From NCBI RefSeq assembly GCF_000025545.1, contig NC_013889.1, positions 2,659,501 to 2,723,500 of the forward strand: a stretch of DNA of 64,000 nt. Direction: 5' to 3'. Positions 1 through 64,000 of this stretch are shown here, piece after piece. The position numbers and the translations under genes are program-made. The stretch's first letter is position 1. Each line of letters opens with the position of its first letter. The notes under the pieces are model-generated. The model was not told the origin of the DNA. It saw only the letters and a program-made list of their open reading frames with translations, and did not search any database. This DNA is from Thioalkalivibrio sp. K90mix (lineage in GTDB: Bacteria; Pseudomonadota; Gammaproteobacteria; Ectothiorhodospirales; Ectothiorhodospiraceae).

Positions 1-1
1 G

Positions 2-1327
2 GTCAGCCAGGGCCTGCTGGCAGTCTCGATTATCGCCCTGCTCATCCTGGTCGAGCCGTGGCTCGCGCTCACCGTGGCCCTGGGTCTGGGCAGCGTTTAT
101 GCGGCCATCTACATCGTGGCCCGAATCTGGCTGAACCGGATCGGACAGGACCGGGTGGAGGCCAACCGCGAGCGCTTCACCGCGGCGGCCGAGGCCTTCG
201 CGGGCGCCAAGGAGATCCGCCTGCTGGGGCGCGAGCGCGACTACCTGGAGCGCTACCGGCACCCGTCCAGGCGCTATGCCCGGCACCAGGCGAATGCGGT
301 ACTCCTGCAGGACACCCCGCAATACGCGATCGAGGCGATCGCCTTTGGTGGCGTACTGCTGCTCGTGCTGTACCTGATGGCCGGCGACGGGGGCCTCGCC
401 CAGGCCCTCCCCCTGCTTGGCCTGTATGCGCTGGCGGGCAAGCAGCTGATTCCCGCCTTCCAGAAAATCTTCCAGAACGTGGCGGCCCTGCGCTTCAATT
501 TTGCGGCGGTCGACAACATCCTGAAGGACCTGGGTGACCGCGGCGGCGACATCCAGCCCCCGCGCGGCGAGGGCTTTGCCCCACTGGCGCCGCAGCAGGC
601 CATTCGGGTCGAGGGCGTGACCTATCGCTATCCACAGCATGATCGACCCGCGCTGGACAAACTCTCGCTGGAAATACCCGCCCGCACGACCATTGGCCTG
701 GTGGGATCATCCGGGGCCGGCAAGAGCACACTGGTGGACTTGCTGCTGGGGCTGCTGGAACCCGAAGAGGGCGCGATTCTCGTCGACGGTCAGCCGCTAG
801 CGCCAGCAAACGTGCGCCAATGGCAGGCGGCGCTCGGGTATGTCCCGCAGCACATCTTTCTGGCCGACCAGAGCGTCGCCGCCAATATCGCCCTGGGCGT
901 ACCGGAGGCCGAGATCGATCATGCCGCGGTGGAGCGGGCCGCGCGCCTGGCCAACCTGCACGACTTCGTGATGAACGACCTCCCGCACGGCTACGACACC
1001 CTGATCGGTGAACGCGGAACCCGCCTGTCCGGCGGACAGCGTCAGCGCATCGGCATCGCCCGGGCCCTCTACCGCGACCCGGCGGTGCTGTTCTTCGACG
1101 AGGCCACCAGCGCCCTGGACAACGCCACGGAGCGCGCCGTGATGGATGCCATTCACAACCTGAGCGGCGACAAGACAATCATCCTGGTCGCGCACCGGCT
1201 GAGCACCGTCAAACCCTGCGACCAGATCTACGTGCTCGATGGCGGGCGCCTGGTCGACCAGGGCCGCTGGGAGATGCTGGTCGACGGCAGCACGCACTTC
1301 CAGCAGCTGGCCGCCGGGCACGCCTGA
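2..1327 (+). CDS. ABC exporter (permease + ATPase), 5' partial
   Basis: The window opens inside this gene; the frame runs open from base 2, so the true start lies upstream. What remains is the last part of a transmembrane exporter domain (hydrophobic segments encoded at about 20-130 and 340-450) fused to a full ATPase domain. The ATPase shows Walker A (GSSGAGKST, near 702-732), the signature LSGGQRQR (near 1026), Walker B with FFDEATSALD (near 1090) and the switch histidine in AHRLST (near 1192). This layout is that of MsbA/PglK-type half-transporters, which flip lipid-linked oligosaccharides or lipids across the inner membrane. It converges with the decarboxylase gene (16-bp gap) and sits beside polysaccharide genes, so a glycan-flippase role is a reasonable inference; the substrate cannot be read from the sequence. 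Confidence 0.85.
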   Translation, partial: VSQGLLAVSIIALLILVEPWLALTVALGLGSVYAAIYIVARIWLNRIGQDRVEANRERFTAAAEAFAGAKEIRLLGRERDYLERYRHPSRRYARHQANAVLLQDTPQYAIEAIAFGGVLLLVLYLMAGDGGLAQALPLLGLYALAGKQLIPAFQKIFQNVAALRFNFAAVDNILKDLGDRGGDIQPPRGEGFAPLAPQQAIRVEGVTYRYPQHDRPALDKLSLEIPARTTIGLVGSSGAGKSTLVDLLLGLLEPEEGAILVDGQPLAPANVRQWQAALGYVPQHIFLADQSVAANIALGVPEAEIDHAAVERAARLANLHDFVMNDLPHGYDTLIGERGTRLSGGQRQRIGIARALYRDPAVLFFDEATSALDNATERAVMDAIHNLSGDKTIILVAHRLSTVKPCDQIYVLDGGRLVDQGRWEMLVDGSTHFQQLAAGHA

Positions 1328-1343
1328 CACCGGACGCCTCGCG

Positions 1344-2594
1344 TCAGACGAGGATTTCCGCGGGCTCCGGGTGGCTGAGGAAGCCCCTGGGGCTGGCCGT
1401 GTAGCCATAGGCCCCGGACTGGAAGACCACGACCAGATCGCCAATCTCCGCGCGGGGCAGCTCCACCTGCTGACCCAGAACGTCCAGCGGGGTGCACAGC
1501 GGCCCGACGATGTCGACGACTTCACTGGCGGCCTCCCCCATGCGGTTGCCGATGGCGACCGGGTAGTTCTTGCGGATCACCTGGCCAAAGTTGCCCGAGG
1601 CCGCCAGATGGTGATGAAGGCCCCCGTTGGTGACGAGGAATACCCGGCCGCGCGAGACCTTGCGGTCCAGCACCTCGGCGACGTATACGCCCGCCTCCCC
1701 CACCAGGTAGCGACCCAGCTCGAGGATGACCTCGGCCTGCGGCATCCGCGCGCGAACCTCTGGCAGACGCCGCTCGAGCTGCTCCGCGATGGGGCCCAGG
1801 GTCAGCGGTTGATCGCCCGGGAAATAGGGGATGCCGAAACCGCCCCCGATGTTCAGTGTCTCCACCGACCCCGGAGCATGGTCGGCCAGGCGTAATGCCA
1901 GGTCCAGGGTCAGGCCCTGGGCCTCCACCAGCGACTCGGCGCGCAGGTTCTGCGAGCCGGCAAAGATGTGAAAGCCGCGAAAGTGCAGCCCCAGCTCGCC
2001 AATACGCCCCAGCATCTCGGGCACGCGCTCGGCATCCACGCCAAACACCTTGGGCCCGCCACTCATCTTCATGCCCGAGGTCTTCAGCTCGAAGTCGGGG
2101 TTCACGCGCACCGCGACGCAAGGCGTCCTGCCGGTGCGTTCGGCGATCGCCGCGACCCGCGTCAGTTCGGTATCGGATTCGAGGTGGATCGTGATCCCCG
2201 CCGCTACCGCCATCTCCAGCTCGGCCGGGGACTTGCCCGGCCCGGCGAAGCTGATATCGGCCGCGGACACCCCGGCGTCCAGGGCAATCTGCAGTTCGCG
2301 CCCGGAGGCGACATCCAGGCCATCGACCAGCGAGGCCATATGGCCCACAACCGCCGGCATCGGGTTCGCCTTGATCGCGTAGTGGATCGACAGATCCCGG
2401 GGCAGGGCCTGACGCAGGGCCTGGACGCGGCGCGTCATGACCTGTCGGTCATAGGCATAGAACGGGGTCCGGCCCGCGCGGCGAGCGATCTCGGCCAGCG
2501 GGATACCGCCGATCAACAGCGAGTGGTCGCGCACCTCGAAGGCTGCCATCGCCGCATGACGGGGGGCAGAGGTCATGGACACCTCCCGGTTCAT
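1344..2594 (-). CDS. PLP-dependent decarboxylase, exosortase A-associated type
   Basis: A 416-residue fold-type III decarboxylase of the LysA/ornithine decarboxylase superfamily. The PLP lysine lies in YAIKANP (residue 75), the phosphate-binding glycine loop is NIGGGFGIPYF, and a C-terminal GPLCTPLD segment carries the cysteine expected at the dimer-interface active site. Its ATG overlaps the stop of the upstream acyl-CoA ligase in an ATGA, so the pair is translationally coupled. A decarboxylase directly after an AMP-forming ligase is the pairing known from exosortase A (PEP-CTERM) loci, where the two are thought to activate and modify an amino acid or amine for the associated exopolysaccharide. 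The substrate is not known. Family assignment is firm; the exosortase link is inferred from pairing and from the ligase at 4371. Confidence 0.85.
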   Translation of the reverse strand: MNREVSMTSAPRHAAMAAFEVRDHSLLIGGIPLAEIARRAGRTPFYAYDRQVMTRRVQALRQALPRDLSIHYAIKANPMPAVVGHMASLVDGLDVASGRELQIALDAGVSAADISFAGPGKSPAELEMAVAAGITIHLESDTELTRVAAIAERTGRTPCVAVRVNPDFELKTSGMKMSGGPKVFGVDAERVPEMLGRIGELGLHFRGFHIFAGSQNLRAESLVEAQGLTLDLALRLADHAPGSVETLNIGGGFGIPYFPGDQPLTLGPIAEQLERRLPEVRARMPQAEVILELGRYLVGEAGVYVAEVLDRKVSRGRVFLVTNGGLHHHLAASGNFGQVIRKNYPVAIGNRMGEAASEVVDIVGPLCTPLDVLGQQVELPRAEIGDLVVVFQSGAYGYTASPRGFLSHPEPAEILV

Positions 2595-4189
2595 GACAGG
2601 GCGACCTCCTGGAACAGGCCCTCGAACTCGGCCGCCAGCGCCTTGCGGTCAATCTTGCCATTGCCATTGCGAGGCAGGGACTGCGACCGCAGCTCCAGGT
2701 GGCCGGGCACCATGAAGGCCGGCAAGCGTTCGCGCAGCAGTGCCATCAACTGGTCATGGGTCACCGAAGGTTCGGCGGGCAGCGCAACGAGGACGACGGC
2801 CTGGCCCAGCTGCGGATGCGCGATACCGAGCGCCGCCCCCTCGGTCACCAGCCCCGTTGCATAGGCAACCTCCTCGATTTCCACCGGGCTCACCCGGTAC
2901 CCCGAGGTCTTGATCATCTCGTCGCGCCGGCCGACGAAGTACAGATATCCGTCCTCGTCCATCCGCACCGTGTCCCCGGACCACACAGCCATTTCCTGGC
3001 CCGGAAGGCCTTCGGGTTGCCCCGGCGCGGGGCGAAAGCGCTGGGCCGTACGCGCGGCATCGTTCCAGTAGCCCATCGCGACCAGGGCCCCGCGATGGAC
3101 CAGCTCCCCGGGCTCTCCGGGCGCGCAACGGCTGCCGTCCTCGCGCACGACCATGACCTCGGCATTGGGTATCGCCCGCCCCATCGAGTCGGGGCGACGA
3201 TCGACCTCCTCGGGCGGCAGATAGGTGGAACGGAAGGCCTCCGTGAGGCCGTACATCAGATAGACCTGGGTGCGCGGCAGATGCGCCCGCAGACGCTTCA
3301 GGGTCTTCAGGGGCATCGCGCCGCCCGAGTTCGAGATGTAGCGCAGGGATCGCCGCGCGGCCTCCGGCCATTCCATCTCGGCCAGCTGGATCCACAGCGG
3401 TGGCACTGCCGCCAGCCCGGTGATCCCGCCCTGACTCACCGCCTTCAGCACGTCGCGGGGCAGGAGGTAATTGAGCAGGGTGGCATGGGCGCCGGTCAGG
3501 AACGCGGTGGTCAACTGACTGAAGCCGTAATCGAAGCTGAACGGCAGCACGCAGAGGATGCAGTCCTCCGCGCGATTGTGCAGATAGTGCGCGACGCTTT
3601 GCGCGCCGGCCACCAGGTTGCGGTGCGACAGCACCACGCCCTTGGGCCGTCCGGTGCTGCCAGAGGTATAGAGGATCGCCGCCATGTCCGTGTCGATGAC
3701 CCGATGGGCCGGCCGGCCCAGCCCGAAATCCGCCGCCGATTGCCAGGCCTCGAGCCGCGGCCCGCCCGATGTTTCGGCGTCGGGCGGTGTGTCCACGAAC
3801 AGGATGGTGTCCAGCTCCGGACATTGCGCCAGGACATCGCGCAGCGCGGCATGGCGCACGGCGGACGTGACCAGGACACGCACCCCGCAGTCCCGAAGGA
3901 TGTGCGCGACCTGCGAGGCCTTCAGCAGCGGGTTGACAGGGACCATCACCCCTCCCGCCCGCGAGGCCCCGAACATCGCATGGACCGCCTCCGGACATTT
4001 GTCCAGATACACCGCAACCCGGTCCTGTCGCTGGAGCCCGGTGGCGAGTAGCCGTCGCGCCGCGTTCTCGATGTCGCTGGCGGCCGCCTCGTAGGACTGC
4101 GTGACACCCCGATGGGTGATGGCCGAGGCCATTGGGTTTCGTTCGGCGCTGTGCAGAATGCCTTCGTGCAGGAGGGTGGTGTAACGCAT
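2591..4189 (-). CDS. Acyl-CoA ligase (AMP-forming), exosortase A-associated type
   Basis: A 532-residue member of the ANL adenylating superfamily. It shows the P-loop-like YTSGSTGRPKG (residues 174-184), the YGLTEAFRSTY motif that binds the adenine, the hinge region GYRVSPVEIEE, and the C-terminal catalytic lysine in NGNGKIDRKAL. It should activate a carboxylic acid as an acyl-adenylate and load it on CoA or a carrier protein. I chose the ATG at 4189 because an AAGGAG lies about 11 bases upstream; a TTG seven codons further up (4210) is the alternative. It is followed with a 4-base overlap by the PLP decarboxylase and is divergent from the O-glycosylation ligase gene, an arrangement seen in exosortase A loci. 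No carrier-protein gene is visible in the window. Confidence 0.85.
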   Translation of the reverse strand: MRYTTLLHEGILHSAERNPMASAITHRGVTQSYEAAASDIENAARRLLATGLQRQDRVAVYLDKCPEAVHAMFGASRAGGVMVPVNPLLKASQVAHILRDCGVRVLVTSAVRHAALRDVLAQCPELDTILFVDTPPDAETSGGPRLEAWQSAADFGLGRPAHRVIDTDMAAILYTSGSTGRPKGVVLSHRNLVAGAQSVAHYLHNRAEDCILCVLPFSFDYGFSQLTTAFLTGAHATLLNYLLPRDVLKAVSQGGITGLAAVPPLWIQLAEMEWPEAARRSLRYISNSGGAMPLKTLKRLRAHLPRTQVYLMYGLTEAFRSTYLPPEEVDRRPDSMGRAIPNAEVMVVREDGSRCAPGEPGELVHRGALVAMGYWNDAARTAQRFRPAPGQPEGLPGQEMAVWSGDTVRMDEDGYLYFVGRRDEMIKTSGYRVSPVEIEEVAYATGLVTEGAALGIAHPQLGQAVVLVALPAEPSVTHDQLMALLRERLPAFMVPGHLELRSQSLPRNGNGKIDRKALAAEFEGLFQEVALS

Positions 4190-4370
4190 GATCAGAACGG
4201 ACTCCTTCAATGTGGATTCGGCACGCAGCCGAGTACGAATCTTTTACAACCCCATACCCACTCGTTCGGTAAATAGGCTACTCTTCGAATGGGCTGAATA
4301 CTATCGCCGTTTTCATGTGTCGGTATGCTGATCGACACGCACGTACTGCTGTATAGCGGAACTCTCTGCG

Positions 4371-5762
4371 ATGCGCGACTACCTGCTGTTTTTTATAATC
4401 ATGGTGTTGATCCCGGTGATCCTGGCAAGGCCCTGGGTCGGCATCCCGGCCTGGTTCTGGGTCGGCCTGATGGCCCCGCACGGCCTCACCTGGTCTTTCA
4501 TGCGCACGTTCCCCGTGGCCGCCGTCATCGGCATGACAACGCTGGCCGCGCTGTTTCTGGCCAAGGATCGGCGACCGATGCCGATGACACGCGAGATGGT
4601 GATGTTATGGGTCTTTCTCGGCTACATCACCATGACTTCGTATTTTGCGGTAAATTCCAGCGGTGCATGGGACTTCTGGCAGCACGTTTTTAAGATCCTC
4701 CTGATTACATTTATCACACCCATGCTGATATTCGGTCAGCTTCGTATCGTCTGGCTGTTATTAGTTATTACATTCTCCATCGCCTTTTACGGGTTCAAGG
4801 GCGGCCTGTTCACACTGTCCACGGGCGGGCAGTACATGGTGCTGGGCCCGCCGGGCTCCTATCTGGCCGGAAACACGTACATCGGGCTGGCAATGGTGAT
4901 GGTGCTGCCGTTGATCCTGATCAGCGCGCGGCTGTTCCGCGAGCGCTGGGTGGATCTCGAGATCCCGGGCCTGGAGCGCTTCTACCGGCCGATCAGCTGG
5001 GCCGTCTACGGCGTGTTCTGGCTGACCGCCATCGCGATCCTCGCGACCTATTCCCGCGGGGCCCTGCTGGGATTCCTGGTGGTGGCGCCGTTCCTCTTCT
5101 GGCACATGCACCAGAAACTGGCGATGGTGATGGTTGGCGTGCTGGCCTTCGGGGTCATCGGGGTCACCGCGCCGGATCGCCTGCTGGATCGCTGGAGCAC
5201 GATCGAGACCTACGAGGAAGACCGTTCCGCCATGCAGCGCATCCAGGCGTGGGGCGTGAACTGGAACATGGCCACCGAGCGGCCGCTAACCGGGATGGGC
5301 TTTCGGAACCACCACCTCGGCTATGACTGGTGGGTCGGCTACGCGAATTTCGAGGGGGACTGGCGCCACGTGCTGTCGCCGCACAGCATCTATTTCGGCC
5401 TGATGGGCGAGCATGGCTTTGGCGGGCTCGCCACGTTCCTGCTGCTGGTCGGCTTCACGTTCTTTTCGCTGAACCGGATCCGCAAGCGAGCGCGGCTGGA
5501 GACCGGACAAATCTGGCTGGCGGAATACGCCTGGGCCATCCAGGTGGGGTTGCTCGGCTACCTGGCCGCCGGGGCATTCCTCGACGTGATCTACTTCAAC
5601 CTGCTGTTCGCGTTCATCGCCTTGGCCGTCATCATGCGCCGCGAACTGGAAGAAGCACCCCGCGTGGCCGAGGCACCCGTGCCCGCACCGGTCCAGGCGA
5701 ATGCGTTCCCGGCGCGCGCCGAGCCCGACAGCGCCACCGGGGCGCCCGGCGTCTCGCGCTAG
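4371..5762 (+). CDS. Putative O-glycosylation ligase (Wzy/WaaL-like), exosortase A-associated type
   Basis: A 463-residue polytopic inner-membrane protein with about 10-12 hydrophobic segments. The N-terminal region (MRDYLLFFIIMVLIPVI..., with APHGLTWSFM) resembles the domain that marks exosortase A-associated O-glycosylation ligases, and the middle carries a Wzy_C-type segment with YSRGALLGF and a periplasmic loop containing HSIYF. Proteins of this family join lipid-linked glycans to acceptors, or polymerise them, on the periplasmic side. The last 40 residues are an Ala/Pro-rich tail. It lies divergent from the ligase/decarboxylase pair and 29 bases before the next gene, likely the start of a small operon. 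The precise reaction (ligase or polymerase) cannot be told from the sequence. Confidence 0.8.
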   Translation: MRDYLLFFIIMVLIPVILARPWVGIPAWFWVGLMAPHGLTWSFMRTFPVAAVIGMTTLAALFLAKDRRPMPMTREMVMLWVFLGYITMTSYFAVNSSGAWDFWQHVFKILLITFITPMLIFGQLRIVWLLLVITFSIAFYGFKGGLFTLSTGGQYMVLGPPGSYLAGNTYIGLAMVMVLPLILISARLFRERWVDLEIPGLERFYRPISWAVYGVFWLTAIAILATYSRGALLGFLVVAPFLFWHMHQKLAMVMVGVLAFGVIGVTAPDRLLDRWSTIETYEEDRSAMQRIQAWGVNWNMATERPLTGMGFRNHHLGYDWWVGYANFEGDWRHVLSPHSIYFGLMGEHGFGGLATFLLLVGFTFFSLNRIRKRARLETGQIWLAEYAWAIQVGLLGYLAAGAFLDVIYFNLLFAFIALAVIMRRELEEAPRVAEAPVPAPVQANAFPARAEPDSATGAPGVSR

Positions 5763-5791
5763 GCAGCGCTGGTCAATGCGACCGCACGCTC

Positions 5792-7639
5792 ATGGGTAAG
5801 GTCGTCACCTTGGGAACCTCCACGCTCCAGCCGTGGGCCGAGCGCCTCGCACAGGCGGTCGCGGCCCATGTGCGACCGGACACCGGACTCTGGGATCCCG
5901 TCGAGCAGGCGCCGAGCCCCGCGGACCATTACGGGCAGACCAGCGCGACGCTGGCGCTGTACCTGCAGGGTGGCCCCGAAATCGAACAGTGGGACTGGCC
6001 GTTGCGGGCCTGGCTCGCGCGCTGTGGCCGCCGTGCCGGGCACGCACCGTTTAACCGCCTGTTGCTGCTACTGTTGCGGGAACGGGTGATCGCGGGGATA
6101 CAACCAGTCACGCCCGCACTGGAAACGATGCTCGACGAGGCGCTGCAACGGTGCCATCCGAGTCGACGCTATCCGTCGAACAACTGGACCCTGCTGGCCC
6201 AGCTTTGCCGTCTGATCGAGGCCCGGCCCGGCCGCCCACGCAACCATGCGGCGGCCCGGCTGGCCGCATTGCTGGAGCGCTGGACGACCGCCAGCGGCGG
6301 TTTTATCGACTATCCGGCCCGCCCGGGGCCACGCGGCGTGGCCACCCCGATGGCGTACCACCACAAGGCCTTGCTGATCGCCTCGATTGCGCTGTGTTAC
6401 ACGCCGACACCCGCGCTGGCAACGCTCACGCAGCGCCTCTACGGCTGGGTCGCGCTGACCTGGGACGGCGGGGAGTACGCGGGGGGCCTTGGCCGCAGCA
6501 CCCATTCGCTGTTCGGCGACGCCTGCCTGGTGGGCAGCCTGGATCTACTCGGGCTGGCCGGGACTCAGCAGACGGACGCCCCGGCCGGGCAGATGCTGGG
6601 TGGTGTGCTGAGGCGATGGGAACGGCAACGCAGAACCGACGGCCTGCTGGATCTGACACCCGCGGATCGTGCCTCCGTGCCCACCCCCGGGAACCGTCCC
6701 GCGGGATGGGACGACTACATGCACCTGTCGGTCTACAACGCCTGGGCCGCCGCGATCCTGGCATGGGCCAGTGACCGAAGGCGTCGCGAGGGCACGCCCG
6801 ACATCGTCGAGGGCCTTCAGTGGGCAGGGGGACGAACCGAAGCCTGCCAGCAGGACCTTCAGGCGGGCGTGCTGTGCGCCCGGGCCGGGCCGGACCTGTG
6901 TGCGCTGATCAGCACCCGCGGGCAGGCACCACAGGCGTTCAGCCGCGACGTGGCCGAGCTGCGTTATGCCGGTGGGCAGCCCTTTCACATTCGCCACCGC
7001 GACCGGATCCTGTGCCCGCCGGCGGTACGGGTCGAGGCCGAAGCGCTGCTGCGCCACCCGGCCCTGGCCGGCTGGGTCCCTTTGTTTCGGATCGGCGACC
7101 AGCTCTGGGCCCTGGCCGATTTTCGCTCGGTGACGGTGGATACGCTGGGGGCCGCCGTACGGGTACGCCTGGAAGATGGCCACGCGGTGCCCCTGCTGCG
7201 GGCAGCGACCCGCACCCTCTGGAGGCGTGGCCTGGCGGCACTGGACTGGCGCTGGTTCGGCGGGACCATCGGGCGCGGGGATGCCTTGCGGCGCCCACGC
7301 TCGTCCGCCCTGTTCGGCCGCATTACGTTCTGGCTGGACCCTGCCGGACCCACACTGCGCCAGGAGGTCGCGCTGGAATGTCGGGGCGCGGCACCGGTCG
7401 ACTACCTGAACCCGGGCGGCCATGCACTGGTGGTCGACAACAGCCCGACTGTGCGACGGTTCCAGCAGCAGGATCCGGTGACCGGCCAGTGGACCGAAGT
7501 GCTCTTTCCGGTCTCCGGACGCTCGATCGTTCAGGTCCCCCTGCCCTCGACCATCCCCGGGCGGGGCTGCGCACTGCCGCCGAAGCCCCTGCCCCCAGGC
7601 CCCTATGCCCACCGGCTGACGCTTGGCTGGGGCGACTGA
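5792..7639 (+). CDS. Alpha/alpha-toroid polysaccharide-lyase-like protein (uncharacterised)
   Basis: A 615-residue protein that I do not recognise firmly. Residues 1 to about 330 are helical with Trp/Tyr/His-rich conserved-looking stretches (MAYHHKALLIAS, WDGGEYAGGLGRSTHS, WDDYMHLSVYNAW), the texture of alpha/alpha-barrel lyases and hydrolases such as the heparinase II/III group. The C-terminal 280 residues look beta-rich, as in the beta-sandwich of the same enzymes. No signal peptide is evident at the chosen ATG, and no Shine-Dalgarno stands out; the frame is open far upstream but overlaps the previous gene there, so 5792 is the first sensible start. Co-directional with the O-glycosylation ligase, it may act on the polysaccharide made by the cluster. 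Function is inferred only from fold-like features and context. Confidence 0.6.
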   Translation: MGKVVTLGTSTLQPWAERLAQAVAAHVRPDTGLWDPVEQAPSPADHYGQTSATLALYLQGGPEIEQWDWPLRAWLARCGRRAGHAPFNRLLLLLLRERVIAGIQPVTPALETMLDEALQRCHPSRRYPSNNWTLLAQLCRLIEARPGRPRNHAAARLAALLERWTTASGGFIDYPARPGPRGVATPMAYHHKALLIASIALCYTPTPALATLTQRLYGWVALTWDGGEYAGGLGRSTHSLFGDACLVGSLDLLGLAGTQQTDAPAGQMLGGVLRRWERQRRTDGLLDLTPADRASVPTPGNRPAGWDDYMHLSVYNAWAAAILAWASDRRRREGTPDIVEGLQWAGGRTEACQQDLQAGVLCARAGPDLCALISTRGQAPQAFSRDVAELRYAGGQPFHIRHRDRILCPPAVRVEAEALLRHPALAGWVPLFRIGDQLWALADFRSVTVDTLGAAVRVRLEDGHAVPLLRAATRTLWRRGLAALDWRWFGGTIGRGDALRRPRSSALFGRITFWLDPAGPTLRQEVALECRGAAPVDYLNPGGHALVVDNSPTVRRFQQQDPVTGQWTEVLFPVSGRSIVQVPLPSTIPGRGCALPPKPLPPGPYAHRLTLGWGD

Positions 7640-7642
7640 ATC

Positions 7643-9871
7643 CTAGTCGCCCGCGGGCAGGCGCTGCAGGATGATCCCGCGCCGCAGGTCGGACCAGATC
7701 AGCACATCCGTCCCGGGCAGCGGGGTGACGCGATGCCAGTTCTCGTAGCGGTCAAACGGACGCTCGGCAAAGTCCACCTGCTGCCAGTTGTACATGAGCC
7801 GCCAGGGTTTCCCGCGCGGCGGGTCGCCGATGTACATCTGCCGTGCATTGTTCTGCAGCAGGATGTAATCCCCGGTTTTCGGGTGATAGGTCAGCCGGCT
7901 GCCGCCGGCAACATAGGCCTGTCCGGAGGGCCCGTGCCGCTGGAACCGGCCCTCGCGATCGATGGTGGCCGTGGCCTCGGCGCCGCGGCGGTGGTTGCCA
8001 CCGTACTGGGTCATGCCCCCGTAGATCAGCACCTCGCGGCGGATCGGGTTGTAGAGCGTCGTCCCGCCATAGCCGGAGGACTGGGTACGGCCCTCGGGGC
8101 CCCGGTAGTCCGGGTGGTTGCGGGGATAGGTCCATGCCCGGTCGCCATGCCCCCAGACACGGACCTGCCCCATCGTGTGGGCCTCGATGCCGTCACCCGG
8201 TATAAGGTCGTAGCTGGCGGAGCCCAGCGTGTAGAGGACGAATTTCTCGATGTCGGGGTGCCACACGGTGGAGTGGTCGCCCACCGCATGCGCATTGCTC
8301 TGGCCGGCCCCCAGGCCGACCTCCTCCCAGGCGGTCGGGTCGGTGTACGGGGCGCGCACCAGGCGGCCGATATCGGAGCGCCGCGGCTCGCTCGGCGAGA
8401 AGTACAGGTAGCCATCACCGCCATCCATCAGGCGGTTGTACGGGCGCCGTTCGCCGCCGTCATAGTCGAGCCCCGGCGGGGCCACGACGCCGGCCCAGGT
8501 CAGATCCGGCTCCAGCCAGGTCACCGAGCGGACGGAATTGTCGCGCATCAGGATATTGAACAGCCGTCCGGTCTCCGGATCGAAGATGTGGCGGTCGGTC
8601 CAGCCGACCCCGAACGTGCCCCGCTTTTCCGGGTCGTGCCACTGGGTGTTGTTCATGCGCGCCATGTCCGGAACGCCGTCCGGCAGCCGGGTCTCCACGC
8701 GGCGGAACTCGCCCGGCTCCAGGGTCTCGGCGATGTCGTACAGCTTTGAACGCCGCTCCGGCGCGGGCGCGGATTGCGATGCCGAAACCTGCAGGAACGC
8801 CGCGCGGGGCTCGGCCGATGCTGGCGGGGAGGCCGCCGACCGCTCCTGACCGAACACGGACTGATGCCGGTGCAGCAGCGGGCCGGCCTGGTTGAGCCAC
8901 AGGACCACCCCGTGGTCGTCAATCGGCACCGGCACGATCCCGCCATAGCGATCAAACGGCCAGCGCTGGCCGCTCCAGTCGGCGGCCTTGCGCCATTCGT
9001 CCCTGTCCGGATCGAGCTCCCACAACTCGCGTACACGGCCGGCCCGCAGCACGAGGTAGTTCCCCGTTTGCGGGTCATAGGTCAGGCTCTCGTTCATGAT
9101 CCCGAACACGAACGGGGCGTCGCCGAGGTCACGCACGTGGCCGTTGGCGTCTAGCAGGGAGACCTTGTTGCGTGACTTGTTGCCACCAATAAACAGCATC
9201 TCGTCGCGCACGCGGTTGTACTGGGCCGAGGAGTGATAGCCGTCCACCGCGGCCTGGCCGTGTTCGACCCAGCGGCCTTCGCGGAGGCCGTAGACCTGGC
9301 CCTCGCGGAGGTAGATCAGCTGATCCAGCGCGTCGTGCCACTCGATCGGGTCGGTATGCTCCCAGCCGCCACCGGGGCCGGGGAAACTGCGCGTGGCGAG
9401 TTCCCAGCGATCCTCCGCAATGGAATAGCGATGCAGGGTGCGCTGCGAACGGCCGGCACTGATCTTGTAGTAATGGCCCCGCTCGGGGTCGAGCGCCACG
9501 CCGCCATAGACATGCGCGAAGGGGGGCGGGCCCTCGGCGGACAGGTGCTGCCACGCATGCCGGTCCTCGCTGTAGGCAATGAATACCGGCCGCGATCCAC
9601 GGTCGCCATACATGAAGACCTGGCGCCGGTTGGCATCCCAGTGCGCACTGTCATTCCAGGTATCCGGATCGATCGAGCAGGCACGCAGAAAGTCGTGATA
9701 GCGCTGAAACCCCTCGGGCAGGCCGGCGTCGAGCGGTGCCAGCTCCCCGGGTTGCAGGCCGGCCGCCAGCCGGGCCAGTGCGCTGTCATTCGCCGCCGCC
9801 TGGCTGGCCACGAATCCCAGCGCCAGGGCGACCAGCAGCCAGACGGTGCTGCGGAATGCGAGCCGGCGCAT
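7643..9871 (-). CDS. Exported two-repeat Kelch/beta-propeller-like protein (uncharacterised)
   Basis: A 742-residue protein with a clear Sec signal peptide (MRRLAFRSTVWLLVALALGF..., cleavage after SQAAA). The mature part is two related halves. The first begins LAAGLQPGELAPLDAGLPEGF and contains DTWNDSAHWD; the second, after a Ser/Ala/Pro linker near residue 360, begins IAETLEPGEFRRVETRLPDGV and contains NNTQWHDPEKR. Each half has recurring 'YDPQTGNYLVL / FDPETGRLFN / YHPKTGDYILL' blades separated by Trp/Tyr-rich strands, typical of Kelch or galactose-oxidase-like propellers. No catalytic motif is evident. Its ATG overlaps the stop of the AsnB-like gene (TGATG), so it is made with that ligase. 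Likely periplasmic or surface-bound; binding to glycan is an inference. Confidence 0.7.
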   Translation of the reverse strand: MRRLAFRSTVWLLVALALGFVASQAAANDSALARLAAGLQPGELAPLDAGLPEGFQRYHDFLRACSIDPDTWNDSAHWDANRRQVFMYGDRGSRPVFIAYSEDRHAWQHLSAEGPPPFAHVYGGVALDPERGHYYKISAGRSQRTLHRYSIAEDRWELATRSFPGPGGGWEHTDPIEWHDALDQLIYLREGQVYGLREGRWVEHGQAAVDGYHSSAQYNRVRDEMLFIGGNKSRNKVSLLDANGHVRDLGDAPFVFGIMNESLTYDPQTGNYLVLRAGRVRELWELDPDRDEWRKAADWSGQRWPFDRYGGIVPVPIDDHGVVLWLNQAGPLLHRHQSVFGQERSAASPPASAEPRAAFLQVSASQSAPAPERRSKLYDIAETLEPGEFRRVETRLPDGVPDMARMNNTQWHDPEKRGTFGVGWTDRHIFDPETGRLFNILMRDNSVRSVTWLEPDLTWAGVVAPPGLDYDGGERRPYNRLMDGGDGYLYFSPSEPRRSDIGRLVRAPYTDPTAWEEVGLGAGQSNAHAVGDHSTVWHPDIEKFVLYTLGSASYDLIPGDGIEAHTMGQVRVWGHGDRAWTYPRNHPDYRGPEGRTQSSGYGGTTLYNPIRREVLIYGGMTQYGGNHRRGAEATATIDREGRFQRHGPSGQAYVAGGSRLTYHPKTGDYILLQNNARQMYIGDPPRGKPWRLMYNWQQVDFAERPFDRYENWHRVTPLPGTDVLIWSDLRRGIILQRLPAGD

Positions 9872-11337
9872 CAGGCGACCTTGACGGCCGGATGCATGGC
9901 CGCCTGGTTACGGTGAGGGTCGACGCCCAGCTCCTGCACCGCCTGGAGTAGCGGCATCACCTTGACGAAGGTCGGCGAGAGCGGACGGGTCCGCCCTGTG
10001 CGGAGGGCCTCGAGGGTGTAGCCGACCACACGCTCGGGGCGAGTGAACACATTGAACAATGGCCGCGCCAGGTGGGCCGCCCTGCGGCTGATACCCGTCC
10101 ACTCCGCGCGCGGGTGCGGCTCCGTGGGCTTCTGGCTGTACGGGATGTGCGCGGCGTGGGGATAGTGACTCTTGATCACCTCGTCATGGAACGCGCGCAT
10201 CGCAAACGACTGCCACGGCAGGCTCAGCAGAAACGCCAGCACGTCGGGATCCTGATAGGGCAGGCATACCGCCTGCTGCTGGCCGGCCATGGCGATCGGC
10301 AGCAGGGCGATCTCGCGGCGGATCCGGTTCCAGAACAGGAACGACTTGACCGGGTCGGGGGCACCGGCGTGCGCGGACAGCTCGCGGTTGATCGCCTCAC
10401 GGGCGATCTGTATGCCCCAGCGCTCCTGAAACGGGCGCTTCAGGAACGCGGTATAGCTGCCCGCCGCCAGCAAGCGACTGACCGCACCTGCGAGGTCGTC
10501 GGCATCCAGACACTCGGCCAGACGCGCGTCGAAATAGGAACCGTTGCACAACACATCGCCGGCCAGGCCATCGAATACCGGGCCCTGCAGATGCGGCATC
10601 AGCGCGAGGTACCAGCTGTTTTCGTCGGTGGAGTAGTGGTTCAGGCGGTTTTTCTGTCGCTCCGCGGCGATACGATCCTGGGGATTGTCGATCACCTGGC
10701 ACTCGATGCCCAGGTGCCGGGCCACTGTGCACGCCACCCCACTCTCGTCCCCCCTCTTCGCCCGCAGGACCAGGGTTCGGGGTGGCGGGGTGCCCTGTTG
10801 CGCCAGCTCCAGACAGATATGGCGCGAGTCGCGGCCGCCGGACAAAGGCAGGCGCCCCACTCCTCCAGCGGCGCGCCGTTCGATGGCCCGCGCAAAGAGT
10901 TCCGCGAACCGTATCCGTGCCTCGTGCGGGTCTCCGGAAAAAGGGGCCATCAGGGGGGTGGCGGGGCGCTCGCCGGAGAGCACACCCTCGCGCCACAGCA
11001 GGGTCTCTCCTGGCATCAGAACCTTCACGCCCGCCAGCGGAGTCTGGTCACCCACCAGATAGCCCAGGGCCATGAAGACCGCGATGGCCTCGTCGTCAAA
11101 AGTGGGCGCCGACAAGCGCGCCGCGGCCTCCTGCAGGGAGTCGGCCACGATCAGGCGACGGCCCTCGCGGGCATAGAACAGCGGGATGAACCCGAGCCGA
11201 TCCGCCGAGACGGAGAGACTCGCCCCGTCGAATGACCAGCCCGCGACGAGCGTCGGGCCTCCGGCGACCCAGTCGAACCCCAGATGATGGGAAGCCTGCC
11301 CCAGGCACTGGCGACCGATAACCTCTACGAACGCCAT
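9871..11337 (-). CDS. Asparagine-synthetase-like amidoligase lacking the glutaminase cysteine
   Basis: A 488-residue protein whose C-terminal two thirds is the AsnB synthetase domain, with the ATP-pyrophosphatase loop LSGGRDSRHI (SGGRDS at residues 166-171). The N-terminal glutaminase domain is cut short: it starts MAFVEV rather than Met-Cys, and only its last third (around SADRLGFIPLFYA) remains, so the Cys nucleophile is absent and glutamine hydrolysis should be impossible. Such proteins activate a carboxylate as an acyl-adenylate and couple it to an amine supplied otherwise, as in beta-lactam synthetase or lasso-peptide cyclases. The frame runs open 183 bases further up, but the ATG at 11337 has a GGAG and gives the homologous start. 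It lies in an operon with the ATP-grasp gene upstream and the propeller gene downstream. Confidence 0.75.
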   Translation of the reverse strand: MAFVEVIGRQCLGQASHHLGFDWVAGGPTLVAGWSFDGASLSVSADRLGFIPLFYAREGRRLIVADSLQEAAARLSAPTFDDEAIAVFMALGYLVGDQTPLAGVKVLMPGETLLWREGVLSGERPATPLMAPFSGDPHEARIRFAELFARAIERRAAGGVGRLPLSGGRDSRHICLELAQQGTPPPRTLVLRAKRGDESGVACTVARHLGIECQVIDNPQDRIAAERQKNRLNHYSTDENSWYLALMPHLQGPVFDGLAGDVLCNGSYFDARLAECLDADDLAGAVSRLLAAGSYTAFLKRPFQERWGIQIAREAINRELSAHAGAPDPVKSFLFWNRIRREIALLPIAMAGQQQAVCLPYQDPDVLAFLLSLPWQSFAMRAFHDEVIKSHYPHAAHIPYSQKPTEPHPRAEWTGISRRAAHLARPLFNVFTRPERVVGYTLEALRTGRTRPLSPTFVKVMPLLQAVQELGVDPHRNQAAMHPAVKVA

Positions 11338-11419
11338 CGTATGCTCCGCGAGGGGCCCCGGTGGACCTGGAGGCCTTTTCGCCGATCCGCGTAATGAGCT
11401 GACAGCGAGGGCATGGCGG

Positions 11420-12601
11420 CTAATGCAGCTGCGAAGACGAAGGGGGGCACGAGAGGCCGGCGGTTTCCAGATAGCGTTTGTCCGCCAGCAGGGCCTGCCG
11501 GATACGCTGAATGCCATCACCGAACCCGACGTGCTGAAAACGCTCGTTCACCTCGATCAGGACCGGACCGTTCGGGGTCAGGGCCACGTCCCAGCCGGCC
11601 GTCCGGATTGGCAGAAGGTCCCTTGCCGCCGTCTTGACCAGCTGCAGGGCCTCCGCCCAGAACGGCACCTCGAATCCTTCGATCAAGGCGCCCGTGGTCG
11701 GGTGGTGGGTGACCCAGTTATAGCCCAGGCCATTGGCGTTGAACGCCCAGGCCTTGCCCAGCCGTCCATCGTCGAGCTGCGGCAGGGCCACCACGTTGGC
11801 CGTGTAACGGCCGGTGCGCGGGTCACTGATGTTATCGGTAACCGAATCGCCGACAATCAGGCGGAAGTGACAGTCCAGCACCTCCGGGTCCCCTTCCGGG
11901 CTGACCCGGGTGAACAGTCTCAGCGCCGATATGGAGCGGGTCCCGGTCAGTTCGGCGACGCGGTCATGGCTGCGCAGACGCTGCTCGAGGATGCGATCCT
12001 CGCCATCATCGGCCAGACCAGCGACCTCCTTCGCGAACTCGGGCAGGGCGATGCCCTCCCGTGCATCCAGCCCCAGCGCGACAATCCCGCGCCCCTGGCG
12101 GCCGTGCCTGGGCTTGGCCAGAAACGATGCGGGTAGCCGCCGCACGAAGGCCTCCCATTGCGCGGGCGTGGAGAGCGGCTCTCCCTGGGCGTCGCGCGAT
12201 CCATGACGCGAAACCACCCCGAGCAGGGCGGCCACAGGGAGGTCATGACTGCGACAGAAGTCGTGAAACATGAGCTTGTCGCGACACATCGCCGCATGCG
12301 GCGAGTTCACCGCATGCTGAAGCCCGTGCAGGCGTTCTTCGCTGACGTGGGCCAGGTGTTCGTTCACCGGAAGCCGCGGGTCCAGCAAACCCCGACACAA
12401 CGACTCACCCGGCAGAAATCGACCGGCCCCGTACAGCCGCAGCGCCTTCCAGGCAATGGCCGGTGTCGAGGAACCATAGTGGTTGGCGGCCGCCTGAAAC
12501 TGGCCCCACACATCGGAGCGGCAGAAGTGCCGCACAATGTGATTAGAGCGATAAAGCGCGGATACCAACAACCCCGAGACTTTACCCACGATGGACTCCA
12601 C
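11420..12601 (-). CDS. ATP-grasp protein, sugar-transfer-associated type
   Basis: About 393 residues with an ATP-grasp fold: FLAKPRHGRQGRGIVAL (nucleotide-binding lysine and Gly-rich loop), EQRLRSHDRV, and the metal-binding end AGWDVALTPNGPVLIEVN. Members of this subgroup sit in exopolysaccharide or sugar-transfer loci and are presumed to join a carboxylate to an amine or hydroxyl; none is biochemically defined to my knowledge. The start is unsure: a GTG at 12601 (VESIVGK) is used here; a TTG at 12694 extends it by 31 residues of non-conserved-looking sequence, and neither has a strong Shine-Dalgarno. It is a homologue of the frameshifted gene at 14657-15765. The AsnB-like gene follows 82 bases later. 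Confidence 0.75.
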   Translation of the reverse strand: MESIVGKVSGLLVSALYRSNHIVRHFCRSDVWGQFQAAANHYGSSTPAIAWKALRLYGAGRFLPGESLCRGLLDPRLPVNEHLAHVSEERLHGLQHAVNSPHAAMCRDKLMFHDFCRSHDLPVAALLGVVSRHGSRDAQGEPLSTPAQWEAFVRRLPASFLAKPRHGRQGRGIVALGLDAREGIALPEFAKEVAGLADDGEDRILEQRLRSHDRVAELTGTRSISALRLFTRVSPEGDPEVLDCHFRLIVGDSVTDNISDPRTGRYTANVVALPQLDDGRLGKAWAFNANGLGYNWVTHHPTTGALIEGFEVPFWAEALQLVKTAARDLLPIRTAGWDVALTPNGPVLIEVNERFQHVGFGDGIQRIRQALLADKRYLETAGLSCPPSSSQLH

Positions 12602-12982
12602 GATTAAAAGTAAACGCGTGAACGCACCCGCACCTGTTGCTGCAAGAACGTCCCGTCTTCCAGGTCTGATCGAGCAACCCCGTCGCTCCTGCAAAGACCC
12701 GAATCCGGACGTTTCAGATTAGCAGTTCAAAACGGCGCGAAAAGGCCTGTCGCGTACCAAAAAAACCGTACCGACAGTTGCAACAACGCGATATATGCTA
12801 GGGATACGATGATTCAGGATCGCTTTCTGGCGACACATGGACGCGCAGCCGACACCGTCCATCATAGACAGTTGATTTGAAATCAAGCTGGCTACCACGC
12901 TCGCGGCACCGCGTGCGCCGGAAATCAGGAAGGTCTTGCTCGGCATTCGCGGCGTCAGCGAAGTCTGCAATGGGGGAAGCGT
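12602..12982. other. Divergent intergenic region, no confirmed gene
   Basis: About 380 bases between the ATP-grasp gene (minus) and the GNAT gene (plus), clearly richer in A/T than its surroundings in the stretch 12720-12880. It must contain divergent promoters, but I could not place convincing -35/-10 pairs. A minus-strand reading frame of 83 codons (12719-12970) begins with GC-rich codons and then degenerates; I do not call it as a gene. If the TTG start at 12694 of the left gene is real, the region shrinks to 288 bases. Confidence 0.4.
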
Positions 12983-13558
12983 GTGGCCACCGTCAATGTT
13001 TACAGTCCGCGCAGCCTTTTAAAGGAGGCCCTGCACCTGGGGCTGGGCGATTACCAGTATTGGAAGGTCTTTTATATCGACCTCCCGCAGCCCGCGGTCG
13101 AACTGCCTGAAGGCATCCGGGTCGGGCCGATCGCCCCCGAGGACCTGGACGGCGTGGTGGATGAAGGGATGCTGCAGCGTCGGGAGTTCGGAGGCGAGGG
13201 GGCGCAGGGTTTCGGTCTTTTTCGCGACGACGAGCTCGTGGCAGTGCAATGGTACTGGTGGGGCGCGCGGTACGAGGCCGAGCGCCAGGGGCGCAGCTGG
13301 AGACTGCCCGAGGGGGCGGCGAAATCCACCGGGCTGTACACCCTGCCCCAGCATCGCGGGCAGGGGTATGCGGCCCTGCTAAAACGACAAACCGCCTACC
13401 TGATGTCGCAACGGGGCTTCACCCGCCTGTACAGCCGCATCTGGCACAGCCACAAGAGCTCGATCCGGGTCAGCGAAAAAACCGGCTGGCGGGTCGCCGG
13501 CTCCTATATCGAGATCTGCCCGTTCTCCCGGCGCATTCAACTTCGCCTGCCGGTATGA
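12983..13558 (+). CDS. GNAT family N-acyltransferase
   Basis: A 191-residue GNAT-fold protein. The acetyl-CoA pyrophosphate-binding motif is seen as HRGQGYAALLKRQ (near residue 117), preceded by the beta-4 strand and followed by a terminal WHSHKSSIRVSEKTGWRVAG segment typical of the fold. The GTG start is preceded by GGGGGAAG at good spacing. Its stop overlaps the ATG of the next ATP-grasp gene (ATGA), so the two are coupled and probably work on the same substrate. In this island the acceptor could be an amino sugar or an amino acid attached to a glycan; the sequence does not say which. Confidence 0.75.
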   Translation: MATVNVYSPRSLLKEALHLGLGDYQYWKVFYIDLPQPAVELPEGIRVGPIAPEDLDGVVDEGMLQRREFGGEGAQGFGLFRDDELVAVQWYWWGARYEAERQGRSWRLPEGAAKSTGLYTLPQHRGQGYAALLKRQTAYLMSQRGFTRLYSRIWHSHKSSIRVSEKTGWRVAGSYIEICPFSRRIQLRLPV

Positions 13559-14634
13559 CCGAAATCCCCATGCCGCAACGCGTAGCGGTGCTCTCCGACG
13601 GTTCGCCGCTTGCCCTGAAGGTACTGTACTGCCTGCAGTGCCTCGGCACCGAGATCCACCTGCTGGAGCTCAAGTCCCCGGGGGCCGCCCGTCACTCCCG
13701 GTACCGCGATCACTACCAGCGCATGCCCCTGCCGGACATCCAGCCGGAATCCCTGGAAGCCTTTGGCGACCGCCTGCGCAACTACTGCACACAACACCGT
13801 ATCGACGGGATGGTCGGGGCCGACATCCTGGGGGCCGGCGTAGTACACGCGCTCGCACCGCGCCTGCCGGGCGTGACGGCCTTTCCCTCCAGCAGCCTGG
13901 AGGTGCTGGGCATGCTGGACGACAAGTGGGCCTTTCAGCGTTTCATGGAGACCCACGGGATTCCGTGCCCAAAGGCGTTGCGTCTGGAAGGACCCGATGA
14001 TCTGAAGCATCTGCAGGATGGCGGGATGACATTCCCGCTCGTGGTCAAACCGCTGTACGGCGAATCCAGTCATGGAATCATCCAGGCGAAGCGGCTCGAG
14101 GATATCGAGGCCCACCTGGCGAGAGGTGGCCGGCATGCCCAATTCCCGCTGGTGGTGCAGGAATACGCACCCGGATTCGACGCGGACCTGAGCCTGCTGG
14201 CCCGGGATGGGGAGGTGGTCTGCCACCTCCTGCAATCGCGCCGGAATCCCTGTTCGCTGGAATTCTTCACTGACGAGCACTTGCTGGAGATCGGTCGCCG
14301 GATCGTCCGGGCGGCGAACTATACCGGCGTGGCGAATATCGACCTGCGCGTGGACGAATCGACCGGGGACGTGCGCGTACTCGAGTGCAATCCGCGCTTC
14401 TGGTACACCCTGCAGGCCTCGCTGTGGGCCGGGATCAATTTCGTCGAGGCGGGTTTTGCACTCGCTGCGGGGGGCTCATTTGTACGCGCCTCCCCCGCGG
14501 CCGGCGCCTACCACCTGCACAGCCACCTGCTGAAACACCTGCTCTGGCAGCCCCGCCAGTGGCGCGGGATCGCCCCGTACAACCTGCGCGGCCTGTGGCA
14601 GGCGATGCGCGATCCGCTCCCTTTTCTGCTCTAG
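13555..14634 (+). CDS. ATP-grasp ligase (carbamoyl-phosphate synthase/D-Ala-D-Ala ligase-like)
   Basis: A 359-residue protein with an N-terminal Rossmann-like pre-ATP-grasp domain (RVAVLSDGSPLALKVLYCL), the ATP-grasp central domain (PLVVKPLYGESSHGI, residues about 160-175; VVQEYAPGFDADLS) and the metal site NIDLRVDES...VLECNPRFW. The conserved glutamate and asparagine of LECNPR bind the two magnesium ions in this family. It likely catalyses ATP-dependent carboxylate-amine ligation in the cytoplasm. It overlaps the GNAT gene by four bases and ends just before the convergent frameshifted ATP-grasp gene. It belongs to a different ATP-grasp subgroup from the ones at 11420 and 14657. Confidence 0.75.
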   Translation: MTEIPMPQRVAVLSDGSPLALKVLYCLQCLGTEIHLLELKSPGAARHSRYRDHYQRMPLPDIQPESLEAFGDRLRNYCTQHRIDGMVGADILGAGVVHALAPRLPGVTAFPSSSLEVLGMLDDKWAFQRFMETHGIPCPKALRLEGPDDLKHLQDGGMTFPLVVKPLYGESSHGIIQAKRLEDIEAHLARGGRHAQFPLVVQEYAPGFDADLSLLARDGEVVCHLLQSRRNPCSLEFFTDEHLLEIGRRIVRAANYTGVANIDLRVDESTGDVRVLECNPRFWYTLQASLWAGINFVEAGFALAAGGSFVRASPAAGAYHLHSHLLKHLLWQPRQWRGIAPYNLRGLWQAMRDPLPFLL

Positions 14635-14656
14635 CCCGAGCGCAGACCTTACCCGC

Positions 14657-15765
14657 CTACCCTTGAAAGATCTGCTCCATCTCCCGCCGGAACCCGCGCT
14701 GGTGCGCGATCTGGAGACTGGCCAGCCCATAGGTCGTATTGCCCTCGAGAATCAGAGGGCCCTCGGGGGTAATCGCGATGTCCCAGCCAATCGTCTTGAC
14801 CTCGGGCAGGCTGCGCTGGGCCTGAAGTGCAAGCGACTTGACCTCCTCCCACAGCGGCAACCGGGTACCCTCGATGCGCCTGCCGGTGTCCGGATGCTCG
14901 GATACCGGCTGAATGACCGGCCAGACGGGACTGCGCGAGGCATAGCCGACCGATAAACGACCGCTGTCCATATCCACAGCGGAGACCATATTGCCGTTGG
15001 CCGCCAACCCGAAATTATCGGTGTCCCCGTCCCCCGCAGTCAGCTTGATCTCCGCACAGAACAAGTGGGCCAGCCCGTCTCGCATGTACGTCACGATCCG
15101 CACACAACCCACGGCGGTGGGCGACATCAAACCCCTGAGCTCGTGATGGGCCTGGATGCGCGACTGAACGATAAAACGCATCTGACCCTCGTTGGCACGA
15201 AATAGAACAGGTCGCTGGCAGTCGTAGTGCGGCCTTGATAGTGCCAGCGGTTCCCTCGCCGGCTGGCGGAAAACGCCCCATCTCCATAGGCCCCGTCATC
15301 AGGCTTGATGAACAGATCATCCGCACGATCTCCCATCAACTCCAGCCAGCGCCGCACGCTGGGGGCAACCAGGCGCCGAGTGCTTGAACGATCGCCGTCC
15401 AGCGATGCCGTACTGGGCGAGACGATCACCCGCAGCTCTGGCGTGGGCAGCCCATGGCGCTGGCAGTGATCAGAAAACAGGCTCTTGCGGTTAATGATGG
15501 TTCGGTACCGTTCCGCGCTGATCGCTCGGAAGTTATCCCCGTAGTCCTTGTTGTCGATCACATAGTCATTCCAGCGCGAGGGCTCGATCGCGGCCAGACG
15601 GTAGAGCGAGTAATAGCGCGGCCCGATACGATGCCGAAACCGGGCCTTGAGTACGCCGTGCAGCCGGGTGGTGACGCGCGGGGCGTCCGGGGTCGATTGC
15701 GATACCGCCAGGTAGTAGCCCCTGGCGCAGGTGTAGGCCTTGCGAAGGTGGCGTTTCAGGATCAT
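14657..15765 (-). pseudogene. ATP-grasp protein, sugar-transfer-associated type, frameshifted
   Basis: One gene split over two frames. The 5' part (ATG at 15765, overlapping the previous stop as ATGA) encodes the N-terminal domain and the start of the ATP-grasp fold (DLFIKPDDGAYGDGAF...TASDLFYFV) and then leaves frame near 15195. The 3' part continues in another frame from about 15195 (ANEGQMRFIVQSRIQAHHEL) to 14657 and carries the metal-binding end IGWDIAITPEGPLILEGN. Joined, they give about 370 residues colinear with the intact relative at 11420. Loss of one base (or gain of two) near 15190-15200 explains it. It is either a recent inactivation or a sequencing error; both halves keep good coding character. 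Confidence 0.75.
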
Positions 15766-16760
15766 TTCTTGATCACCTCCCGATCATGGCCGACAGGGTT
15801 GCTGGCCCCGCCGCGGCGCAGGAAACGCTTCAGCGATTGCTTGAGACCGATCCGGGACAGGGCCGCGGAGACGGCGTCCGAACCCAGCGTGGTAGCGGTA
15901 TGGGCAAGACCCAGGGCGAGCGGGCGCGGGCGACGCCGCAGGTAATAGACATCCGCACAGAGCTGGTGGTCCGAACCAAAAAGGGCCTTGTGCGGGCTGT
16001 CGCCCGGGGCAAAATCGAAATAGCGAAACCGGCCCTCCTGGAACAGGGATTCCAGCACCAGCCATTGCAGTACCGTGCCCGGCGACAGGGCGGCCACCTT
16101 CGGGTGGTAGCCCAGGTGGGCGTAGATCAGGGCCGAGTCGCGGGCCGGGCAATAGAGATAGGCCACCGGCTCGCCGTCCAGGAACAGGAGGTAGGCCCGC
16201 ACCTGGTCGGTGGCGGCCAGCCGCGCGCTGCGCTCGGCGAACGCGTCATCATCCGGGAGGCCGGCGTTCAGCAGGCGCTCCTGATAGGTCAGTCGCGAGA
16301 CCTCGCGCGCCAGGCTGCGAAAGGTCTCGAGCTCCTCCGGCGTACGATAGGTACGCCAGTCGATCGTGCCCCCGGAGGCTTCGGCGAACTTGCGTACCTT
16401 GCGCCGCATCGTCTGGCGCGACTTGGAGGAGAACTTCGCCTGATACTCCTCCCAGCCCATGTCGAGATCGATGTAGTGGCGCATGTACTGGCTGGGGACG
16501 TAGCGCAGATAGCCCTCCACCCACGACAGCCGTGGCAAGGGCGCCTCGACGGGCTGCGAGCGGGCCAGGTGGCCATCGGCGAGTGCATCCCCGGCGTACG
16601 GGGCCTGGGCCGCCGGGCGCTGCAGGAAATGGCGGCTGTCGACCGACATTCGCAGCGAGACGTCGCCCAGCGTGATCTCGCCGATGCGCAGGGCGAGACG
16701 GACCTGCTCGACCGGATAGCGGGCCACCGAATGTCCGGCCATTGGGTGGTCGGCTTTCAT
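15762..16760 (-). CDS. GNAT/FemAB-like acyltransferase (BioF2/CelD type)
   Basis: A 332-residue protein of the double-GNAT (FemAB-like) class. Diagnostic stretches are KFSSKSRQTMRRKVRKF (residues about 107-123), the substrate-proximal LSPGTVLQWLVLESLF, and RYFDFAPGDSPHKALFG near the end. Members occur in polysaccharide loci, including exosortase-linked ones, and are presumed to transfer an acyl or aminoacyl group. The ATG at 16760 overlaps the stop of the upstream deacetylase gene (ATGA) and its own stop overlaps the next ATG (15765), so it is the fourth member of a tightly coupled run wecB, deacetylase, deacetylase, this gene, ATP-grasp. The Arg/Lys-rich C-terminal tail is unusual but not diagnostic. 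Confidence 0.75.
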   Translation of the reverse strand: MKADHPMAGHSVARYPVEQVRLALRIGEITLGDVSLRMSVDSRHFLQRPAAQAPYAGDALADGHLARSQPVEAPLPRLSWVEGYLRYVPSQYMRHYIDLDMGWEEYQAKFSSKSRQTMRRKVRKFAEASGGTIDWRTYRTPEELETFRSLAREVSRLTYQERLLNAGLPDDDAFAERSARLAATDQVRAYLLFLDGEPVAYLYCPARDSALIYAHLGYHPKVAALSPGTVLQWLVLESLFQEGRFRYFDFAPGDSPHKALFGSDHQLCADVYYLRRRPRPLALGLAHTATTLGSDAVSAALSRIGLKQSLKRFLRRGGASNPVGHDREVIKK

Positions 16761-17752
16761 CCCCAGAACACCCGCTGACTGGTCCAGTTCTCCAGGGCAC
16801 GCAGTGCCGCCTGGGCCGCGGGGACGGTGAGCATGGGGGTCGCCTCCCGAGGCGCGGGCGTGGCCAGCACGTCGGCCATGCAGGCCGGGCTGAATCCTGG
16901 TTCCGACCGCAGGAACCGGCACAGTCGCTCCAGGCGGCGGCGGGTCAGCGGATTGATGCCGGGTGTCGGCTGATCGTCCCGATAGCGCACGAACTCGAAC
17001 GGGTGGGTGAGCACGACCACATCGCTAAGCCCCTGGCGCCGGGCCTGGAACAGCAGCCTGCGCATCTCCGGCCAGGAGGTGCCGGTAATGGTGAGCGACT
17101 TCAGATGGGCCCGCGGCCCCCACCGGAAATCGGTGTAGGTGGTCACCGGGAACTCGAGTACCCCGTCGATCACATGGCAGCCACCCCGCAGCTGCAGCTC
17201 CGGCTCGGCCGGCGGATAGATCGCGAGCCCGATATTGGAGGCCCGGGGGAGCCCGGCCTGGCGCATGGCGGCGTAGACCTTCAGATCGACCTTGAGCCCG
17301 CCGGTACGCAGCACGCTGGGGGCATCCAGCCCCCAGCGGCGGAACGTCGCCCTTCCCTGTTCGATCAGGTCGGCCAGTTCGTCAACGCTGCGCCGAGTGA
17401 CATTGTCGTTCGGCGGGTCGCTTTGCAGCCGCTGAACCCAGTCCGGGTGTCCGAAGTACGTCCAGCAGGGGTGCAGATGGAGCTGGATATCGTGCCCGCG
17501 GCCGGCGATCTCGTGGGCGATCTCGCCCATCGGCTCGTCGCCGAAGTAAGTCGTGTTCAGCGTCTCGACAAAGAAGGTGGAGCGAATCGCATTCCGGTCG
17601 AGGGTGTCCAGCAGATAGCCAAGACCTTCGGAACGCCCGTTGCGATGGCAGTAGACCGACGGCGGCCCGACCGGTTGGTGGGTTTGTGGCTCGCGAAAGG
17701 CCCCGGCGATGCTGAACTCGGTATCAACGGTCAAATGGACGCGGGTCGTCAT
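16757..17752 (-). CDS. Polysaccharide deacetylase-family protein
   Basis: A 331-residue NodB-homology protein. It begins MTTRVHLTVDTE, where the Asp-Thr-Glu takes the place of the usual TFDD catalytic/metal aspartate motif, and has the paired histidines QLHLHPCW for the metal. LRTGGLKVD (the R/G motif) and VVLTHPFEF (the C-terminal His) complete the NodB pattern. The expected reaction is removal of N-acetyl groups from an amino-sugar polymer or its lipid-linked precursor. No signal peptide is visible, so it may act in the cytoplasm or at the membrane face. It starts 13 bases after the other deacetylase gene and overlaps the FemAB-like gene downstream. Confidence 0.75.
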   Translation of the reverse strand: MTTRVHLTVDTEFSIAGAFREPQTHQPVGPPSVYCHRNGRSEGLGYLLDTLDRNAIRSTFFVETLNTTYFGDEPMGEIAHEIAGRGHDIQLHLHPCWTYFGHPDWVQRLQSDPPNDNVTRRSVDELADLIEQGRATFRRWGLDAPSVLRTGGLKVDLKVYAAMRQAGLPRASNIGLAIYPPAEPELQLRGGCHVIDGVLEFPVTTYTDFRWGPRAHLKSLTITGTSWPEMRRLLFQARRQGLSDVVVLTHPFEFVRYRDDQPTPGINPLTRRRLERLCRFLRSEPGFSPACMADVLATPAPREATPMLTVPAAQAALRALENWTSQRVFWG

Positions 17753-17765
17753 CGTGTTCGCACCT

Positions 17766-18722
17766 TCAGTGGGCTGAAGCCAGATTGCGCGCCAGCCGCA
17801 GGCCAAAGCGCAGAGGCGTTCGGTCCCAGGGGGTAAAGCGCGGCAGCTGCAGCGGATCCGTATCGCGGCCAGCGGCACCCGCCATCGTGGATACCGCAGC
17901 CTCGAACCCACTGGCACGCACCATCTCGACATGCTCCGGCGCATAGTCCTTGCCGGGGCGCCCGTTGGGGTAGGCAAACAGCCGTACGGGACGTCCCACC
18001 AGGGCCTCGAGTTCGGCCTTGCCCTCCGCGATCTCCTGCTGTGCGGTCGCGGCATCGGTCTCGGCCAGGATCGGGTGCAGGACGGTGTGCCCGCCGATTC
18101 CCATGCCGGCATCGGCCAGCTCACGAACCTGGGCATCGGTCATCATCAGATCGCCGGGGGGCATGACGCCGAAACGCGCACCCAGCGCCTCGGCGCGACG
18201 GCTGCGTTCGGTCAGCGGCCGATACTTGAGGGCCCCGATCAGGGCGTGGATCGTGGAGCGGCGCTGCGCCACGGAGTCCAATGAACGCGTGCCCAGTCCC
18301 TCCGGGGTCAGGTCCACTGCCATGGAGGGAATCTGGCGAACCGTTTCGATCAGCATGTCGTTGAACATGCAGCCGCCATTCAGATAGCCGGTGGCGACAA
18401 AGAACGTTGCCGGCACCCCTTCCTCGCGCAGGATCGGCAACGCGACCTCCGCGTTGTCGGCATAACCGTCGTCGAAGGTGACCGCAACGGCCCGGGCGGG
18501 GAGCCGGCCTTCCTGCAGGCGCTCGATGGCCTCGTCCAGCGGCAGCGGGTTCATCTCCCGCGCCAGCAGGCGCATCTGCCAGCGAAAGGTCTCGGCCACC
18601 GGGTCTTCCGGTCGCAGCGGGTCGGGGTCCGTCAGCACGCGGTGATAGGCGAGGATCGTCAGGCGCGCGCGCCGGCCTTGCGGCGACAGCATGGACAACG
18701 GTACTCGCAGCATGCGCTCCAC
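17766..18722 (-). CDS. Polysaccharide deacetylase (NodB family, CE4)
   Basis: A 318-residue CE4 deacetylase. The catalytic motif TFDDGYADN (D84, D85) and the metal-binding pair in GGHTVLHPIL (H-x4-H, near residue 205) are both present, as is the RLFAYPNGRPG motif III, so it looks active. No clear signal peptide is seen; the N-terminus MERMLRVPLSMLS is short and weakly hydrophobic. It sits between wecB (55 bases upstream) and a second NodB-type gene. With WecB supplying UDP-ManNAc, an N-acetylated amino-sugar polymer is the likely substrate. Confidence 0.85.
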   Translation of the reverse strand: MERMLRVPLSMLSPQGRRARLTILAYHRVLTDPDPLRPEDPVAETFRWQMRLLAREMNPLPLDEAIERLQEGRLPARAVAVTFDDGYADNAEVALPILREEGVPATFFVATGYLNGGCMFNDMLIETVRQIPSMAVDLTPEGLGTRSLDSVAQRRSTIHALIGALKYRPLTERSRRAEALGARFGVMPPGDLMMTDAQVRELADAGMGIGGHTVLHPILAETDAATAQQEIAEGKAELEALVGRPVRLFAYPNGRPGKDYAPEHVEMVRASGFEAAVSTMAGAAGRDTDPLQLPRFTPWDRTPLRFGLRLARNLASAH

Positions 18723-18777
18723 CCACGATCTCCTGAACCCGCTCGGGGCGTCATCGGGGGGCGCGAGAACAAACCGG

Positions 18778-19920
18778 TCAGGATTTTCTTGCGTGATTCA
18801 GCCAGTCAGCCACGACGGCCACGATGCGTTCTGCGGCATTGCCGTCCCAGTATTCCGGGATGCGCCCCTGTTTGCCCCCATGGTCCATGACCTCGCGGAA
18901 AGACTCCATCAGTCGTTGCGGGTCATTGCCTACTAAAATATTGGTACCTTCATCGATCGTGATCGGGCGTTCCGTGTTCTCGCGCAGGGTGATGCAGGGC
19001 ACCCCGAGGGCCGTGGTTTCCTCCTGCATGCCGCCGGAGTCGGTCAGCACGACGCGGGCGTCTTTCATCAGTCCCAGCATCTCCAGGTAGCCGGCCGGTG
19101 GCAGCACGGCGATCGGCGCCTCGCGCAGGGCAGACTCCAGCCCGAACCCCTGCAGACGGGCCCGGGTGCGGGGGTGCAGCGGGAATACCAGGGGAAGTTC
19201 CCGGGCGATGGCCACCAGGCTGTCGACCAGGCGCTTCATCACCGGCGCATGGTCGACATTGGAGGGGCGATGCAAGGTCAGCACCCCATAGTCCCGGTTG
19301 TCGGAGAACGCATCGGTATCCACCTCGGCCGACCGCAACGTCTCCTGCCACGGCACGGCACGCTCCAGGTTGTAGAGCTGGGTATCGATCATCACGTTGC
19401 CGACAAAGTGCACCCGATCGGGGGCGATACCCTCGCGCACAAGGTTGTCGCGGGCATGGCGCTCGGTGATGAACAGCAGGTCGGAGATCTGGTCGGTCAG
19501 CACCCGGTTCACCTCCTCCGGCATGCTGCGATCGAAGCTGCGCAACCCCGCTTCCACATGGATCACCCCGACCCCCTTCTTGGCCGCCACCAGGGCACAG
19601 GCGATCGTGGAGTTCACATCACCCACCACGAGAATGGCTCGAGGCTGCACGCGGTCCAGCACGCCCTCGAAACGCATCATCACTTCGGCCGTTTGCACGG
19701 CATGCGAGCTGGAGCCCACCTCGAGATTGATATCCGGTCGGGGGATCTGCAGATCGGCAAAGAAGCGCTCGTTCATCGCCGGGTCGTAGTGCTGCCCCGT
19801 GTGCACAAGCTGCGCCGGTATCCGGGCTTGCTGCAGGGCCCGCATCACCGGGCCGATCTTCATGAAGTTGGGGCGCGCGCCGACGACGCACAGGATGTCG
19901 CACTGCGAATCTGTAGACAT
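18778..19920 (-). CDS. wecB: UDP-N-acetylglucosamine 2-epimerase (non-hydrolysing)
   Basis: A 380-residue GT-B fold epimerase. Family motifs are VGARPNFMK (residues 13-21), HTGQHYD, the HVEAGLRSFD segment, the uridine-diphosphate site LTLHRPSNVD, and TDSGGMQEE near residue 285 (nucleotide-binding). It interconverts UDP-GlcNAc and UDP-ManNAc, the precursor for ManNAc-containing polymers. The ATG at 19920 is preferred; an in-frame GTG nine codons upstream (19947) is possible. It heads the minus-strand operon that continues with two deacetylases, the FemAB-like gene and the frameshifted ATP-grasp gene. It is divergent from the nucleotide-sugar dehydrogenase gene at 20159 across a 238-base gap that must hold both promoters. 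Confidence 0.92.
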   Translation of the reverse strand: MSTDSQCDILCVVGARPNFMKIGPVMRALQQARIPAQLVHTGQHYDPAMNERFFADLQIPRPDINLEVGSSSHAVQTAEVMMRFEGVLDRVQPRAILVVGDVNSTIACALVAAKKGVGVIHVEAGLRSFDRSMPEEVNRVLTDQISDLLFITERHARDNLVREGIAPDRVHFVGNVMIDTQLYNLERAVPWQETLRSAEVDTDAFSDNRDYGVLTLHRPSNVDHAPVMKRLVDSLVAIARELPLVFPLHPRTRARLQGFGLESALREAPIAVLPPAGYLEMLGLMKDARVVLTDSGGMQEETTALGVPCITLRENTERPITIDEGTNILVGNDPQRLMESFREVMDHGGKQGRIPEYWDGNAAERIVAVVADWLNHARKS

Positions 19921-20158
19921 ATAGTGATCCCGTCGAAACCCCGACACGCCGGTTTGGCTGGGGCATTAGCGCCCAATGTAGTTCGAATTCAGGGAAATGG
20001 GCATAGGACGAAAGGACGAAATTTGTCCAGATTTTTCATCATTGTCCCGCCATCCATGTTGTGCCTAAGCTCGCACTACGCTGCCTGCCCGGGTGTAAAG
20101 GAAACCGACCCGGAAAGACGCCCGTCACTCAACCCGCTGCACGGAAGAGCCCTCACTC

Positions 20159-21448
20159 ATGCATGCACTCCCCTCATTGGAAGAGATTCGCCTCGGGGTT
20201 ATCGGACTGGGCTATGTCGGCCTGCCCCTGGCGGTCGAGTTCGGCCGGGTCTGGCCGACCCTGGGATTCGATATCCAGCCCGGACGCATCCAGGACCTGA
20301 AGAACGGGATTGATCGTACCCGCGAGGTCGAGCCGGAGGATCTCGCTGCGGCGACGCACCTGGACTACACCACGGAGCTCGAGGCACTCCGCCCGTGCAA
20401 TGTGTTCGTGGTGACCGTGCCGACGCCGATCGATGCCCACCGCCGCCCGGACCTGCGCCCCCTGCTCGGGGCCACCCATACCGTGGGGCAGGTGCTCAAG
20501 CGCGGCGACGTGGTGATCTACGAGTCGACGGTCTATCCGGGGGCGACGGAGGAAGACTGCGTCCCGATCCTGGAACGGGAATCCGGGCTGATCCACAACG
20601 AGGACTTCTTCACCGGCTACAGTCCCGAGCGGATCAATCCCGGGGACAAGGCGCACCGAGTCACCTCCATCAAGAAGGTCACCTCGGGCTCGCTGCCGGA
20701 GGTGGCGGACTTCGTCGACGCCCTGTATGCGCGCGTCATCACCGCCGGCACGCACAAGGCCGAGAGTATCCGCGTGGCCGAGGCGGCCAAGGTGATCGAG
20801 AACACCCAGCGTGACGTCAACATCGCCCTGATCAACGAGCTGGCACTGCTGTTCGAGCGCCTGGGCCTCGATACCGAGGCGGTCCTGCAGGCCGCCGGGA
20901 CCAAGTGGAATTTCCTGCCGTTCCGGCCCGGGCTGGTCGGCGGGCACTGCATCGGGGTGGACCCGTACTACCTGACGCACAAGGCCCAGGCCGTCGGACA
21001 CCACCCGGAGATGATCCTGGCAGGGCGCCGCGTGAACGACGCGATGGGGGCCCACATCGCGGACGCGACCATCCGTGCGCTGGTGCGCAAGGGAATCAAT
21101 CCGGTGGGGACACGCATCCTGCTGATGGGCCTGACCTTCAAGGAGAACTGCCCAGACCTGCGCAATACGCGCGTGATGGACATCTACCATACGCTGCGCG
21201 GATACAACACGGAGGTCGTGGTGTTCGACCCCTGGGTCGATCCGGAGGAGGCCGAACACGAATACGGCATCACCCCGATCACCTCGGCCCCCGAGGCGGA
21301 TTCGTTCGACGCCATCATCGTGGCGGTGCCCCACCAGGCGTTCCTGGACATGGGAGTGGAAGCGATCCGTGCGCTCGCGCACCCGCAGGCGGTCCTGTTC
21401 GATGTGAAATCGGTCTTCCCGCGCGAGGCCAGCGACCTGCGCCTGTGA
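20159..21448 (+). CDS. tviB: UDP-N-acetylhexosamine 6-dehydrogenase (TviB/WbpO type)
   Basis: A 429-residue NAD-dependent UDP-sugar dehydrogenase. It shows the Rossmann motif [13 protein letters not shown] (from residue 16), the [13 protein letters not shown] segment that typifies the TviB/WbpO branch, the catalytic cysteine in [11 protein letters not shown] (C264), and the C-terminal domain with [13 protein letters not shown]. It makes a UDP-HexNAc uronate by two-step oxidation of C6. Whether the substrate is UDP-GlcNAc, UDP-GalNAc or UDP-ManNAc cannot be decided; the wecB next door makes UDP-ManNAc possible, although the sequence looks more TviB-like than WecC-like. It is a single gene facing the convergent beta-helix gene (14-bp gap). 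Confidence 0.85.
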
Positions 21449-21462
21449 CCGCGCGCGGGCCG

Positions 21463-22860
21463 CTACCGGCCTGCAGGTCCGACGCCTGCGCGCCGCCCCG
21501 GATTGGCCTGGTGGCCGCCCGCGTAGGCCCCGAATCGGGGCTGACTGCGCCCGCGTTCGTTGTAGTCGCGTTCCAGACCGGGAGGTGGAGGACTTTGGAA
21601 CTCGGGCAGACCCTCATACTCCAGCATCCCTTCCCGCGGGAACAGATCGAGTTCCGCCAGCGGCCCGCGCGGGCGCACCAGGTAGGCTGGAGCCCGGCCA
21701 AACGCCGCCTCGTGGTTGGGTTCGGCATGGACCGTGCGCGCGGCATCGATCGCGGGGTCGGCGAAGACCGCATTCCCGGCGATGACCTGTTCATAGCGCC
21801 GATCGCCGGGAACCAGTCGTATCCCGAACCCTCGTGCGACCACGGTGTTATGGACGATCAGGACATCCTTCGGGATGTGGTTGTGCGGCTGCACGATCAG
21901 GGCACTGCCGGCATCGTTGAAGAACAGGTTGTTGTACAGAGCCAGGCGGCCCTCGCCCTGAAAGAGGCGCTGGTGGGGGTTCTGGTAGAAGAGGTTGCCG
22001 TAGATCCAGTACCAGTCGTGCTGTCCGGGCCCCTCGGGCGGGAAGTGCCCCACCAGCAGATTGGGCCGTGCGCGATGCCCGCTGCTCGCGCGCTCCGCCT
22101 TGCTGAACACGTTGTGGCGGATGATGGTGGCATGGGGTTCGGTCGGCATCCCCGCGCGCGGGGTTCGCGGACGCTGGTGCTTGATCTGCATGCTGTAGCC
22201 CAGGGTACGACCAATGAAGTTGTGCTCGATCAGGCCCGCGACAAACGGTCCCGTCCCGTCCGGACGGCCGAGGTACATGCCGGTGCCGACATCGCGAATG
22301 TCGTTGTGGCGGATGGTCCAGTTCCAGGCGGCGGCTCGGGTGGTGATACCGCTGTTGCCCTGCGAACGGTCATAGCCGCGGATGGTCAGGTGCTCCAGCG
22401 TGATGTCGTGGGCGTATTCACTGTCGTGCTCGACTACGACCCCGGCGATATTGTGCCCACCCCCCTCCAGGGTCAGGTGCCGGATCACCAGGTGCGCGGC
22501 ATTGATCAGGCGAATGGTATTACTGCCCGAACGTCCGCGGAGGATGGCCGGGTCTCCCGAATCCGGGCCGGTGATCACGATCGGCTGCTCGGCGGTCCCG
22601 CTAATGCCCCGCAACACCAGCGGGTCGGGGTATTCGCCCGGGGCGAGCTGAAGATGATCGCCCGGGCGCAGCTGGCGCACGGCGCGGCGCAATCCCTCCG
22701 GGTCGGTTTGCAGCACGCGGGTCGCGGCTGCGGGGGCCTCGGACGCCCCGCCCGGTCGTGGCGTGTCGGCACTCGCCGTCATCACGGCCAGCAGCAGCAC
22801 GCCCGCCAGCACCCATGCCCGGGACACAAGCGAGTGGAACATTGACCGCCCTGCCGTCAT
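21463..22860 (-). CDS. Exported right-handed beta-helix protein (PL6/chondroitinase-B-like)
   Basis: A 465-residue protein with a signal peptide (SMFHSLVSRAWVLAGVLLLAVMTASA). After a short Ala/Pro linker it shows the entry of a parallel beta-helix (LRRAVRQLRPGDHLQLAPGEY, then TAEQPIVITGPD) and many N/H-containing coil repeats (RLINAAHLVIRHLTLEGGGHN, WTIRHNDIRDVG, LIEHNFIGRTLG, TIIRHNVFSKA, LIVHNTVVARG). This is the pattern of alginate/dermatan lyases of family PL6 and of mannuronan epimerase-like proteins. A periplasmic lyase or epimerase acting on the cluster's polymer is the likely role. Start at 22860 (ATG) or six codons later at 22842; upstream sequence is not conserved-looking. Confidence 0.75.
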   Translation of the reverse strand: MTAGRSMFHSLVSRAWVLAGVLLLAVMTASADTPRPGGASEAPAAATRVLQTDPEGLRRAVRQLRPGDHLQLAPGEYPDPLVLRGISGTAEQPIVITGPDSGDPAILRGRSGSNTIRLINAAHLVIRHLTLEGGGHNIAGVVVEHDSEYAHDITLEHLTIRGYDRSQGNSGITTRAAAWNWTIRHNDIRDVGTGMYLGRPDGTGPFVAGLIEHNFIGRTLGYSMQIKHQRPRTPRAGMPTEPHATIIRHNVFSKAERASSGHRARPNLLVGHFPPEGPGQHDWYWIYGNLFYQNPHQRLFQGEGRLALYNNLFFNDAGSALIVQPHNHIPKDVLIVHNTVVARGFGIRLVPGDRRYEQVIAGNAVFADPAIDAARTVHAEPNHEAAFGRAPAYLVRPRGPLAELDLFPREGMLEYEGLPEFQSPPPPGLERDYNERGRSQPRFGAYAGGHQANPGRRAGVGPAGR

Positions 22861-22975
22861 CACCGCACTCCCCGCCCGAGGCCTGCGAAGCCAGCCCGCG
22901 CTGTGGCGATTGGAGGGGTCATACTCCGGTGTATGCCCCCTTGTCAGGTTAGACCATGTGCGAGCGCGGCCACCC

Positions 22976-24439
22976 ATGACACGCAGACGCGAACCACTGG
23001 CCCTGTGGACCTGTGTCATCGGGGCGTGGCTGTCCCTGGGGTTTGCCCTCTACCTGACGCTGCTGCCGTTCGAGTTCGGCGAGATGGGTCTGGAGGAGGC
23101 GTGGTCACTCTACCGCGACATGAGTCTGCAGGGACCCGGCACCAGCGGGCGCGCCCAGTTCATGGCCAATGTCATGATGTTCATGCCACTGGGCTTTTTC
23201 TGGATGGCCTGGCTCACCCATGGCCGCGATCGCCTTGTATGGCACCTGGGTGCCCTCGCCCTGGTCGCCCTTCTGGGGCTGGCGACCACGGCAACGGTGG
23301 AGTTCCTGCAGATCTGGCTGCCCTATCGCTATCCGGCCGGGGCGGACATCGCGGGCAATTTTCTCGGTGCGGTGGCCGGGGCCCTGATGTGGTGGGGACT
23401 GCGCCGACCGCTGCTGCACTGGCGAGGCCAGCTCGCAGGCCCAAACCGTGTCATCGTGCCTGCCGTCCTGATCGCCTATGCGCTCCTGTACGTCGCGATC
23501 GGTCTGGCGCCGTTCGACCTGGTCCTGTCCAGCGCCGAGTGGAGCCAGCGTCTCGGCCCCAGTGCCTGGGGCCTGTGGGTCGCCACCGGGGCCTGTACGT
23601 CCGGTCTTCGCTGTATCTCCGAGCTGGGACTGACGCTGGTGGCCAGCGTGCCCGTCGGGATCCTGCTCGCGTACGGAGGACTCCGGCGGCGCCCGCCCGC
23701 GAACGGGGCCGTGCTGGTGATCCTGGCCGCGCTCCTGGCCATCCTGCTGGAGGCGCTGAATCTTGCCACGCTCTCAGGGATCGCAGAGGGCCGTTCGGCC
23801 GTGCTGCGGGGCGCCGGGTTTGTCACAGGGATACTTCTGTACGCATACCTCTCGCCGCTGCAGGTGATGCAGGCCCTGCAGCGGGCCGCGATCCCGCTCC
23901 TGGTCGTTGCCGCGCCACTGTACGGGGCGGCACTGCTGGTCCTGAACCATGACCTGGGCCCCTACCACTGGAACCCGGCGGCCATCTCGGCGCAATGGGC
24001 CCAGCTCAATCTCTGGCCGTTCTATTACCACTACTTCGTCGGCGAAACCGTGGCCCTGCGCAGTGCGGCGCTGCATGTGGCCATGTATCTGCCGCTGGGC
24101 GCACTGATATGGCTGGCGCAGATCCGGCGCCCGCTGCATCCGCGCCAGTTGCAGTGGCTGGCCGCCCTCGGCGGGCTGCTCGTGGCGCTACTGATGGAAG
24201 GCGGCAAGCTGCTGGTCGTGGGGCTGCGGCCCGACCCGGCCAGCCTGATCCTGGCCACCGCGGCCGCCTGGGGCATGGCGACCGCGCTGCACTTCCTGAC
24301 GCGCCTGGCCACCGAAGCCAGTACCACGAGCTGCACCCGGACCCGGCCGCCCGGTTCGGCGCCAGTCACGGCCGGGCGGTCTACAGTCATCAACGAGCCA
24401 GCCAGGCGGGAACACGAACGTGACGAACTCCAGTTTTGA
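22976..24439 (+). CDS. VanZ-like family integral membrane protein
   Basis: A 487-residue protein with roughly 11-12 hydrophobic segments and two VanZ-type units: PFEFGEMGL...NVMMFMPLGFFWMAW near residues 28-80 and LWPFYYHY...ALHVAMYLPLGALIWL near 345-380, each followed by LLMEGGK / TVEFLQIW-type acidic motifs. VanZ-like proteins occur in exopolysaccharide and exosortase loci, but their biochemical role is not settled. The ATG at 22976 is the first within the gene proper; the frame is open upstream into the divergent beta-helix gene. It overlaps the methyltransferase gene by 20 bases, indicating an operon. Confidence 0.75.
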   Translation: MTRRREPLALWTCVIGAWLSLGFALYLTLLPFEFGEMGLEEAWSLYRDMSLQGPGTSGRAQFMANVMMFMPLGFFWMAWLTHGRDRLVWHLGALALVALLGLATTATVEFLQIWLPYRYPAGADIAGNFLGAVAGALMWWGLRRPLLHWRGQLAGPNRVIVPAVLIAYALLYVAIGLAPFDLVLSSAEWSQRLGPSAWGLWVATGACTSGLRCISELGLTLVASVPVGILLAYGGLRRRPPANGAVLVILAALLAILLEALNLATLSGIAEGRSAVLRGAGFVTGILLYAYLSPLQVMQALQRAAIPLLVVAAPLYGAALLVLNHDLGPYHWNPAAISAQWAQLNLWPFYYHYFVGETVALRSAALHVAMYLPLGALIWLAQIRRPLHPRQLQWLAALGGLLVALLMEGGKLLVVGLRPDPASLILATAAAWGMATALHFLTRLATEASTTSCTRTRPPGSAPVTAGRSTVINEPARREHERDELQF

Positions 24440-25154
24440 GCAGCGCTGGCGCCAGCGCTTTACCCAGCGCGGCAGCCAGTGCGACGACGACGCGGCCATC
24501 GCGGGCTGGACGCCCACCGGGTTGGCCAGCCGGGTACGCCAGTTCCAGTCACTCTGGCAACAAGCCCGTCCCGAAGGGGCGCGATGGCTCGATATCGGCT
24601 GCGGGGCCGGCACCTATACCCGTCTGCTTCAGGCCGAAGGGCGCAGCCCGATCGGGCTGGACTACTCCGCCCCGTCGCTGCACAAGGCGCGACAGCGCAG
24701 CCCCGCGTCGATCGACTGGCTGGCGGCGGATGTCCACCGCCTGCCGTTCGCCGATGGCGAGTTCGATGGCGTGCTCTGTTTCGGGGTGATGCAGGCGCTG
24801 GCCGACTCGCGCCCGGCCCTCGCGGAGATGCAGCGCGTGCTGCGCCCCGGCGGCGAGATCTGGGTGGATGCGCTGAACGCCAGGACCTGGCCCACCGTGT
24901 TGCAGGAACGCCGACGGGTCCGGGCCGGAAAGGCACCCCATCTGCGCTACGAGGCGCCCGACTCGCTGCAGGCGGCCGCGAGGGCGGCCGGCCTGCGGTC
25001 GCTGGCGTGTTACTGGCTGCCCCTGGTCCCGGGCCGACTGCACGGGCTCCAGGGCCCGGCCGAAAGCCGCTGGGCGAGGGCCCTTTGGCAGGCATCGCCG
25101 TGGATCGCGGAGCGGTTGTGTCACTCGTTCATCCTGCGTGCACGCAAAGACTGA
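24420..25154 (+). CDS. Class I SAM-dependent methyltransferase
   Basis: A 244-residue protein with the full set of class I motifs: motif I WLDIGCGAGTYTRLL (residues 56-70), the acidic LDYS end of beta-2, motif II ADVHRLPFADGEFDGVLCFGVM and motif III VLRPGGEIWVD. This is the Methyltransf_11 (UbiE-like) type. The GTG start lies inside the end of the VanZ-like gene (20-base overlap) with GGCGGGAA ahead of it. The substrate is not evident; within this island, O-methylation of a sugar is possible. It is the last gene before the 350-base gap that separates the polysaccharide island from the HPr-rel-A cassette. Confidence 0.8.
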   Translation: MTNSSFEQRWRQRFTQRGSQCDDDAAIAGWTPTGLASRVRQFQSLWQQARPEGARWLDIGCGAGTYTRLLQAEGRSPIGLDYSAPSLHKARQRSPASIDWLAADVHRLPFADGEFDGVLCFGVMQALADSRPALAEMQRVLRPGGEIWVDALNARTWPTVLQERRRVRAGKAPHLRYEAPDSLQAAARAAGLRSLACYWLPLVPGRLHGLQGPAESRWARALWQASPWIAERLCHSFILRARKD

Positions 25155-25506
25155 ATGTAAAAGGGGGTGACACTTCTGCGTGTCCGCGGGTGCGCCGGTA
25201 TTGGCGAACGACGACAACTGTCAGCGCCTTTTACAAATCACTTCTCAGAAAAGCCCACGGCAGGCCCTTGGTATGAGAAAAAGCCTTCCAAACAGCCGAT
25301 TACATCGTTGTTGATTTGGGGTATAGATATTGCTCTGTGTTTTGGTTGTCGCAGCGAATGCGGGTGGCAACACAAATATCGCGACGGAATGCGAAGACCC
25401 GGGTAACCCGGACTAGTATCAAACCAGGAATCTGGATTGTCCGCGTCTCCCTGGACGCGATACCGCTCCAACCAAGGCCCGGTCCCGAAAATTCTGGAGG
25501 GACACG
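25155..25506. other. A/T-rich intergenic leader of the HPr-rel-A cassette
   Basis: 352 bases without a credible gene, lower in GC than both flanks, so an independent promoter for the cassette is expected here. I looked for a sigma-54 element (TGGCAC-N5-TTGC), which drives some exosortase-linked genes, and found only poor matches. Seen directly: a perfect 6-1-6 inverted repeat CCGGGT-A-ACCCGG at 25399-25411, a short hairpin (GCGTC-TCCCTG-GACGC) near 25446-25461, and a strong ribosome-binding site CTGGAGGGA just before the ATG at 25507. Confidence 0.45.
25399..25411. promoter_or_regulatory. Perfect inverted repeat, possible operator
   Basis: CCGGGT and ACCCGG are separated by one A, about 95 bases ahead of the exported-protein start codon, in an otherwise A/T-rich leader. 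The symmetry and place would suit a dimeric repressor or activator, but no regulator gene is next to it and no second copy was noticed in the window. Confidence 0.25.
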
Positions 25507-26214
25507 ATGGAACAAAACGACAACCAGGACTCAAGCCGGCGCCAGGAGGGGCTGGATGCACACGGCCACAATCGGCGGCGTCTGAGCCGGGCGATGCTCG
25601 GGGCCACCCCTCTGCTGATGACCCTGCATGCCTCGCCATTGAAGGCGGCCGGTGCGAACTGCATGCCCTCGGGCTGGGCGTCCGGCAATGTGTCGCGCCA
25701 CGACGGGCCCCAGGACTGCGGCGGCCACTCCCCCGACTACTGGAGTGGCGGCTATGACCCGTCGCACGCCAGTCTTTCGCGCAATGTCAGTGCCCAGGGC
25801 CGTGGTGGTGGCCAGCTGTTCAACAGCGCCTCCTTCCACAGCCATCCGGAATGGCGGCTGGCGGTGGAGTCCGGCGTGCTGTTCGACTCGAACTACGGCT
25901 TCCCGGGCGTGAGCCGGGGCTTCCAGGAAGAGGAAGGGGATCTCACCATGATCGGGGCCGTCTCTGCCTCGGTGTTCGTGCTGGATGCGCAGGGGGCAGC
26001 CGAACGCGAAGTGATCCGCTACGGCACCGCCGCACTGTTGAATGCCAGGTACACCAACGGGTATCCGCTCTCCGAACGCCTGGTGCGGGACATCGTTACC
26101 GACACCCTGGAGCATGGCCACTACGAGACCGATGGCGGCGACCGCCTGTACCCCGAACAGGTGTATCGGTTCCTCGAGAACACGATGGGCCTCCCGAGCT
26201 GGGGGTCCGCCTGA
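25507..26214 (+). CDS. Predicted exported protein with twin-Arg-like leader, first gene of the HPr-rel-A cassette
   Basis: A 235-residue protein that I do not recognise as a named family. The polar N-terminus is followed by NRRRLSRAML (residues 22-31) and a moderately hydrophobic stretch GATPLLMTLHASPLKAAG, resembling a Tat leader (RR-x-L with a basic residue after) ending near residue 49. The mature part starts with two cysteines (C52, C71) and the motif CGGHSPDYW (71-79), then FNSASFHSHPEW, and a helical C-terminal half (TAALLNARY, IVTDTLEHGHY, PEQVYRFLENTM). Translation is well supported: GGAGGGA lies 7 bases before the ATG. It precedes the PqqD-like gene by 40 bases on the same strand. 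I infer that it is the target, carrier or surface product of the three downstream enzymes; this is untested. Confidence 0.75.
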   Translation: MEQNDNQDSSRRQEGLDAHGHNRRRLSRAMLGATPLLMTLHASPLKAAGANCMPSGWASGNVSRHDGPQDCGGHSPDYWSGGYDPSHASLSRNVSAQGRGGGQLFNSASFHSHPEWRLAVESGVLFDSNYGFPGVSRGFQEEEGDLTMIGAVSASVFVLDAQGAAEREVIRYGTAALLNARYTNGYPLSERLVRDIVTDTLEHGHYETDGGDRLYPEQVYRFLENTMGLPSWGSA

Positions 26215-26254
26215 GCCATTCATTCCGTAATGGCCGGAACCCAGGGGGAACGAT

Positions 26255-26521
26255 ATGTCGCGCCGCAGGTGGCAACGGACTGACGGGCTGCAACAGCGCA
26301 CCCTGGGTCAGGAGTGCGTGGTGTTTCACCCCGGGGCCGGCACCACCCATCTGCTGACACCCGCGGCCGCCGCGCTGATGGACGGCCTGGCCAAGGGCGT
26401 GGCAATGGACGAGGCCGCACTGGCCCGACACCTGGGCCTGTCGGAGAAGGACGCGGAGGCCGAACTGGGGCGCTGGCTGTCCAGCCTGCAAACGGCCGAT
26501 CTGATCCGGGAACACCCCTGA
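26255..26521 (+). CDS. PqqD-like small protein, HPr-rel-A system type
   Basis: An 88-residue protein with the PqqD-like winged-helix pattern: a beta-rich N-terminus (ECVVFHPGAGTTHLLTPAAAALMDGLA), then a helical half (MDEAALARHLGLSEKDAEAELGRWLSSLQTADLI). PqqD-type domains bind leader peptides of ribosomally made peptides and present them to modifying enzymes; the version found next to HprK-related kinase A has no demonstrated partner to my knowledge. A strong AGGGGGAA precedes the ATG. Its TGA overlaps the next ATG by one base (TGATG), so it is coupled to the kinase-like gene. Confidence 0.8.
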   Translation: MSRRRWQRTDGLQQRTLGQECVVFHPGAGTTHLLTPAAAALMDGLAKGVAMDEAALARHLGLSEKDAEAELGRWLSSLQTADLIREHP

Positions 26522-27432
26522 TGCGGATCGCGGATCTGGGACAGGCCCGGCTCCAGCGCAGCCTGACGGGCCGCGGCCTGTATCTGCGCACTGGCCCCTT
26601 CACCAGCCGCATCCAGAGCCCCATCGCCAGCGTGGCCCGGGGCATCGAGTCGCTGTACCGGGACTTCGAGGTGGCCGACGACTCGAGTTTCTACGACTTC
26701 CACTGCGAGCTGCGCGCACCGCGTTCCCACCGCCGCTTCTATCGGCCCCAGGTCCTGTTTCTCGCCGACCGTCGCAGCGTCTTCAAGCCCCTGGCCTACG
26801 ACCAGGCCTATCCGATGCTCGAATGGGGACTGAACTGGTGCATCGCCAACCAGGTGCCGCATCGACTGGTACTGCACGCCGCCGCCCTGGAACGCGACGG
26901 GAAGGCCCTGATCCTGCCGGCCCCGCCAGGCTCCGGGAAAAGCACCCTTTGCGCAGCCCTGGCCCATCACGGATGGCGCCTGCTAACGGACGAGTCCGTA
27001 CTGGTAGACCTGGCCTCCAGCGAGGTTTCCGGACCCGCGCGGCCGGTCAGCCTGAAAAACGACTCAATCCGCGTGATCCGCGACACCTGCCCGTCGGCAG
27101 TCCTCAGCACGCCCATCGCGGACACGCTGAAGGGCGCCGTAGCGCACATGCGCCCGCCGACGGATGCCGTGCGCCGCAGTCACGAGACCGCCCGGCCCGG
27201 GTGGATCGTGTTCCCGCGCTACCAGCCAGGAGCCCCCACCCGGCTGAAACCGCGCACGGCGGGTTCCGGGTTCATGCAGCTGATCGCCAATGCCTTCAAT
27301 TACGCCGCCCTCGGTGCACGGGGTTTTCACAGCGCCGGACGACTGGTCGAACAGTCCGCATGCTTCGACTTTTCCTACAGCCGTCTGGACGAGGCCATAG
27401 AGCAGTTCAACGGGCTGGCCGATGGACGCTGA
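26521..27432 (+). CDS. HPr-kinase-related P-loop protein (HprK-related kinase A type)
   Basis: A 303-residue protein. The C-terminal two thirds resembles the HprK/PEPCK-type kinase fold: LVLHAAALERDGKALILPAPPGSGKSTLC (Walker A GSGKST at residues 137-142, preceded by the conserved His-Ala at 119-120), then LLTDESVLVDL as the acidic motif. Unlike true HPr kinase it has no Firmicutes-type N-terminal domain; the first 110 residues (Tyr/Phe/Arg-rich) are specific to this group. No HPr or PTS gene is in the window, so the name reflects fold only. The phospho-acceptor is unknown; the exported protein, the PqqD-like partner or a sugar are options. It overlaps the next gene by 11 bases. Confidence 0.85.
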   Translation: MRIADLGQARLQRSLTGRGLYLRTGPFTSRIQSPIASVARGIESLYRDFEVADDSSFYDFHCELRAPRSHRRFYRPQVLFLADRRSVFKPLAYDQAYPMLEWGLNWCIANQVPHRLVLHAAALERDGKALILPAPPGSGKSTLCAALAHHGWRLLTDESVLVDLASSEVSGPARPVSLKNDSIRVIRDTCPSAVLSTPIADTLKGAVAHMRPPTDAVRRSHETARPGWIVFPRYQPGAPTRLKPRTAGSGFMQLIANAFNYAALGARGFHSAGRLVEQSACFDFSYSRLDEAIEQFNGLADGR

Positions 27433-28540
27433 CACCGCACTGCGCCTGGCCCTGGCACGGCCGGAGAGCATGGCCGAGCGCACGGCGGCCGAATGGGCCC
27501 CGCTGCTGGCGGCCGCGCGCGAGAGCGCACTGCCGGGTACGCTCTGGCACCTCGCGGACGACGCGGGCCTGGCGGACGGCCTGCCGGAACCGGTGGCCAG
27601 CCAACTCTGGGGCGCCGCCCTGATCGCCGAGCATCGCTCGCAGGCCCTGGTCTGGGAACTGCACCGCCTGGAAAACGGGCTGCTCTCGCGGATGAGTCCG
27701 GGTGTCGCGCTGAAAGGGGCGGCCTACCTGGCCGCCGGGCTGCCGAATGCGCGTGGACGGCTGGCCAACGACATCGACCTGCTCTTTCCCCACAACGAGG
27801 TGGAACGCGCCGAGAAGCTCCTGTTCTTCGAAGGCTGGTCGGGCACGCACCACAATATCTACGACCAGCGCTACTACCGCGAGTGGATGCACGAACTGCC
27901 GCCACTGGTGCACCAGAACCGCGGCACCACGCTGGACCTGCACCACAACATCCTGCCGGAGACCTTTCGCGGCCATCTCGATGCCGCGCGCCTGCGGCAG
28001 CAAAGCCAGGCGCTCCCGGAACCCTTCCGCTTCCGGATCCTGTGCCCGGCGCACCTGGTACTCCACGCAATCGTGCACCTGTTTTCGGAGACGGAATGGG
28101 ACCGCGGCCTGCGCGACCTCTACGACATCCATGTGCTGCTCGGCCACTTCGGTGCCCGTGACGGCGATGCCTTCTGGGAGCATTTCGTCGTGGAGGCCGA
28201 GGCCCTGAACATCGCCTGGATGGCGGAGCGCGCGTTGTGGACCGCGAACCGGCTACTGCTGACCGAGGTCCCGCCCGAATCCGTCAAACGGCTGGCCCGG
28301 GCACGCGCGGGCATTGCCCTGCGGGGCCCCGGCCGCTGGGCATTCGTGCACGGGCTGCATACGCGTGCCGGCTCGATCACCCCCCGCCGCGATGCGCTCG
28401 CACGGGGCATGCTGTTTCTGCGCGGGCACTGGCTCAAGATGCCGGCCGGCCTGCTGGCGCGACACCTGTTCCACAAGGCCTTCCTCGCCGAGAAACCGGA
28501 GACGGCCACGGCCCAGCCGCAGCCGGAACAGCACGGTTAG
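27422..28540 (+). CDS. Nucleotidyltransferase-fold protein, HPr-rel-A cassette
   Basis: A 372-residue protein of the putative nucleotidyltransferase family often seen beside HprK-related kinases. The catalytic core is ALKGAAYLAAG (residues 97-107) followed by ANDIDLLF, whose D117 and D119 would bind metal, and by a third acidic strand TTLDLHHNIL. The rest is helical (HLVLHAIVHLFSETEWDRGLRDLYDIHVLLGHF), as in minimal nucleotidyltransferases with C-terminal helical domains. It may transfer NMP or a related group to a protein or small molecule. The stop TAG lies inside the TTAG target duplication of the inserted repeat element, so the insertion landed exactly at the gene end without altering it. 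Confidence 0.8.
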   Translation: MDADTALRLALARPESMAERTAAEWAPLLAAARESALPGTLWHLADDAGLADGLPEPVASQLWGAALIAEHRSQALVWELHRLENGLLSRMSPGVALKGAAYLAAGLPNARGRLANDIDLLFPHNEVERAEKLLFFEGWSGTHHNIYDQRYYREWMHELPPLVHQNRGTTLDLHHNILPETFRGHLDAARLRQQSQALPEPFRFRILCPAHLVLHAIVHLFSETEWDRGLRDLYDIHVLLGHFGARDGDAFWEHFVVEAEALNIAWMAERALWTANRLLLTEVPPESVKRLARARAGIALRGPGRWAFVHGLHTRAGSITPRRDALARGMLFLRGHWLKMPAGLLARHLFHKAFLAEKPETATAQPQPEQHG

Positions 28541-28854
28541 GGAGACGCTGATTTAATCGCGCGTCCGCGCTCGAGTCGCTTTTGCGTGCGAACAAGGCGT
28601 GGTGACTGCCGTGCAGTCATTCTGCACAAAGGAACCGCAACGCCGTTCCCACGCCCGTTTCTGATAACAACGGGCGGCCGAGCCCCTGCTTTCAATCGCT
28701 TGTGGGGTTGGTGCCCCCTGTTCCCCGATCCTGCGTTGCGCCCCGAATCCGTCAAAAACGGGCGGGTAGAACCACTACCCGCTGCACGACGCGCCTTGTC
28801 TCGGAAAACAGGGGGCGCCAACGCGGACGTGCGATTAAATCAGCGTCTCCTTAG
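28537..28854. mobile_element. Transposase-less inverted-repeat element, copy 1 (MITE-like), with TTAG duplications
   Basis: The element itself is 28541-28850 (310 bp). It begins GGAGACGCTGATTTAATCGC and ends with the near-perfect reverse complement; about 29 bases pair at each end. TTAG flanks it on both sides (28537-28540 and 28851-28854), a 4-bp YTAR target duplication as made by IS5-group transposases. It encodes nothing convincing. Inside are further pairings: GTGCAG-TCATT-CTGCAC (28611-28627), GCGGGTAG/CTACCCGC, ACAAGGCG with CGCCTTGT, and GTTGGTGCCCCCTGTT with its complement near the right end. It lies between two convergent genes that would be 12 bp apart without it. Confidence 0.85.
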
Positions 28855-28866
28855 AGAGACGGCGAT

Positions 28867-29712
28867 TCAATCACCTGCTCGCGAGCGGTATTGTTCCAGC
28901 AGGGGACGAATCCGGTCCGAGGGGATGGCGTAGGTGATCCCGCTCGGGTTGCGCACGGCCGCTTCCCGCCCGCCCTGGACGTAGACCTGGTTGATTACCC
29001 CGATCACCTCGCCGGTGTCCTTGCGGTACAGGGGGCTGCCGCTGTTGCCCGGATAGGCCGTGGCATCCAGCTGGAAGACCATCGGCGGGGCATTGCGCAG
29101 GGCGCGTATGCGGCTGTCATCCAGCTCCGCGGCACGGCGCGCCGGGATCGCCATCGGGGTCATCGCCGAGATGCCCGCGCGATGCGTGGCCGGGTACAGC
29201 CCCAGGATCATGCCGATGGGGTAGCCGGTGAACGCGACCTCCTCTCCGACCCGTACGCGGCTGGAATTGCCGAGCTGCAGCGCGGGAAGGGAGGGTGCGG
29301 CGATGCGCAGCAGGACGAGGTCATCGCTCGCGGAGCGGGCCAGGACCTCGGCATGATGGATCGTGTTGTCCCGACCCTGGCCACTGACCACCACCAGTCG
29401 TTCCCGGTTGTCCTGGTCCAGATTCCCGGGCAGGACATGATCGTTGGTGACCACGAGACGGCCATCGTCGATCACAAAGCCGGTCCCAAGGTACTGGGCG
29501 CGCGGGCTGCGGGTCGGCTGATAGGTCGCAATACTCACCACCGAGGCCTTTACCCGCTCGGCCGTATCGGGCAGCGGATCGGCGAGCGCCTGGCCCGGCG
29601 CAACCACCAGGACGAGCAGCGCAAGCGGTATCGCCATCCAGAACGGGACCCGCGGGCGCCGGTAACAAACGGGCCGCCGAAGGTCCCCAAGACGGTCTCC
29701 CCAGCCCCACAT
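28867..29712 (-). CDS. Exported trypsin-like serine protease (S1C type, no PDZ)
   Basis: A 281-residue protein with an N-terminal hydrophobic signal (MAIPLALLVLVVAPGQALA after an Arg-rich n-region) and a chymotrypsin-fold domain. The triad is visible: H92 in TNDHVLPGN, Asp in SDDLVLLRI (about 131) and S224 in YPGNSGSPL. DegP/DegS normally carry one or two PDZ domains after the protease; here the chain ends just after it, so substrate recognition must differ. The ATG at 29712 is backed by GGAGGG seven bases upstream. Expected location is the periplasm, in envelope quality control or processing. It converges with the HPr-rel-A cassette across the inserted repeat. Confidence 0.85.
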   Translation of the reverse strand: MWGWGDRLGDLRRPVCYRRPRVPFWMAIPLALLVLVVAPGQALADPLPDTAERVKASVVSIATYQPTRSPRAQYLGTGFVIDDGRLVVTNDHVLPGNLDQDNRERLVVVSGQGRDNTIHHAEVLARSASDDLVLLRIAAPSLPALQLGNSSRVRVGEEVAFTGYPIGMILGLYPATHRAGISAMTPMAIPARRAAELDDSRIRALRNAPPMVFQLDATAYPGNSGSPLYRKDTGEVIGVINQVYVQGGREAAVRNPSGITYAIPSDRIRPLLEQYRSRAGD

Positions 29713-29847
29713 GCCGCGCCCTCCAGCCCCGTTGCTGACCCCTAGAGAATAGCGCGCAGCGCGCGGCCCGACGCCACTTTCCGGGCATGCAATAACTCAG
29801 CCCGGAGGCGCCAAGAAGAAGGGCCAGACTCAGCCCCGGCAAGGCGA

Positions 29848-30702
29848 TCAGTCGAAGACGATGGTTTTGTTGCCGTGGGTGAGGACGCGGCCCTCGAGGT
29901 GGTAGCGCAGGCCGCGGGCGAGGACCCAGCGTTCGACGTCGCGGCCCTTGCGGATCAGGTCCTGCACGCCGTCGTCATGGCGGATGCGGGTGACGTCCTG
30001 CTCGATGATGGGGCCGGCGTCCAGCTCGTCGGTCACGTAGTGGCAGGTCGCGCCGATCAGCTTGACCCCGCGGGCAAAGGCCTGGTGATAGGGGCGGGCA
30101 CCGACGAACGAGGGCAGGAAGCTGTGGTGGATGTTGAGGATGCGCTCGGGATACTCCGCGCACAGGCCCGGCGGGAGGATCTGCATGTAGCGGGCGAGCA
30201 CGATGGTCTCCGGTTCCAGGTGGGCCAGGCGCTCCTGGAGCGTGGCGAAGGCGGACTCGCGACCGTCCTTCGGCACCGGGATGTGCTCGAACGGAATCCC
30301 GTGGCAGGCGGCCAGCGGCTCCAGGTCTCGATGATTGGAGAGGATCGCGGGAATCTCCATCGCCAGTTCGCCCGCACTCCAGCGAGCCAGCAGGTCGCTG
30401 AGGCAATGCGGCTCTCGCGAGGCCAGGAGCACGACGCGTGGACGGGTATCGGCATTGTTCAGCCACCAGTCCATGCGCAGCTCGGGTGCCAGGGAGGCCA
30501 GCCGCTGTTCGAGCAGGGCCTCGCCATCGGCCGGCAGCGAGAACACCCAGCGCATGAAGAACCAGCCCGCCTCTTCGTCGGTGTGCTGGGCGGCCTCGGT
30601 GATCCAGCCCTCGGTATCGGCAATGGCCGCCGCGATACGCGAGACGATTCCGTGCTGGTCAGGACAGCGAATGCTGAGGCGAAAGCGGGGGCGTTCGATC
30701 AT
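29848..30702 (-). CDS. purU: Formyltetrahydrofolate deformylase
   Basis: A 284-residue protein: an N-terminal ACT domain (FRLSIRCPDQHGIVSRIAAAIAD, residues 5-27 and on) joined to a formyl-transferase-like hydrolase domain with LARYMQILPPGL, NIHHSFLPSFVGARPY and GATCHYVTDELDAGPIIEQD. PurU hydrolyses 10-formyl-THF to THF and formate, balancing one-carbon pools and feeding formate to PurT. The length and motifs agree with the family (about 280). The ATG at 30702 gives the usual N-terminus; the frame extends 20 codons further with no family resemblance. Confidence 0.95.
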   Translation of the reverse strand: MIERPRFRLSIRCPDQHGIVSRIAAAIADTEGWITEAAQHTDEEAGWFFMRWVFSLPADGEALLEQRLASLAPELRMDWWLNNADTRPRVVLLASREPHCLSDLLARWSAGELAMEIPAILSNHRDLEPLAACHGIPFEHIPVPKDGRESAFATLQERLAHLEPETIVLARYMQILPPGLCAEYPERILNIHHSFLPSFVGARPYHQAFARGVKLIGATCHYVTDELDAGPIIEQDVTRIRHDDGVQDLIRKGRDVERWVLARGLRYHLEGRVLTHGNKTIVFD

Positions 30703-30819
30703 CTGTGTCTCGGGATCACGAAGTGGGGCGACGTGCAGCGCCGAGCATAGCCGATCCGGCACTGGGACCCCATGCGGAAATCGCCAACGCGCGGCGCGCC
30801 TCCCGATGACCGTCCCGAG

Positions 30820-31770
30820 TCAGGCGGATTCGCGGCGCAGGGCGGAGGGAATGGAGAAGGTGATGGCCTCCTCGCGGCCGGACAGCTCGGAGACCGCCTC
30901 GACGCCCTGGGCGCGCAGGAAGTCCAGCACCTCGTTGACCAGGACCTCGGGGGCAGAAGCGCCGGCGGTCACGCCGATACGCTGCTTGCCCTTCAGCCAG
31001 GCCGGATCGACGTCGGCCGCGCCATCGACCAGGTAGGACTCGACACCCAGACGCGCACCGATCTCGCTCAGGCGATTGGAATTGGAGCTGTTCTTCGAGC
31101 CGACGACCAGCAGCAGATCGCACTGTTTCGCCAGGTCCTTCACGGCGTCCTGGCGGTTCTGGGTGGCGTAGCAGATGTCCATCTTGCGCGGGCCCTCGAT
31201 CTTCGGGAAGCGCGCGGTCAGGGCGTCGATGATCTCGGCGGTGTCGTCCATCGACAGCGTGGTCTGGCTGACAAAGGCCAGGCGGTCGGGGTTGGCGACC
31301 TCGAGCCCGGCGACATCCTTGACGGTCTCGACCAGCATCATGCGCCCGCCCTGGGTGTCATCGAACTGGCCCAGCGTCCCCTCGACCTCGGGGTGGCCGG
31401 CGTGGCCGATCAGCACCACCTCGCGGCCCTCGCGGGCATAGCGCGCGACCTCGAGGTGGACCTTGGTCACCAGCGGACAGGTCGCATCGAACACGGTCAG
31501 GCCGCGGTTCTCCGCCTCCTGCTGGACGCGTTTGGGCACACCATGGGCGGAGAAGATCACCACCTGGCCATCGGGGACTTCGTCCAGCTCCTCGACGAAC
31601 TTTACGCCGGCCGCTTCCAGGCGTCCGACCACGTGGCGGTTGTGCACCACCTCGTGGCGGACATAGAGCGGGGCGCCGTAGATCTCCAGCGCGCGTTCGA
31701 CGATCTCGATGGCGCGCTCGACCCCGGCGCAGAAACCGCGCGGATTGGCGAGCTGGACCTGCATACTCAT
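30820..31770 (-). CDS. ispH: 4-hydroxy-3-methylbut-2-enyl diphosphate reductase
   Basis: A 316-residue IspH. The three cysteines that hold the [4Fe-4S] cluster are C14 ([10 protein letters not shown]), C98 (DATCPLVTK) and C200 ([11 protein letters not shown]); the substrate-binding histidines lie in VVHNRHVV and SAHGVP. It carries out the last step of the MEP isoprenoid pathway, giving IPP and DMAPP. It follows fkpB by 15 bases at the end of the murJ/ileS/lspA block, its common place in gammaproteobacteria. Confidence 0.97.
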
Positions 31771-31785
31771 AGTGGCTCCCGCGAA

Positions 31786-32220
31786 CTACTGAGGTTCGCT
31801 AACCGATACCACATCCACCTCGAAGGTGAACGACTGCCCGGCCAGGGGGTGGTTGAAGTCCACGGTGACGGACTCGTCGCCAACCTCTTCAATGCGGCCC
31901 GGGACCGCATCACCCGACGGGCTGGTGAATTCGTAAATGTAGTCTTTCTGCAGCGGCATGTCCGCCGGAAACTGTGAACGGGGCATCGTCTGCACCGCCG
32001 CATTGTCCCGCAACGGGAACATGGCCCCGGCCTCGATCGCAAATTCCCGGTGATCCCCGGGCTCCAGCCCCACCAGCAGGTCCTCCAGCCCGGGCAGGAT
32101 CTCGCCCGCCCCGACCTCGAGGCGGATGGTCTCCTCGTCGGTGCCATCCACGACAAAGCCGTTGTCCAGGATCAGGCGGTAGTGCATCTCCACCGTCGCG
32201 CCCTTGGTTACCGTTGTCAT
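31786..32220 (-). CDS. fkpB: FKBP-type peptidyl-prolyl isomerase, SlpA/FkpB type
   Basis: A 144-residue protein with the SlyD/SlpA arrangement: a split FKBP domain (VTKGATVEMHYRLILDNGFVVDGT...LPGLEDLLVGLEPGD) with an inserted-flap segment (AGAMFPLRDNAAVQTMPRSQF...) and return to the FKBP strand (VTVDFNHPLAGQSFTFEVDV). NHPLAG is the signature of the group. It lacks the His-rich tail of SlyD, which favours FkpB. It lies two bases downstream of lspA and just before ispH. Confidence 0.92.
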   Translation of the reverse strand: MTTVTKGATVEMHYRLILDNGFVVDGTDEETIRLEVGAGEILPGLEDLLVGLEPGDHREFAIEAGAMFPLRDNAAVQTMPRSQFPADMPLQKDYIYEFTSPSGDAVPGRIEEVGDESVTVDFNHPLAGQSFTFEVDVVSVSEPQ

Positions 32221-32222
32221 GC

Positions 32223-32732
32223 TTACTCCCGCGAATCCGTCGGCGAGCCGCTGTGGTCGCCTTCAATAAAAGTTGCCACGATCAGGGTGATCGCGCCGAC
32301 GACGATGGCCATATCGGCCACATTGAACGCCGGCCAGTGATAGCCGGCCCAGTGGAAATCGAGAAAATCGATCACCCGGCCATGGGCGATGCGGTCGATC
32401 AGGTTACCGATCGCCCCACCCAGCACCAGTCCCAGGGCGGCGACCGACCAGCGCGCCTGGCGCGGCAGCCGCGCCAGCCACCACAGGATCAGCAGCCCGA
32501 TCACCACGGCCACACCCGACAGGAACCAGCGCCCCCAGTCCCCGGCGCCGGCCAGGAAACTGAACGCCGCGCCCGGGTTGTAGACCAGGGAGAGATTGAA
32601 GAACGAGGTCACCTCCACTGGCGCGTACAGGGTCAGGGCATTCTCCGCCCACCGCTTGGTGACCTGATCCAGCAGCGCAACCGCGACCGCAATCAGCAGC
32701 CCCGGTCGCAGACCCGATTGCGCCAGCCCCAT
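32223..32732 (-). CDS. lspA: Prolipoprotein signal peptidase II
   Basis: A 169-residue inner-membrane aspartyl protease with four predicted helices. Both catalytic aspartates are in place: GNLIDRIAHGRVIDF and NVADMAIVVGA. It removes the signal peptide of lipoproteins after lipid attachment. The ATG at 32732 overlaps the ileS stop by one base (TGATG), so it is coupled to ileS. Length and motifs are normal. Confidence 0.96.
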   Translation of the reverse strand: MGLAQSGLRPGLLIAVAVALLDQVTKRWAENALTLYAPVEVTSFFNLSLVYNPGAAFSFLAGAGDWGRWFLSGVAVVIGLLILWWLARLPRQARWSVAALGLVLGGAIGNLIDRIAHGRVIDFLDFHWAGYHWPAFNVADMAIVVGAITLIVATFIEGDHSGSPTDSRE

Positions 32733-35578
32733 CAGGCGAAGCGCCGGGTCTCGCCCGGGCCCTCCACGTTCGTCACGCAGCGCCCGCACAGCTCGGGGTG
32801 GGCATCATGCTGGCCGACATCCGGCCGGCGGTGCCAGCAACGCACACACTTGGCGTGTTCGCTCTTGTGGACCACCACGCCAATCGCAGTGCCGTCCTCC
32901 AGCTCGGCGGTATGCGCCCCGTCGGGGACGGCCCCATCCACCAGCCGCGCCTCGGAGGTGATCAGCACAAAGCGCAGTTCGTCTTCCAGCCGCGCAAGGC
33001 GCCCATGGGCGGCGGAACCCGCCGGCAGGTAGACCTCGATCTCGGCATTCAGCGAGGCCCCGATGCCGTGCTCGTTGCGCGCAATCTCCAGCGCACGGGC
33101 CACATGCGTGCGCACCTCGAGGATGCCGTCCCAGTCTGCGCTGGAGAACGCGGCACCCTCCGGCAACGGGGCGAGGCCCTCGTACCAGGTGGCGAACAGC
33201 ACACTGTCCGGGCGGTCCCCCGGCAGCAGCTGCCAGATCTCCTCGGCGGTGAAGGTGAGGATCGGGGCGACCCAGCGGGTCAGGGCCTCGGCCACGTGAT
33301 ACAGCGCGGTCTGCGCGGAGCGCCGGGCGCGCGAATCCGCCTGCGTGGTGTACTGGCGGTCCTTGATCACGTCGAGGTAAAACGATCCCAGCTCCACCGA
33401 GCAGAAGTTGTGCACTCGCTGGTAGATCTGGTGGAACAGGTAGTCGTCGTAGGCCTTCGTCACCTGCTCCTGTACCTGCAGGGCCCGCGCCACAATCCAG
33501 CGATCCAGCGGCAGCAGCTCGTCCAGTTCCAGCGCATGCTCGGCCGGGTCGAAGCCGTTCAGGTTGCCCAGCAGGAAGCGCGTGGTGTTGCGGATACGGC
33601 GGTAGGCGTCGGCCGTCCGGTCGAGGATGTCCTTGGAGATCGCCATCTCCCCGGAGAAATCGGTCGCGGCGACCCACAAGCGCAGGATGTCCGCGCCCAG
33701 GGTGGAGACGACCTCCTGCGGCGCAACCACGTTGCCGCGCGACTTGGACATCTTCTCGCCCTTCTCGTCCACGGTGAAGCCGTGGGTGAGCACGGCCCGG
33801 TACGGGGCCTCGCCGCGCATCGCGACACTGGTCAGCAGGCTCGACTGGAACCAGCCGCGGTGCTGATCCGATCCTTCCAGGAACAGGTCCACCGGCAGTC
33901 CACCCAGTTCCGGACGCTTCTCCACCACGGTGCTGTGCAGCACACCGGAGTCGAACCAGACATCCAGGGTGTCGTTCAGCTTGATGTAGTCCTCGGCCTT
34001 GTCGCCCAGCAACTCCTTCGGATCGAGCTGGAACCAGGCCTCGATGCCGGCCTGCTCGATGCGCTGCGCCACCGACTCGATCAGCTCAGGTGTATGCGGG
34101 TGCAGCCGTCCGGTCTCGCGGTGGACGAAAAACGGGATCGGGACGCCCCAGTTGCGCTGGCGCGAGATGCACCAGTCCGGGCGGTTGACCACCATGCCGT
34201 GGATACGCGCCTCGCCCCAGTTCGGCATCCACCGGGTCTCGGCGATCGCCTTCAGTGCGTCCGCGCGCAGTTCGGCGCGATCCATACTGATGAACCACTG
34301 CGGGGTGGCACGAAAGATGATCGGCGTCTTGTGCCGCCAGCAGTGCGGATAGCTGTGCTCGAACTTCACCGCCACGACCAGTGCGCCGCGCTCCTTCAGC
34401 ACGTCGATCACATGGCCGTTCGCCTGGTGCACGTTCTCGCCGGCAAACAGCGGCGTGTCCGGCAGGAAGCGGCCATCCGGGCCGACCGGGTTGTGCACGG
34501 GCAGGCTGTACTTCAGGCCGACCGCGTAGTCCTCCTGGCCATGCCCGGGGGCCGTATGCACCGCGCCGGTACCGGTCTCGGTGGTCACATGGTCACCCAG
34601 GATCAGCGGCACCTCGCGATCGAGGAACGGGTGCTGCAGCGTCAGGCCTTCCAGCGCCTGGCCCCTGACCCGCGCAACCACCATGCCCTCGCCCAGCGAA
34701 TAGCGCTTCAGGCAGTCCTCGACCAGGGCCTCGGCCAGCAGCAGGCGCTCGTTGTCCAGCTGCACCAGGGCGTAGTCCAGCTCCGGGTGCAGGGCCACGG
34801 CCTGGTTGGCCGGCAGCGTCCAGGGCGTGGTGGTCCAGATGACCACGCTGATCGGGCCGCGCGAGTCCTTGGCCCCCTCGAAGCGACGCAGGAAGTCGAT
34901 GTCGTCGATCACGCGGAAGCGCACGTCGATCGCCTGCGAGATCTTGTCCTCGTACTCCACCTCGGCCTCGGCCAGGGCCGAACCGCAGTCCACGCACCAG
35001 TGCACCGGCTTCTCGCCCATCTGCACGTGGCCACGCTTGAAGATGCGACCCAGCGCGCGGACGGTGTCCGCCTCGACCTGGTAGTTCATCGTCAGGTAGG
35101 GATGGTCCCAGTCGCCCAGCACCCCGAGGCGCTGGAAATCCGCGCTCTGGCCGTCGACCTGCTCCTGCGCGTACTCGCGGCAGGCCTTGCGGAAGGTCGC
35201 GGCATCCACGTCGCGGCCGGCCTTGCCCAGGTTCTGCTCGACCTTCAGCTCGATCGGCAGGCCGTGGCAATCCCAGCCCGGCACGTAGGGGGCGTCGAAG
35301 CCCGACAGGGTGCGGCTTTTGACGATGATGTCCTTGAGAACCTTGTTGACCGCGTGACCGACATGGATCGAACCGTTCGCGTAGGGCGGACCATCAGCCA
35401 GCACGAAGCGGGGACGCCCGGCGCAATGCTCGCGCAGGCGGTGGTAGCGATCCTCCGCCTTCCACGCCTCCAGCCACTCCGGCTCGCGCTGGGCGAGGCC
35501 GGCGCGCATCGGAAAGGCCGTCTCCGGCAGGTTCAGGGTGTCCTTGTAGGGGTTCGGCGGTGCCGGTTTGCGTGCCAT
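32732..35578 (-). CDS. ileS: Isoleucyl-tRNA synthetase
   Basis: A 948-residue class I synthetase. The HIGH-type motif is HVGH (residues 72-75) and the KMSKS motif is intact near residue 607; between them lies the CP1 editing domain, and at the C-terminus the zinc finger CVRCW...CGRC. It charges tRNA-Ile. It lies in the standard order ribF-ileS-lspA-fkpB-ispH; the ribF stop is 74 bases upstream. Confidence 0.98.
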
Positions 35579-35652
35579 GTCTTTTCCGGATCGGCCCTCG
35601 GGGCCGTGTTTCAGCTGAATTCTTTAAAAGCAACACGGATGAGCGCACACAC

Positions 35653-36615
35653 TCACCCGGGTTGCCTGATCTGTTCGCGGGCGGTTTCGACATCGCGGGC
35701 GATCTGCGCGCACAGGGCGTCCAGCCCCTCGAAGCGCTGCTCGCCGCGCACCCGCGCGATCGGCTCGAAGCACACGGCCTCGCCGTAGAGATCGGGGCTG
35801 CCTTCGAGCACATGCGCCTCCAAGCGCTGTTCGGTACCCGCCACCGTCGGCCGCCAGCCGATATTGGCAACCGCCGGCAGGGCGTCACCCGAGGCACGGC
35901 GCAGCCAGCCAGAGTAGACCCCGCGCAACGCCAGTGGCCAGGGTCCCATACGCAGATTCGCGGTGGGGAAGCCGATGGTGCGGCCGCGCTTGTCGCCGTG
36001 CGCGACCCGCCCGTGCAGCCGGTAGGGCCGCCCCAGCAGTTCGGCCATGCGCGTGAAATCGCCGGCCAGCGCCGCCGCGCGTACCCGCGTGCTGCTGATC
36101 CGGCCCTCGGCATCCGCGACCGTCGGGGTGCCCTCGACACTGAAGCCGAGGCGCTCGCCCTCGCGGCGCATCAGGGCCTGGTCCCCCTCGCGGCCACGGC
36201 CGAAGCGAAAGTCGTCCCCGACCAGCACATGCTGCGCACCGAGGCGCTGGTGCAGCACCTCCTCGATGAAGGCGGTCGCCGACAGCCCGGCCAACTGCGC
36301 GTCGAAACGCAGGATCCAGACGGCCTCCAGGCCGGTATCACCGAGCGTGATCAGGCGGTCGCGCAGGCGCTGCAGGCGGCCGGGCGGGTCCGGGGCCTCG
36401 GGCCGGCTGCCGAAGTACTCGCGCGGCAGCGGCTCGAAGGTCATCAGGACTGACGGCGCCTGGCGATCCTGCGCCGCCTCGAGCAGGCGCCCCAGAACAG
36501 CCTGATGGCCACGATGCAGACCATCAAAGTTGCCAATGGTCACCACCGCGCCATGCACGGCCGCTGCCGTGGAAGCCCTGCTGTCGGACGGCCCCAGGCC
36601 GCGAATCAGCCGCAT
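35653..36615 (-). CDS. ribF: Bifunctional riboflavin kinase/FAD synthetase
   Basis: A 320-residue protein with the N-terminal FMN adenylyltransferase domain (TIGNFDGLHRGHQAVLGRLL, HxGH-like; ISSTRVRAAALAGD) and the C-terminal riboflavin kinase domain (GRVAHGDKRGRTIGFPTANL, the PTAN motif; GVYSGWLR). It makes FMN and FAD from riboflavin. The ATG at 36615 gives the family's usual MRLIRGL start; a start six codons upstream is less likely. It lies between murJ and ileS. Confidence 0.96.
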   Translation of the reverse strand: MRLIRGLGPSDSRASTAAAVHGAVVTIGNFDGLHRGHQAVLGRLLEAAQDRQAPSVLMTFEPLPREYFGSRPEAPDPPGRLQRLRDRLITLGDTGLEAVWILRFDAQLAGLSATAFIEEVLHQRLGAQHVLVGDDFRFGRGREGDQALMRREGERLGFSVEGTPTVADAEGRISSTRVRAAALAGDFTRMAELLGRPYRLHGRVAHGDKRGRTIGFPTANLRMGPWPLALRGVYSGWLRRASGDALPAVANIGWRPTVAGTEQRLEAHVLEGSPDLYGEAVCFEPIARVRGEQRFEGLDALCAQIARDVETAREQIRQPG

Positions 36616-36684
36616 CGCCCCGATCCCGCGCAAAACGGCAAGTATAACCCGTCAGGGAAACAATGATTAAGCAGGGCCCCGGCA

Positions 36685-38253
36685 TCATTCGCTGGCCTCA
36701 CGCAAGAGGAAGTGCCTTGGGCGCAGCCCCGCGGCCAGGAGCGTCAGGATCAGCGCGCCGGTCCCGGCCGCGATCAGGCCTGTCAGCGCGAACAGGCGCG
36801 TGCTCACGGTCCAGTCTGTCCACTGCCCGAACGGCGGCGACAGCACGGCCAGCACCAGGACCATCACCCCGAGCGCAATCGGCAACCCGACGCGCAGGTG
36901 CTTTAGCGCGGGGCCAGGCTGATAGATCCCATCGCGGATCAGACCGCGATAGAGCAGGCCCGCGTTGATGTAGGCGGAGGCCGAGGTGGCCAGCGCCAGA
37001 CCCGCATGCGCCCCCGGGGTGCCGGACAGGTACCAGGGCAGCACGAACGCGGCGTTCAGCACGATATTGGCGAGCATCGCGATGATCGCGATCTTCACCG
37101 GGGTCCTGGTGTCCTGGCGGGCGAAGAACCCCGGGGCGAGCACCTTGATCAGGATGAACCCCGGCAGGCCCAGCGCATAGGCGGCCAACGCCATCGCGGA
37201 CATGTACGTATCCCACTGGGTAAAGGCCTGGTACTGGATCAATGTAGCGAGGATGGGGACCGCGAGCACGACCAGGCCGACCATCGACGGCAGCGCCACC
37301 AGCATCGCCAGACGCAGCGCCCAGTCGAGCGTGCGCCCAAACGCGGCCGGGTCCGCCTGGTTGTACTGCCGCGCCAGGCGCGGAAGGATCACGGTGCCGA
37401 TCGCGATGCCGAACAGCGCCAGCGGCAACTCCACGAAACGGTCGCCGAAGTACAGCCAGGAGATCGACCCGGCCACCAGGAACGAGGCGACCAGAGTGTC
37501 CACCAGCAGATTGATCTGCACGACCGAGGTCCCGAGGATGGCCGGCAGCATCAGCTTGACGATGCGCCGCACCCCCTCGTGTGCACGACGGAAACGAGGC
37601 CGCGGCAGCAGCCCCGCGCGCATCAGGAACGGGATCTGGAAGGCGAGCTGCAAGGCACCAGCGGCGAACACGCCCCAGGCCAGCGCGACAATCGGCTCCG
37701 CGAACATCGGCGCCAGCCACAGTGCCGCGACGATCAGTGCGAGGTTCAGGAAAACGGGGGTAAAGGCGGGAACCGCGAAGCGCCCGATGCTGTTCAGGAT
37801 CCCCGCGGCCATCGCGGTCAGCGAGATGAACAGCAGGTACGGGAATGTGATGCGCAGCATCTGCCCCGCGAGATCCTGGCGTCCCTCTTCCTGCGTAGCG
37901 AGCCCCGGGGCGAACACCCAGATCAGCAGCGGTGCGGCCAGGATGCCGATCAGCGTGACCACCGAGACCACGGCCATCAGCGTACCCGCCGTGTGGTCCA
38001 GCAGGTCGCGCAGGGACTCGCGCCCGCGTTTCTCGCGAAACTCCGCGAACACCGGCACGAAGGCCTGGTTGAACGCGCCCTCCGCGAACAGCCGGCGCAG
38101 AAAATTGGGGATGCGGAAGGCGACGAAGAAGGCGTCGGTGGCGGCCCCGGCGCCGAAGGTAACCGCCAGCACCATGTCGCGCAGATAGCCCATGATCCGC
38201 GAGATCATGGTCATGCCACTGACAACGGCGGTGGAGCGGAACAGGCGGTTCAT
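36685..38253 (-). CDS. murJ: Lipid II flippase
   Basis: A 522-residue MATE-like (MVF family) protein with about 14 transmembrane helices. The N-terminal RSTAVVSGMTMISRIMGYLRD and FRIPNFLRRLFAEGAFNQAFVP are family hallmarks. It moves lipid II across the inner membrane for peptidoglycan synthesis. The ATG at 38253 gives the conserved start (MNRLFRSTAVVS); upstream the frame is open but not conserved-looking. It leads the ribF/ileS/lspA block. Confidence 0.96.
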   Translation of the reverse strand: MNRLFRSTAVVSGMTMISRIMGYLRDMVLAVTFGAGAATDAFFVAFRIPNFLRRLFAEGAFNQAFVPVFAEFREKRGRESLRDLLDHTAGTLMAVVSVVTLIGILAAPLLIWVFAPGLATQEEGRQDLAGQMLRITFPYLLFISLTAMAAGILNSIGRFAVPAFTPVFLNLALIVAALWLAPMFAEPIVALAWGVFAAGALQLAFQIPFLMRAGLLPRPRFRRAHEGVRRIVKLMLPAILGTSVVQINLLVDTLVASFLVAGSISWLYFGDRFVELPLALFGIAIGTVILPRLARQYNQADPAAFGRTLDWALRLAMLVALPSMVGLVVLAVPILATLIQYQAFTQWDTYMSAMALAAYALGLPGFILIKVLAPGFFARQDTRTPVKIAIIAMLANIVLNAAFVLPWYLSGTPGAHAGLALATSASAYINAGLLYRGLIRDGIYQPGPALKHLRVGLPIALGVMVLVLAVLSPPFGQWTDWTVSTRLFALTGLIAAGTGALILTLLAAGLRPRHFLLREASE

Positions 38254-38393
38254 CGCGGGCGGCGCGGGTCCATGCACAAAGGCCCGCAGTGTACTGCAAT
38301 CGAATACGCCCGGCCGTGCGCAGCGTTCAAAAGGGGCGCGCCGGCCCTGTTTGTCCGTTATTCGGCAAGCCGCAATAACGGAACCGCAGACAC

Positions 38394-38420
38394 AAAAAAG
38401 GCCGCCCGAAGGCGGCCTTT
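38394..38420 (-). terminator. Rho-independent terminator of the cold-shock gene
   Basis: On the minus strand GGCCGCC-TTCG-GGCGGCC is followed by TTTTTT: a seven-base GC stem with a stable UUCG-type loop. It lies 43 bases past the cold-shock stop codon. The plus strand also ends in a short T run, so it may work in both directions. A second hairpin (GACCCT/AGGGTC, near 38427-38442) lies between it and the gene. Confidence 0.85.
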
Positions 38421-38462
38421 CTCGGACGACCCTCAAGGGTCGCCAGCCTTGGGAAGTGCGCC

Positions 38463-38666
38463 TTAGAGGGCGGTCACTTCACCGGCGGCCAGGCCCTTGG
38501 CGGTTTCCTGGATTTCGAAGGAGACCTTCTGGCCTTCGGCCAGGGTCTTGAAACCCGAACCGCTGATCGCGGAGAAGTGCACAAACACGTCCTTGCCGCC
38601 ATCATCGGGGGTGATGAAACCAAAACCCTTGCTCTCGTTGAACCACTTAACAACACCAGTATTCAC
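38463..38666 (-). CDS. Cold-shock domain protein (CspA family)
   Basis: A 67-residue single-domain nucleic-acid-binding protein with both RNP motifs: [11 protein letters not shown] (RNP1) and DVFVHFSAI (RNP2), after the usual [10 protein letters not shown] start. The GTG at 38666 gives the normal N-terminus (M-N-T-G-V-V) with AGAGG upstream. It acts as an RNA chaperone in the cytoplasm. A good sigma-70-like promoter lies about 130 bases upstream, leaving the long leader typical of cspA-type genes, and a strong terminator follows: a single-gene unit. Confidence 0.93.
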
Positions 38667-38793
38667 AACTTGTAACCTCTTCAATGTAACTAACAAATGT
38701 GGTCGCGGGATGCTGCCAACAAATCAACGGGAGCACTGGTTCAGAAACTAGAAACTTCCTAGTGTTGCCGTTCATCCGCAGACCACGATCCCG

Positions 38794-38823
38794 ACTATAC
38801 GCCTGCATTCCGGCAAAAGCCAA
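38794..38823 (-). promoter_or_regulatory. Sigma-70-like promoter of the cold-shock gene
   Basis: Read on the minus strand: TTGGCT (-35), an 18-base spacer, TATAGT (-10; five of six to consensus). Transcription would start near 38787, giving a leader of about 120 bases, as expected of temperature-responsive csp mRNAs. No exact copy of the E. coli cold-box was seen. Confidence 0.5.
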
Positions 38824-38894
38824 CCGGCCCGCAAGAAAGTTTCGTGACATTCAGAGGCTTCGGCCGCTCGAGACCTGGATCGGCCCCACCCGGA

Positions 38895-39617
38895 TCAGTC
38901 CAGCTGGCGGATGTCGACGAAGCTGCCCCGCGTGGTCTGGCGCAGCCGGGGCAGTACCGCGAGCACGGCCTCGGCCGCCTTCTCCGGCGTCGGCATGGTC
39001 TCGGTGCCACGCGCGGCCTTCAGCCGCTGCAGCACCGGGAAGGCCTCGCGGTCGGCCTCCTCACACAGGTAGTCCTGCATGGAGGTATCGATCAGGCCGG
39101 GCGCCAGGGCATTGATCGCGGTATCCTCGGGAAACTCGTGGGCATAGAGCTGCATCATCATGTTCAGCGCCGCCTTGGAGAGCGAGTAGCCGCTCCAGCC
39201 AGCATGACCGGACACCGAGGCCCCGGACGAGATCGCGACGACTTGTCCCACACGGATATGGCGACGCAGCAAGGCATCCAGGATGACCTTGTTGGCAAAA
39301 GTGTTGACATCCATCAGCAGGCGCAGCTCGTCCATCGACGCGTCCTGCATACGCTGCATGTGACCGAGCAGGCCGGCGTTCAGGATCACGAGATCCAGCG
39401 CATCGACACCGTCGAGCAGACGCTCCATCGCGGTGCCGGTGGCCTCGAAGTCGGCCAGGTCCACGCGCTCGTCCCCGGCCACGCCGGGCTCCGGGCAGCC
39501 CCGGCGGCTCATCCCGTAGACACGCGCACCCTGCCCCTGCAGCACCCGCGTCAGGCCAAGACCAAAACCACTGGAATTGCCCGTCACCAGTGCTGCGCCA
39601 ATGACGCCATTGCTCAT
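38895..39617 (-). CDS. Short-chain dehydrogenase/reductase
   Basis: A 240-residue classical SDR. The cofactor loop TGNSSGFGLG, the LNAG motif (LVILNAGLLG), the catalytic Ser in AISSGAS and the YSLSK pair (Tyr/Lys) are all in place. It reduces or oxidises an unknown carbonyl/alcohol with NAD(P)(H). The ATG at 39617 is preceded by GGAGAG. It stands alone between the cold-shock gene and tmcA; no pathway can be read from its neighbours. Confidence 0.85.
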   Translation of the reverse strand: MSNGVIGAALVTGNSSGFGLGLTRVLQGQGARVYGMSRRGCPEPGVAGDERVDLADFEATGTAMERLLDGVDALDLVILNAGLLGHMQRMQDASMDELRLLMDVNTFANKVILDALLRRHIRVGQVVAISSGASVSGHAGWSGYSLSKAALNMMMQLYAHEFPEDTAINALAPGLIDTSMQDYLCEEADREAFPVLQRLKAARGTETMPTPEKAAEAVLAVLPRLRQTTRGSFVDIRQLD

Positions 39618-39719
39618 GCAAGCTCTCCTGCCGGGATGGACCAACGTGCAGGCTAACCGGAACCCCTTTCGTTCGCCATACTGACTCCCCTGCGAGCATC
39701 GTGCCCAGACGGAACGGGC

Positions 39720-39835
39720 GCCCGCACAGCGTTGCGGCTCCTTTGTGCAGAATGACTGCACGGCAGTCGCCATGCCCGGTTGGCACGCAAAAGCGACGAA
39801 GTCGCGAGCGTGTCCATTAATCCGTGTTTCCTTAA
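39720..39835. mobile_element. Truncated copy 3 of the inverted-repeat element, one end with TTAA flank
   Basis: Reading the minus strand from 39831, it starts GGAAACACGGATTAATGG, continues through TCGCTTTTGCGTGC and the GTGCAG-TCATT-CTGCAC-type hairpin (near 39750-39766), and matches the other copies up to about 39720, where homology ends. The outer end is followed by TTAA (39832-39835), a YTAR site; the other end is missing, so no duplication can be shown. It lies in the divergent gap between the SDR and tmcA. Left edge approximate. Confidence 0.7.
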
Positions 39836-39906
39836 AGGTGCTCTACCCTCAACAGCCGTGCGCAGATTCATCTCTGGCGCCATGCCGATATGCGACAAGG
39901 ATCCCA

Positions 39907-41862
39907 ATGAGACAGGCAGAGGACAGACCCACCCTTGGCTGGCGGCGGCTTCTGGCCCACCCGATGTCGCAGGCGGCGCGCGAGCGTGCCGCCACCTGGC
40001 TCGGGCGGATGCCCAGCGGGAAAAGCTCGCTCTGGGTCGGCCGCGAGGCACCAGCGGACGTGGCGCGGGTAAACCCCGCGCAGGCTGGTCACTGGCTGGG
40101 ACGCGAGGCCGACGCGATCGTGTTCGAGGCCTCCTGGCCCCTCCCGGCAGACGCCCTCGCCATCGCCGGGGGACTGCTGCGCGGGGGCGGCGTGCTCCTG
40201 CTGCTGGTCGATCCACCTGGCGACGGGGCGTTTGGCCGGCGTTGGGCGAACGCCCTGCGGCACGCGCCCGTTCACTGGGTGAATGACGATGTCGAGCAAT
40301 GGCCAATCCCCGACGCGGGCGTACAGCCTCCCTGGGCCTGGACGGAAGATCAGCGGCGCGGGCTCGTGACCCTGGATGAACTTGGCCCCGGGGAATGTGG
40401 CGCACTGGTTGCTGATCGTGGACGTGGCAAGTCGACCTTGCTGGGGGAGTGGATCGCCTGCCAGCGCAGCGCCGGCACACCGGTCGTCGTCACGGCACCC
40501 GGCGCCGGCGCCGTTCGGGCGCTCTTCCGTCAGCTGGAACGCCACCCGGGGCCGTCGGTACCTTTCTGCTCCCCCGACCAGATCGAAGCCCTCGCCACCG
40601 CACCCGACACCCTGGTGATCGACGAGGCGGCGGCGCTGCCGGTCGACCGCCTGGTGCGGCTGGCGGGACGTGCCCGGCGACTGGTGCTGTCGACGACTAC
40701 CGGCGGCTTCGAGGGCAGCGGACAGGGCTTTCGCCTGCGCGCGCTTCCCGCCCTGCAGCGCATGGGCTTCCGAATTCGGCAGATTGGGCTTGAGCAGCCC
40801 GTGCGCTGGGAGAGTGGCGACCCGCTGGAGGCCTGGCTGGATGACCTGTTCCTGATGCGGGCCAGGAGTCGCGCACCCGCCCGTCAGGCCGTGATATTTC
40901 ACTGGCTGTGTGGCAAGGGCCTCGTCTGTGACACGCGTCGGCTCGAGGACGTGGCCGGCCTGCTCGCCGACGCCCACTATCGCACACGCCCGTCGGATCT
41001 GGCCCGCTGGCTGGACGATCCTGACGCGTACCTGATGCTGCTCCTCGGTGCGCAGGACCGGGCGCTGTTCGGGGTTGCCCTGGTCCAGAAAGAGAGTGGC
41101 CTGGCGCCCGAACTCGCGGAAGCGGTCTGGGCCGGGGAGCGGCGCCCCCAGGGACACTTCCTGCCCTGCACACTGGCTGCTCGCGGGGAGTTCGCTCTGG
41201 CCACCCGGGCCTGGTGGCGAATCCAAAGGCTCGCCGTACACCCCGCCTGGCAAGGGAGAGGGCTTGGGGGCCGCCTGCTGCGCGCAGTCGAGGAATGCGC
41301 GGCACACCACGACATCGCACTGCTTGGCACGAGCTTCGGACTGCAACCGGCACTGGTACGGTTCTGGGGACAGGCAGGCTGGCAGCCGGTGCGGGTCGGG
41401 GAACGACCAGATCCCGCCAGCGGCGAGGTGTCGATCGTGCTGACCCGGGCGTTGACACAAGACACCGCTGCCCTCGTCGATGCGGCCGCAGCGTCTTTCG
41501 CGCGCGACTGGCGCGAGGGCGGCGCCGCGCTACTGCGCGATCAGACGGGCCGGCGACGCCGGGTCCTTGAAGCCATCCAGCCGTCCGCCGTCACGGCACC
41601 CGACCGGGATCACGCCCGGGACATCGAAGAGATTCGAGCCTTTGCACGGCGGCAACGACCGCTCCAATGGATACGGGCCGCCCTGCGACGCTCCCTTGTT
41701 GCACACCCGCCGCAAGGACCGGAAGGAAGGCTGCTGCAATCCGCCATCGAGTCCCTGGATGACGAGGCGCTGGCCCGTGAACTGGGGTTTTCCGGACGGC
41801 GGGAGGCCGTTCGACGCCTGCGCCAGGCCGCGCAGACCTGGCTGGCGCACCCCGAGGCGTGA
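39907..41862 (+). CDS. tmcA: tRNA(Met) cytidine acetyltransferase
   Basis: A 651-residue protein with the TmcA order: an N-terminal domain, an RNA-helicase-like ATPase module with Walker A ADRGRGKSTLLGEW (residues about 169-182) and the Walker B-like VIDEAAALPV, then a GNAT acetyltransferase domain (RIQRLAVHPAWQGRGLGGRLL). It makes N4-acetylcytidine at the wobble position of elongator tRNA-Met using acetyl-CoA and ATP. Length is close to the E. coli protein (671). The ATG at 39907 has AAGGA ahead of it; the frame runs further up into the truncated repeat element, where it is not conserved-looking. Confidence 0.93.
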   Translation: MRQAEDRPTLGWRRLLAHPMSQAARERAATWLGRMPSGKSSLWVGREAPADVARVNPAQAGHWLGREADAIVFEASWPLPADALAIAGGLLRGGGVLLLLVDPPGDGAFGRRWANALRHAPVHWVNDDVEQWPIPDAGVQPPWAWTEDQRRGLVTLDELGPGECGALVADRGRGKSTLLGEWIACQRSAGTPVVVTAPGAGAVRALFRQLERHPGPSVPFCSPDQIEALATAPDTLVIDEAAALPVDRLVRLAGRARRLVLSTTTGGFEGSGQGFRLRALPALQRMGFRIRQIGLEQPVRWESGDPLEAWLDDLFLMRARSRAPARQAVIFHWLCGKGLVCDTRRLEDVAGLLADAHYRTRPSDLARWLDDPDAYLMLLLGAQDRALFGVALVQKESGLAPELAEAVWAGERRPQGHFLPCTLAARGEFALATRAWWRIQRLAVHPAWQGRGLGGRLLRAVEECAAHHDIALLGTSFGLQPALVRFWGQAGWQPVRVGERPDPASGEVSIVLTRALTQDTAALVDAAAASFARDWREGGAALLRDQTGRRRRVLEAIQPSAVTAPDRDHARDIEEIRAFARRQRPLQWIRAALRRSLVAHPPQGPEGRLLQSAIESLDDEALARELGFSGRREAVRRLRQAAQTWLAHPEA

Positions 41863-41883
41863 CCCCAGGGCGCGCGAGCGACA

Positions 41884-43899
41884 CTACAAGCGGAACTGGG
41901 CCAGTGCCTGCTGGATCTCGCGTTCCACCTGCTTGAGCTCGTCGGAGGCCGCACTGACCCGATCCGCCGTATTGGCCGACTGGTCCGCCCCGTCGGAGAT
42001 CTGCACGATATTGCGGTTGATGTCCTCGACCACGGTGCTCTGCTGACGCGCGGCAACCGCGATCTGGTCAGTCATCTCGACGATCGTGGTCACCGACTGC
42101 CGAATCTGCTGCAGGGCCCCGTTCACTTCGGCGGTGTGCTCCATGGTGGTCTCGGCCTCGTCCTGGCCGTGCTCCATGGCCTTCACCGCGCTGCTGGTGG
42201 CGGTCTGCAGGCGCGAGATCATGCTCTCGATCTCGTCGGTGGACTCCTGCGTGCGGGTCGCCAGCTTGCGCACCTCGTCGGCCACCACCGCAAACCCGCG
42301 GCCATGCTCGCCGGCACGGGCGGCCTCGATCGCCGCGTTCAGTGCGAGCAGGTTGGTCTGCTCCGCCACGCCACGGATCACCTCGAGGATGGTGCCGATC
42401 TGCTTGGAGTCTTCACCCAGCTTGGCGACCGTACCGGCGGCCTGCTCGACCGTGCCCAGCAGGGAGGACATGGACTCGATGTTCTTCTCCATCACGTCGG
42501 CGCCGTTGTTCACCGCGCCGCTGGCCTCCTGCCCGGCCTGGGAGGTGGCGTCGGTGTTGCGCGCGATCTCCTCGGCGCTGCTTTGAAGCTCGTTGATTGC
42601 GGTGGCGACGCGTTCGGTCTCGTCGCGCTGACGCGAGACCACCTCGCGGGCCTGATAGGCCTCCTGATTCAGGTTCTCGGTGGCCCGGTTCAGCGTCTCG
42701 GTCCCGCTGCGGGCATTGCCGATCGCCTGCGCAATCTTGTCGGTGAAGCGGTTGAACGCGCGCCCCAGCTGGGCAGTCTCCAGCAGGCCGTTCTCGTCCA
42801 GGCGACGGCTGAGGTCGCCATCGCCGTCGGCGATCTCTTCCAGCGCTTCGGTCGAGTGGGCCAGCGCACGGCGTACCACCAGGATGATGAACACCGCGCC
42901 GGCCACACCCAGGATCACGCCGATCAGCGCCAGCACGCCCTGCGTCACCTGGGTATTGCGCATGGTCGCGGTCAGCTCGGCGGCGGACACTTCGGCACGG
43001 CCGGTGATGCGCTCGGACAACTGCTGCAGTTCATTACGTGCCTCGAAGATCACGGGGCCGACCTCGGTACGGATCAGGAATGCGTCCTGCAGGGCCTCCT
43101 CGCTGCCGTGGATACGAACGATGTCCTGGATCGCGCTATCCAGATCGTTCAGAAGCCCTTCGAAGTCCTCGACCGCGATCTGTTGCTCGAAGTCGAGCTC
43201 GTCGTACTGCTCCAGGAGCCGCGCCAGGACGTCATGGGTCTGCCCGAGATAAAGGCGCAGGTTCTGCTCGAAGGAGTCATCACGAAACGCGATGAAACCG
43301 CGCAGGTTCGAGGTGATCTGCAAAAGGTTGGTGCGCAGGCTGTAGAAATCGCCGAGACGCTCGAACGAGCGCTGGAAGCGTGCCCGCGCCATCTCCTCGT
43401 CGATCATGGTGCTGGTCAGCTGGGTCATCTGCATGGTTGCCGGATTGGCACGCGAGTTGGCGACACCCTGGGCCGGCATGTTCTGGGCCACGTCCTCGGC
43501 CACTTCAATCAGACGGTCACGGTGCGCGGCAAAGCCATCGATGTTCGCGCGCACCTGTTCCGCAGAGGCACTCAGCTCATCCGAGCCCCGCACGACCGGA
43601 TCGTTGACCAGGGCATCCATGGCGACGTCCAGCTCGTCCATCGCGTTCAGCCAGGCGTCGCGGTGCTCCTCTTCCTCGCTCATCAGGTAGAAGCCCAGAA
43701 AGGCGGCACTCTCCTGCAACAGCTGCTCCACCTCATTGACGCGCGCCACGGCCGGATAGTCGGACTGGGTCAATTCGGCCACGCCCTGTCCGCCCACATT
43801 CAGGGCACGCAGCGCCAGCAGCGAATTGATGATCAGGATCGCGACGACCAGCCCGAAGCCGGCGATCAGCAGCCCCCGAATGGAGAGTTTGTCCAGCAT
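41884..43899 (-). CDS. Methyl-accepting chemotaxis protein
   Basis: A 671-residue chemoreceptor. A first membrane helix ([24 protein letters not shown]), a large helical periplasmic domain (about residues 35-300), a second helix ([22 protein letters not shown]), HAMP ([17 protein letters not shown]...FNRFTDKI) and the cytoplasmic coiled coil with the conserved tip [19 protein letters not shown]...[12 protein letters not shown]. Methylation-region glutamines/glutamates flank the tip. No C-terminal CheR pentapeptide is seen. The ATG at 43899 gives a normal short cytoplasmic N-terminus; a possible sigma-28 promoter at 43992-44018 supports this over an in-frame ATG at 43986. The ligand is unknown. 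Confidence 0.93.
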
Positions 43900-43991
43900 G
43901 GTGTTGACTCCTTCCTTCGCGCCTTCTGCCGGGCGCATGCCATCACGTGCAAGCGGGTCATTCCGCTGCCTGTAGAGACGATTCATCCCCT

Positions 43992-44018
43992 GTTACGGCC
44001 GCATTCCCCTGAAGTTGA
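43992..44018 (-). promoter_or_regulatory. Possible sigma-28 (FliA) promoter of the chemoreceptor gene
   Basis: On the minus strand TCAA, 15 bases, then GCCGTAAC; the FliA consensus is TAAA-N15-GCCGATAA (TCAA at -35 in some gammaproteobacteria). The -10 matches well only in GCCG and the following TAA. Position (about 95 bases before the chosen ATG) and the nature of the gene make it plausible. Confidence 0.4.
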
Positions 44019-44065
44019 GCCCGGCCGTTTTGAGAATCCCATCACACCGGATGACGCGGAAAGGA

Positions 44066-45979
44066 TCAGGGTGATTCCAGCGCCTCCCAGCGCTCGTAAG
44101 CCGCCGCCAGGTCACGTTCGACCTGTTCCAGCCGGGCCTGCATCTCGCGCACCCGCTCGCCATCGCGCAGCACCTCCGGGTCCGACAGGGCCTCGGCCAG
44201 TGACTGGTGTTCGTTTTCCAGTGCCTCGATCCGGCCCGGCAGGGCCTCCAGTTCGCGTCCCTCCTTGTAAGAGAGTTTGCGGGCGCGGGGTGGTGGTTCC
44301 GGGGTCGCGGGCGTCGACTCGGACCGGGCCTCGGGTGCGGCAGGTGTCTCCCGGGTCCCGGTATCCGCTTCACGCGTGAGCAGGCGATGTGTCACGCGAG
44401 GGGGCAGGTCCGACCAGCCGCCGACGAACTCCTCGACCGTGCCATCCCCGGGCAGCACCAGCGTGCTGGTGGCGACATTGTCGAGGAAGGCGCGATCGTG
44501 GCTGACCACGATCACCGTGCCGGTGTACTCGATCAGCAGCTGCTCCAGCAGCTCGAGGGTCTCGACGTCCAGGTCGTTGGTGGGCTCGTCGAGGACCAGC
44601 AGATTGGCCGGGCGCAGGAACAGCTTGGCCAGCAACAACCGGTTGCGCTCGCCACCGGACAGGGCCGATACGGGCTGGCGCGCGCGTTCCGGCGGAAACA
44701 GGAAGTCCCCGAGATAGCTCAGCACATGCCGGGTCTCGCCATTCACGGTGACGCGGTCGCGGCCCTCGCCGACCGCATCCTGCACGGTGGTCGTCTCGTC
44801 GAGACGCGCGCGGGCCTGGTCGAAATAGGCGATCTCGAGCTGGGTACCCAACTTCACCGTTCCGGCAAGCGGCTCCACCTGACCCAGCAGCCCGCGCAGC
44901 AGCGTGGTCTTGCCGGCGCCATTGGGTCCGACGATGCCGAGGGCGTCGCCACGCTGTAGCAGCAGATTGACGTCACGCGCCACCGGCATGTCGTCATAGC
45001 CGAAGTCCGCGTGCTCCGCCTCGATCACCAGACGCCCGGAACGCTGCTCGGGCGACAGTTGCATTCGCACCTGCCCCCCGCGCTCGCGTCGCTCGGCGCG
45101 CTTCTTGCGCAGGGCCTGCAGGGCGCGCACCCGGCCCTCGTTGCGCGTACGCCGCGCCTTGATGCCCTGGCGGATCCAGGTCTCCTCCTGCGCCAGCTTG
45201 CGATCGAACTCGGCGCGCTGACGCGCCTCGACCTCCAGACGCTCGGCCTGGCGCGTGCGGAAGGCCTCGATCGAGGGCGGATGCTCGTACACCTGGCCGC
45301 GGTCCAGCTCCAGGATGCGGGTGGCCACCTGTTCCATGAACTGGCGGTCATGGCTGATGAACACCACCGTGAGCCCGCTCCCGCGCAGGAACTCCTCCAG
45401 CCAGCGGATCGCGGCGACATCCAGGTGGTTGGTCGGCTCGTCCAGCAGCAACAGCTGCGGTTCGCACACCAGCTCGCGCGCCAGCCAGACGCGGCGCTTG
45501 AGCCCGCCGGAGAGCGCGGCGAAACCGGCCTCGGGGTCAAGTTCCAGGCGCGAAAGCGTCGTTTCGACCCGGTTCTGCAGGCTCCAGCCGTCGATCGCCT
45601 CCAGCCGGGCCTGGACCGGGCCCATCTTCTCCAGGGCCTCGGCATCACCACCCGCGGCGGCCTGGCTCAAGTGATGAAAACGCTCCAGCAACTGCCCGGC
45701 CTCACCCAGCCCCTCGGCGACCACATCGAACACCGTGCCGTCGACCCCGGGTGGCAGCTCCTGGGTCAAGTATGCGGTCGTCAGGCCGTCCTGGCGGACC
45801 ACCTCGCCCGAGTCCGGCTGGATCGCACCCGCGATCACCTTGAGCAGGGTGGACTTGCCCTCGCCGTTGCGCCCGGCCACCGCCACGCGTTCACCGGGCT
45901 CCAGGCTCAGGTTGAGGCCGTCCAGCAGGGGGGCCATGCCGTAGGCCAGGTGGATATCGCGCAGGGTCAGCAGAGCCAT
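44066..45979 (-). CDS. uup: ABC-F family ATPase Uup
   Basis: A 637-residue cytoplasmic protein with two ABC domains and no membrane part. First site: AGRNGEGKSTLLK (residues 35-47) and LSGGLKRRVWLA; second: GPNGAGKTTLLRG and LSGGERNRLLLAKLF. The linker between them is the Arg/Glu-rich ABC-F P-site region, and the C-terminus is a coiled coil (LSYKEGRELEALPGRIEALE...ERWEALE) that marks Uup and binds DNA in E. coli. It acts at ribosomes and influences precise transposon excision. A repeat element is inserted ten bases upstream of the ATG; no Shine-Dalgarno is visible, before or after removing the element in thought. Confidence 0.93.
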   Translation of the reverse strand: MALLTLRDIHLAYGMAPLLDGLNLSLEPGERVAVAGRNGEGKSTLLKVIAGAIQPDSGEVVRQDGLTTAYLTQELPPGVDGTVFDVVAEGLGEAGQLLERFHHLSQAAAGGDAEALEKMGPVQARLEAIDGWSLQNRVETTLSRLELDPEAGFAALSGGLKRRVWLARELVCEPQLLLLDEPTNHLDVAAIRWLEEFLRGSGLTVVFISHDRQFMEQVATRILELDRGQVYEHPPSIEAFRTRQAERLEVEARQRAEFDRKLAQEETWIRQGIKARRTRNEGRVRALQALRKKRAERRERGGQVRMQLSPEQRSGRLVIEAEHADFGYDDMPVARDVNLLLQRGDALGIVGPNGAGKTTLLRGLLGQVEPLAGTVKLGTQLEIAYFDQARARLDETTTVQDAVGEGRDRVTVNGETRHVLSYLGDFLFPPERARQPVSALSGGERNRLLLAKLFLRPANLLVLDEPTNDLDVETLELLEQLLIEYTGTVIVVSHDRAFLDNVATSTLVLPGDGTVEEFVGGWSDLPPRVTHRLLTREADTGTRETPAAPEARSESTPATPEPPPRARKLSYKEGRELEALPGRIEALENEHQSLAEALSDPEVLRDGERVREMQARLEQVERDLAAAYERWEALESP

Positions 45980-45985
45980 CGAGAT

Positions 45986-46288
45986 CTAGGGAAACACTGA
46001 TTCATGTACACGCTCGCGCTCGAGTCGCTTTTGCGTGCGAACAAGGCGCGGTGACCGCCGTGCAGTCATTCTGCACAAGGGAGCCGCAACGCAGTGCGCA
46101 CGCAAAAGCGGCCGAGCCCCTTCGTCCATTAAGTTGTGGGGTTGGCACCCCAGGTTCCCCGATCCGGCGTTGCGCCCCGAACCAGTCAAGAACGGGCGGG
46201 TAGAACCACTACCCGCTGCACGACGCGCCTTGTCTCGGACAACCTGGGGTACCAACGCGAGTGTGTACATGAATCAGTGTTTCCCTAG
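45986..46288. mobile_element. Transposase-less inverted-repeat element, copy 2 (MITE-like), with CTAG duplications
   Basis: The element is 45990-46284 (295 bp), starting GGAAACACTGATTCATGTAC and ending with the matching inverted repeat over about 30 bases. CTAG flanks it on both sides (45986-45989, 46285-46288). It is colinear with copy 1: same TCGCTTTTGCGTGCGAACAAGG stretch, same GTGCAG-TCATT-CTGCAC hairpin, same GCGGGTAG/CTACCCGC hairpin. Stem sequences differ from copy 1 but remain paired, e.g. GTTGGCACCCCAGGTT with AACCTGGGGTACCAAC. It lies between uup and the universal stress gene and covers nearly the whole gap (45980-46381); the remaining 93 bases on the right hold a hairpin and nothing else that I can see. 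Confidence 0.85.
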
Positions 46289-46300
46289 AGAAATCCAGTT

Positions 46301-46323
46301 GAAGAGCCCGGCAAACGCCGGGC
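46301..46323 (-). terminator. Possible terminator downstream of the universal stress gene
   Basis: On the minus strand GCCCGGC-GTTT-GCCGGGC followed by TCTTC. The stem is strong, but the T-tract is poor, so termination efficiency is uncertain. It lies about 60 bases after the stress-protein stop and before the inserted element. Confidence 0.35.
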
Positions 46324-46381
46324 GGAAGGGTTCAGGGGGAATCGTGAACCAGGGGGTGCGACCAGGGAAACAAATGCTTCC

Positions 46382-47230
46382 CTAGTCGTTGAGCTCCTTG
46401 ACCACCAGCACCGGGCAGTCGGCGCCGCCGATCACGCGCTCGGATACCGAACCCATCAGCAGACGCTTGAGGCCGGTGCGCCCGTGGCTGCCCACGACGA
46501 TCAGGTCACGGTTATCGCGCCGCGCCACGTCAATCAGGGTGACCTCGGCGCGGCCTTCCTCGAAGGTCGCGTCCGCCTGAAGGCCCTGCTCCCGGGCCTC
46601 GCCCTGCAGGCGCTGGATCGCATCGACACCCTCCTGGCGACGCTCCTCGCTCTGGCCGGGCACGGCGACCGAGGCGATAGTAATCGGCAACTGGCAATAG
46701 CCGGCGAGCTCGATCGCCGCACGCGCCGCCTGATCGCCCAGTTCGGAGCCGTCGGTCCCGACCAGCAACCCCCGGTGCGGCGCCTGCGCGCCCCGCGGAA
46801 CGACCATGACGTTACACGGCGCCGTGCCCACCACCTTGCGCGTCGCGTCGCCGACCATCAGACGTGCAAGATCGTTGCGGTCGCGGCGCCCGATCACGAT
46901 CAGTCCAGCCTTGTATTCCTCGGCGATCTTGACGATCTCCTGGTGCCGGTCCACCCCGTGACGCAGGATGGGCAGGGCATCAAGGCCCTGTTCGCGCGCC
47001 TTTTTCTCGAGCACGTCCAGGTCGCCCTGCGCGGTCACGCTCGCATCGTGGCTGCGCCGGGGCGACAGCGCGTCGTGTTGCGTATCGGTCGGAATGATAC
47101 GGGCGAGGATGAGCCGGGCCCCGCAACGCTGAGCCAGATCCAGGCCAACGGCCTCGGCCGACTCGCTGAACTCGGACCCGTCGGTCGCCAGCACGATGGT
47201 CTCGAAACGGCAAAGCGGGGCATCGGACAT
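46382..47230 (-). CDS. Tandem universal stress protein (two UspA domains)
   Basis: A 282-residue protein made of two UspA domains. Domain 1 (residues 8-145) starts FETIVLATDGSEFSESA and ends IVIGRRDRNDLARLMVGDATRKVV; domain 2 (150-280) starts GLLVGTDGSELGDQA and has the classical ATP motif GSHGRTGLKRLLMGSVSERV. The first domain deviates from G-x2-G-x9-G-S/T (GRRDRND...), so ATP may bind only in the second. Cytoplasmic stress protein of unclear molecular role. The ATG at 47230 is preceded by GGAGACG. It is divergent from the SLC13 permease gene. Confidence 0.9.
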   Translation of the reverse strand: MSDAPLCRFETIVLATDGSEFSESAEAVGLDLAQRCGARLILARIIPTDTQHDALSPRRSHDASVTAQGDLDVLEKKAREQGLDALPILRHGVDRHQEIVKIAEEYKAGLIVIGRRDRNDLARLMVGDATRKVVGTAPCNVMVVPRGAQAPHRGLLVGTDGSELGDQAARAAIELAGYCQLPITIASVAVPGQSEERRQEGVDAIQRLQGEAREQGLQADATFEEGRAEVTLIDVARRDNRDLIVVGSHGRTGLKRLLMGSVSERVIGGADCPVLVVKELND

Positions 47231-47480
47231 GGGGCGTCTCCCTGACGGTTTTCGTTCAGCATAACCGACCGGCCGGCGTACGACAGCCAGCGTCTCGCGA
47301 AAGGTCCAAACGGCCCGGTTTTTGCGTCCAACCGCCCGGGATGAAATAATCGCGCGCTTCCAAGGGGGAGCACCGGCGACGCCTCCCACGCCACTGGCTA
47401 CCGGCCAGGGCCGCTCGCCAGCCCCCTCAGCCCCGGCCCTGCACCGTCCGGTGCGGGTCTTCAGGACACGAAATCGATAC

Positions 47481-49319
47481 ATGGAAAACCTTACGCTGAC
47501 CACCGAGATGATCGTGGTGCTCGCGCTGCTGGCGTTCACCATCTTCCTGTTTGTGACGGAGGTCATCCGTGTGGACCTGGCTGCCATCTCGGTGATGGTG
47601 CTGCTCGGCCTGCTGACGCTGGTGCCCGGGCTCGGGCTGCTGGTCGCGCAGGACGAACTGTTCAGCGGTTTTGCCTCCAATGCGGTGATCGCGATCATCG
47701 CGGTGATGATCATCGGCGCCGGGCTCGACAAGACCGGCGTAATGCACAAGGTGGCCGCGTTCATCATGCGCGTGGGCGGTACCACCGAGAAGAGCATCAT
47801 TCCGACGGTCTCCGGTACCGTCGGCGTGATCTCGAGCTTCATGCAGAACATCGGCGCGGCCGCGCTGTTCATGCCGGTGATGAGCCGGATCTCCAGCCGC
47901 CTCGGGATACCACTGTCGCGCCTGCTGATGCCCATGGGTTTCGCCGCGATCGTCGGCGGCACCATCACCCTGGTCGGTTCCAGCCCGCTGATCCTGCTGA
48001 ACGACCTGCTGCCATCGAACATGGAGCCCTTCCAGCTGTTCGACGTGACCCCGATTGGCCTCGCGCTGCTCGCCACCACCATCGTCTACTTCGTGGTGCT
48101 GGGCCGTTTCGTACTGCCATCGGTCAAGTCCAAGTCCGCGCAGCGCGAGAGCGCCCAGGAGTACTTCCAGCGGGTCTACGGCCTGTCCTACGAGATCCAC
48201 GAGGTCTTCGTGCCTGAGAAGGACCCGCTGGTGGGCCGCACCGTGGCCGAGATCGAGCGCGAGACCGGGATCGCGATCGTCGGCACCTACGTGCGCGACG
48301 AGCTGCGCATGGCCCCCTGGACCGGCTACGAGATCCAGGCCAACTCGCACCTGGCCGTGCTCGCCAGCCCCGAGCGCATGGAAAAGCTGTGCGAGGGCAC
48401 GCGCAAGCGGCCGACCACCCGCCTCGACGTATTCGCGAATGCGCTGGACACCAGCCGCTCCGGGGTGGCCGAGGTCGCCATCGCGCCAGGGTCCAATCTC
48501 GCCGGCAAGACCGTCACCGAACTGGCCATGCGCCAGACCTATGGCCTGTCAGTGATGCGAATCCAGCGCGGCAGCGAGACCTTCGGCGAGGGCCTGCGTG
48601 ACATCCCACTGGAGATCGGCGACATCCTGGTCGTGCACTGCACCTGGGAGTCACTGGCGCGCCTGGACAAGGATCGCGATTTTGTCGTGATCACTTCCGA
48701 CTACCCGCGCGAGGAACTGCGTCCTTCCAAGGTCCCGCATGCGCTGTTCTTCCTGGCGCTCACGGTGGGCCTGATCCTGTTCACCGACCTGATGCTGTCG
48801 GTCGCGCTGCTGACCGGCGCACTGGGCATGATCCTGACCGGCGTGATCAGCCTCGACGACGCCTACCGCTCGGTCAGCTGGAAGACCGTGTTCCTGCTGG
48901 CCTCGCTGATACCGCTGGGGATGGCGGTGGAGAACACCGGCACCGCCGCCTGGATTGCGCAGAACACGCTGGAGCTGCTGGGGACCGTCCCGCCCTGGGT
49001 GCTGCAGGCGACGATCTTCGCGCTGGCCACGTTCTTTACGCTGGTGATGTCCAATGTCGGCGCGACCGTGCTGCTGGTCCCGCTGGCGATCAACTTCGCG
49101 GTCGCCGCCCAGGCGGCGGGTATGGAGGCCGACCCGCGCGTTTTCGCGCTGACCGTGGCGATCGCCACCTCGAATTCCTTCCTGATCCCGACCCACCAGG
49201 TGAACGCCCTGATCATGGGCCCCGGTGGTTACCGGGTGAAGGACTATATGAAGGCGGGTGGCATCATGACAATCCTGTTTGCCGTGGTCGCCATGTTCAT
49301 GCTCAACCTGATTTTCTAG
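47481..49319 (+). CDS. SLC13/DASS-family permease with RCK_C domains
   Basis: A 612-residue inner-membrane protein. Hydrophobic helices occupy about residues 1-205 and 400-612, with family-like segments NAVIAIIAVMIIGAGLDKTGV and NVGATVLLVPLAINFA. Between them lie two RCK_C (TrkA-C) regulatory domains (about 215-390), as in FEVPEKDP...GRTVAEIERETGIAIV and LAGKTVTELAMRQTYGLSVMRIQRG. Such proteins move sulfate, thiosulfate, dicarboxylates or related anions, often with sodium; the exact substrate is not readable. It lies 48 bases upstream of phosphoribulokinase on the same strand, so an anion linked to autotrophic growth is an attractive but unproven inference. Confidence 0.85.
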   Translation: MENLTLTTEMIVVLALLAFTIFLFVTEVIRVDLAAISVMVLLGLLTLVPGLGLLVAQDELFSGFASNAVIAIIAVMIIGAGLDKTGVMHKVAAFIMRVGGTTEKSIIPTVSGTVGVISSFMQNIGAAALFMPVMSRISSRLGIPLSRLLMPMGFAAIVGGTITLVGSSPLILLNDLLPSNMEPFQLFDVTPIGLALLATTIVYFVVLGRFVLPSVKSKSAQRESAQEYFQRVYGLSYEIHEVFVPEKDPLVGRTVAEIERETGIAIVGTYVRDELRMAPWTGYEIQANSHLAVLASPERMEKLCEGTRKRPTTRLDVFANALDTSRSGVAEVAIAPGSNLAGKTVTELAMRQTYGLSVMRIQRGSETFGEGLRDIPLEIGDILVVHCTWESLARLDKDRDFVVITSDYPREELRPSKVPHALFFLALTVGLILFTDLMLSVALLTGALGMILTGVISLDDAYRSVSWKTVFLLASLIPLGMAVENTGTAAWIAQNTLELLGTVPPWVLQATIFALATFFTLVMSNVGATVLLVPLAINFAVAAQAAGMEADPRVFALTVAIATSNSFLIPTHQVNALIMGPGGYRVKDYMKAGGIMTILFAVVAMFMLNLIF

Positions 49320-49367
49320 ACTCCCTTTCCACCACCTTTGCGCAACCCGTTTGCAAGGAGAAATCCC

Positions 49368-50258
49368 ATGTCCCAGAAGCATCCCGTAATTGCGGTGACC
49401 GGTTCCTCGGGGGCCGGCACCTCCACCGTCAAGCGCTCGTTCGAGTCGATCTTCCGTCGCGAACAGATCAACCCGGTCGTCATCGAGGGCGACAGCTTCC
49501 ATCGCTATGACCGCAAGGCGATGAAGGAGGCCATGAAGAAGGCCGCCGACGAAGGCAATCAGCATTTCTCGCATTTCGGTCCCGAGGCCAACCTGTTCGA
49601 TCGCATCGAGGATCTGTTCAAGACCTATGGCGAGACCGGCCAGGGCCAGAAGCGCTACTACCTGCACTCCGACGAGGAAGCCGCCGCCCACAACGAGCGT
49701 CTCGGCACCAACCTCGGCCCGGGCGAGTTCACCCCCTGGGAAGAGATCCAGCCGGGTACCGACCTGATGTTCTACGAAGGCCTGCACGGCCTGGTCGTGA
49801 ACGGTGAAGTAAATGCCGCGCAGCACGTGGATCTGGGCATCGGCGTGGTGCCGATTGTGAACCTCGAGTGGATCCAGAAGATCTTCCGCGACAACGCCGA
49901 GCGCGGCTATTCCGCCGAGGCCATTGTGGACACGATCCTGCGCCGCATGCCGGACTACGTGAACTACATCACCCCGCAGTTCGGCCACACCGACATCAAC
50001 TTCCAGCGCGTGCCGACGGTGGACACCTCCAACCCGTTCATCGCCCGCGACATCCCCACCCCGGACGAAAGCATGGTGGTGATCCGCTTCAGGGAGCCGA
50101 AGAAGTTCGGCGTGGACTTCCCCTACCTGCTGAACATGCTGCCCGATTCCTTCATGTCCCGGCCCAACACCATCGTGGTGCCCGGCGGCAAGATGAGCTT
50201 CGCGATGGAGGTCATCCTCGCGCCGATCATCCACGACATGCTGGCGCGTCGCGGCTGA
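49368..50258 (+). CDS. prkB: Phosphoribulokinase
   Basis: A 296-residue proteobacterial-type PRK. The P-loop is VTGSSGAGTSTVKR (residues 10-23), followed by EGDSFHRYDRKAMK and FYEGLHGLVV. It phosphorylates ribulose 5-phosphate to the Rubisco substrate RuBP, so the organism very likely fixes CO2 by the Calvin cycle. The ATG at 49368 has AAGGAG upstream. No Rubisco, cbbR or other Calvin gene is in the window; the neighbour upstream is the SLC13 permease. A strong terminator follows at 50284. The class is the short proteobacterial one that lacks the thioredoxin-regulated cysteines of plants. Confidence 0.96.
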   Translation: MSQKHPVIAVTGSSGAGTSTVKRSFESIFRREQINPVVIEGDSFHRYDRKAMKEAMKKAADEGNQHFSHFGPEANLFDRIEDLFKTYGETGQGQKRYYLHSDEEAAAHNERLGTNLGPGEFTPWEEIQPGTDLMFYEGLHGLVVNGEVNAAQHVDLGIGVVPIVNLEWIQKIFRDNAERGYSAEAIVDTILRRMPDYVNYITPQFGHTDINFQRVPTVDTSNPFIARDIPTPDESMVVIRFREPKKFGVDFPYLLNMLPDSFMSRPNTIVVPGGKMSFAMEVILAPIIHDMLARRG

Positions 50259-50283
50259 GCACAAGCGCTCCGGAAGTTCCCCT

Positions 50284-50308
50284 AGCCCCGCTCCGGCGGG
50301 GCTTTTTT
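50284..50308 (+). terminator. Rho-independent terminator after phosphoribulokinase
   Basis: AGCCCCGC-TCCG-GCGGGGCT followed by TTTTT. Eight-base GC stem with tetraloop, 26 bases after the prkB stop; it closes the SLC13-prkB unit. Confidence 0.9.
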
Positions 50309-50367
50309 GTGGCTGCAGGCGTTTGGGCTAGCATTCCGGCGATCCTGCAAAGACCGATGGAGTTGCC

Positions 50368-50826
50368 GTGTTCGGAGTGTTCGGGCCGCGCCCCGCGCAA
50401 CAGATGGAACGCTTTCGCAGCCGCTACACCGGCCGCTCGCTGATCGTGCATCAGGGCTTCGAGGGCGACTGGCTGGAGGAGCTGCTGAAGCAGCCCGGCG
50501 GCGGCGGGCACTTCCGCATCGACAGCCGCCGCCTGCCGGCGCGGCGTCCCACGCCGATCGAGTGGCTGGTACAGACCCATGTGCTGCCACTGGCGCTGCC
50601 CCAGCCGCTTTATCTGGACGTCCGCGAGGACGCAATCCTCGCGCGCCACCTGATGCGGGGCGAGCGTGCGGTCCACCCCTCCGAGATCGCCTGGTTCCTG
50701 GAGGAGCTGGACACCCGCCACCATGCCCGCCTGGAGTTCGCGGAGAACGACCGGATGACCATCCGGCGCGGCATCCCCGAAACCGACAACGAGGCCCTCA
50801 GCATGCTGGAGCAGCTAGGGCTGTGA
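50368..50826 (+). CDS. Uncharacterised 152-residue protein
   Basis: Not recognised. The chain is soluble, with no signal or membrane segment, rich in Arg/Leu/Pro. Readable features are a start MFGVFGPRPAQQMERFRSRY, a hydrophobic middle (PIEWLVQTHVLPLALPQPLYLDV) and a likely helix near the end (PSEIAWFLEELDTRHHARLEF). The GTG start is preceded by GGAG at seven bases. It follows the prkB terminator and precedes the FIST gene by 17 bases, so it is probably co-transcribed with it. The high third-position GC of its codons supports a real gene. Confidence 0.7.
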   Translation: MFGVFGPRPAQQMERFRSRYTGRSLIVHQGFEGDWLEELLKQPGGGGHFRIDSRRLPARRPTPIEWLVQTHVLPLALPQPLYLDVREDAILARHLMRGERAVHPSEIAWFLEELDTRHHARLEFAENDRMTIRRGIPETDNEALSMLEQLGL

Positions 50827-50843
50827 CGGAACCAAGGACCCCG

Positions 50844-51971
50844 ATGGAACGCTTTGTCAGTACCGCCGCCAGCGGCCATGATCCGCGCACCCTCGCCACG
50901 GAACTGATCCAGGGGCTGGGCGCGTTGCCGCCCCGGGAGCCGGAGACCGTGCGCGTGGGCTTTATCTACGTCTCCGACGCGCTGAGCCGCAATGCCCGCC
51001 TGGTCATGGACACGCTGCGCAAGGAACTCGGGGTAGACCATTTCGTCGGCGGCATGGGCATGGCCGTAATCGGACCGTATCAGGAGTTTTACGAAGACCC
51101 GGCGATCACCCTGATGGTCGGCGACTTCCCGGCCAGTTCGGCACGCGTGATCCAGCGTCCGGTCCACAGCCTGGACGAGCTGAAGCAGGCCCTGGACGGC
51201 TTTCTCGACCCCGCCACCCCGGGCCGCCTGCTGCTCAATGCCGATCCGCGCACGGAGGGTGTGGAGGCCGTGCTGACCGAGATCGGCGACCAGACTGCCT
51301 GGTTCGCCACCGGCGGCATCCACTCCGGCGAGGAGGGGGCGGTGCAGATCGCCGATGGTGTGGTCGCGTCCGGCATCACCGGGCTGGCGCTGCGTGACGA
51401 CGTCGCGATCGCGGCGCGACACAGCCAGGGCTGCACCCCACTGCCCGGCCAGCACGAGTTGACCGAGACCTGGCGCAACATCATCGTGCAGCTGGACGGT
51501 CAGCGGGCGCTGCCGGCATTCAAGGGCATCATCGGCGACGTCCTGTCGCGCGACCTGGAGCGGGCGCTGGGCTACATCCTGGTCGGCTTCCCGATCCCGG
51601 GCTCCGACACCGGTGACTACCGGGTCCGCAATATCATTGGCGTGGATCTCGACCAGGAAGTTCTTGCGGTCGGCGAGCTGCTGGAGCCCGGGCAGAAGAT
51701 CCTGTTCGTGCGCCGCGACGGCCAGGCCGCCCGCGAGGACCTCGAACGCATGCTGGAGCAGATCCGCGCCCAGGCCCCCAACGGCATTCGCGGGGCGGTC
51801 TATGTCTCCTGCATCGGGCGCGGGCGTCACCAGTTCGGCCAGGAAGGCACGGAACTGGCGATCGTGCAGCAGGGTCTGGGAGATGTGCCCCTGGTCGGCT
51901 TTTTCGCCAATGGCGAGATCTTCGCCAACCGCCTGTACGGCTATACCGGGGTCCTCACCCTGTTCACCTGA
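50844..51971 (+). CDS. FIST domain protein
   Basis: A 375-residue protein with the FIST N- and C-terminal domains. FIST-type features are the start of the fold VRVGFIYVSDALSRNARLVMDTLRKELG, GGMGMAVIG, and the C-terminal QEVLAVGELLEPGQKILFVRRD...GAVYVSCIGRGRHQFGQEGTELAIVQQGLGDVPLVGFFANGEI. FIST domains are presumed to sense small ligands and in some proteins are fused to signalling domains; here it stands alone. The ATG at 50844 has AAGGA ahead; a GTG seven codons earlier is an option. Confidence 0.85.
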   Translation: MERFVSTAASGHDPRTLATELIQGLGALPPREPETVRVGFIYVSDALSRNARLVMDTLRKELGVDHFVGGMGMAVIGPYQEFYEDPAITLMVGDFPASSARVIQRPVHSLDELKQALDGFLDPATPGRLLLNADPRTEGVEAVLTEIGDQTAWFATGGIHSGEEGAVQIADGVVASGITGLALRDDVAIAARHSQGCTPLPGQHELTETWRNIIVQLDGQRALPAFKGIIGDVLSRDLERALGYILVGFPIPGSDTGDYRVRNIIGVDLDQEVLAVGELLEPGQKILFVRRDGQAAREDLERMLEQIRAQAPNGIRGAVYVSCIGRGRHQFGQEGTELAIVQQGLGDVPLVGFFANGEIFANRLYGYTGVLTLFT

Positions 51972-51985
51972 ACCAAGGGACTGAC

Positions 51986-53020
51986 ATGCAATACCGCAAA
52001 CTGGGACGTACCGATATCGAGGTCAGCCTGATCGGCCTGGGCACCATGACCTGGGGCGAGCAGAACACCGAGGCCGAGGCCCACGAACAGCTGGACTACG
52101 CGCTCGATCAGGGCGTGAACCTGATCGATGCCGCCGAGATGTACCCGGTCCCGCCGCGCGCGGAGACCCAGGGCCTGACCGAGACCTATATCGGCAACTG
52201 GCTGGCGAAACGCGGCAACCGCGACCAGGTGGTGCTGGCCAGCAAGGTCGCCGGCCCCGGCATGATCGACTACCTGCGCGGCGGCCCGCAGCTGAACCGC
52301 GAACACATCGAGCAGGCCCTGAACGACAGCCTGAAACGTCTGCAGACCGACTATCTGGATCTCTACCAGGTCCACTGGCCCGCCCGTTCCACCAACTTCT
52401 TCGGCCAGCTCGGCTACGTCCACAAGCCGGATGCAAGCGCGACCCCGATCGAGGAGACCGCGGCAGCGCTGAAGGCGGTGGTCGAGAGCGGCCGCGTGCG
52501 CACCATCGGCATCTCCAACGAGACCCCGTGGGGCTTCATGGAGTGGATCCGCGCCCATGACCGCGGCCTGTCCGAACGCATCGTCACCATCCAGAATCCC
52601 TACAACCTGCTCAACCGCAGCTTCGAGGCGGGGCTGGCCGAGATGGCCATCCGCGAGGACGCCGGCCTGCTGGCCTATTCGCCGCTGGCCTTCGGCATGC
52701 TCTCCGGCAAATATCTGGACGGGGCGAAACCCGAAGGGGCGCGCCTGACGCTGTTCGAGCGCTTCCAGCGCTACAGCAACGAATCGGGCCTGGCCGCCAC
52801 CGCGGAGTATGCACGCCTCGCGCGCGATCACGGCCTGACGCCGTCGCAGCTGGCGCTGGCCTTCATCAACCAGCAGCCCTTCGTGACCAGCAACCTGGTC
52901 GGGGCGACCACGATGGACCAGCTGCGCGAGAACATCGCAACCGTCGACATCACCCTGTCCAACGCCGTGCTGGAGGCCATCGAGGCCATCCACGCCCGCT
53001 ACACCTACCCCTGCCCGTAA
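51986..53020 (+). CDS. tas: Aldo/keto reductase, Tas type
   Basis: A 344-residue (beta/alpha)8-barrel NADPH-dependent reductase. The start MQYRKLGRTDIEVSLIGLGTMTWGEQNTEAEAHEQLDYALD and YLDLYQVHWPARSTNFFG are close to the E. coli Tas family; the catalytic tetrad can be placed at D (INLIDAAEMY region), Y of AEMYP, K of LASKVAGP and H of QVHWP. The in vivo substrate is not established. It follows the FIST gene by 14 bases and precedes tatD by 17, forming a loose operon. Confidence 0.88.
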   Translation: MQYRKLGRTDIEVSLIGLGTMTWGEQNTEAEAHEQLDYALDQGVNLIDAAEMYPVPPRAETQGLTETYIGNWLAKRGNRDQVVLASKVAGPGMIDYLRGGPQLNREHIEQALNDSLKRLQTDYLDLYQVHWPARSTNFFGQLGYVHKPDASATPIEETAAALKAVVESGRVRTIGISNETPWGFMEWIRAHDRGLSERIVTIQNPYNLLNRSFEAGLAEMAIREDAGLLAYSPLAFGMLSGKYLDGAKPEGARLTLFERFQRYSNESGLAATAEYARLARDHGLTPSQLALAFINQQPFVTSNLVGATTMDQLRENIATVDITLSNAVLEAIEAIHARYTYPCP

Positions 53021-53037
53021 ATCCGGGACGGGGCCCG

Positions 53038-53820
53038 GTGCACCTGATCGATACACACGTCCACCTGGACCTGGACGCGTTCGACCCGGATCGCCCGGCG
53101 GTGCTGGACCGCGCCCGCGCCGCCGGGGTGCAGGAGCTGGTCCTGCCAGGCGTCACCCGCGCGCGCTGGCCGGACCTCGACGCCCTCCACCGCCAGCACG
53201 CGGGTCTGCATATCGCCTACGGCCTGCACCCGATTTTCCTGCAGGATCATGCGGACGCGGACCTCGACGCCCTGGAGGCCTGGCTGGAGATGCACCCGGA
53301 GGCCATCGCGGTCGGCGAGATCGGGCTCGATGGCTACAAGGACGGGCTGGACTGGGACCGCCAGTGGCGCTTCTACACGCGGCAGCTGGCGATCGCCCGC
53401 GAACGCGACCTGCCGGTGATCATCCACAGCCGCCGGGCGCTGGACGCGGTCCTGAAGGGCCTGCGCCAGTACCCCGGCGTGATCGGCATCCTGCATGCCT
53501 TTATCGGCTCGCCGCAGCAGGCCCGGCAGGCGGCGGATCTCGGCTGCTGCCTGGGCATCGGCGGGCCGGTCACCTACGAACGTGCGAAACGACTGCACCG
53601 CGTGGTGCGCGAGGCCCCGCTGGAGGCCCTGGTCGTGGAGACCGACGCCCCGGATCAGCCGCTGGCCGGGCACCAGGGCGAGCGCAATGAACCCATGATG
53701 ACCGCCGAGGTGAACCGCCATCTGGCCCGCCTGCGGGACATCGACCCGGCCGAGATGGCTATAATCACGTCACAAAATGCACGCCGGGTCCTCCGGCTCC
53801 CGAACGACCCGGATTCATGA
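53038..53820 (+). CDS. TatD-family metal-dependent hydrolase/DNase
   Basis: A 260-residue amidohydrolase-fold protein. Metal ligands are in IDTHVHLDLD (HxH at residues 7-9 region), AVGEIGLDGY (Glu), VIIHSRRA (His), ILHAFIGS (His) and VVETDAPD (Asp). TatD-family proteins are 3'-5' exonucleases or esterases. The start is a GTG (53038). Its last four bases overlap the tcdA start (ATGA). Confidence 0.92.
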   Translation: MHLIDTHVHLDLDAFDPDRPAVLDRARAAGVQELVLPGVTRARWPDLDALHRQHAGLHIAYGLHPIFLQDHADADLDALEAWLEMHPEAIAVGEIGLDGYKDGLDWDRQWRFYTRQLAIARERDLPVIIHSRRALDAVLKGLRQYPGVIGILHAFIGSPQQARQAADLGCCLGIGGPVTYERAKRLHRVVREAPLEALVVETDAPDQPLAGHQGERNEPMMTAEVNRHLARLRDIDPAEMAIITSQNARRVLRLPNDPDS

Positions 53821-54548
53821 GCACGCCCCACAATCCCTACAGCGAACGCACGGACCTCCTGCTGGGTCCCGATGTCACCGCCGGCCTGCGCGACCGGCAT
53901 GTATTCATCGCCGGCCTCGGCGGCGTCGGGAGCTATGCCGCCGAGGCCATCGCCCGCGCCGGGGTGGGGCGCATGACCCTGGTGGATCACGACGTGGTTG
54001 CCGCCTCCAACCTGAACCGCCAGCTGGTGGCCCTGCGTTCCACCCTGGACCAGCCCAAGACCGCGGTGATGGAGGCGCGCATCCGGGACATCGACCCGAA
54101 GATCGAGCTGAACATCCAGCGCGAGTTCCTGCGCCCGGACAGCATCGTCGATCTGGTGCCGGACGACGCCGACTTCGTGCTCGACGCGATCGACTCCATC
54201 GCCTGCAAGGCCGCGCTGGTCGCCGGGGCCCAGCGCCGCGGCCAGGCGGTGATCTCGAGCATGGGGGCCGGCGGGCGCATCGACCCGACGGCCGTGCGGG
54301 TCGGCCCACTGGAGGCCACCCGCGTCTGCCCGCTGGCAAGGCAGATGCGCAAGAACCTGCGCCGCGTGGGTGCGCGGCTCGACTACCCCGTGGTGTTCTC
54401 GATCGAGCAGCCGCGCAAGGGCACCGAGCACCGCCCGGTCGAGGGGGGCCGCCCGCGCTCGGTTAACGGCACGATCTCCTACCTGCCCGCAATCTTCGGC
54501 CTGACCGCCGCCGGCCACGTGATCCAGACCCTGATCGCCCGCGCCTGA
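53817..54548 (+). CDS. tcdA: tRNA threonylcarbamoyladenosine dehydratase
   Basis: A 243-residue E1-like protein with the ATP-binding loop GLGGVGSYAAEAIAR (residues 33-47), VDHDVVAASNLNRQ (the Arg/Asp region of E1 enzymes) and DAIDSIACKAALV. TcdA cyclises t6A37 of tRNA to ct6A. A short C-terminus compared with E. coli (268) is the only difference noted. It is coupled to the tatD gene and ends before a convergent gene 99 bases away. Confidence 0.92.
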   Translation: MSTPHNPYSERTDLLLGPDVTAGLRDRHVFIAGLGGVGSYAAEAIARAGVGRMTLVDHDVVAASNLNRQLVALRSTLDQPKTAVMEARIRDIDPKIELNIQREFLRPDSIVDLVPDDADFVLDAIDSIACKAALVAGAQRRGQAVISSMGAGGRIDPTAVRVGPLEATRVCPLARQMRKNLRRVGARLDYPVVFSIEQPRKGTEHRPVEGGRPRSVNGTISYLPAIFGLTAAGHVIQTLIARA

Positions 54549-54560
54549 CACACACAACCC

Positions 54561-54592
54561 GGTCATTGCGAAGCGCGAAGCGACGCGGAAAT
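54561..54592. repeat. Short REP-like repeat
   Basis: GTCATTGCGAAGCGCGAAGC followed by GACGCGGAAATC, a form of the GTCATTGCGA...GCGAAGCAATC repeat widespread in intergenic DNA of many bacteria. It lies between the convergent tcdA and the gene at 54648. Only one copy was seen in the window, so its status here rests on resemblance. Confidence 0.45.
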
Positions 54593-54647
54593 CGACCGAC
54601 ACTGCCCCCGACCGCACGGCACACGCAGGGGTCATCGCAGTACTTCG

Positions 54648-55289
54648 TTATTCGTCGAAGACCGCCTCGATGCGGGTCTGAATGTGCTGGTCGGCGTCCG
54701 GGCCGTACTGCGTGCTGGCGGGGTCGAAGCCGTCGCAGAAGGCGTAGGCGAACTTCAGGTCCTTCACGCCCAGGGCGCCGAACAGACGCGCCTCGAAGGA
54801 GTGATCCTCCGCGTTCTGGATCAGCGTAGGCCAGCCATCCGCCCCCGGTGCCAGCGCGGGGCCGAAGAACACGACCCCCGGCAGGTTCTTCAGGCGCAGG
54901 GCACAGGTGCCCTCGGTCACCCCGGCCATCGGCAGGAAATCGATGGTGCGCGACAGGCGCTGCTTGCGGTTGAAGGCGATGTCGATCTCGCCGCCGGCGG
55001 CGCGGATCGCCGGCGCCTCGGCCTCGAACGCCAGGGTCTCCAGCCCCGCCGCCCGCCAGGCCTCCAGGTCCTGCGCGCCATGGCGGCTGGGCAGGAACAG
55101 GTAGGCGGGCTTGGTGATCGCCCGAATCGCCTCCAGCAAGGCTTCGGAGTACGCCGGGGCGTTGACCAGCACACCGCCCAGCTCGCGGTCGTCGATCAGC
55201 CAGACGGCCGGGTCCGAGTCGCCCACGCGGTAGATGCTGCGATCGCGCAACTCAACCAGCGGCGCACTGATCAGGGGTTTACTGGCCAT
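54648..55289 (-). CDS. Uncharacterised 213-residue protein (degenerate MBL-fold-like?)
   Basis: A soluble protein with no signal. The chain reads like a metallo-beta-lactamase fold that has lost its metal motif: an early strand pair (SIYRVGDSDPAVWLID), FLPSRHGAQDLEAWRAAGLETLAF where HxHxDH would be expected, LKNLPGVVFFGPAL, and a C-terminal FGALGVKDLKFAYAFCDGFDP. This resemblance is an impression only. GGAGGAA lies ahead of the ATG at 55289. It overlaps the plsC stop by 11 bases, so it is translated with it. Confidence 0.7.
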   Translation of the reverse strand: MASKPLISAPLVELRDRSIYRVGDSDPAVWLIDDRELGGVLVNAPAYSEALLEAIRAITKPAYLFLPSRHGAQDLEAWRAAGLETLAFEAEAPAIRAAGGEIDIAFNRKQRLSRTIDFLPMAGVTEGTCALRLKNLPGVVFFGPALAPGADGWPTLIQNAEDHSFEARLFGALGVKDLKFAYAFCDGFDPASTQYGPDADQHIQTRIEAVFDE

Positions 55290-56034
55290 GCGGTTCCTCC
55301 GACGACGGTTTCGCGGCACGCGGCTCGATCCCGGCCATGGTGGTCTCGATCCATTCCTCGGCTTCGTTTAGCACCTCGACCGGCTTGCGCCCGGCGGTCT
55401 CGATCGGCGGGCCGACCACCACCTCGATGGTGCCGGGGTAGCGCCGGAGGCCCTTTTTCGGCCAGAAGCTGCCGCTGTTCAGCGCCACCGGCAGCACCGG
55501 ATAGCCGGTGCGCGCCGCCAGTATCGCGCCACCCTGGCGGTAGCGCCCGTGCTCGCCCGGGGCCACGCGCGTGCCCTCGGGGAAGACGATCACCCAGCGG
55601 CCCTGATCCAGGCGCTGCTGGCCCTCCGCGACCAGATTCTCCAGGGCCTGACGCCCGGCCTCGCGGTCGATCGGGACTGGATCGAGCATCGACAGCGTCC
55701 AGCCGAACAGGGGGATGCGCATCAGTTCGCGCTTGAGCACCCAGGTCTGCATCGGAAAGATCGCCACAAAGGCGACCGTCTCCCAGGCGGACTGATGCTT
55801 GGACAGCACTACATGCGGTCGCGAGGAGTCGATGTGCTCGGTGCCCCGCACCCGGTAGTCAACACCACAGGTGACGCGCAGCCACCAGACATTGAAGCGC
55901 CCCCACTGGGTCAGGACGCGATAGCGCGCCGGGCGCGAGAGCGGCCAGATCAGCGGCGGGACCAGCAGTCCGAACACCAGCGTGGAGCCGATGAACCCCA
56001 GCTGGAACAGCAGGCCGCGGATCAGGGGGAGCAT
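55279..56034 (-). CDS. plsC: 1-acyl-sn-glycerol-3-phosphate acyltransferase (PlsC family)
   Basis: A 251-residue membrane-bound acyltransferase with an N-terminal helix (LIRGLLFQLGFIGSTLVFGLLVPPLIW). Motif I reads SKHQSAWE (H80, E85): H-x4-E instead of the common H-x4-D. Motif III is VFPEGTR and motif IV PVLPVALN, as expected. It acylates lysophosphatidate or a similar lysolipid. It follows glyS by nine bases and precedes the unknown gene at 54648. Confidence 0.88.
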   Translation of the reverse strand: MLPLIRGLLFQLGFIGSTLVFGLLVPPLIWPLSRPARYRVLTQWGRFNVWWLRVTCGVDYRVRGTEHIDSSRPHVVLSKHQSAWETVAFVAIFPMQTWVLKRELMRIPLFGWTLSMLDPVPIDREAGRQALENLVAEGQQRLDQGRWVIVFPEGTRVAPGEHGRYRQGGAILAARTGYPVLPVALNSGSFWPKKGLRRYPGTIEVVVGPPIETAGRKPVEVLNEAEEWIETTMAGIEPRAAKPSSEEPHGQ

Positions 56035-56043
56035 GGGGCGGCG

Positions 56044-58125
56044 CTACCCCGTCGCCAGGCGACCGATATCGGCCACGGTCTCGAAGGCGCGGCGCAGTTC
56101 GCGCAGCAGCGCCAGGCGGTTGCGCCGCTCGGCGGCATCCTCGGCCATCACCATCACCTGGTCGAAAAAGGTATCGACGCGATCACGGAGGCCCGCCAGC
56201 TCGCCCAGGGCGTGCAGGTAGTCGCCATCAGCCACGGCCTGCTCGACACCGGGACGCACCGCCTGCAGGCCCTGGTAGAGCTGGCGCTCCTCGTCCAGCG
56301 CCAGGGCCTCGGGATCGAGGTCGGCCTCGGCCTCCTCGCCCGCCTTGCGCAGCAGGTTGTGGATGCGCTTGTTCGCCGCGGCCAGGGCCTCGGCCTCCGG
56401 GCGCTCGCGGAACAGGCTGACCGCTCGCACACGGTGGACGAAGTCCAGCGGTGTATCGGGCGCGACCGCAGCCACCGCCTCGATCGTCTCGTGCGCCTGG
56501 CCCTGCTCCAGCAGGTAGCCGCGCAGGCGCTCGAGGATGTAGTCACGCACCGGCTCCACCGCCTGATCGGCCTCCGGCACGCGTTCGCGGATGGGTTCGG
56601 CGGCGGCCTGCAGCAAAGGGGTCAGGGCCAGCGGCAGTTCGCGCTCGACCAGGATGCGCACCAGCCCCAACGCGGCGCGGCGCAGGGCGAACGGGTCCTT
56701 GGTGCCGGTGGGCTGCTTGCCAATCGCAAAGATCCCGACCAGCGTATCCAGCCGGTCCGCCAGCGCCAGTGCCTGGGCCAGCGGGGCATCCGGCAGTTCG
56801 GAGCCGGACTGGCGCGGCCAGTAGTGCTGCTCGATCGCGGCAGCGACGGTCTCGTCCTCGCGATCGTGCAGGGCGTAGTAGCGGCCCATCGTGCCCTGCA
56901 GCTCGGTGAACTCGAACACCATCTGGGTGACCAGGTCGCACTTGGCCAGGCGCGCGGCGCGCGCGGCGAGGTTCGCATCCAGCCCCATCAGCACGGCCAG
57001 GCGCTGCATCAGGGCCTCCAGCCGCACGGACTTGTCGCGCAGCGTGCCCAGGCGTTTCTCGAACACCACCGAGTCCAGCGCGTCCAGCCGCTCTTCCAGG
57101 CGCTTCTTGCGGTCCTGCTGCCAGAAGAACTCGGCATCCGCGAAGCGCGGGCGCAGCACGCGCTCGTTACCGTCGCGCACCGCGTGCGGGTCGCGCGACT
57201 CGATATTGCTGATGACGATGAAATGCGGCTGCATGCGCCCGGCCTCGTCGACCACCGGGAAGTATTTCTGGTTGTCCTGCATGGTGGAGATCAGCGCCTC
57301 CTGCGGGACCTCCAGGAAACGCGGGTCGAAGCCGCCGGTCAGGGCCACCGGCCACTCCACCAGCGCGGTCACCTCGGCCAGCAGGTCGGCATCCACCAGT
57401 GCGCGCCCGCCCAGGGCCTGAGCCTGCTCGTGGACCTGTTCCAGGATGCGCTCGCGGCGGGCCTCGAACGAGGGCTCGACAAAACCGGGGCTGCGCAACC
57501 GCTCGGCGTAGTCGTTGCCGCGCTTGAGCTCCAGCGCGCCGGGCTGATGGAAACGGTGGCCGTGCGTGGCCCGCCCGGCGGTCTGCTCCAGCACCGTCAT
57601 CTCCAGCACCTCGGTCCCGTGCAGGACGACCAGCCAGTGCGCGGGGCGCACGAATTCGGTGCGGCTGCTGCCCCAGCGCATGCGCTTGGGCGTGGGCAGG
57701 GCCTCCAGCGCGGCCGCCAGCATGTCCGGCAGCAGCTCGCCCAACGGGCGGCCGGGCTGCAGCTGGCGAAACACGAGGTATTCGCCCTTGTCGGTGGTCT
57801 CGCGCTCCAGGCGCTCGACCTCGACGCCGCAGGAGCGGGCAAAGCCCAGCACGGCCTTCGTCGGCTCGCCGGCGTCGTCGAAGGCAGCGGCCACGGCCGG
57901 GCCGCGACGCTCCTGGAGTTGGTCCGGCTGCTGCCCCGGGATGTCCGGGAACAGCACGGCCAGCCGGCGTGGCGTAGCGAACGTCTCGGGCTCGCCCGGC
58001 TCCAGCCCGGCCTCGCGCAGGCGGGTGGTCAGGCCTTCGGCCAGAGCATCGCGCAGGCGTGCCAGCGCGGTCGGGGGCAGCTCCTCGGTGCCCAGTTCGA
58101 TCAGGAGTTCGCGGGCTTCAGCCAT
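56044..58125 (-). CDS. glyS: Glycyl-tRNA synthetase beta subunit
   Basis: A 693-residue beta subunit. The start ELLIELGTEELPPTALARL is the family hallmark; the middle holds the HD-like catalytic/tRNA domain and the C-terminus the anticodon-binding DALR-type domain (VRAVSLFRERPEAEALAAANKRI). Together with GlyQ it makes the alpha2beta2 (bacterial) enzyme. It follows glyQ by 60 bases. Confidence 0.97.
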   Translation of the reverse strand: MAEARELLIELGTEELPPTALARLRDALAEGLTTRLREAGLEPGEPETFATPRRLAVLFPDIPGQQPDQLQERRGPAVAAAFDDAGEPTKAVLGFARSCGVEVERLERETTDKGEYLVFRQLQPGRPLGELLPDMLAAALEALPTPKRMRWGSSRTEFVRPAHWLVVLHGTEVLEMTVLEQTAGRATHGHRFHQPGALELKRGNDYAERLRSPGFVEPSFEARRERILEQVHEQAQALGGRALVDADLLAEVTALVEWPVALTGGFDPRFLEVPQEALISTMQDNQKYFPVVDEAGRMQPHFIVISNIESRDPHAVRDGNERVLRPRFADAEFFWQQDRKKRLEERLDALDSVVFEKRLGTLRDKSVRLEALMQRLAVLMGLDANLAARAARLAKCDLVTQMVFEFTELQGTMGRYYALHDREDETVAAAIEQHYWPRQSGSELPDAPLAQALALADRLDTLVGIFAIGKQPTGTKDPFALRRAALGLVRILVERELPLALTPLLQAAAEPIRERVPEADQAVEPVRDYILERLRGYLLEQGQAHETIEAVAAVAPDTPLDFVHRVRAVSLFRERPEAEALAAANKRIHNLLRKAGEEAEADLDPEALALDEERQLYQGLQAVRPGVEQAVADGDYLHALGELAGLRDRVDTFFDQVMVMAEDAAERRNRLALLRELRRAFETVADIGRLATG

Positions 58126-58185
58126 GTCGGGTCCGTGTCGGGTCCATCGGGGCCGCGCGGATGGGCGCGGTCCGTACAGATAGGT

Positions 58186-59130
58186 TCAGGCGGCGTCGGG
58201 CCGATTCGTGTCGTCGTCGGCGCACAGCGGGAAGCCGAGGGCCTCGCGCGACTCGTAGTACTTCCGGGCGACGTTTCGCGACAGCTCGCGCACGCGCAGA
58301 ATGTAGCGCTGGCGCTCGGTGACCGAGATCGCGCCACGGGCGTCCAGCAGATTGAAGCTGTGCGAGGCGCGCAGCATCTGCTCGTAGGCCGGCAGCGGCA
58401 GGCCCAAGTCGATCATTCGGTCGCTCTCGTTCGCATGCTGGTCGAAGGCAGCGAACAGGGCGTCGCGGTCGGCGTGCTCGAAGTTGTAGGTAGACTGCTC
58501 CACCTCGTTCTGGTGGTAGACGTCGCCATAGGTCACCGGGCGACCGTCCGGGCCGACGGTCCAGACCAGGTCGAATACGCTCTCCACCCCCTGCAGGTAC
58601 ATCGCCAGGCGCTCCAGCCCGTAGGTGATCTCGCCGGAGACCGGGTAGCAGTCCAGCCCGCCGACCTGCTGGAAGTACGTGAACTGGGTAACCTCCATGC
58701 CGTTCAGCCAGACCTCCCAGCCCAGACCCCAGGCGCCGAGGGTCGGGGACTCCCAGTTGTCCTCGACGAAACGCACGTCGTGGGTCAGGGTGTCGAAGCC
58801 CAGCGCCTGAAGCGAGCCCAGGAAGAGGTCCTGGATATCCGGCGGCGATGGTTTCAGCAGCACCTGGAACTGGTAGTAGTGCTGCAGGCGGTTGGGGTTG
58901 TCGCCGTAGCGCCCGTCGGTCGGACGACGGCTGGGCTGGACATAGGCCGCACGCCACGGTTCCGGCCCGATCGAGCGCAGGAAGGTCGCCGGATGGAAAG
59001 TGCCGGCCCCCATCTCCATGTCGTAGGGCTGCAGCACCACGCAGCCGTGGTCGTTCCAGTAGTCCTGCAGACGGCGGATCAAGTCCTGGAAGGTCGGGCT
59101 GCTGCTGGACGGATTGCGTTCTTGCGACAT
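58186..59130 (-). CDS. glyQ: Glycyl-tRNA synthetase alpha subunit
   Basis: A 314-residue class II catalytic subunit: [40 protein letters not shown] and [23 protein letters not shown] are near-invariant in the family. The ATG at 59130 matches the usual start; 25 in-frame codons upstream are ignored. Co-transcribed with glyS. Confidence 0.98.
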
Positions 59131-59225
59131 GCGGGGTCCCGGATCAGGGCAAAGCGCACAGTATATCGGCCGGGCTCCGGCTGCGGCCACCGCCAGTGTA
59201 GGCACGGGTGTCTTGCATGCCTCCG

Positions 59226-60488
59226 ATGCAGGCCCATACTGAAGGCCTGACCCTGTTTGGGAGAGACGTCCTGAGCGACCCCCGCGCCAACTCCGAATCG
59301 ACGATCTCGCCCGAGAACGGCCGACGCTACCGCGCCACGCGCCGCGTAACGGTCGTGGGTGCGGTGGTGAATGCCTTTCTTGCCCTGGCGCAGCTATTGA
59401 GTGGGTGGCTGCTGAACTCGCAGGCGCTGATCGCCGACGGCGTGCACACGCTGTCGGACCTGATCACCGATGGTGTGGTGCTGTTCGCCGCCGGCAAGGC
59501 CGCCGCCTCGCCCGACCATGACCACCCGTACGGGCACGGGCGCATCGAAACCCTGGCCACCGTGGTCGTCGGCGTGTTCCTGGCACTGGCTGGCCTCGGC
59601 ATCGCCTGGGCCGCCGGGCAGCGGCTCGTGGATACCGCAGCCGCGACCGGGCCGGCCCCGGCCGCGCTCGCGTTTGCGGTGCTGACTCTGGTCGCCAAGG
59701 AAGGGCTCTATCAGTACACCCACCGGGTCGCGAAACGGATCGGATCGCGCATGCTGGATGCCAACGCCTGGCACCACCGCACGGATGCGATCTCCTCGCT
59801 GTTCGTCCTGATCGGGGTCGGGGCGGCGGTCGCGGGCTTCCCCTGGGCCGACGCCCTCGCAGCCCTGATCGTCGCCCTGTTCATCCTGCATATCGCCGGA
59901 CGCCTGATCGTACGCAGCGCGTCCGAACTGATCGACACGGCGCTGGATGCGGAGGAGGTCGCGCGCATCCGTCACACGATCATGGAGGTGCCCGGGGTGA
60001 AGGATGCGCACATGCTACGTACGCGGCGTCACGGCAGCGACGTGGTCGCCGATGTACATATCCAGGTCGCCCCGATGATCTCGGTTTCCGAGGGACACCG
60101 GATTGCCGATGCCGTGTACTGGGCCGTCACCCAGCGCCATGAGCGGCTGCGGGATTTTACGGTTCATGTGGATCCGGAAAACGACGAAGATCAGGCCCGA
60201 AGCTCGAACCTGCCCCTGCGTCCGGAGGTCGCCGAGGCGGTGCGCGAGGCCTGGGCCGACATCCCGGAACTGGATCGCCTGGAACAGCTCTCCATGCACT
60301 ACCTAAATGGGCGCATCCACCTGACCCTGACACTGCGCCTTGACGGGGCATGCACGCCCGCGGACCTGAACGCGCGCGGCGAGACCCTGTCACAGTCGCT
60401 GCAGGGCCATCCGCGACTCGAGGGACGTCTGGGCGAAGTGAAAATCCTCTATCGCCCATGCACCACGGATGTGCACGAAAAGCCTTGA
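59226..60488 (+). CDS. Cation diffusion facilitator transporter
   Basis: A CDF/FieF-type protein of about 420 residues. Six helices are predicted between residues 30 and 240; metal ligands are seen in [16 protein letters not shown] and [10 protein letters not shown] (the paired helix-2 and helix-5 sites). The cytoplasmic C-terminal domain includes [11 protein letters not shown], and an additional C-terminal stretch of about 100 residues ([18 protein letters not shown]...) makes it longer than FieF (300). It expels divalent metal (Zn, Fe, Mn or Co) by proton antiport. The start is uncertain: ATGs at 59217 and 59226 and a TTG at 59208 lie in frame, with no clear Shine-Dalgarno. Confidence 0.88.
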
Positions 60489-60505
60489 TGCACTAATGTG
60501 GTGCC
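60489..60505 (+). promoter_or_regulatory. NtrC-type binding site 1 upstream of glnA
   Basis: TGCACTA-ATG-TGGTGCC against the NtrC consensus TGCACCA-N3-TGGTGCA: 12 of 14 defined positions match. It begins directly after the stop of the CDF gene and its centre is 22 bases from that of site 2, i.e. on the same face of the helix. Confidence 0.65.
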
Positions 60506-60510
60506 GACTC

Positions 60511-60527
60511 CGCACGAATATCGTGCA
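60511..60527 (+). promoter_or_regulatory. NtrC-type binding site 2 upstream of glnA
   Basis: CGCACGA-ATA-TCGTGCA, a perfect GCACGA/TCGTGC palindrome matching 11 of 14 positions of the NtrC consensus. About 70 bases upstream of the sigma-54 element, the normal distance for an enhancer. Confidence 0.55.
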
Positions 60528-60590
60528 GCATGGAAAGCCGCGTACTTCCAACCGATCCGGAACCACCGTCACAGGGCCATTCCGGCGAAA

Positions 60591-60606
60591 TGGCATGATG
60601 CCTGCA
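60591..60606 (+). promoter_or_regulatory. Sigma-54 promoter of glnA
   Basis: TGGCAT-GATGC-CTGCA against TGGCAC-N5-TTGCA: the invariant GG (-24) and GC (-12) are present with correct spacing. Transcription would start near 60616, leaving a leader of about 68 bases to the ATG at 60684. Confidence 0.7.
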
Positions 60607-60683
60607 TAGAACCGCATCGTAGTCGCCCCACCCGAATCGGGACGGCGAACCCAAAGACCAAGAGCAAACCTAAGGAGACTCCC

Positions 60684-62093
60684 ATGTCCGCAGCCGACGT
60701 GCTGAAACAGATCCAGGAAAAGGAAGTCCGCTTTGTCGACTTCCGCTTCACCGACTCCAAGGGCAAGGAACAGCATGTCACTGTGCCGGCCCATGAACTC
60801 GACGAAGAGGCCTTTGAAGAAGGCAAGATGTTCGACGGCTCCTCGATCTCCGGCTGGAAGGGCATCAACGAGTCCGACATGATCCTGATGCCGGACGCGG
60901 AGTCCGCCGTCCTCGATCCGTTCTTCGAAGACATGACCATGAACATCCGCTGCGACGTGGTCGAGCCGGCCACCATGCAGGGCTACGACCGCTGCCCGCG
61001 CTCCCTGGCGCGCCGCGCCGAGGCCTACCTGCAGAGCACCGGCATCGCCGACACCGCGCTGTTCGGTCCGGAGAACGAGTTCTTCGTGTTCGACGACGTG
61101 AAGTGGGGTGCCGACCTGTCCGGCTCCTACTGCCGCGTGGACTCCTCCGAGGCCTCCTGGAACTCCGAGCGCGTCTACGAAGACGGCAACATCGGTCACC
61201 GTCCGGGCGTGAAGGGGGGCTACTTCCCGGTCCCGCCGGTCGACAGCCTGCACGACATCCGCTCGACCATGTGCGAAGTGATGACCGAGATGGGCCTGCA
61301 CACCGAGGTACACCACCACGAGGTCGCCACCGCCGGCCAGTGCGAGATCGGTGTCGGTGCCGCGACGCTGACCCAGAAGGCGGACGAGGTACAGATCCTG
61401 AAGTACGTGGTCCAGAACGTCGCCCACATGCACGGCAAGACGGCGACCTTCATGCCCAAGCCGATCGTCGGCGACAACGGCTCCGGCATGCACGTGCACC
61501 AGTCGCTGTCCAAGGACGGCAAGAACCTGTTCTCCGGCGACCTGTACGGCGGCCTGTCCGAGACCGCGCTGTACTACATCGGCGGCATCATCAAGCACGC
61601 CCGCTCGCTGAACGCCTTCACCAACCCGTCCACCAACAGCTACAAGCGCCTGGTGCCGGGCTTCGAGGCGCCGGTGATGCTGGCCTACTCCGCGCGTAAC
61701 CGCTCGGCCTCTCTGCGCATCCCGTTCGTGATGAGCCCGAAGGCCCGCCGCATCGAGCTGCGCTTCCCGGACTCCACCGCCAACCCGTACCTGGCCTTCG
61801 CCGCGATGCTGATGGCCGGCCTGGACGGCATCCAGAACAAGATCCACCCGGGTGACGCGATGGACAAGAACCTCTACGACCTGCCGCCGGAAGAGGAAAA
61901 GGGCATCCCGCAGGTCTGCCATTCGCTGGACCAGGCGCTGGAAGCCCTGAACCAGGATCGCGAATACCTGACCCAGGGTGGCGTGTTCACCGACGACATG
62001 ATCGATGCCTACATCGACCTGAAGATGGAAGAAGTCACGCGCATGCGCATGACCACCCACCCGGTCGAGTTCGACATGTACTACAGCCTGTAA
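60684..62093 (+). CDS. glnA: Glutamine synthetase, type I
   Basis: A 469-residue GSI-beta enzyme. [40 protein letters not shown] and NRSASLRIP (ATP/glutamate-binding segments) are all there. The adenylylation tyrosine is Y398 in [10 protein letters not shown], so activity should be controlled by GlnE. TAAGGAGA precedes the ATG. Upstream elements suggest nitrogen control by NtrC and sigma-54, and a terminator follows at 62131; no ntrBC genes are in the window. Confidence 0.98.
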
Positions 62094-62130
62094 GGCACCC
62101 GCTTCCGGCCCCTCGGGGCCAGAGGCACTG

Positions 62131-62164
62131 GCCGCCGCGACCTCCGGGTCCGGCGGCTTTTTTG
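62131..62164 (+). terminator. Rho-independent terminator of glnA
   Basis: GCCGCCG, a 13-base loop region, CGGCGGC, then TTTTTT. It begins 38 bases after the glnA stop. The loop itself can pair further (GACC/GGTC), which lengthens the stem. Confidence 0.85.
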
Positions 62165-62177
62165 TGCGCGGACGCCC

Positions 62178-63071
62178 TCAACGATAGGGGTCGGGCTGGC
62201 CTTCGGGGGCCGGATAAAAGCGCTTGTAAGCCCAGTTGTACTGCTCCGGGCAGCGCCGCACCAGGGCCTCCACGTGGGCATTGATCGCCGCAGCCGCGCG
62301 GCCGAAGTCGCGGTCGGCCACCTCGGGGCCCGCCTCGATCTCGTGATAGCGAAAACCACGGCCCCGCGGCAGGCGTTCGGCGAACAGGAACACGACATGA
62401 TCCTCGCGCCCACGCAGCAGGCGCGGAAGCAGGGTCATGGTCAGCGCCGAGCGGCCAAAGAACGGGGCATGCGTACCGGAGGCGCCCTTCGGGCTCTGAT
62501 CCGGCAGGATCCCGATAATCTCGCCACGATCACGCGCCTGCTGCAGCACGCGCAGCCCGGAGCGATCGGCCGGGGCCAGGGTGGCACCCGTCGAGGCACG
62601 CGCCTCGCGCACCCAACGGTCGATCTCGGGGGTCTTGAACGGGCTGTACAGGGTGGCCATCGGCCCGTGGCAGGCGGCCTGCAGCCCGGCGAACTCCCAG
62701 GAACCCAGGTGCGGGGCGCACAGAAACAATGCGCGCCCGCCCTCGCGTTCGCGCAGGCGGGCGTATCGGGCCGGCTCCGCCAGTCGCTCCAGGGTTTGGG
62801 CAGAGGCCTGCCAGAGCCAGGGGGACTCGGTCAGCGCCCGACCCATGGCCATCAGCGATCCGCGCCCGACCCGACGGCGCCAGGCGGCATCCTTGTCGGG
62901 AAAACAAAGCTCGAGGTTGCGGCGGGTGATCCGGGCGGAACGCGTCGGTCCATACCAGGCCAGCGCGCCAATCAGCCCGCCCAGCGCATGGTTCACGCGC
63001 AGCGGCAGACGGGCGAGCAGGCGCAGGCCGCCCGCGATCAGCCGGTCACGCAGATACCGGCGTTCGGCCAT
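62178..63071 (-). CDS. Lysophospholipid/lipid A acyltransferase, LpxL family
   Basis: A 297-residue HtrB/LpxL-type acyltransferase. The catalytic pair is H121-x4-E126 in APHLGSWEFAG; further family segments are RNLELCFPD, STGATLAPADRSGLRVLQQARDRGEIIGILPDQSPKGASG and FFGRSALT, and PEQYNWAYKRF near the end. It transfers an acyl chain to lipid A or to a similar lipid at the inner membrane. It starts 26 bases inside the end of ttcA and so is coupled to it. Confidence 0.88.
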   Translation of the reverse strand: MAERRYLRDRLIAGGLRLLARLPLRVNHALGGLIGALAWYGPTRSARITRRNLELCFPDKDAAWRRRVGRGSLMAMGRALTESPWLWQASAQTLERLAEPARYARLREREGGRALFLCAPHLGSWEFAGLQAACHGPMATLYSPFKTPEIDRWVREARASTGATLAPADRSGLRVLQQARDRGEIIGILPDQSPKGASGTHAPFFGRSALTMTLLPRLLRGREDHVVFLFAERLPRGRGFRYHEIEAGPEVADRDFGRAAAAINAHVEALVRRCPEQYNWAYKRFYPAPEGQPDPYR

Positions 63072-63843
63072 GACCGTGGGGTTCGGATGAGTCGGCCGGC
63101 TCTGCCCGCGGCGGGATGCCACCCTCGGTCATCAGCGGCTTGAGGGTCGTGCGCAGGTTGCGGAACAGTCTGGGGTGCTGTGCCTCCTCCTGTGCGAGGA
63201 GCTGTTTCATGTGCTCGCGCTGGGTGGGCATCGCGAAGCAGGCCGGGCAGTTGTCGAGGATCACCGGCAGCCCGGCGGCCTCGGCGAAATCCCGCGTCTG
63301 GCGCTCGCGCACGTAGACCAGCGGGCGGATCACCCGCAGGTCGCCGGCGTCGATCGCGTAATGCGCCTTCATCGTGCGCAGCTGGCCACCGTGGAAGGCA
63401 CTCATCATGAAGCTCTCGGCCAGGTCATCCAGGTGCTGCCCCAGCGCCAGCACGTTGTAACCGTGTTCGCGTGCGGTGCGATACATCAGGCCGCGTTTCA
63501 TGCGCGAGCAGAAGGAGCAGAACGAGTCGTTGTCCATGTGCTCGCCGGCCAGCTCCGCGATCGGTTCGGAGACGAAGTGATACGGGATGCCGTAACCACC
63601 GAGATAGTCCATCAGGCGCTGCGGTTCGAAGCCCTCGATCTCCGGGTTGATCGTGACCGCGCCAACCTCGAAGCGCACCGGTGCCCGCCGCGCCAGGTTG
63701 TGCAGCAGCCACAGCAGCGTCAGCGAATCCTTGCCGCCGGACAGCCCGACGAGGATGCGATCACCCTCGCGGATCATGTCGAAGTCCGCGATGGCGCGGC
63801 CGGCCTGGCGGCGGATGGAGGCGGGGACGGTGGGCGTTTCCAT
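63046..63843 (-). CDS. ttcA: tRNA 2-thiocytidine(32) synthetase TtcA
   Basis: A 265-residue PP-loop enzyme: LSGGKDS (residues 34-40), and the CxxC pair C109/C112 (SFCSFCSR) with C199/C202 (NCPAC) as cluster-related cysteines. ALGQHLDDLAESFMM is also typical. It thiolates C32 of several tRNAs with a [4Fe-4S] cluster. Start at 63843 gives a normal length; the reading frame runs further up without resemblance. Confidence 0.93.
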   Translation of the reverse strand: METPTVPASIRRQAGRAIADFDMIREGDRILVGLSGGKDSLTLLWLLHNLARRAPVRFEVGAVTINPEIEGFEPQRLMDYLGGYGIPYHFVSEPIAELAGEHMDNDSFCSFCSRMKRGLMYRTAREHGYNVLALGQHLDDLAESFMMSAFHGGQLRTMKAHYAIDAGDLRVIRPLVYVRERQTRDFAEAAGLPVILDNCPACFAMPTQREHMKQLLAQEEAQHPRLFRNLRTTLKPLMTEGGIPPRAEPADSSEPHGHGRTPVSA

Positions 63844-64000
63844 GGCCCGCAACATAGGGCGGCGAGGCCTGCTTCGCAAGCGCCGCCATATCCGCAGCGG
63901 TTGCCGGATGGCGCCCATTGTCGGTGCAGGCACACACCGTTATGCACCCGGTAGAAGCAATAAATCCCGGCGCCCGCCAGCGACTGCGGGCCAGCCGCAT
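63844..64000. other. Upstream region of ttcA to window end, no gene seen
   Basis: 157 bases. The frame continuing upstream of ttcA and another minus-strand frame are open, but neither resembles a known protein or has a Shine-Dalgarno. The ttcA promoter should be here; no convincing -35/-10 was found. Confidence 0.35.

Follow-up and report, generated by a model that had tools for sequence, protein, structure and literature searches.

A predicted Tat substrate as the constant partner of PqqD-like, HprK-related kinase and nucleotidyltransferase proteins: a candidate leader-guided modification and export cassette

What do a PqqD-like protein, an HprK-related kinase and a nucleotidyltransferase-fold protein act upon when their genes stand side by side? 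Such a set is encoded in a 64-kb stretch of DNA from Thioalkalivibrio sp. K90mix, analysed here as a whole and referred to as the window. The genes form a tight operon on the + strand: X, a 235-aa predicted exported protein (25507..26214); D, an 88-aa PqqD-like protein (26255..26521); K, a 303-aa HprK-related kinase A (26521..27432); and N, a 372-aa nucleotidyltransferase-fold protein (27422..28540). Gene positions and family models confirm the initial annotation of four same-strand genes with these three enzyme types. The overlapping stop and start codons that it described for three of the genes are present between D and K (1 nt) and between K and N (11 nt), but X and D are separated by a gap of 40 nt, so that two junctions overlap.

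D matches the HPr-rel-A system PqqD family peptide chaperone model (TIGR04353, which adjoins K elsewhere too) with 62.7 bits (cut-off 35), and K matches TIGR04352 with 419 bits (cut-off 200), both in NCBIfam; N matches Pfam family PF14907 with 169.1 bits (cut-off 31.2). With K and D above curated cut-offs and a neighbourhood as in other members, the locus corresponds to HPr-rel-A, of which we take the nucleotidyltransferase to be a part, following the initial annotation. D lies below the cut-off of the general Pfam PqqD model (19.2 versus 23.4 bits). The two NCBIfam models of HPr-rel-A name K and D, whereas X is in neither NCBIfam nor Pfam (no match at E ≤ 1). A promoter scan found none, and a terminator scan found 3 where 2.9 were expected. 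Lasso peptide clusters have an asparagine-synthetase-like cyclase (C protein) next to the precursor; the window encodes one Asn_synthase-like protein, some 14 kb away from X, that scores 20.7 bits, just below the Pfam cut-off of 21.

We surveyed the gene upstream of the PqqD-like gene at 121 kinase loci, among whose kinases no pair is at least 99.5% identical and which form 94 clusters at 80% identity. X is present at 120 loci and in 94 of 94 clusters, and the sole locus without it (L141) begins at a contig edge. N was found at 120 loci, and the plain order X-D-K-N at 109. Because this order recurs among non-redundant kinases and X is found in every cluster, the arrangement is far beyond chance. 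The association of the three enzyme genes is thus borne out; across the 121 loci, the enzymes do not occur mostly apart, and the first gene is conserved beside them. In whole-genome searches with profile A1, X stands next to K in 38 of the 41 carriers. At an annotated Sphingomonas plasmid locus, X is labelled 'hypothetical protein'. Exceptions that count against the explanation favoured below are a locus without N (L077), another without D (L150) and a Vibrio plasmid locus at which the D profile found no D. Its nearly invariable position as first gene suggests that X is the target of the three enzymes, and X as a constant fourth member is a new point relative to the HPr-rel-A models.

X carries a twin-arginine motif (residues 23–24), followed in its N-terminal mature stretch by C52, S55, S59 and C71 and then by a degenerate GYW-type motif (SPDYW). 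In an alignment of 83 X sequences, 66 rows have a letter at position 23, and 65 of these have Arg there; the counts for position 24 are the same. A 38-row alignment shows at least 90% conservation of M1, R23, R24, C52, S55, S59, C71, W79, L178, while the mature part as a whole is diverse. In most X, the pattern C-x2-SG-x2-SGN-x-S follows directly after the signal. Of 117 X signals, 94 gave a match to an SGN-like stretch; all 117 were chosen by an R-[RK] pattern, so that RR percentages in this set are partly by construction and our RR counts come from the 83-row alignment. The genome encodes TatC (230.6 bits, cut-off 132.7), and X, with its twin-arginine motif, is a predicted Tat substrate. Inspection of sequence and alignment reveals no C-terminal sorting signal in X.

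Several features of X count against the explanation favoured below. The SGN-like stretch was not matched in 23 of the 117 signals, the sequence ahead of the RR pair is variable, and at the six loci with N divergent the mature X sequences are unlike; since they differ there, one fixed modification site is impossible for all X. The AlphaFold model of X (pLDDT 66) is uninformative and gave no structural match in the PDB at E ≤ 0.001.

The kinase retains an invariant Walker A motif, PGxGKST (136–142), together with H119 and D157-E158 in 28 of 28 aligned rows. In N, residues K98, G99, R113, D117, D119 and H174 are invariant in 38 of 38 rows, so the D-x-D seen in the initial annotation is upheld as D117 and D119. 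Fusions also occur among relatives of K: K with N in a single frame (L095), D with K (L208 and L210), K with GT2 and GT25 domains (L203), and K with GT2 and PqqD domains (L201). By inspection, D, K and N carry no signal of their own and therefore should act in the cytoplasm. PDB sequence searches with X, K and N yielded no assignment, with HprK chains at E 0.02. The N model matches solved nucleotidyltransferases (JHP933, MenAT1, ANT(2'')-Ia, LnuA and FKRP) weakly (best E 2.1e-3, TM-score over the query ≤ 0.35), which counts against the favoured explanation; the KG and D-x-D motifs are conserved in N.

Could K regulate HPr? Its match to HprK (TIGR00679) is weak, spanning the P-loop and DE/DD regions and reaching 14.8 bits where the cut-off is 240, and a separate true HprK is encoded elsewhere in the genome (287.8 bits); we therefore rejected this role as the main reading. 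A lasso peptide cluster was also rejected, because Transglut_core3 (PF13471), which we take to be the family of the lasso B2 leader protease, has no matches in the whole genome.

By description, the tailoring set of lasso peptides (paeninodin kinase, pseudomycoidin K and N, and B1) is nevertheless alike, comprising an HPr-kinase homologue, a nucleotidyltransferase and a PqqD-like binder. The lasso kinase phosphorylates a Ser of the precursor, which is C-terminal in the characterised case, and the nucleotidyltransferase adds a hexose to the phosphoserine (PMC8498205). PqqD-type B1 proteins bind precursor leaders (PMC7533575). The cassette differs in that X, its candidate substrate, is exported and about 200 aa long; the conserved Ser residues of X (S55/S59) are internal, which counts against the favoured explanation. 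Within the open-licence literature, we found no functional paper on HPr-rel-A and none joining PqqD, HprK and nucleotidyltransferase or exosortase, PqqD and kinase; looser combinations returned lasso papers only.

Genomes with distant D-K loci encode short proteins that carry the extended signal of X. Gly-Ser stands right after the signal in 19 of 19 such proteins, all but one of which were chosen through the X signal. Outside this set, short twin-arginine proteins were found by position at L203, L208, L210, L217, L225 and L226; all six have Ser/Thr after the signal but lack Gly-Ser directly there, which counts against the favoured explanation. The short proteins of L203 and L225 have Thr-rich or Ser-rich mature tails. 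Run across the phylum (398 genomes), a profile of the short leader (A4) gave weak matches in 14 genomes (best E 2.3e-6); this is a further point against the favoured explanation, and either makes it doubtful that short precursors are a very common class or means that the profile is narrow. Four GYW-domain proteins encoded away from cassettes, read at four of six such places, have neither the signal nor the SGN stretch. At the level of sequence, the extended signal common to otherwise unlike precursors and the D-K fusions support the leader-presenting role proposed for the PqqD-like protein in the initial annotation.

On balance, we lean towards the cassette being a unit for the leader-guided modification and export of X. 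X would be made in the cytoplasm, with its twin-arginine signal doubling as the recognition leader. D, the proposed leader-binding element, would bind this signal and pass X to K. The putative protein-serine kinase K would then phosphorylate a conserved Ser/Thr just beyond the signal (for the X of the window, S55 and/or S59), near the future mature N-terminus. As the second-step transferase, N would transfer a group to that phosphate, either a sugar or phospho-sugar, as in the lasso precedent, or a nucleotide. A phospho-sugar appears at least as likely as a nucleotide, because in the lasso case the phosphoserine receives a hexose, and K has relatives that are fused to glycosyltransferases. Modified X would be exported by Tat and may act at the cell surface with the XrtA exopolysaccharide system.

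XrtA is encoded in 35 of the 41 K carriers and in 38 of 328 other genomes (Fisher p 1.4e-22), and polysaccharide genes lie near the cassette. The tie to exosortase A drawn from the XrtA neighbouring genes is supported by enrichment among K carriers. In adjoining genes and co-occurrence the cassette resembles the XrtA/PEP-CTERM system; unlike in that system, the predicted export signal of X is N-terminal and of Tat type.

The co-occurrence with XrtA, the nearby polysaccharide genes and the diverse mature part of X would also suit a scheme in which the target of D, K and N is a different protein or a polysaccharide precursor, with X as a functional partner that binds what they make or displays it at the surface. 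We think this unlikely: PqqD-type B1 proteins bind precursor leaders (PMC7533575), and it is difficult to see why long X and the short proteins of D-K genomes should share a signal unless the enzymes recognise the precursor. It also seems improbable that the cassette serves export control, with D as a Tat proofreading chaperone and K and N reversibly modifying the signal region of X so as to time export without marking the mature protein. The most constant part of the precursor is indeed the signal itself, and the three enzymes should act in the cytoplasm; however, the conserved Ser lies after the signal and not inside it, and the glycosyltransferase fusions and the Thr-/Ser-rich mature tails point to a lasting modification.

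A constant leader ahead of a variable body, with short precursors in related loci, recalls RiPP-type natural products. X would then be a large precursor from which a short N-terminal mature stretch is excised and secreted in modified form, perhaps by the product of the convergent neighbouring gene (28867..29637, − strand), a trypsin-like (HtrA-type) serine protease whose L047 homologue matches Pfam Trypsin_2. Of 81 well-flanked loci, 30 have a homologue of this possible accessory, which lies outside the core, no more than 5 kb from K, but the other 51 have none within that distance, and most aligned X are about 200 aa long and share conservation towards the C-terminus (ALLNA region). We regard excision as very unlikely.

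The modification and export proposed for X would supply HPr-rel-A, a named association, with a definite candidate for the substrate, another for the site and an order of reactions. If the proposal is true, kinase/nucleotidyltransferase tailoring reaches from lasso peptides to exported proteins, Tat export is tied to covalent modification, and the XrtA exopolysaccharide system acquires a new protein component. More speculatively, and with considerable doubt, the cassette might belong to a so far undescribed class of protein phospho-glycosylation in Gram-negatives that is guided by a leader: the Tat signal would play this part for the PqqD-HprK-nucleotidyltransferase set, and a Ser beside the cleavage site would be marked before export. 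Substrates would be anything between short peptides and 200-aa proteins and might lie scattered across the genome; where XrtA is present, the marked protein would be the acceptor or anchor for exopolysaccharide.

A kinase tree, with unsettled bootstrap values and many long branches and thus background only, groups the TIGR04352-type kinases with the two plasmid HprK-related kinases A and a single distant row on a long branch. A further nine distant rows fall into one group, and the majority of these come from loci or genomes that have short precursors belonging to the set of 19.

The four genes at window 25507-28540, all on the forward strand, encode the exported protein X (235 aa), the PqqD-like protein D (88 aa), the HprK-related kinase K (303 aa) and the nucleotidyltransferase N (372 aa), in that order. 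D scores above the curated TIGR04353 cut-off, K above that of TIGR04352 and N above that of PF14907, which bears out the single-strand, four-gene set of the initial annotation. The D/K overlap is 1 nt and the K/N overlap 11 nt. These profile matches place the window cassette in the HPr-rel-A association, on which the open-licence literature yielded no functional paper. X itself matches no Pfam or NCBIfam family at E ≤ 1. The identity, anatomy and constancy of this fourth member are new here, as are its short-precursor relatives and a candidate site of modification.

K scores above the TIGR04352 cut-off in 41 of 369 genomes of the class. We compared 121 loci: the window, 40 other carrier genomes of the class and the best 80 of 226 loci from a named collection, where the loci closest to the window are those of Thioalkalivibrio sp. 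ALJ21, T. thiocyanoxidans ARh2 and Thioalkalivibrio sp. ALJ3 (98%, 95% and 90% identity to the window K). From these loci we derived profiles for X, D, K and N and used them to search the same loci in all six frames. The order X-D-K-N is present in 109/121 loci, and the enzymes are thus not mostly apart, in line with the association claimed earlier. Six loci have X-D-K with N divergent, two have X-X-D-K-N and one has X-D-X-K-N; L077 carries X-D-K, L150 X-K-N and L141, which begins at a contig edge, D-K-N. The initial annotation had placed the first gene with the enzymes and proposed searching HprK-related kinase A loci for the gene upstream of D; X is detected in 120 of the 121, a figure that is not independent, as the X profile was made from the very loci counted. 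No two of the 121 kinases are ≥99.5% identical, and X is found in every one of the clusters that they form at 95%, 90% and 80% identity (113, 106 and 94, respectively).

When A1, a profile of 38 X proteins that also contains X rows from the genomes searched, was run over all 369 whole genomes, K had an adjacent X in 38 of the 41 carriers; those missed are G091, G134 and G259, of which the locus in G259 sits at a contig edge. D is above its cut-off in 34 of the 369 genomes and lies at the K locus by coordinates in 32 of these. The two genomes with D outside K loci are G232, where D adjoins a sub-cut-off kinase, and G318. Where gene calls allowed the comparison, adjacent genes overlap or abut in 75/110 loci for D and K and in 85/107 for K and N.

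X opens with a variable N-terminal stretch, which is followed by a twin-arginine signal, and TatC is encoded in the Thioalkalivibrio genome. Across 83 aligned X gene calls, Arg occupies position 23 in 65 of the 66 rows without a gap there, and position 24 equally often (65 of 66). We selected 117 signals from 123 X hits by an R-[RK] pattern, leaving six unaligned; they share a longer pattern of spaced residues (P 76%, T 72%, L 74%, S 79%, P 74%) up to an A-x-A site. In 84/117, the hydrophobic stretch has a basic residue close to its end; such a residue helps to hold Tat signals away from the Sec route.

After the signal, most X proteins contain C-x2-S-G-x2-S-G-N-x-S, a second Cys, a motif close to S/T-P-G-Y-W-K-N-H and, later, an ALLNA region. 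The positions conserved at ≥90% in 38 aligned X are M1, R23, R24, C52, S55, S59, C71, W79 and L178. Of the 78 ungapped rows of the 83-row alignment, 69 have Ser and 4 have Thr at position 55; at position 59 the counts are 71 Ser and 4 Thr, again of 78. An SGN-like stretch is recognized by pattern in 94 of the 117 X and is absent in 23; all 117 carry a Ser or Thr no more than 16 residues from the signal, which taken alone is weak evidence. The window X retains C52, S55, S59 and C71, and its GYW motif reads SPDYW. Its AlphaFold model (pLDDT 66) is poor except for the C-terminal helices and has no PDB match at E ≤ 0.001. One genome holds a second X, with signal and SGN-type stretch, remote from its own cassette (L198). 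As judged from these comparisons, X is a well-supported candidate substrate of D, K and N.

A1 also matched short proteins through the signal alone, and we took 40 extra regions for such matches, for sub-cut-off K matches or for matches to the GYW domain. We collected 19 short proteins of 56 to 153 aa (18 short frames from X profiles and one called gene, L192) with a signal of the type SRRxFLKKxAYVAPAILTLxAxPxxA; R8, R9, F11, P20 and A27 are invariant in their alignment (A4), and all 19 have Gly-Ser after the signal. Some adjoin or lie near a distant D and/or K (L181, L183, L184, L185, L188, L192, L194 and L215), and others lie elsewhere in genomes having a distant D or K (L182, L186, L187, L189, L190, L193 and L196); these distant kinases fall below the TIGR04352 cut-off. 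Position or pattern turned up six more short twin-arginine proteins next to relatives of D, K or N (L203, L208, L210, L217, L225 and L226); these have Ser/Thr after the signal and lack Gly-Ser directly there, so Gly-Ser marks one subgroup, collected via the X signal. A constant leader and a variable body adjoining a PqqD-like protein have the look of leader-guided modification. A short-leader profile gave only weak matches, in 14 of 398 genomes of the phylum, which speaks against a very common class of short precursors or reflects a narrow profile. L181, L184, L186, L190 and L193 also carry C-N-[NQ]-G-[FV] after Gly-Ser, which hints at another conserved unit within this subfamily.

The active-site motifs of the enzymes are kept: H119, Walker A PGxGKST (136-142) and D157-E158 in 28/28 rows of K, which aligns weakly with HprK over the P-loop and D-D region, and K98, G99, R113, D117, D119 and H174 in 38/38 rows of N, seven of them distant. 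The predicted model of N is confident (pLDDT 92.8) and weakly resembles the nucleotidyltransferases JHP933, MenAT1, ANT(2'')-Ia and LnuA and, lower down, FKRP (E 0.32). Fusions suggest that the cassette parts work together. K and N share one frame in L095, and D and K are fused by our profiles in L208 and L210 (in Pfam, PqqD is above its cut-off in L210 and Hpr_kinase_C below in L208). K is fused with GT2 and GT25 domains in L203, where a GT2 protein also has a weak PqqD match (19.3 versus a cut-off of 23.4 bits), and a GT2-PqqD-K fusion in L201 adjoins a PF11397 GlcNAc-type glycosyltransferase. The region L203:148-8504 encodes a pair of similar twin-arginine proteins, of which the one seen in full has a long Thr-rich C-terminal tail, next to the GT2-GT25-kinase fusion, the GT2/weak-PqqD protein, D and N; this looks like a dedicated glycoprotein locus.

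By analogy, the cassette may work like the tailoring set of lasso peptides. PMC8498205 and PMC7533575 describe an HPr-kinase homologue that puts phosphate on the precursor's C-terminal Ser, a nucleotidyltransferase that adds one or two hexoses to the phosphorylated product in vivo, and B1, a PqqD-like leader binder. On this precedent and that of the glycosyltransferase fusions, we tentatively favour a phospho-sugar over a bare nucleotide. Whereas the Ser phosphorylated in that lasso system is C-terminal, the conserved Ser residues of X are internal. Identity with a lasso cluster was rejected, since PF13471 is absent from the whole Thioalkalivibrio genome.

Relatives also occur on plasmids. A Sphingomonas parapaucimobilis plasmid has a four-gene locus with a weak X match (E 0.0055). 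Vibrio alfacsensis plasmids (L221, 4875-7942) carry a longer X (270 aa), K and N, with D neither annotated nor found by the D profile. On Leisingera and Shinella plasmids, a short twin-arginine-type protein precedes a K relative, which adjoins an N relative in Leisingera only; no short twin-arginine precursor was seen in the Ensifer and Parasedimentitalea regions.

The A1 search gave six GYW-domain matches remote from any cassette, four of which were read (L199, L200, L219 and L220). None of these has a twin-arginine signal, and the 60 residues preceding the domain contain no C-SG-SGN-S stretch, apart from a partial SGYSG in L199. In these places the GYW/GFW/SFW-type domain sits towards the C-terminus of longer secreted proteins, of DUF7507 type in the case of L199, with no adjoining cassette.

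XrtA (TIGR03109) is above its cut-off in 35 of 41 K genomes versus 38 of 328 others (Fisher p 1.4e-22, which is too small as kinship was ignored). Exosortase-A-associated genes, including a putative O-glycosylation ligase (TIGR03097), occupy window 1344-5762; the XrtA gene lies outside the window, ~44 kb from K. Among 81 well-flanked loci, XrtA-system genes within 9 kb of K encode polysaccharide export (15), chain-length (15), PrsT (15) and PrsK (6) proteins, and a trypsin-like protease lies within 5 kb of K in 30, mostly upstream on the same strand. From these minority counts, most cassettes do not directly touch XrtA-system genes or the protease. In the window, the protease gene (28867-29637), with homologues near K elsewhere, is convergent to the cassette.

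Within the polysaccharide island, an Asn-synthase-like protein just below the Pfam cut-off adjoins a sugar-transfer-associated ATP-grasp protein (window 9871-12601). Directly after N, a 316-bp element (28538-28853) has 32-bp terminal inverted repeats that are 94% complementary. Its end sequence has 23 genome copies at ≤1 mismatch, 20 of which face each other as 10 pairs, their starts separated by 262-292 bp; by this arrangement, it is a multicopy MITE-like element.
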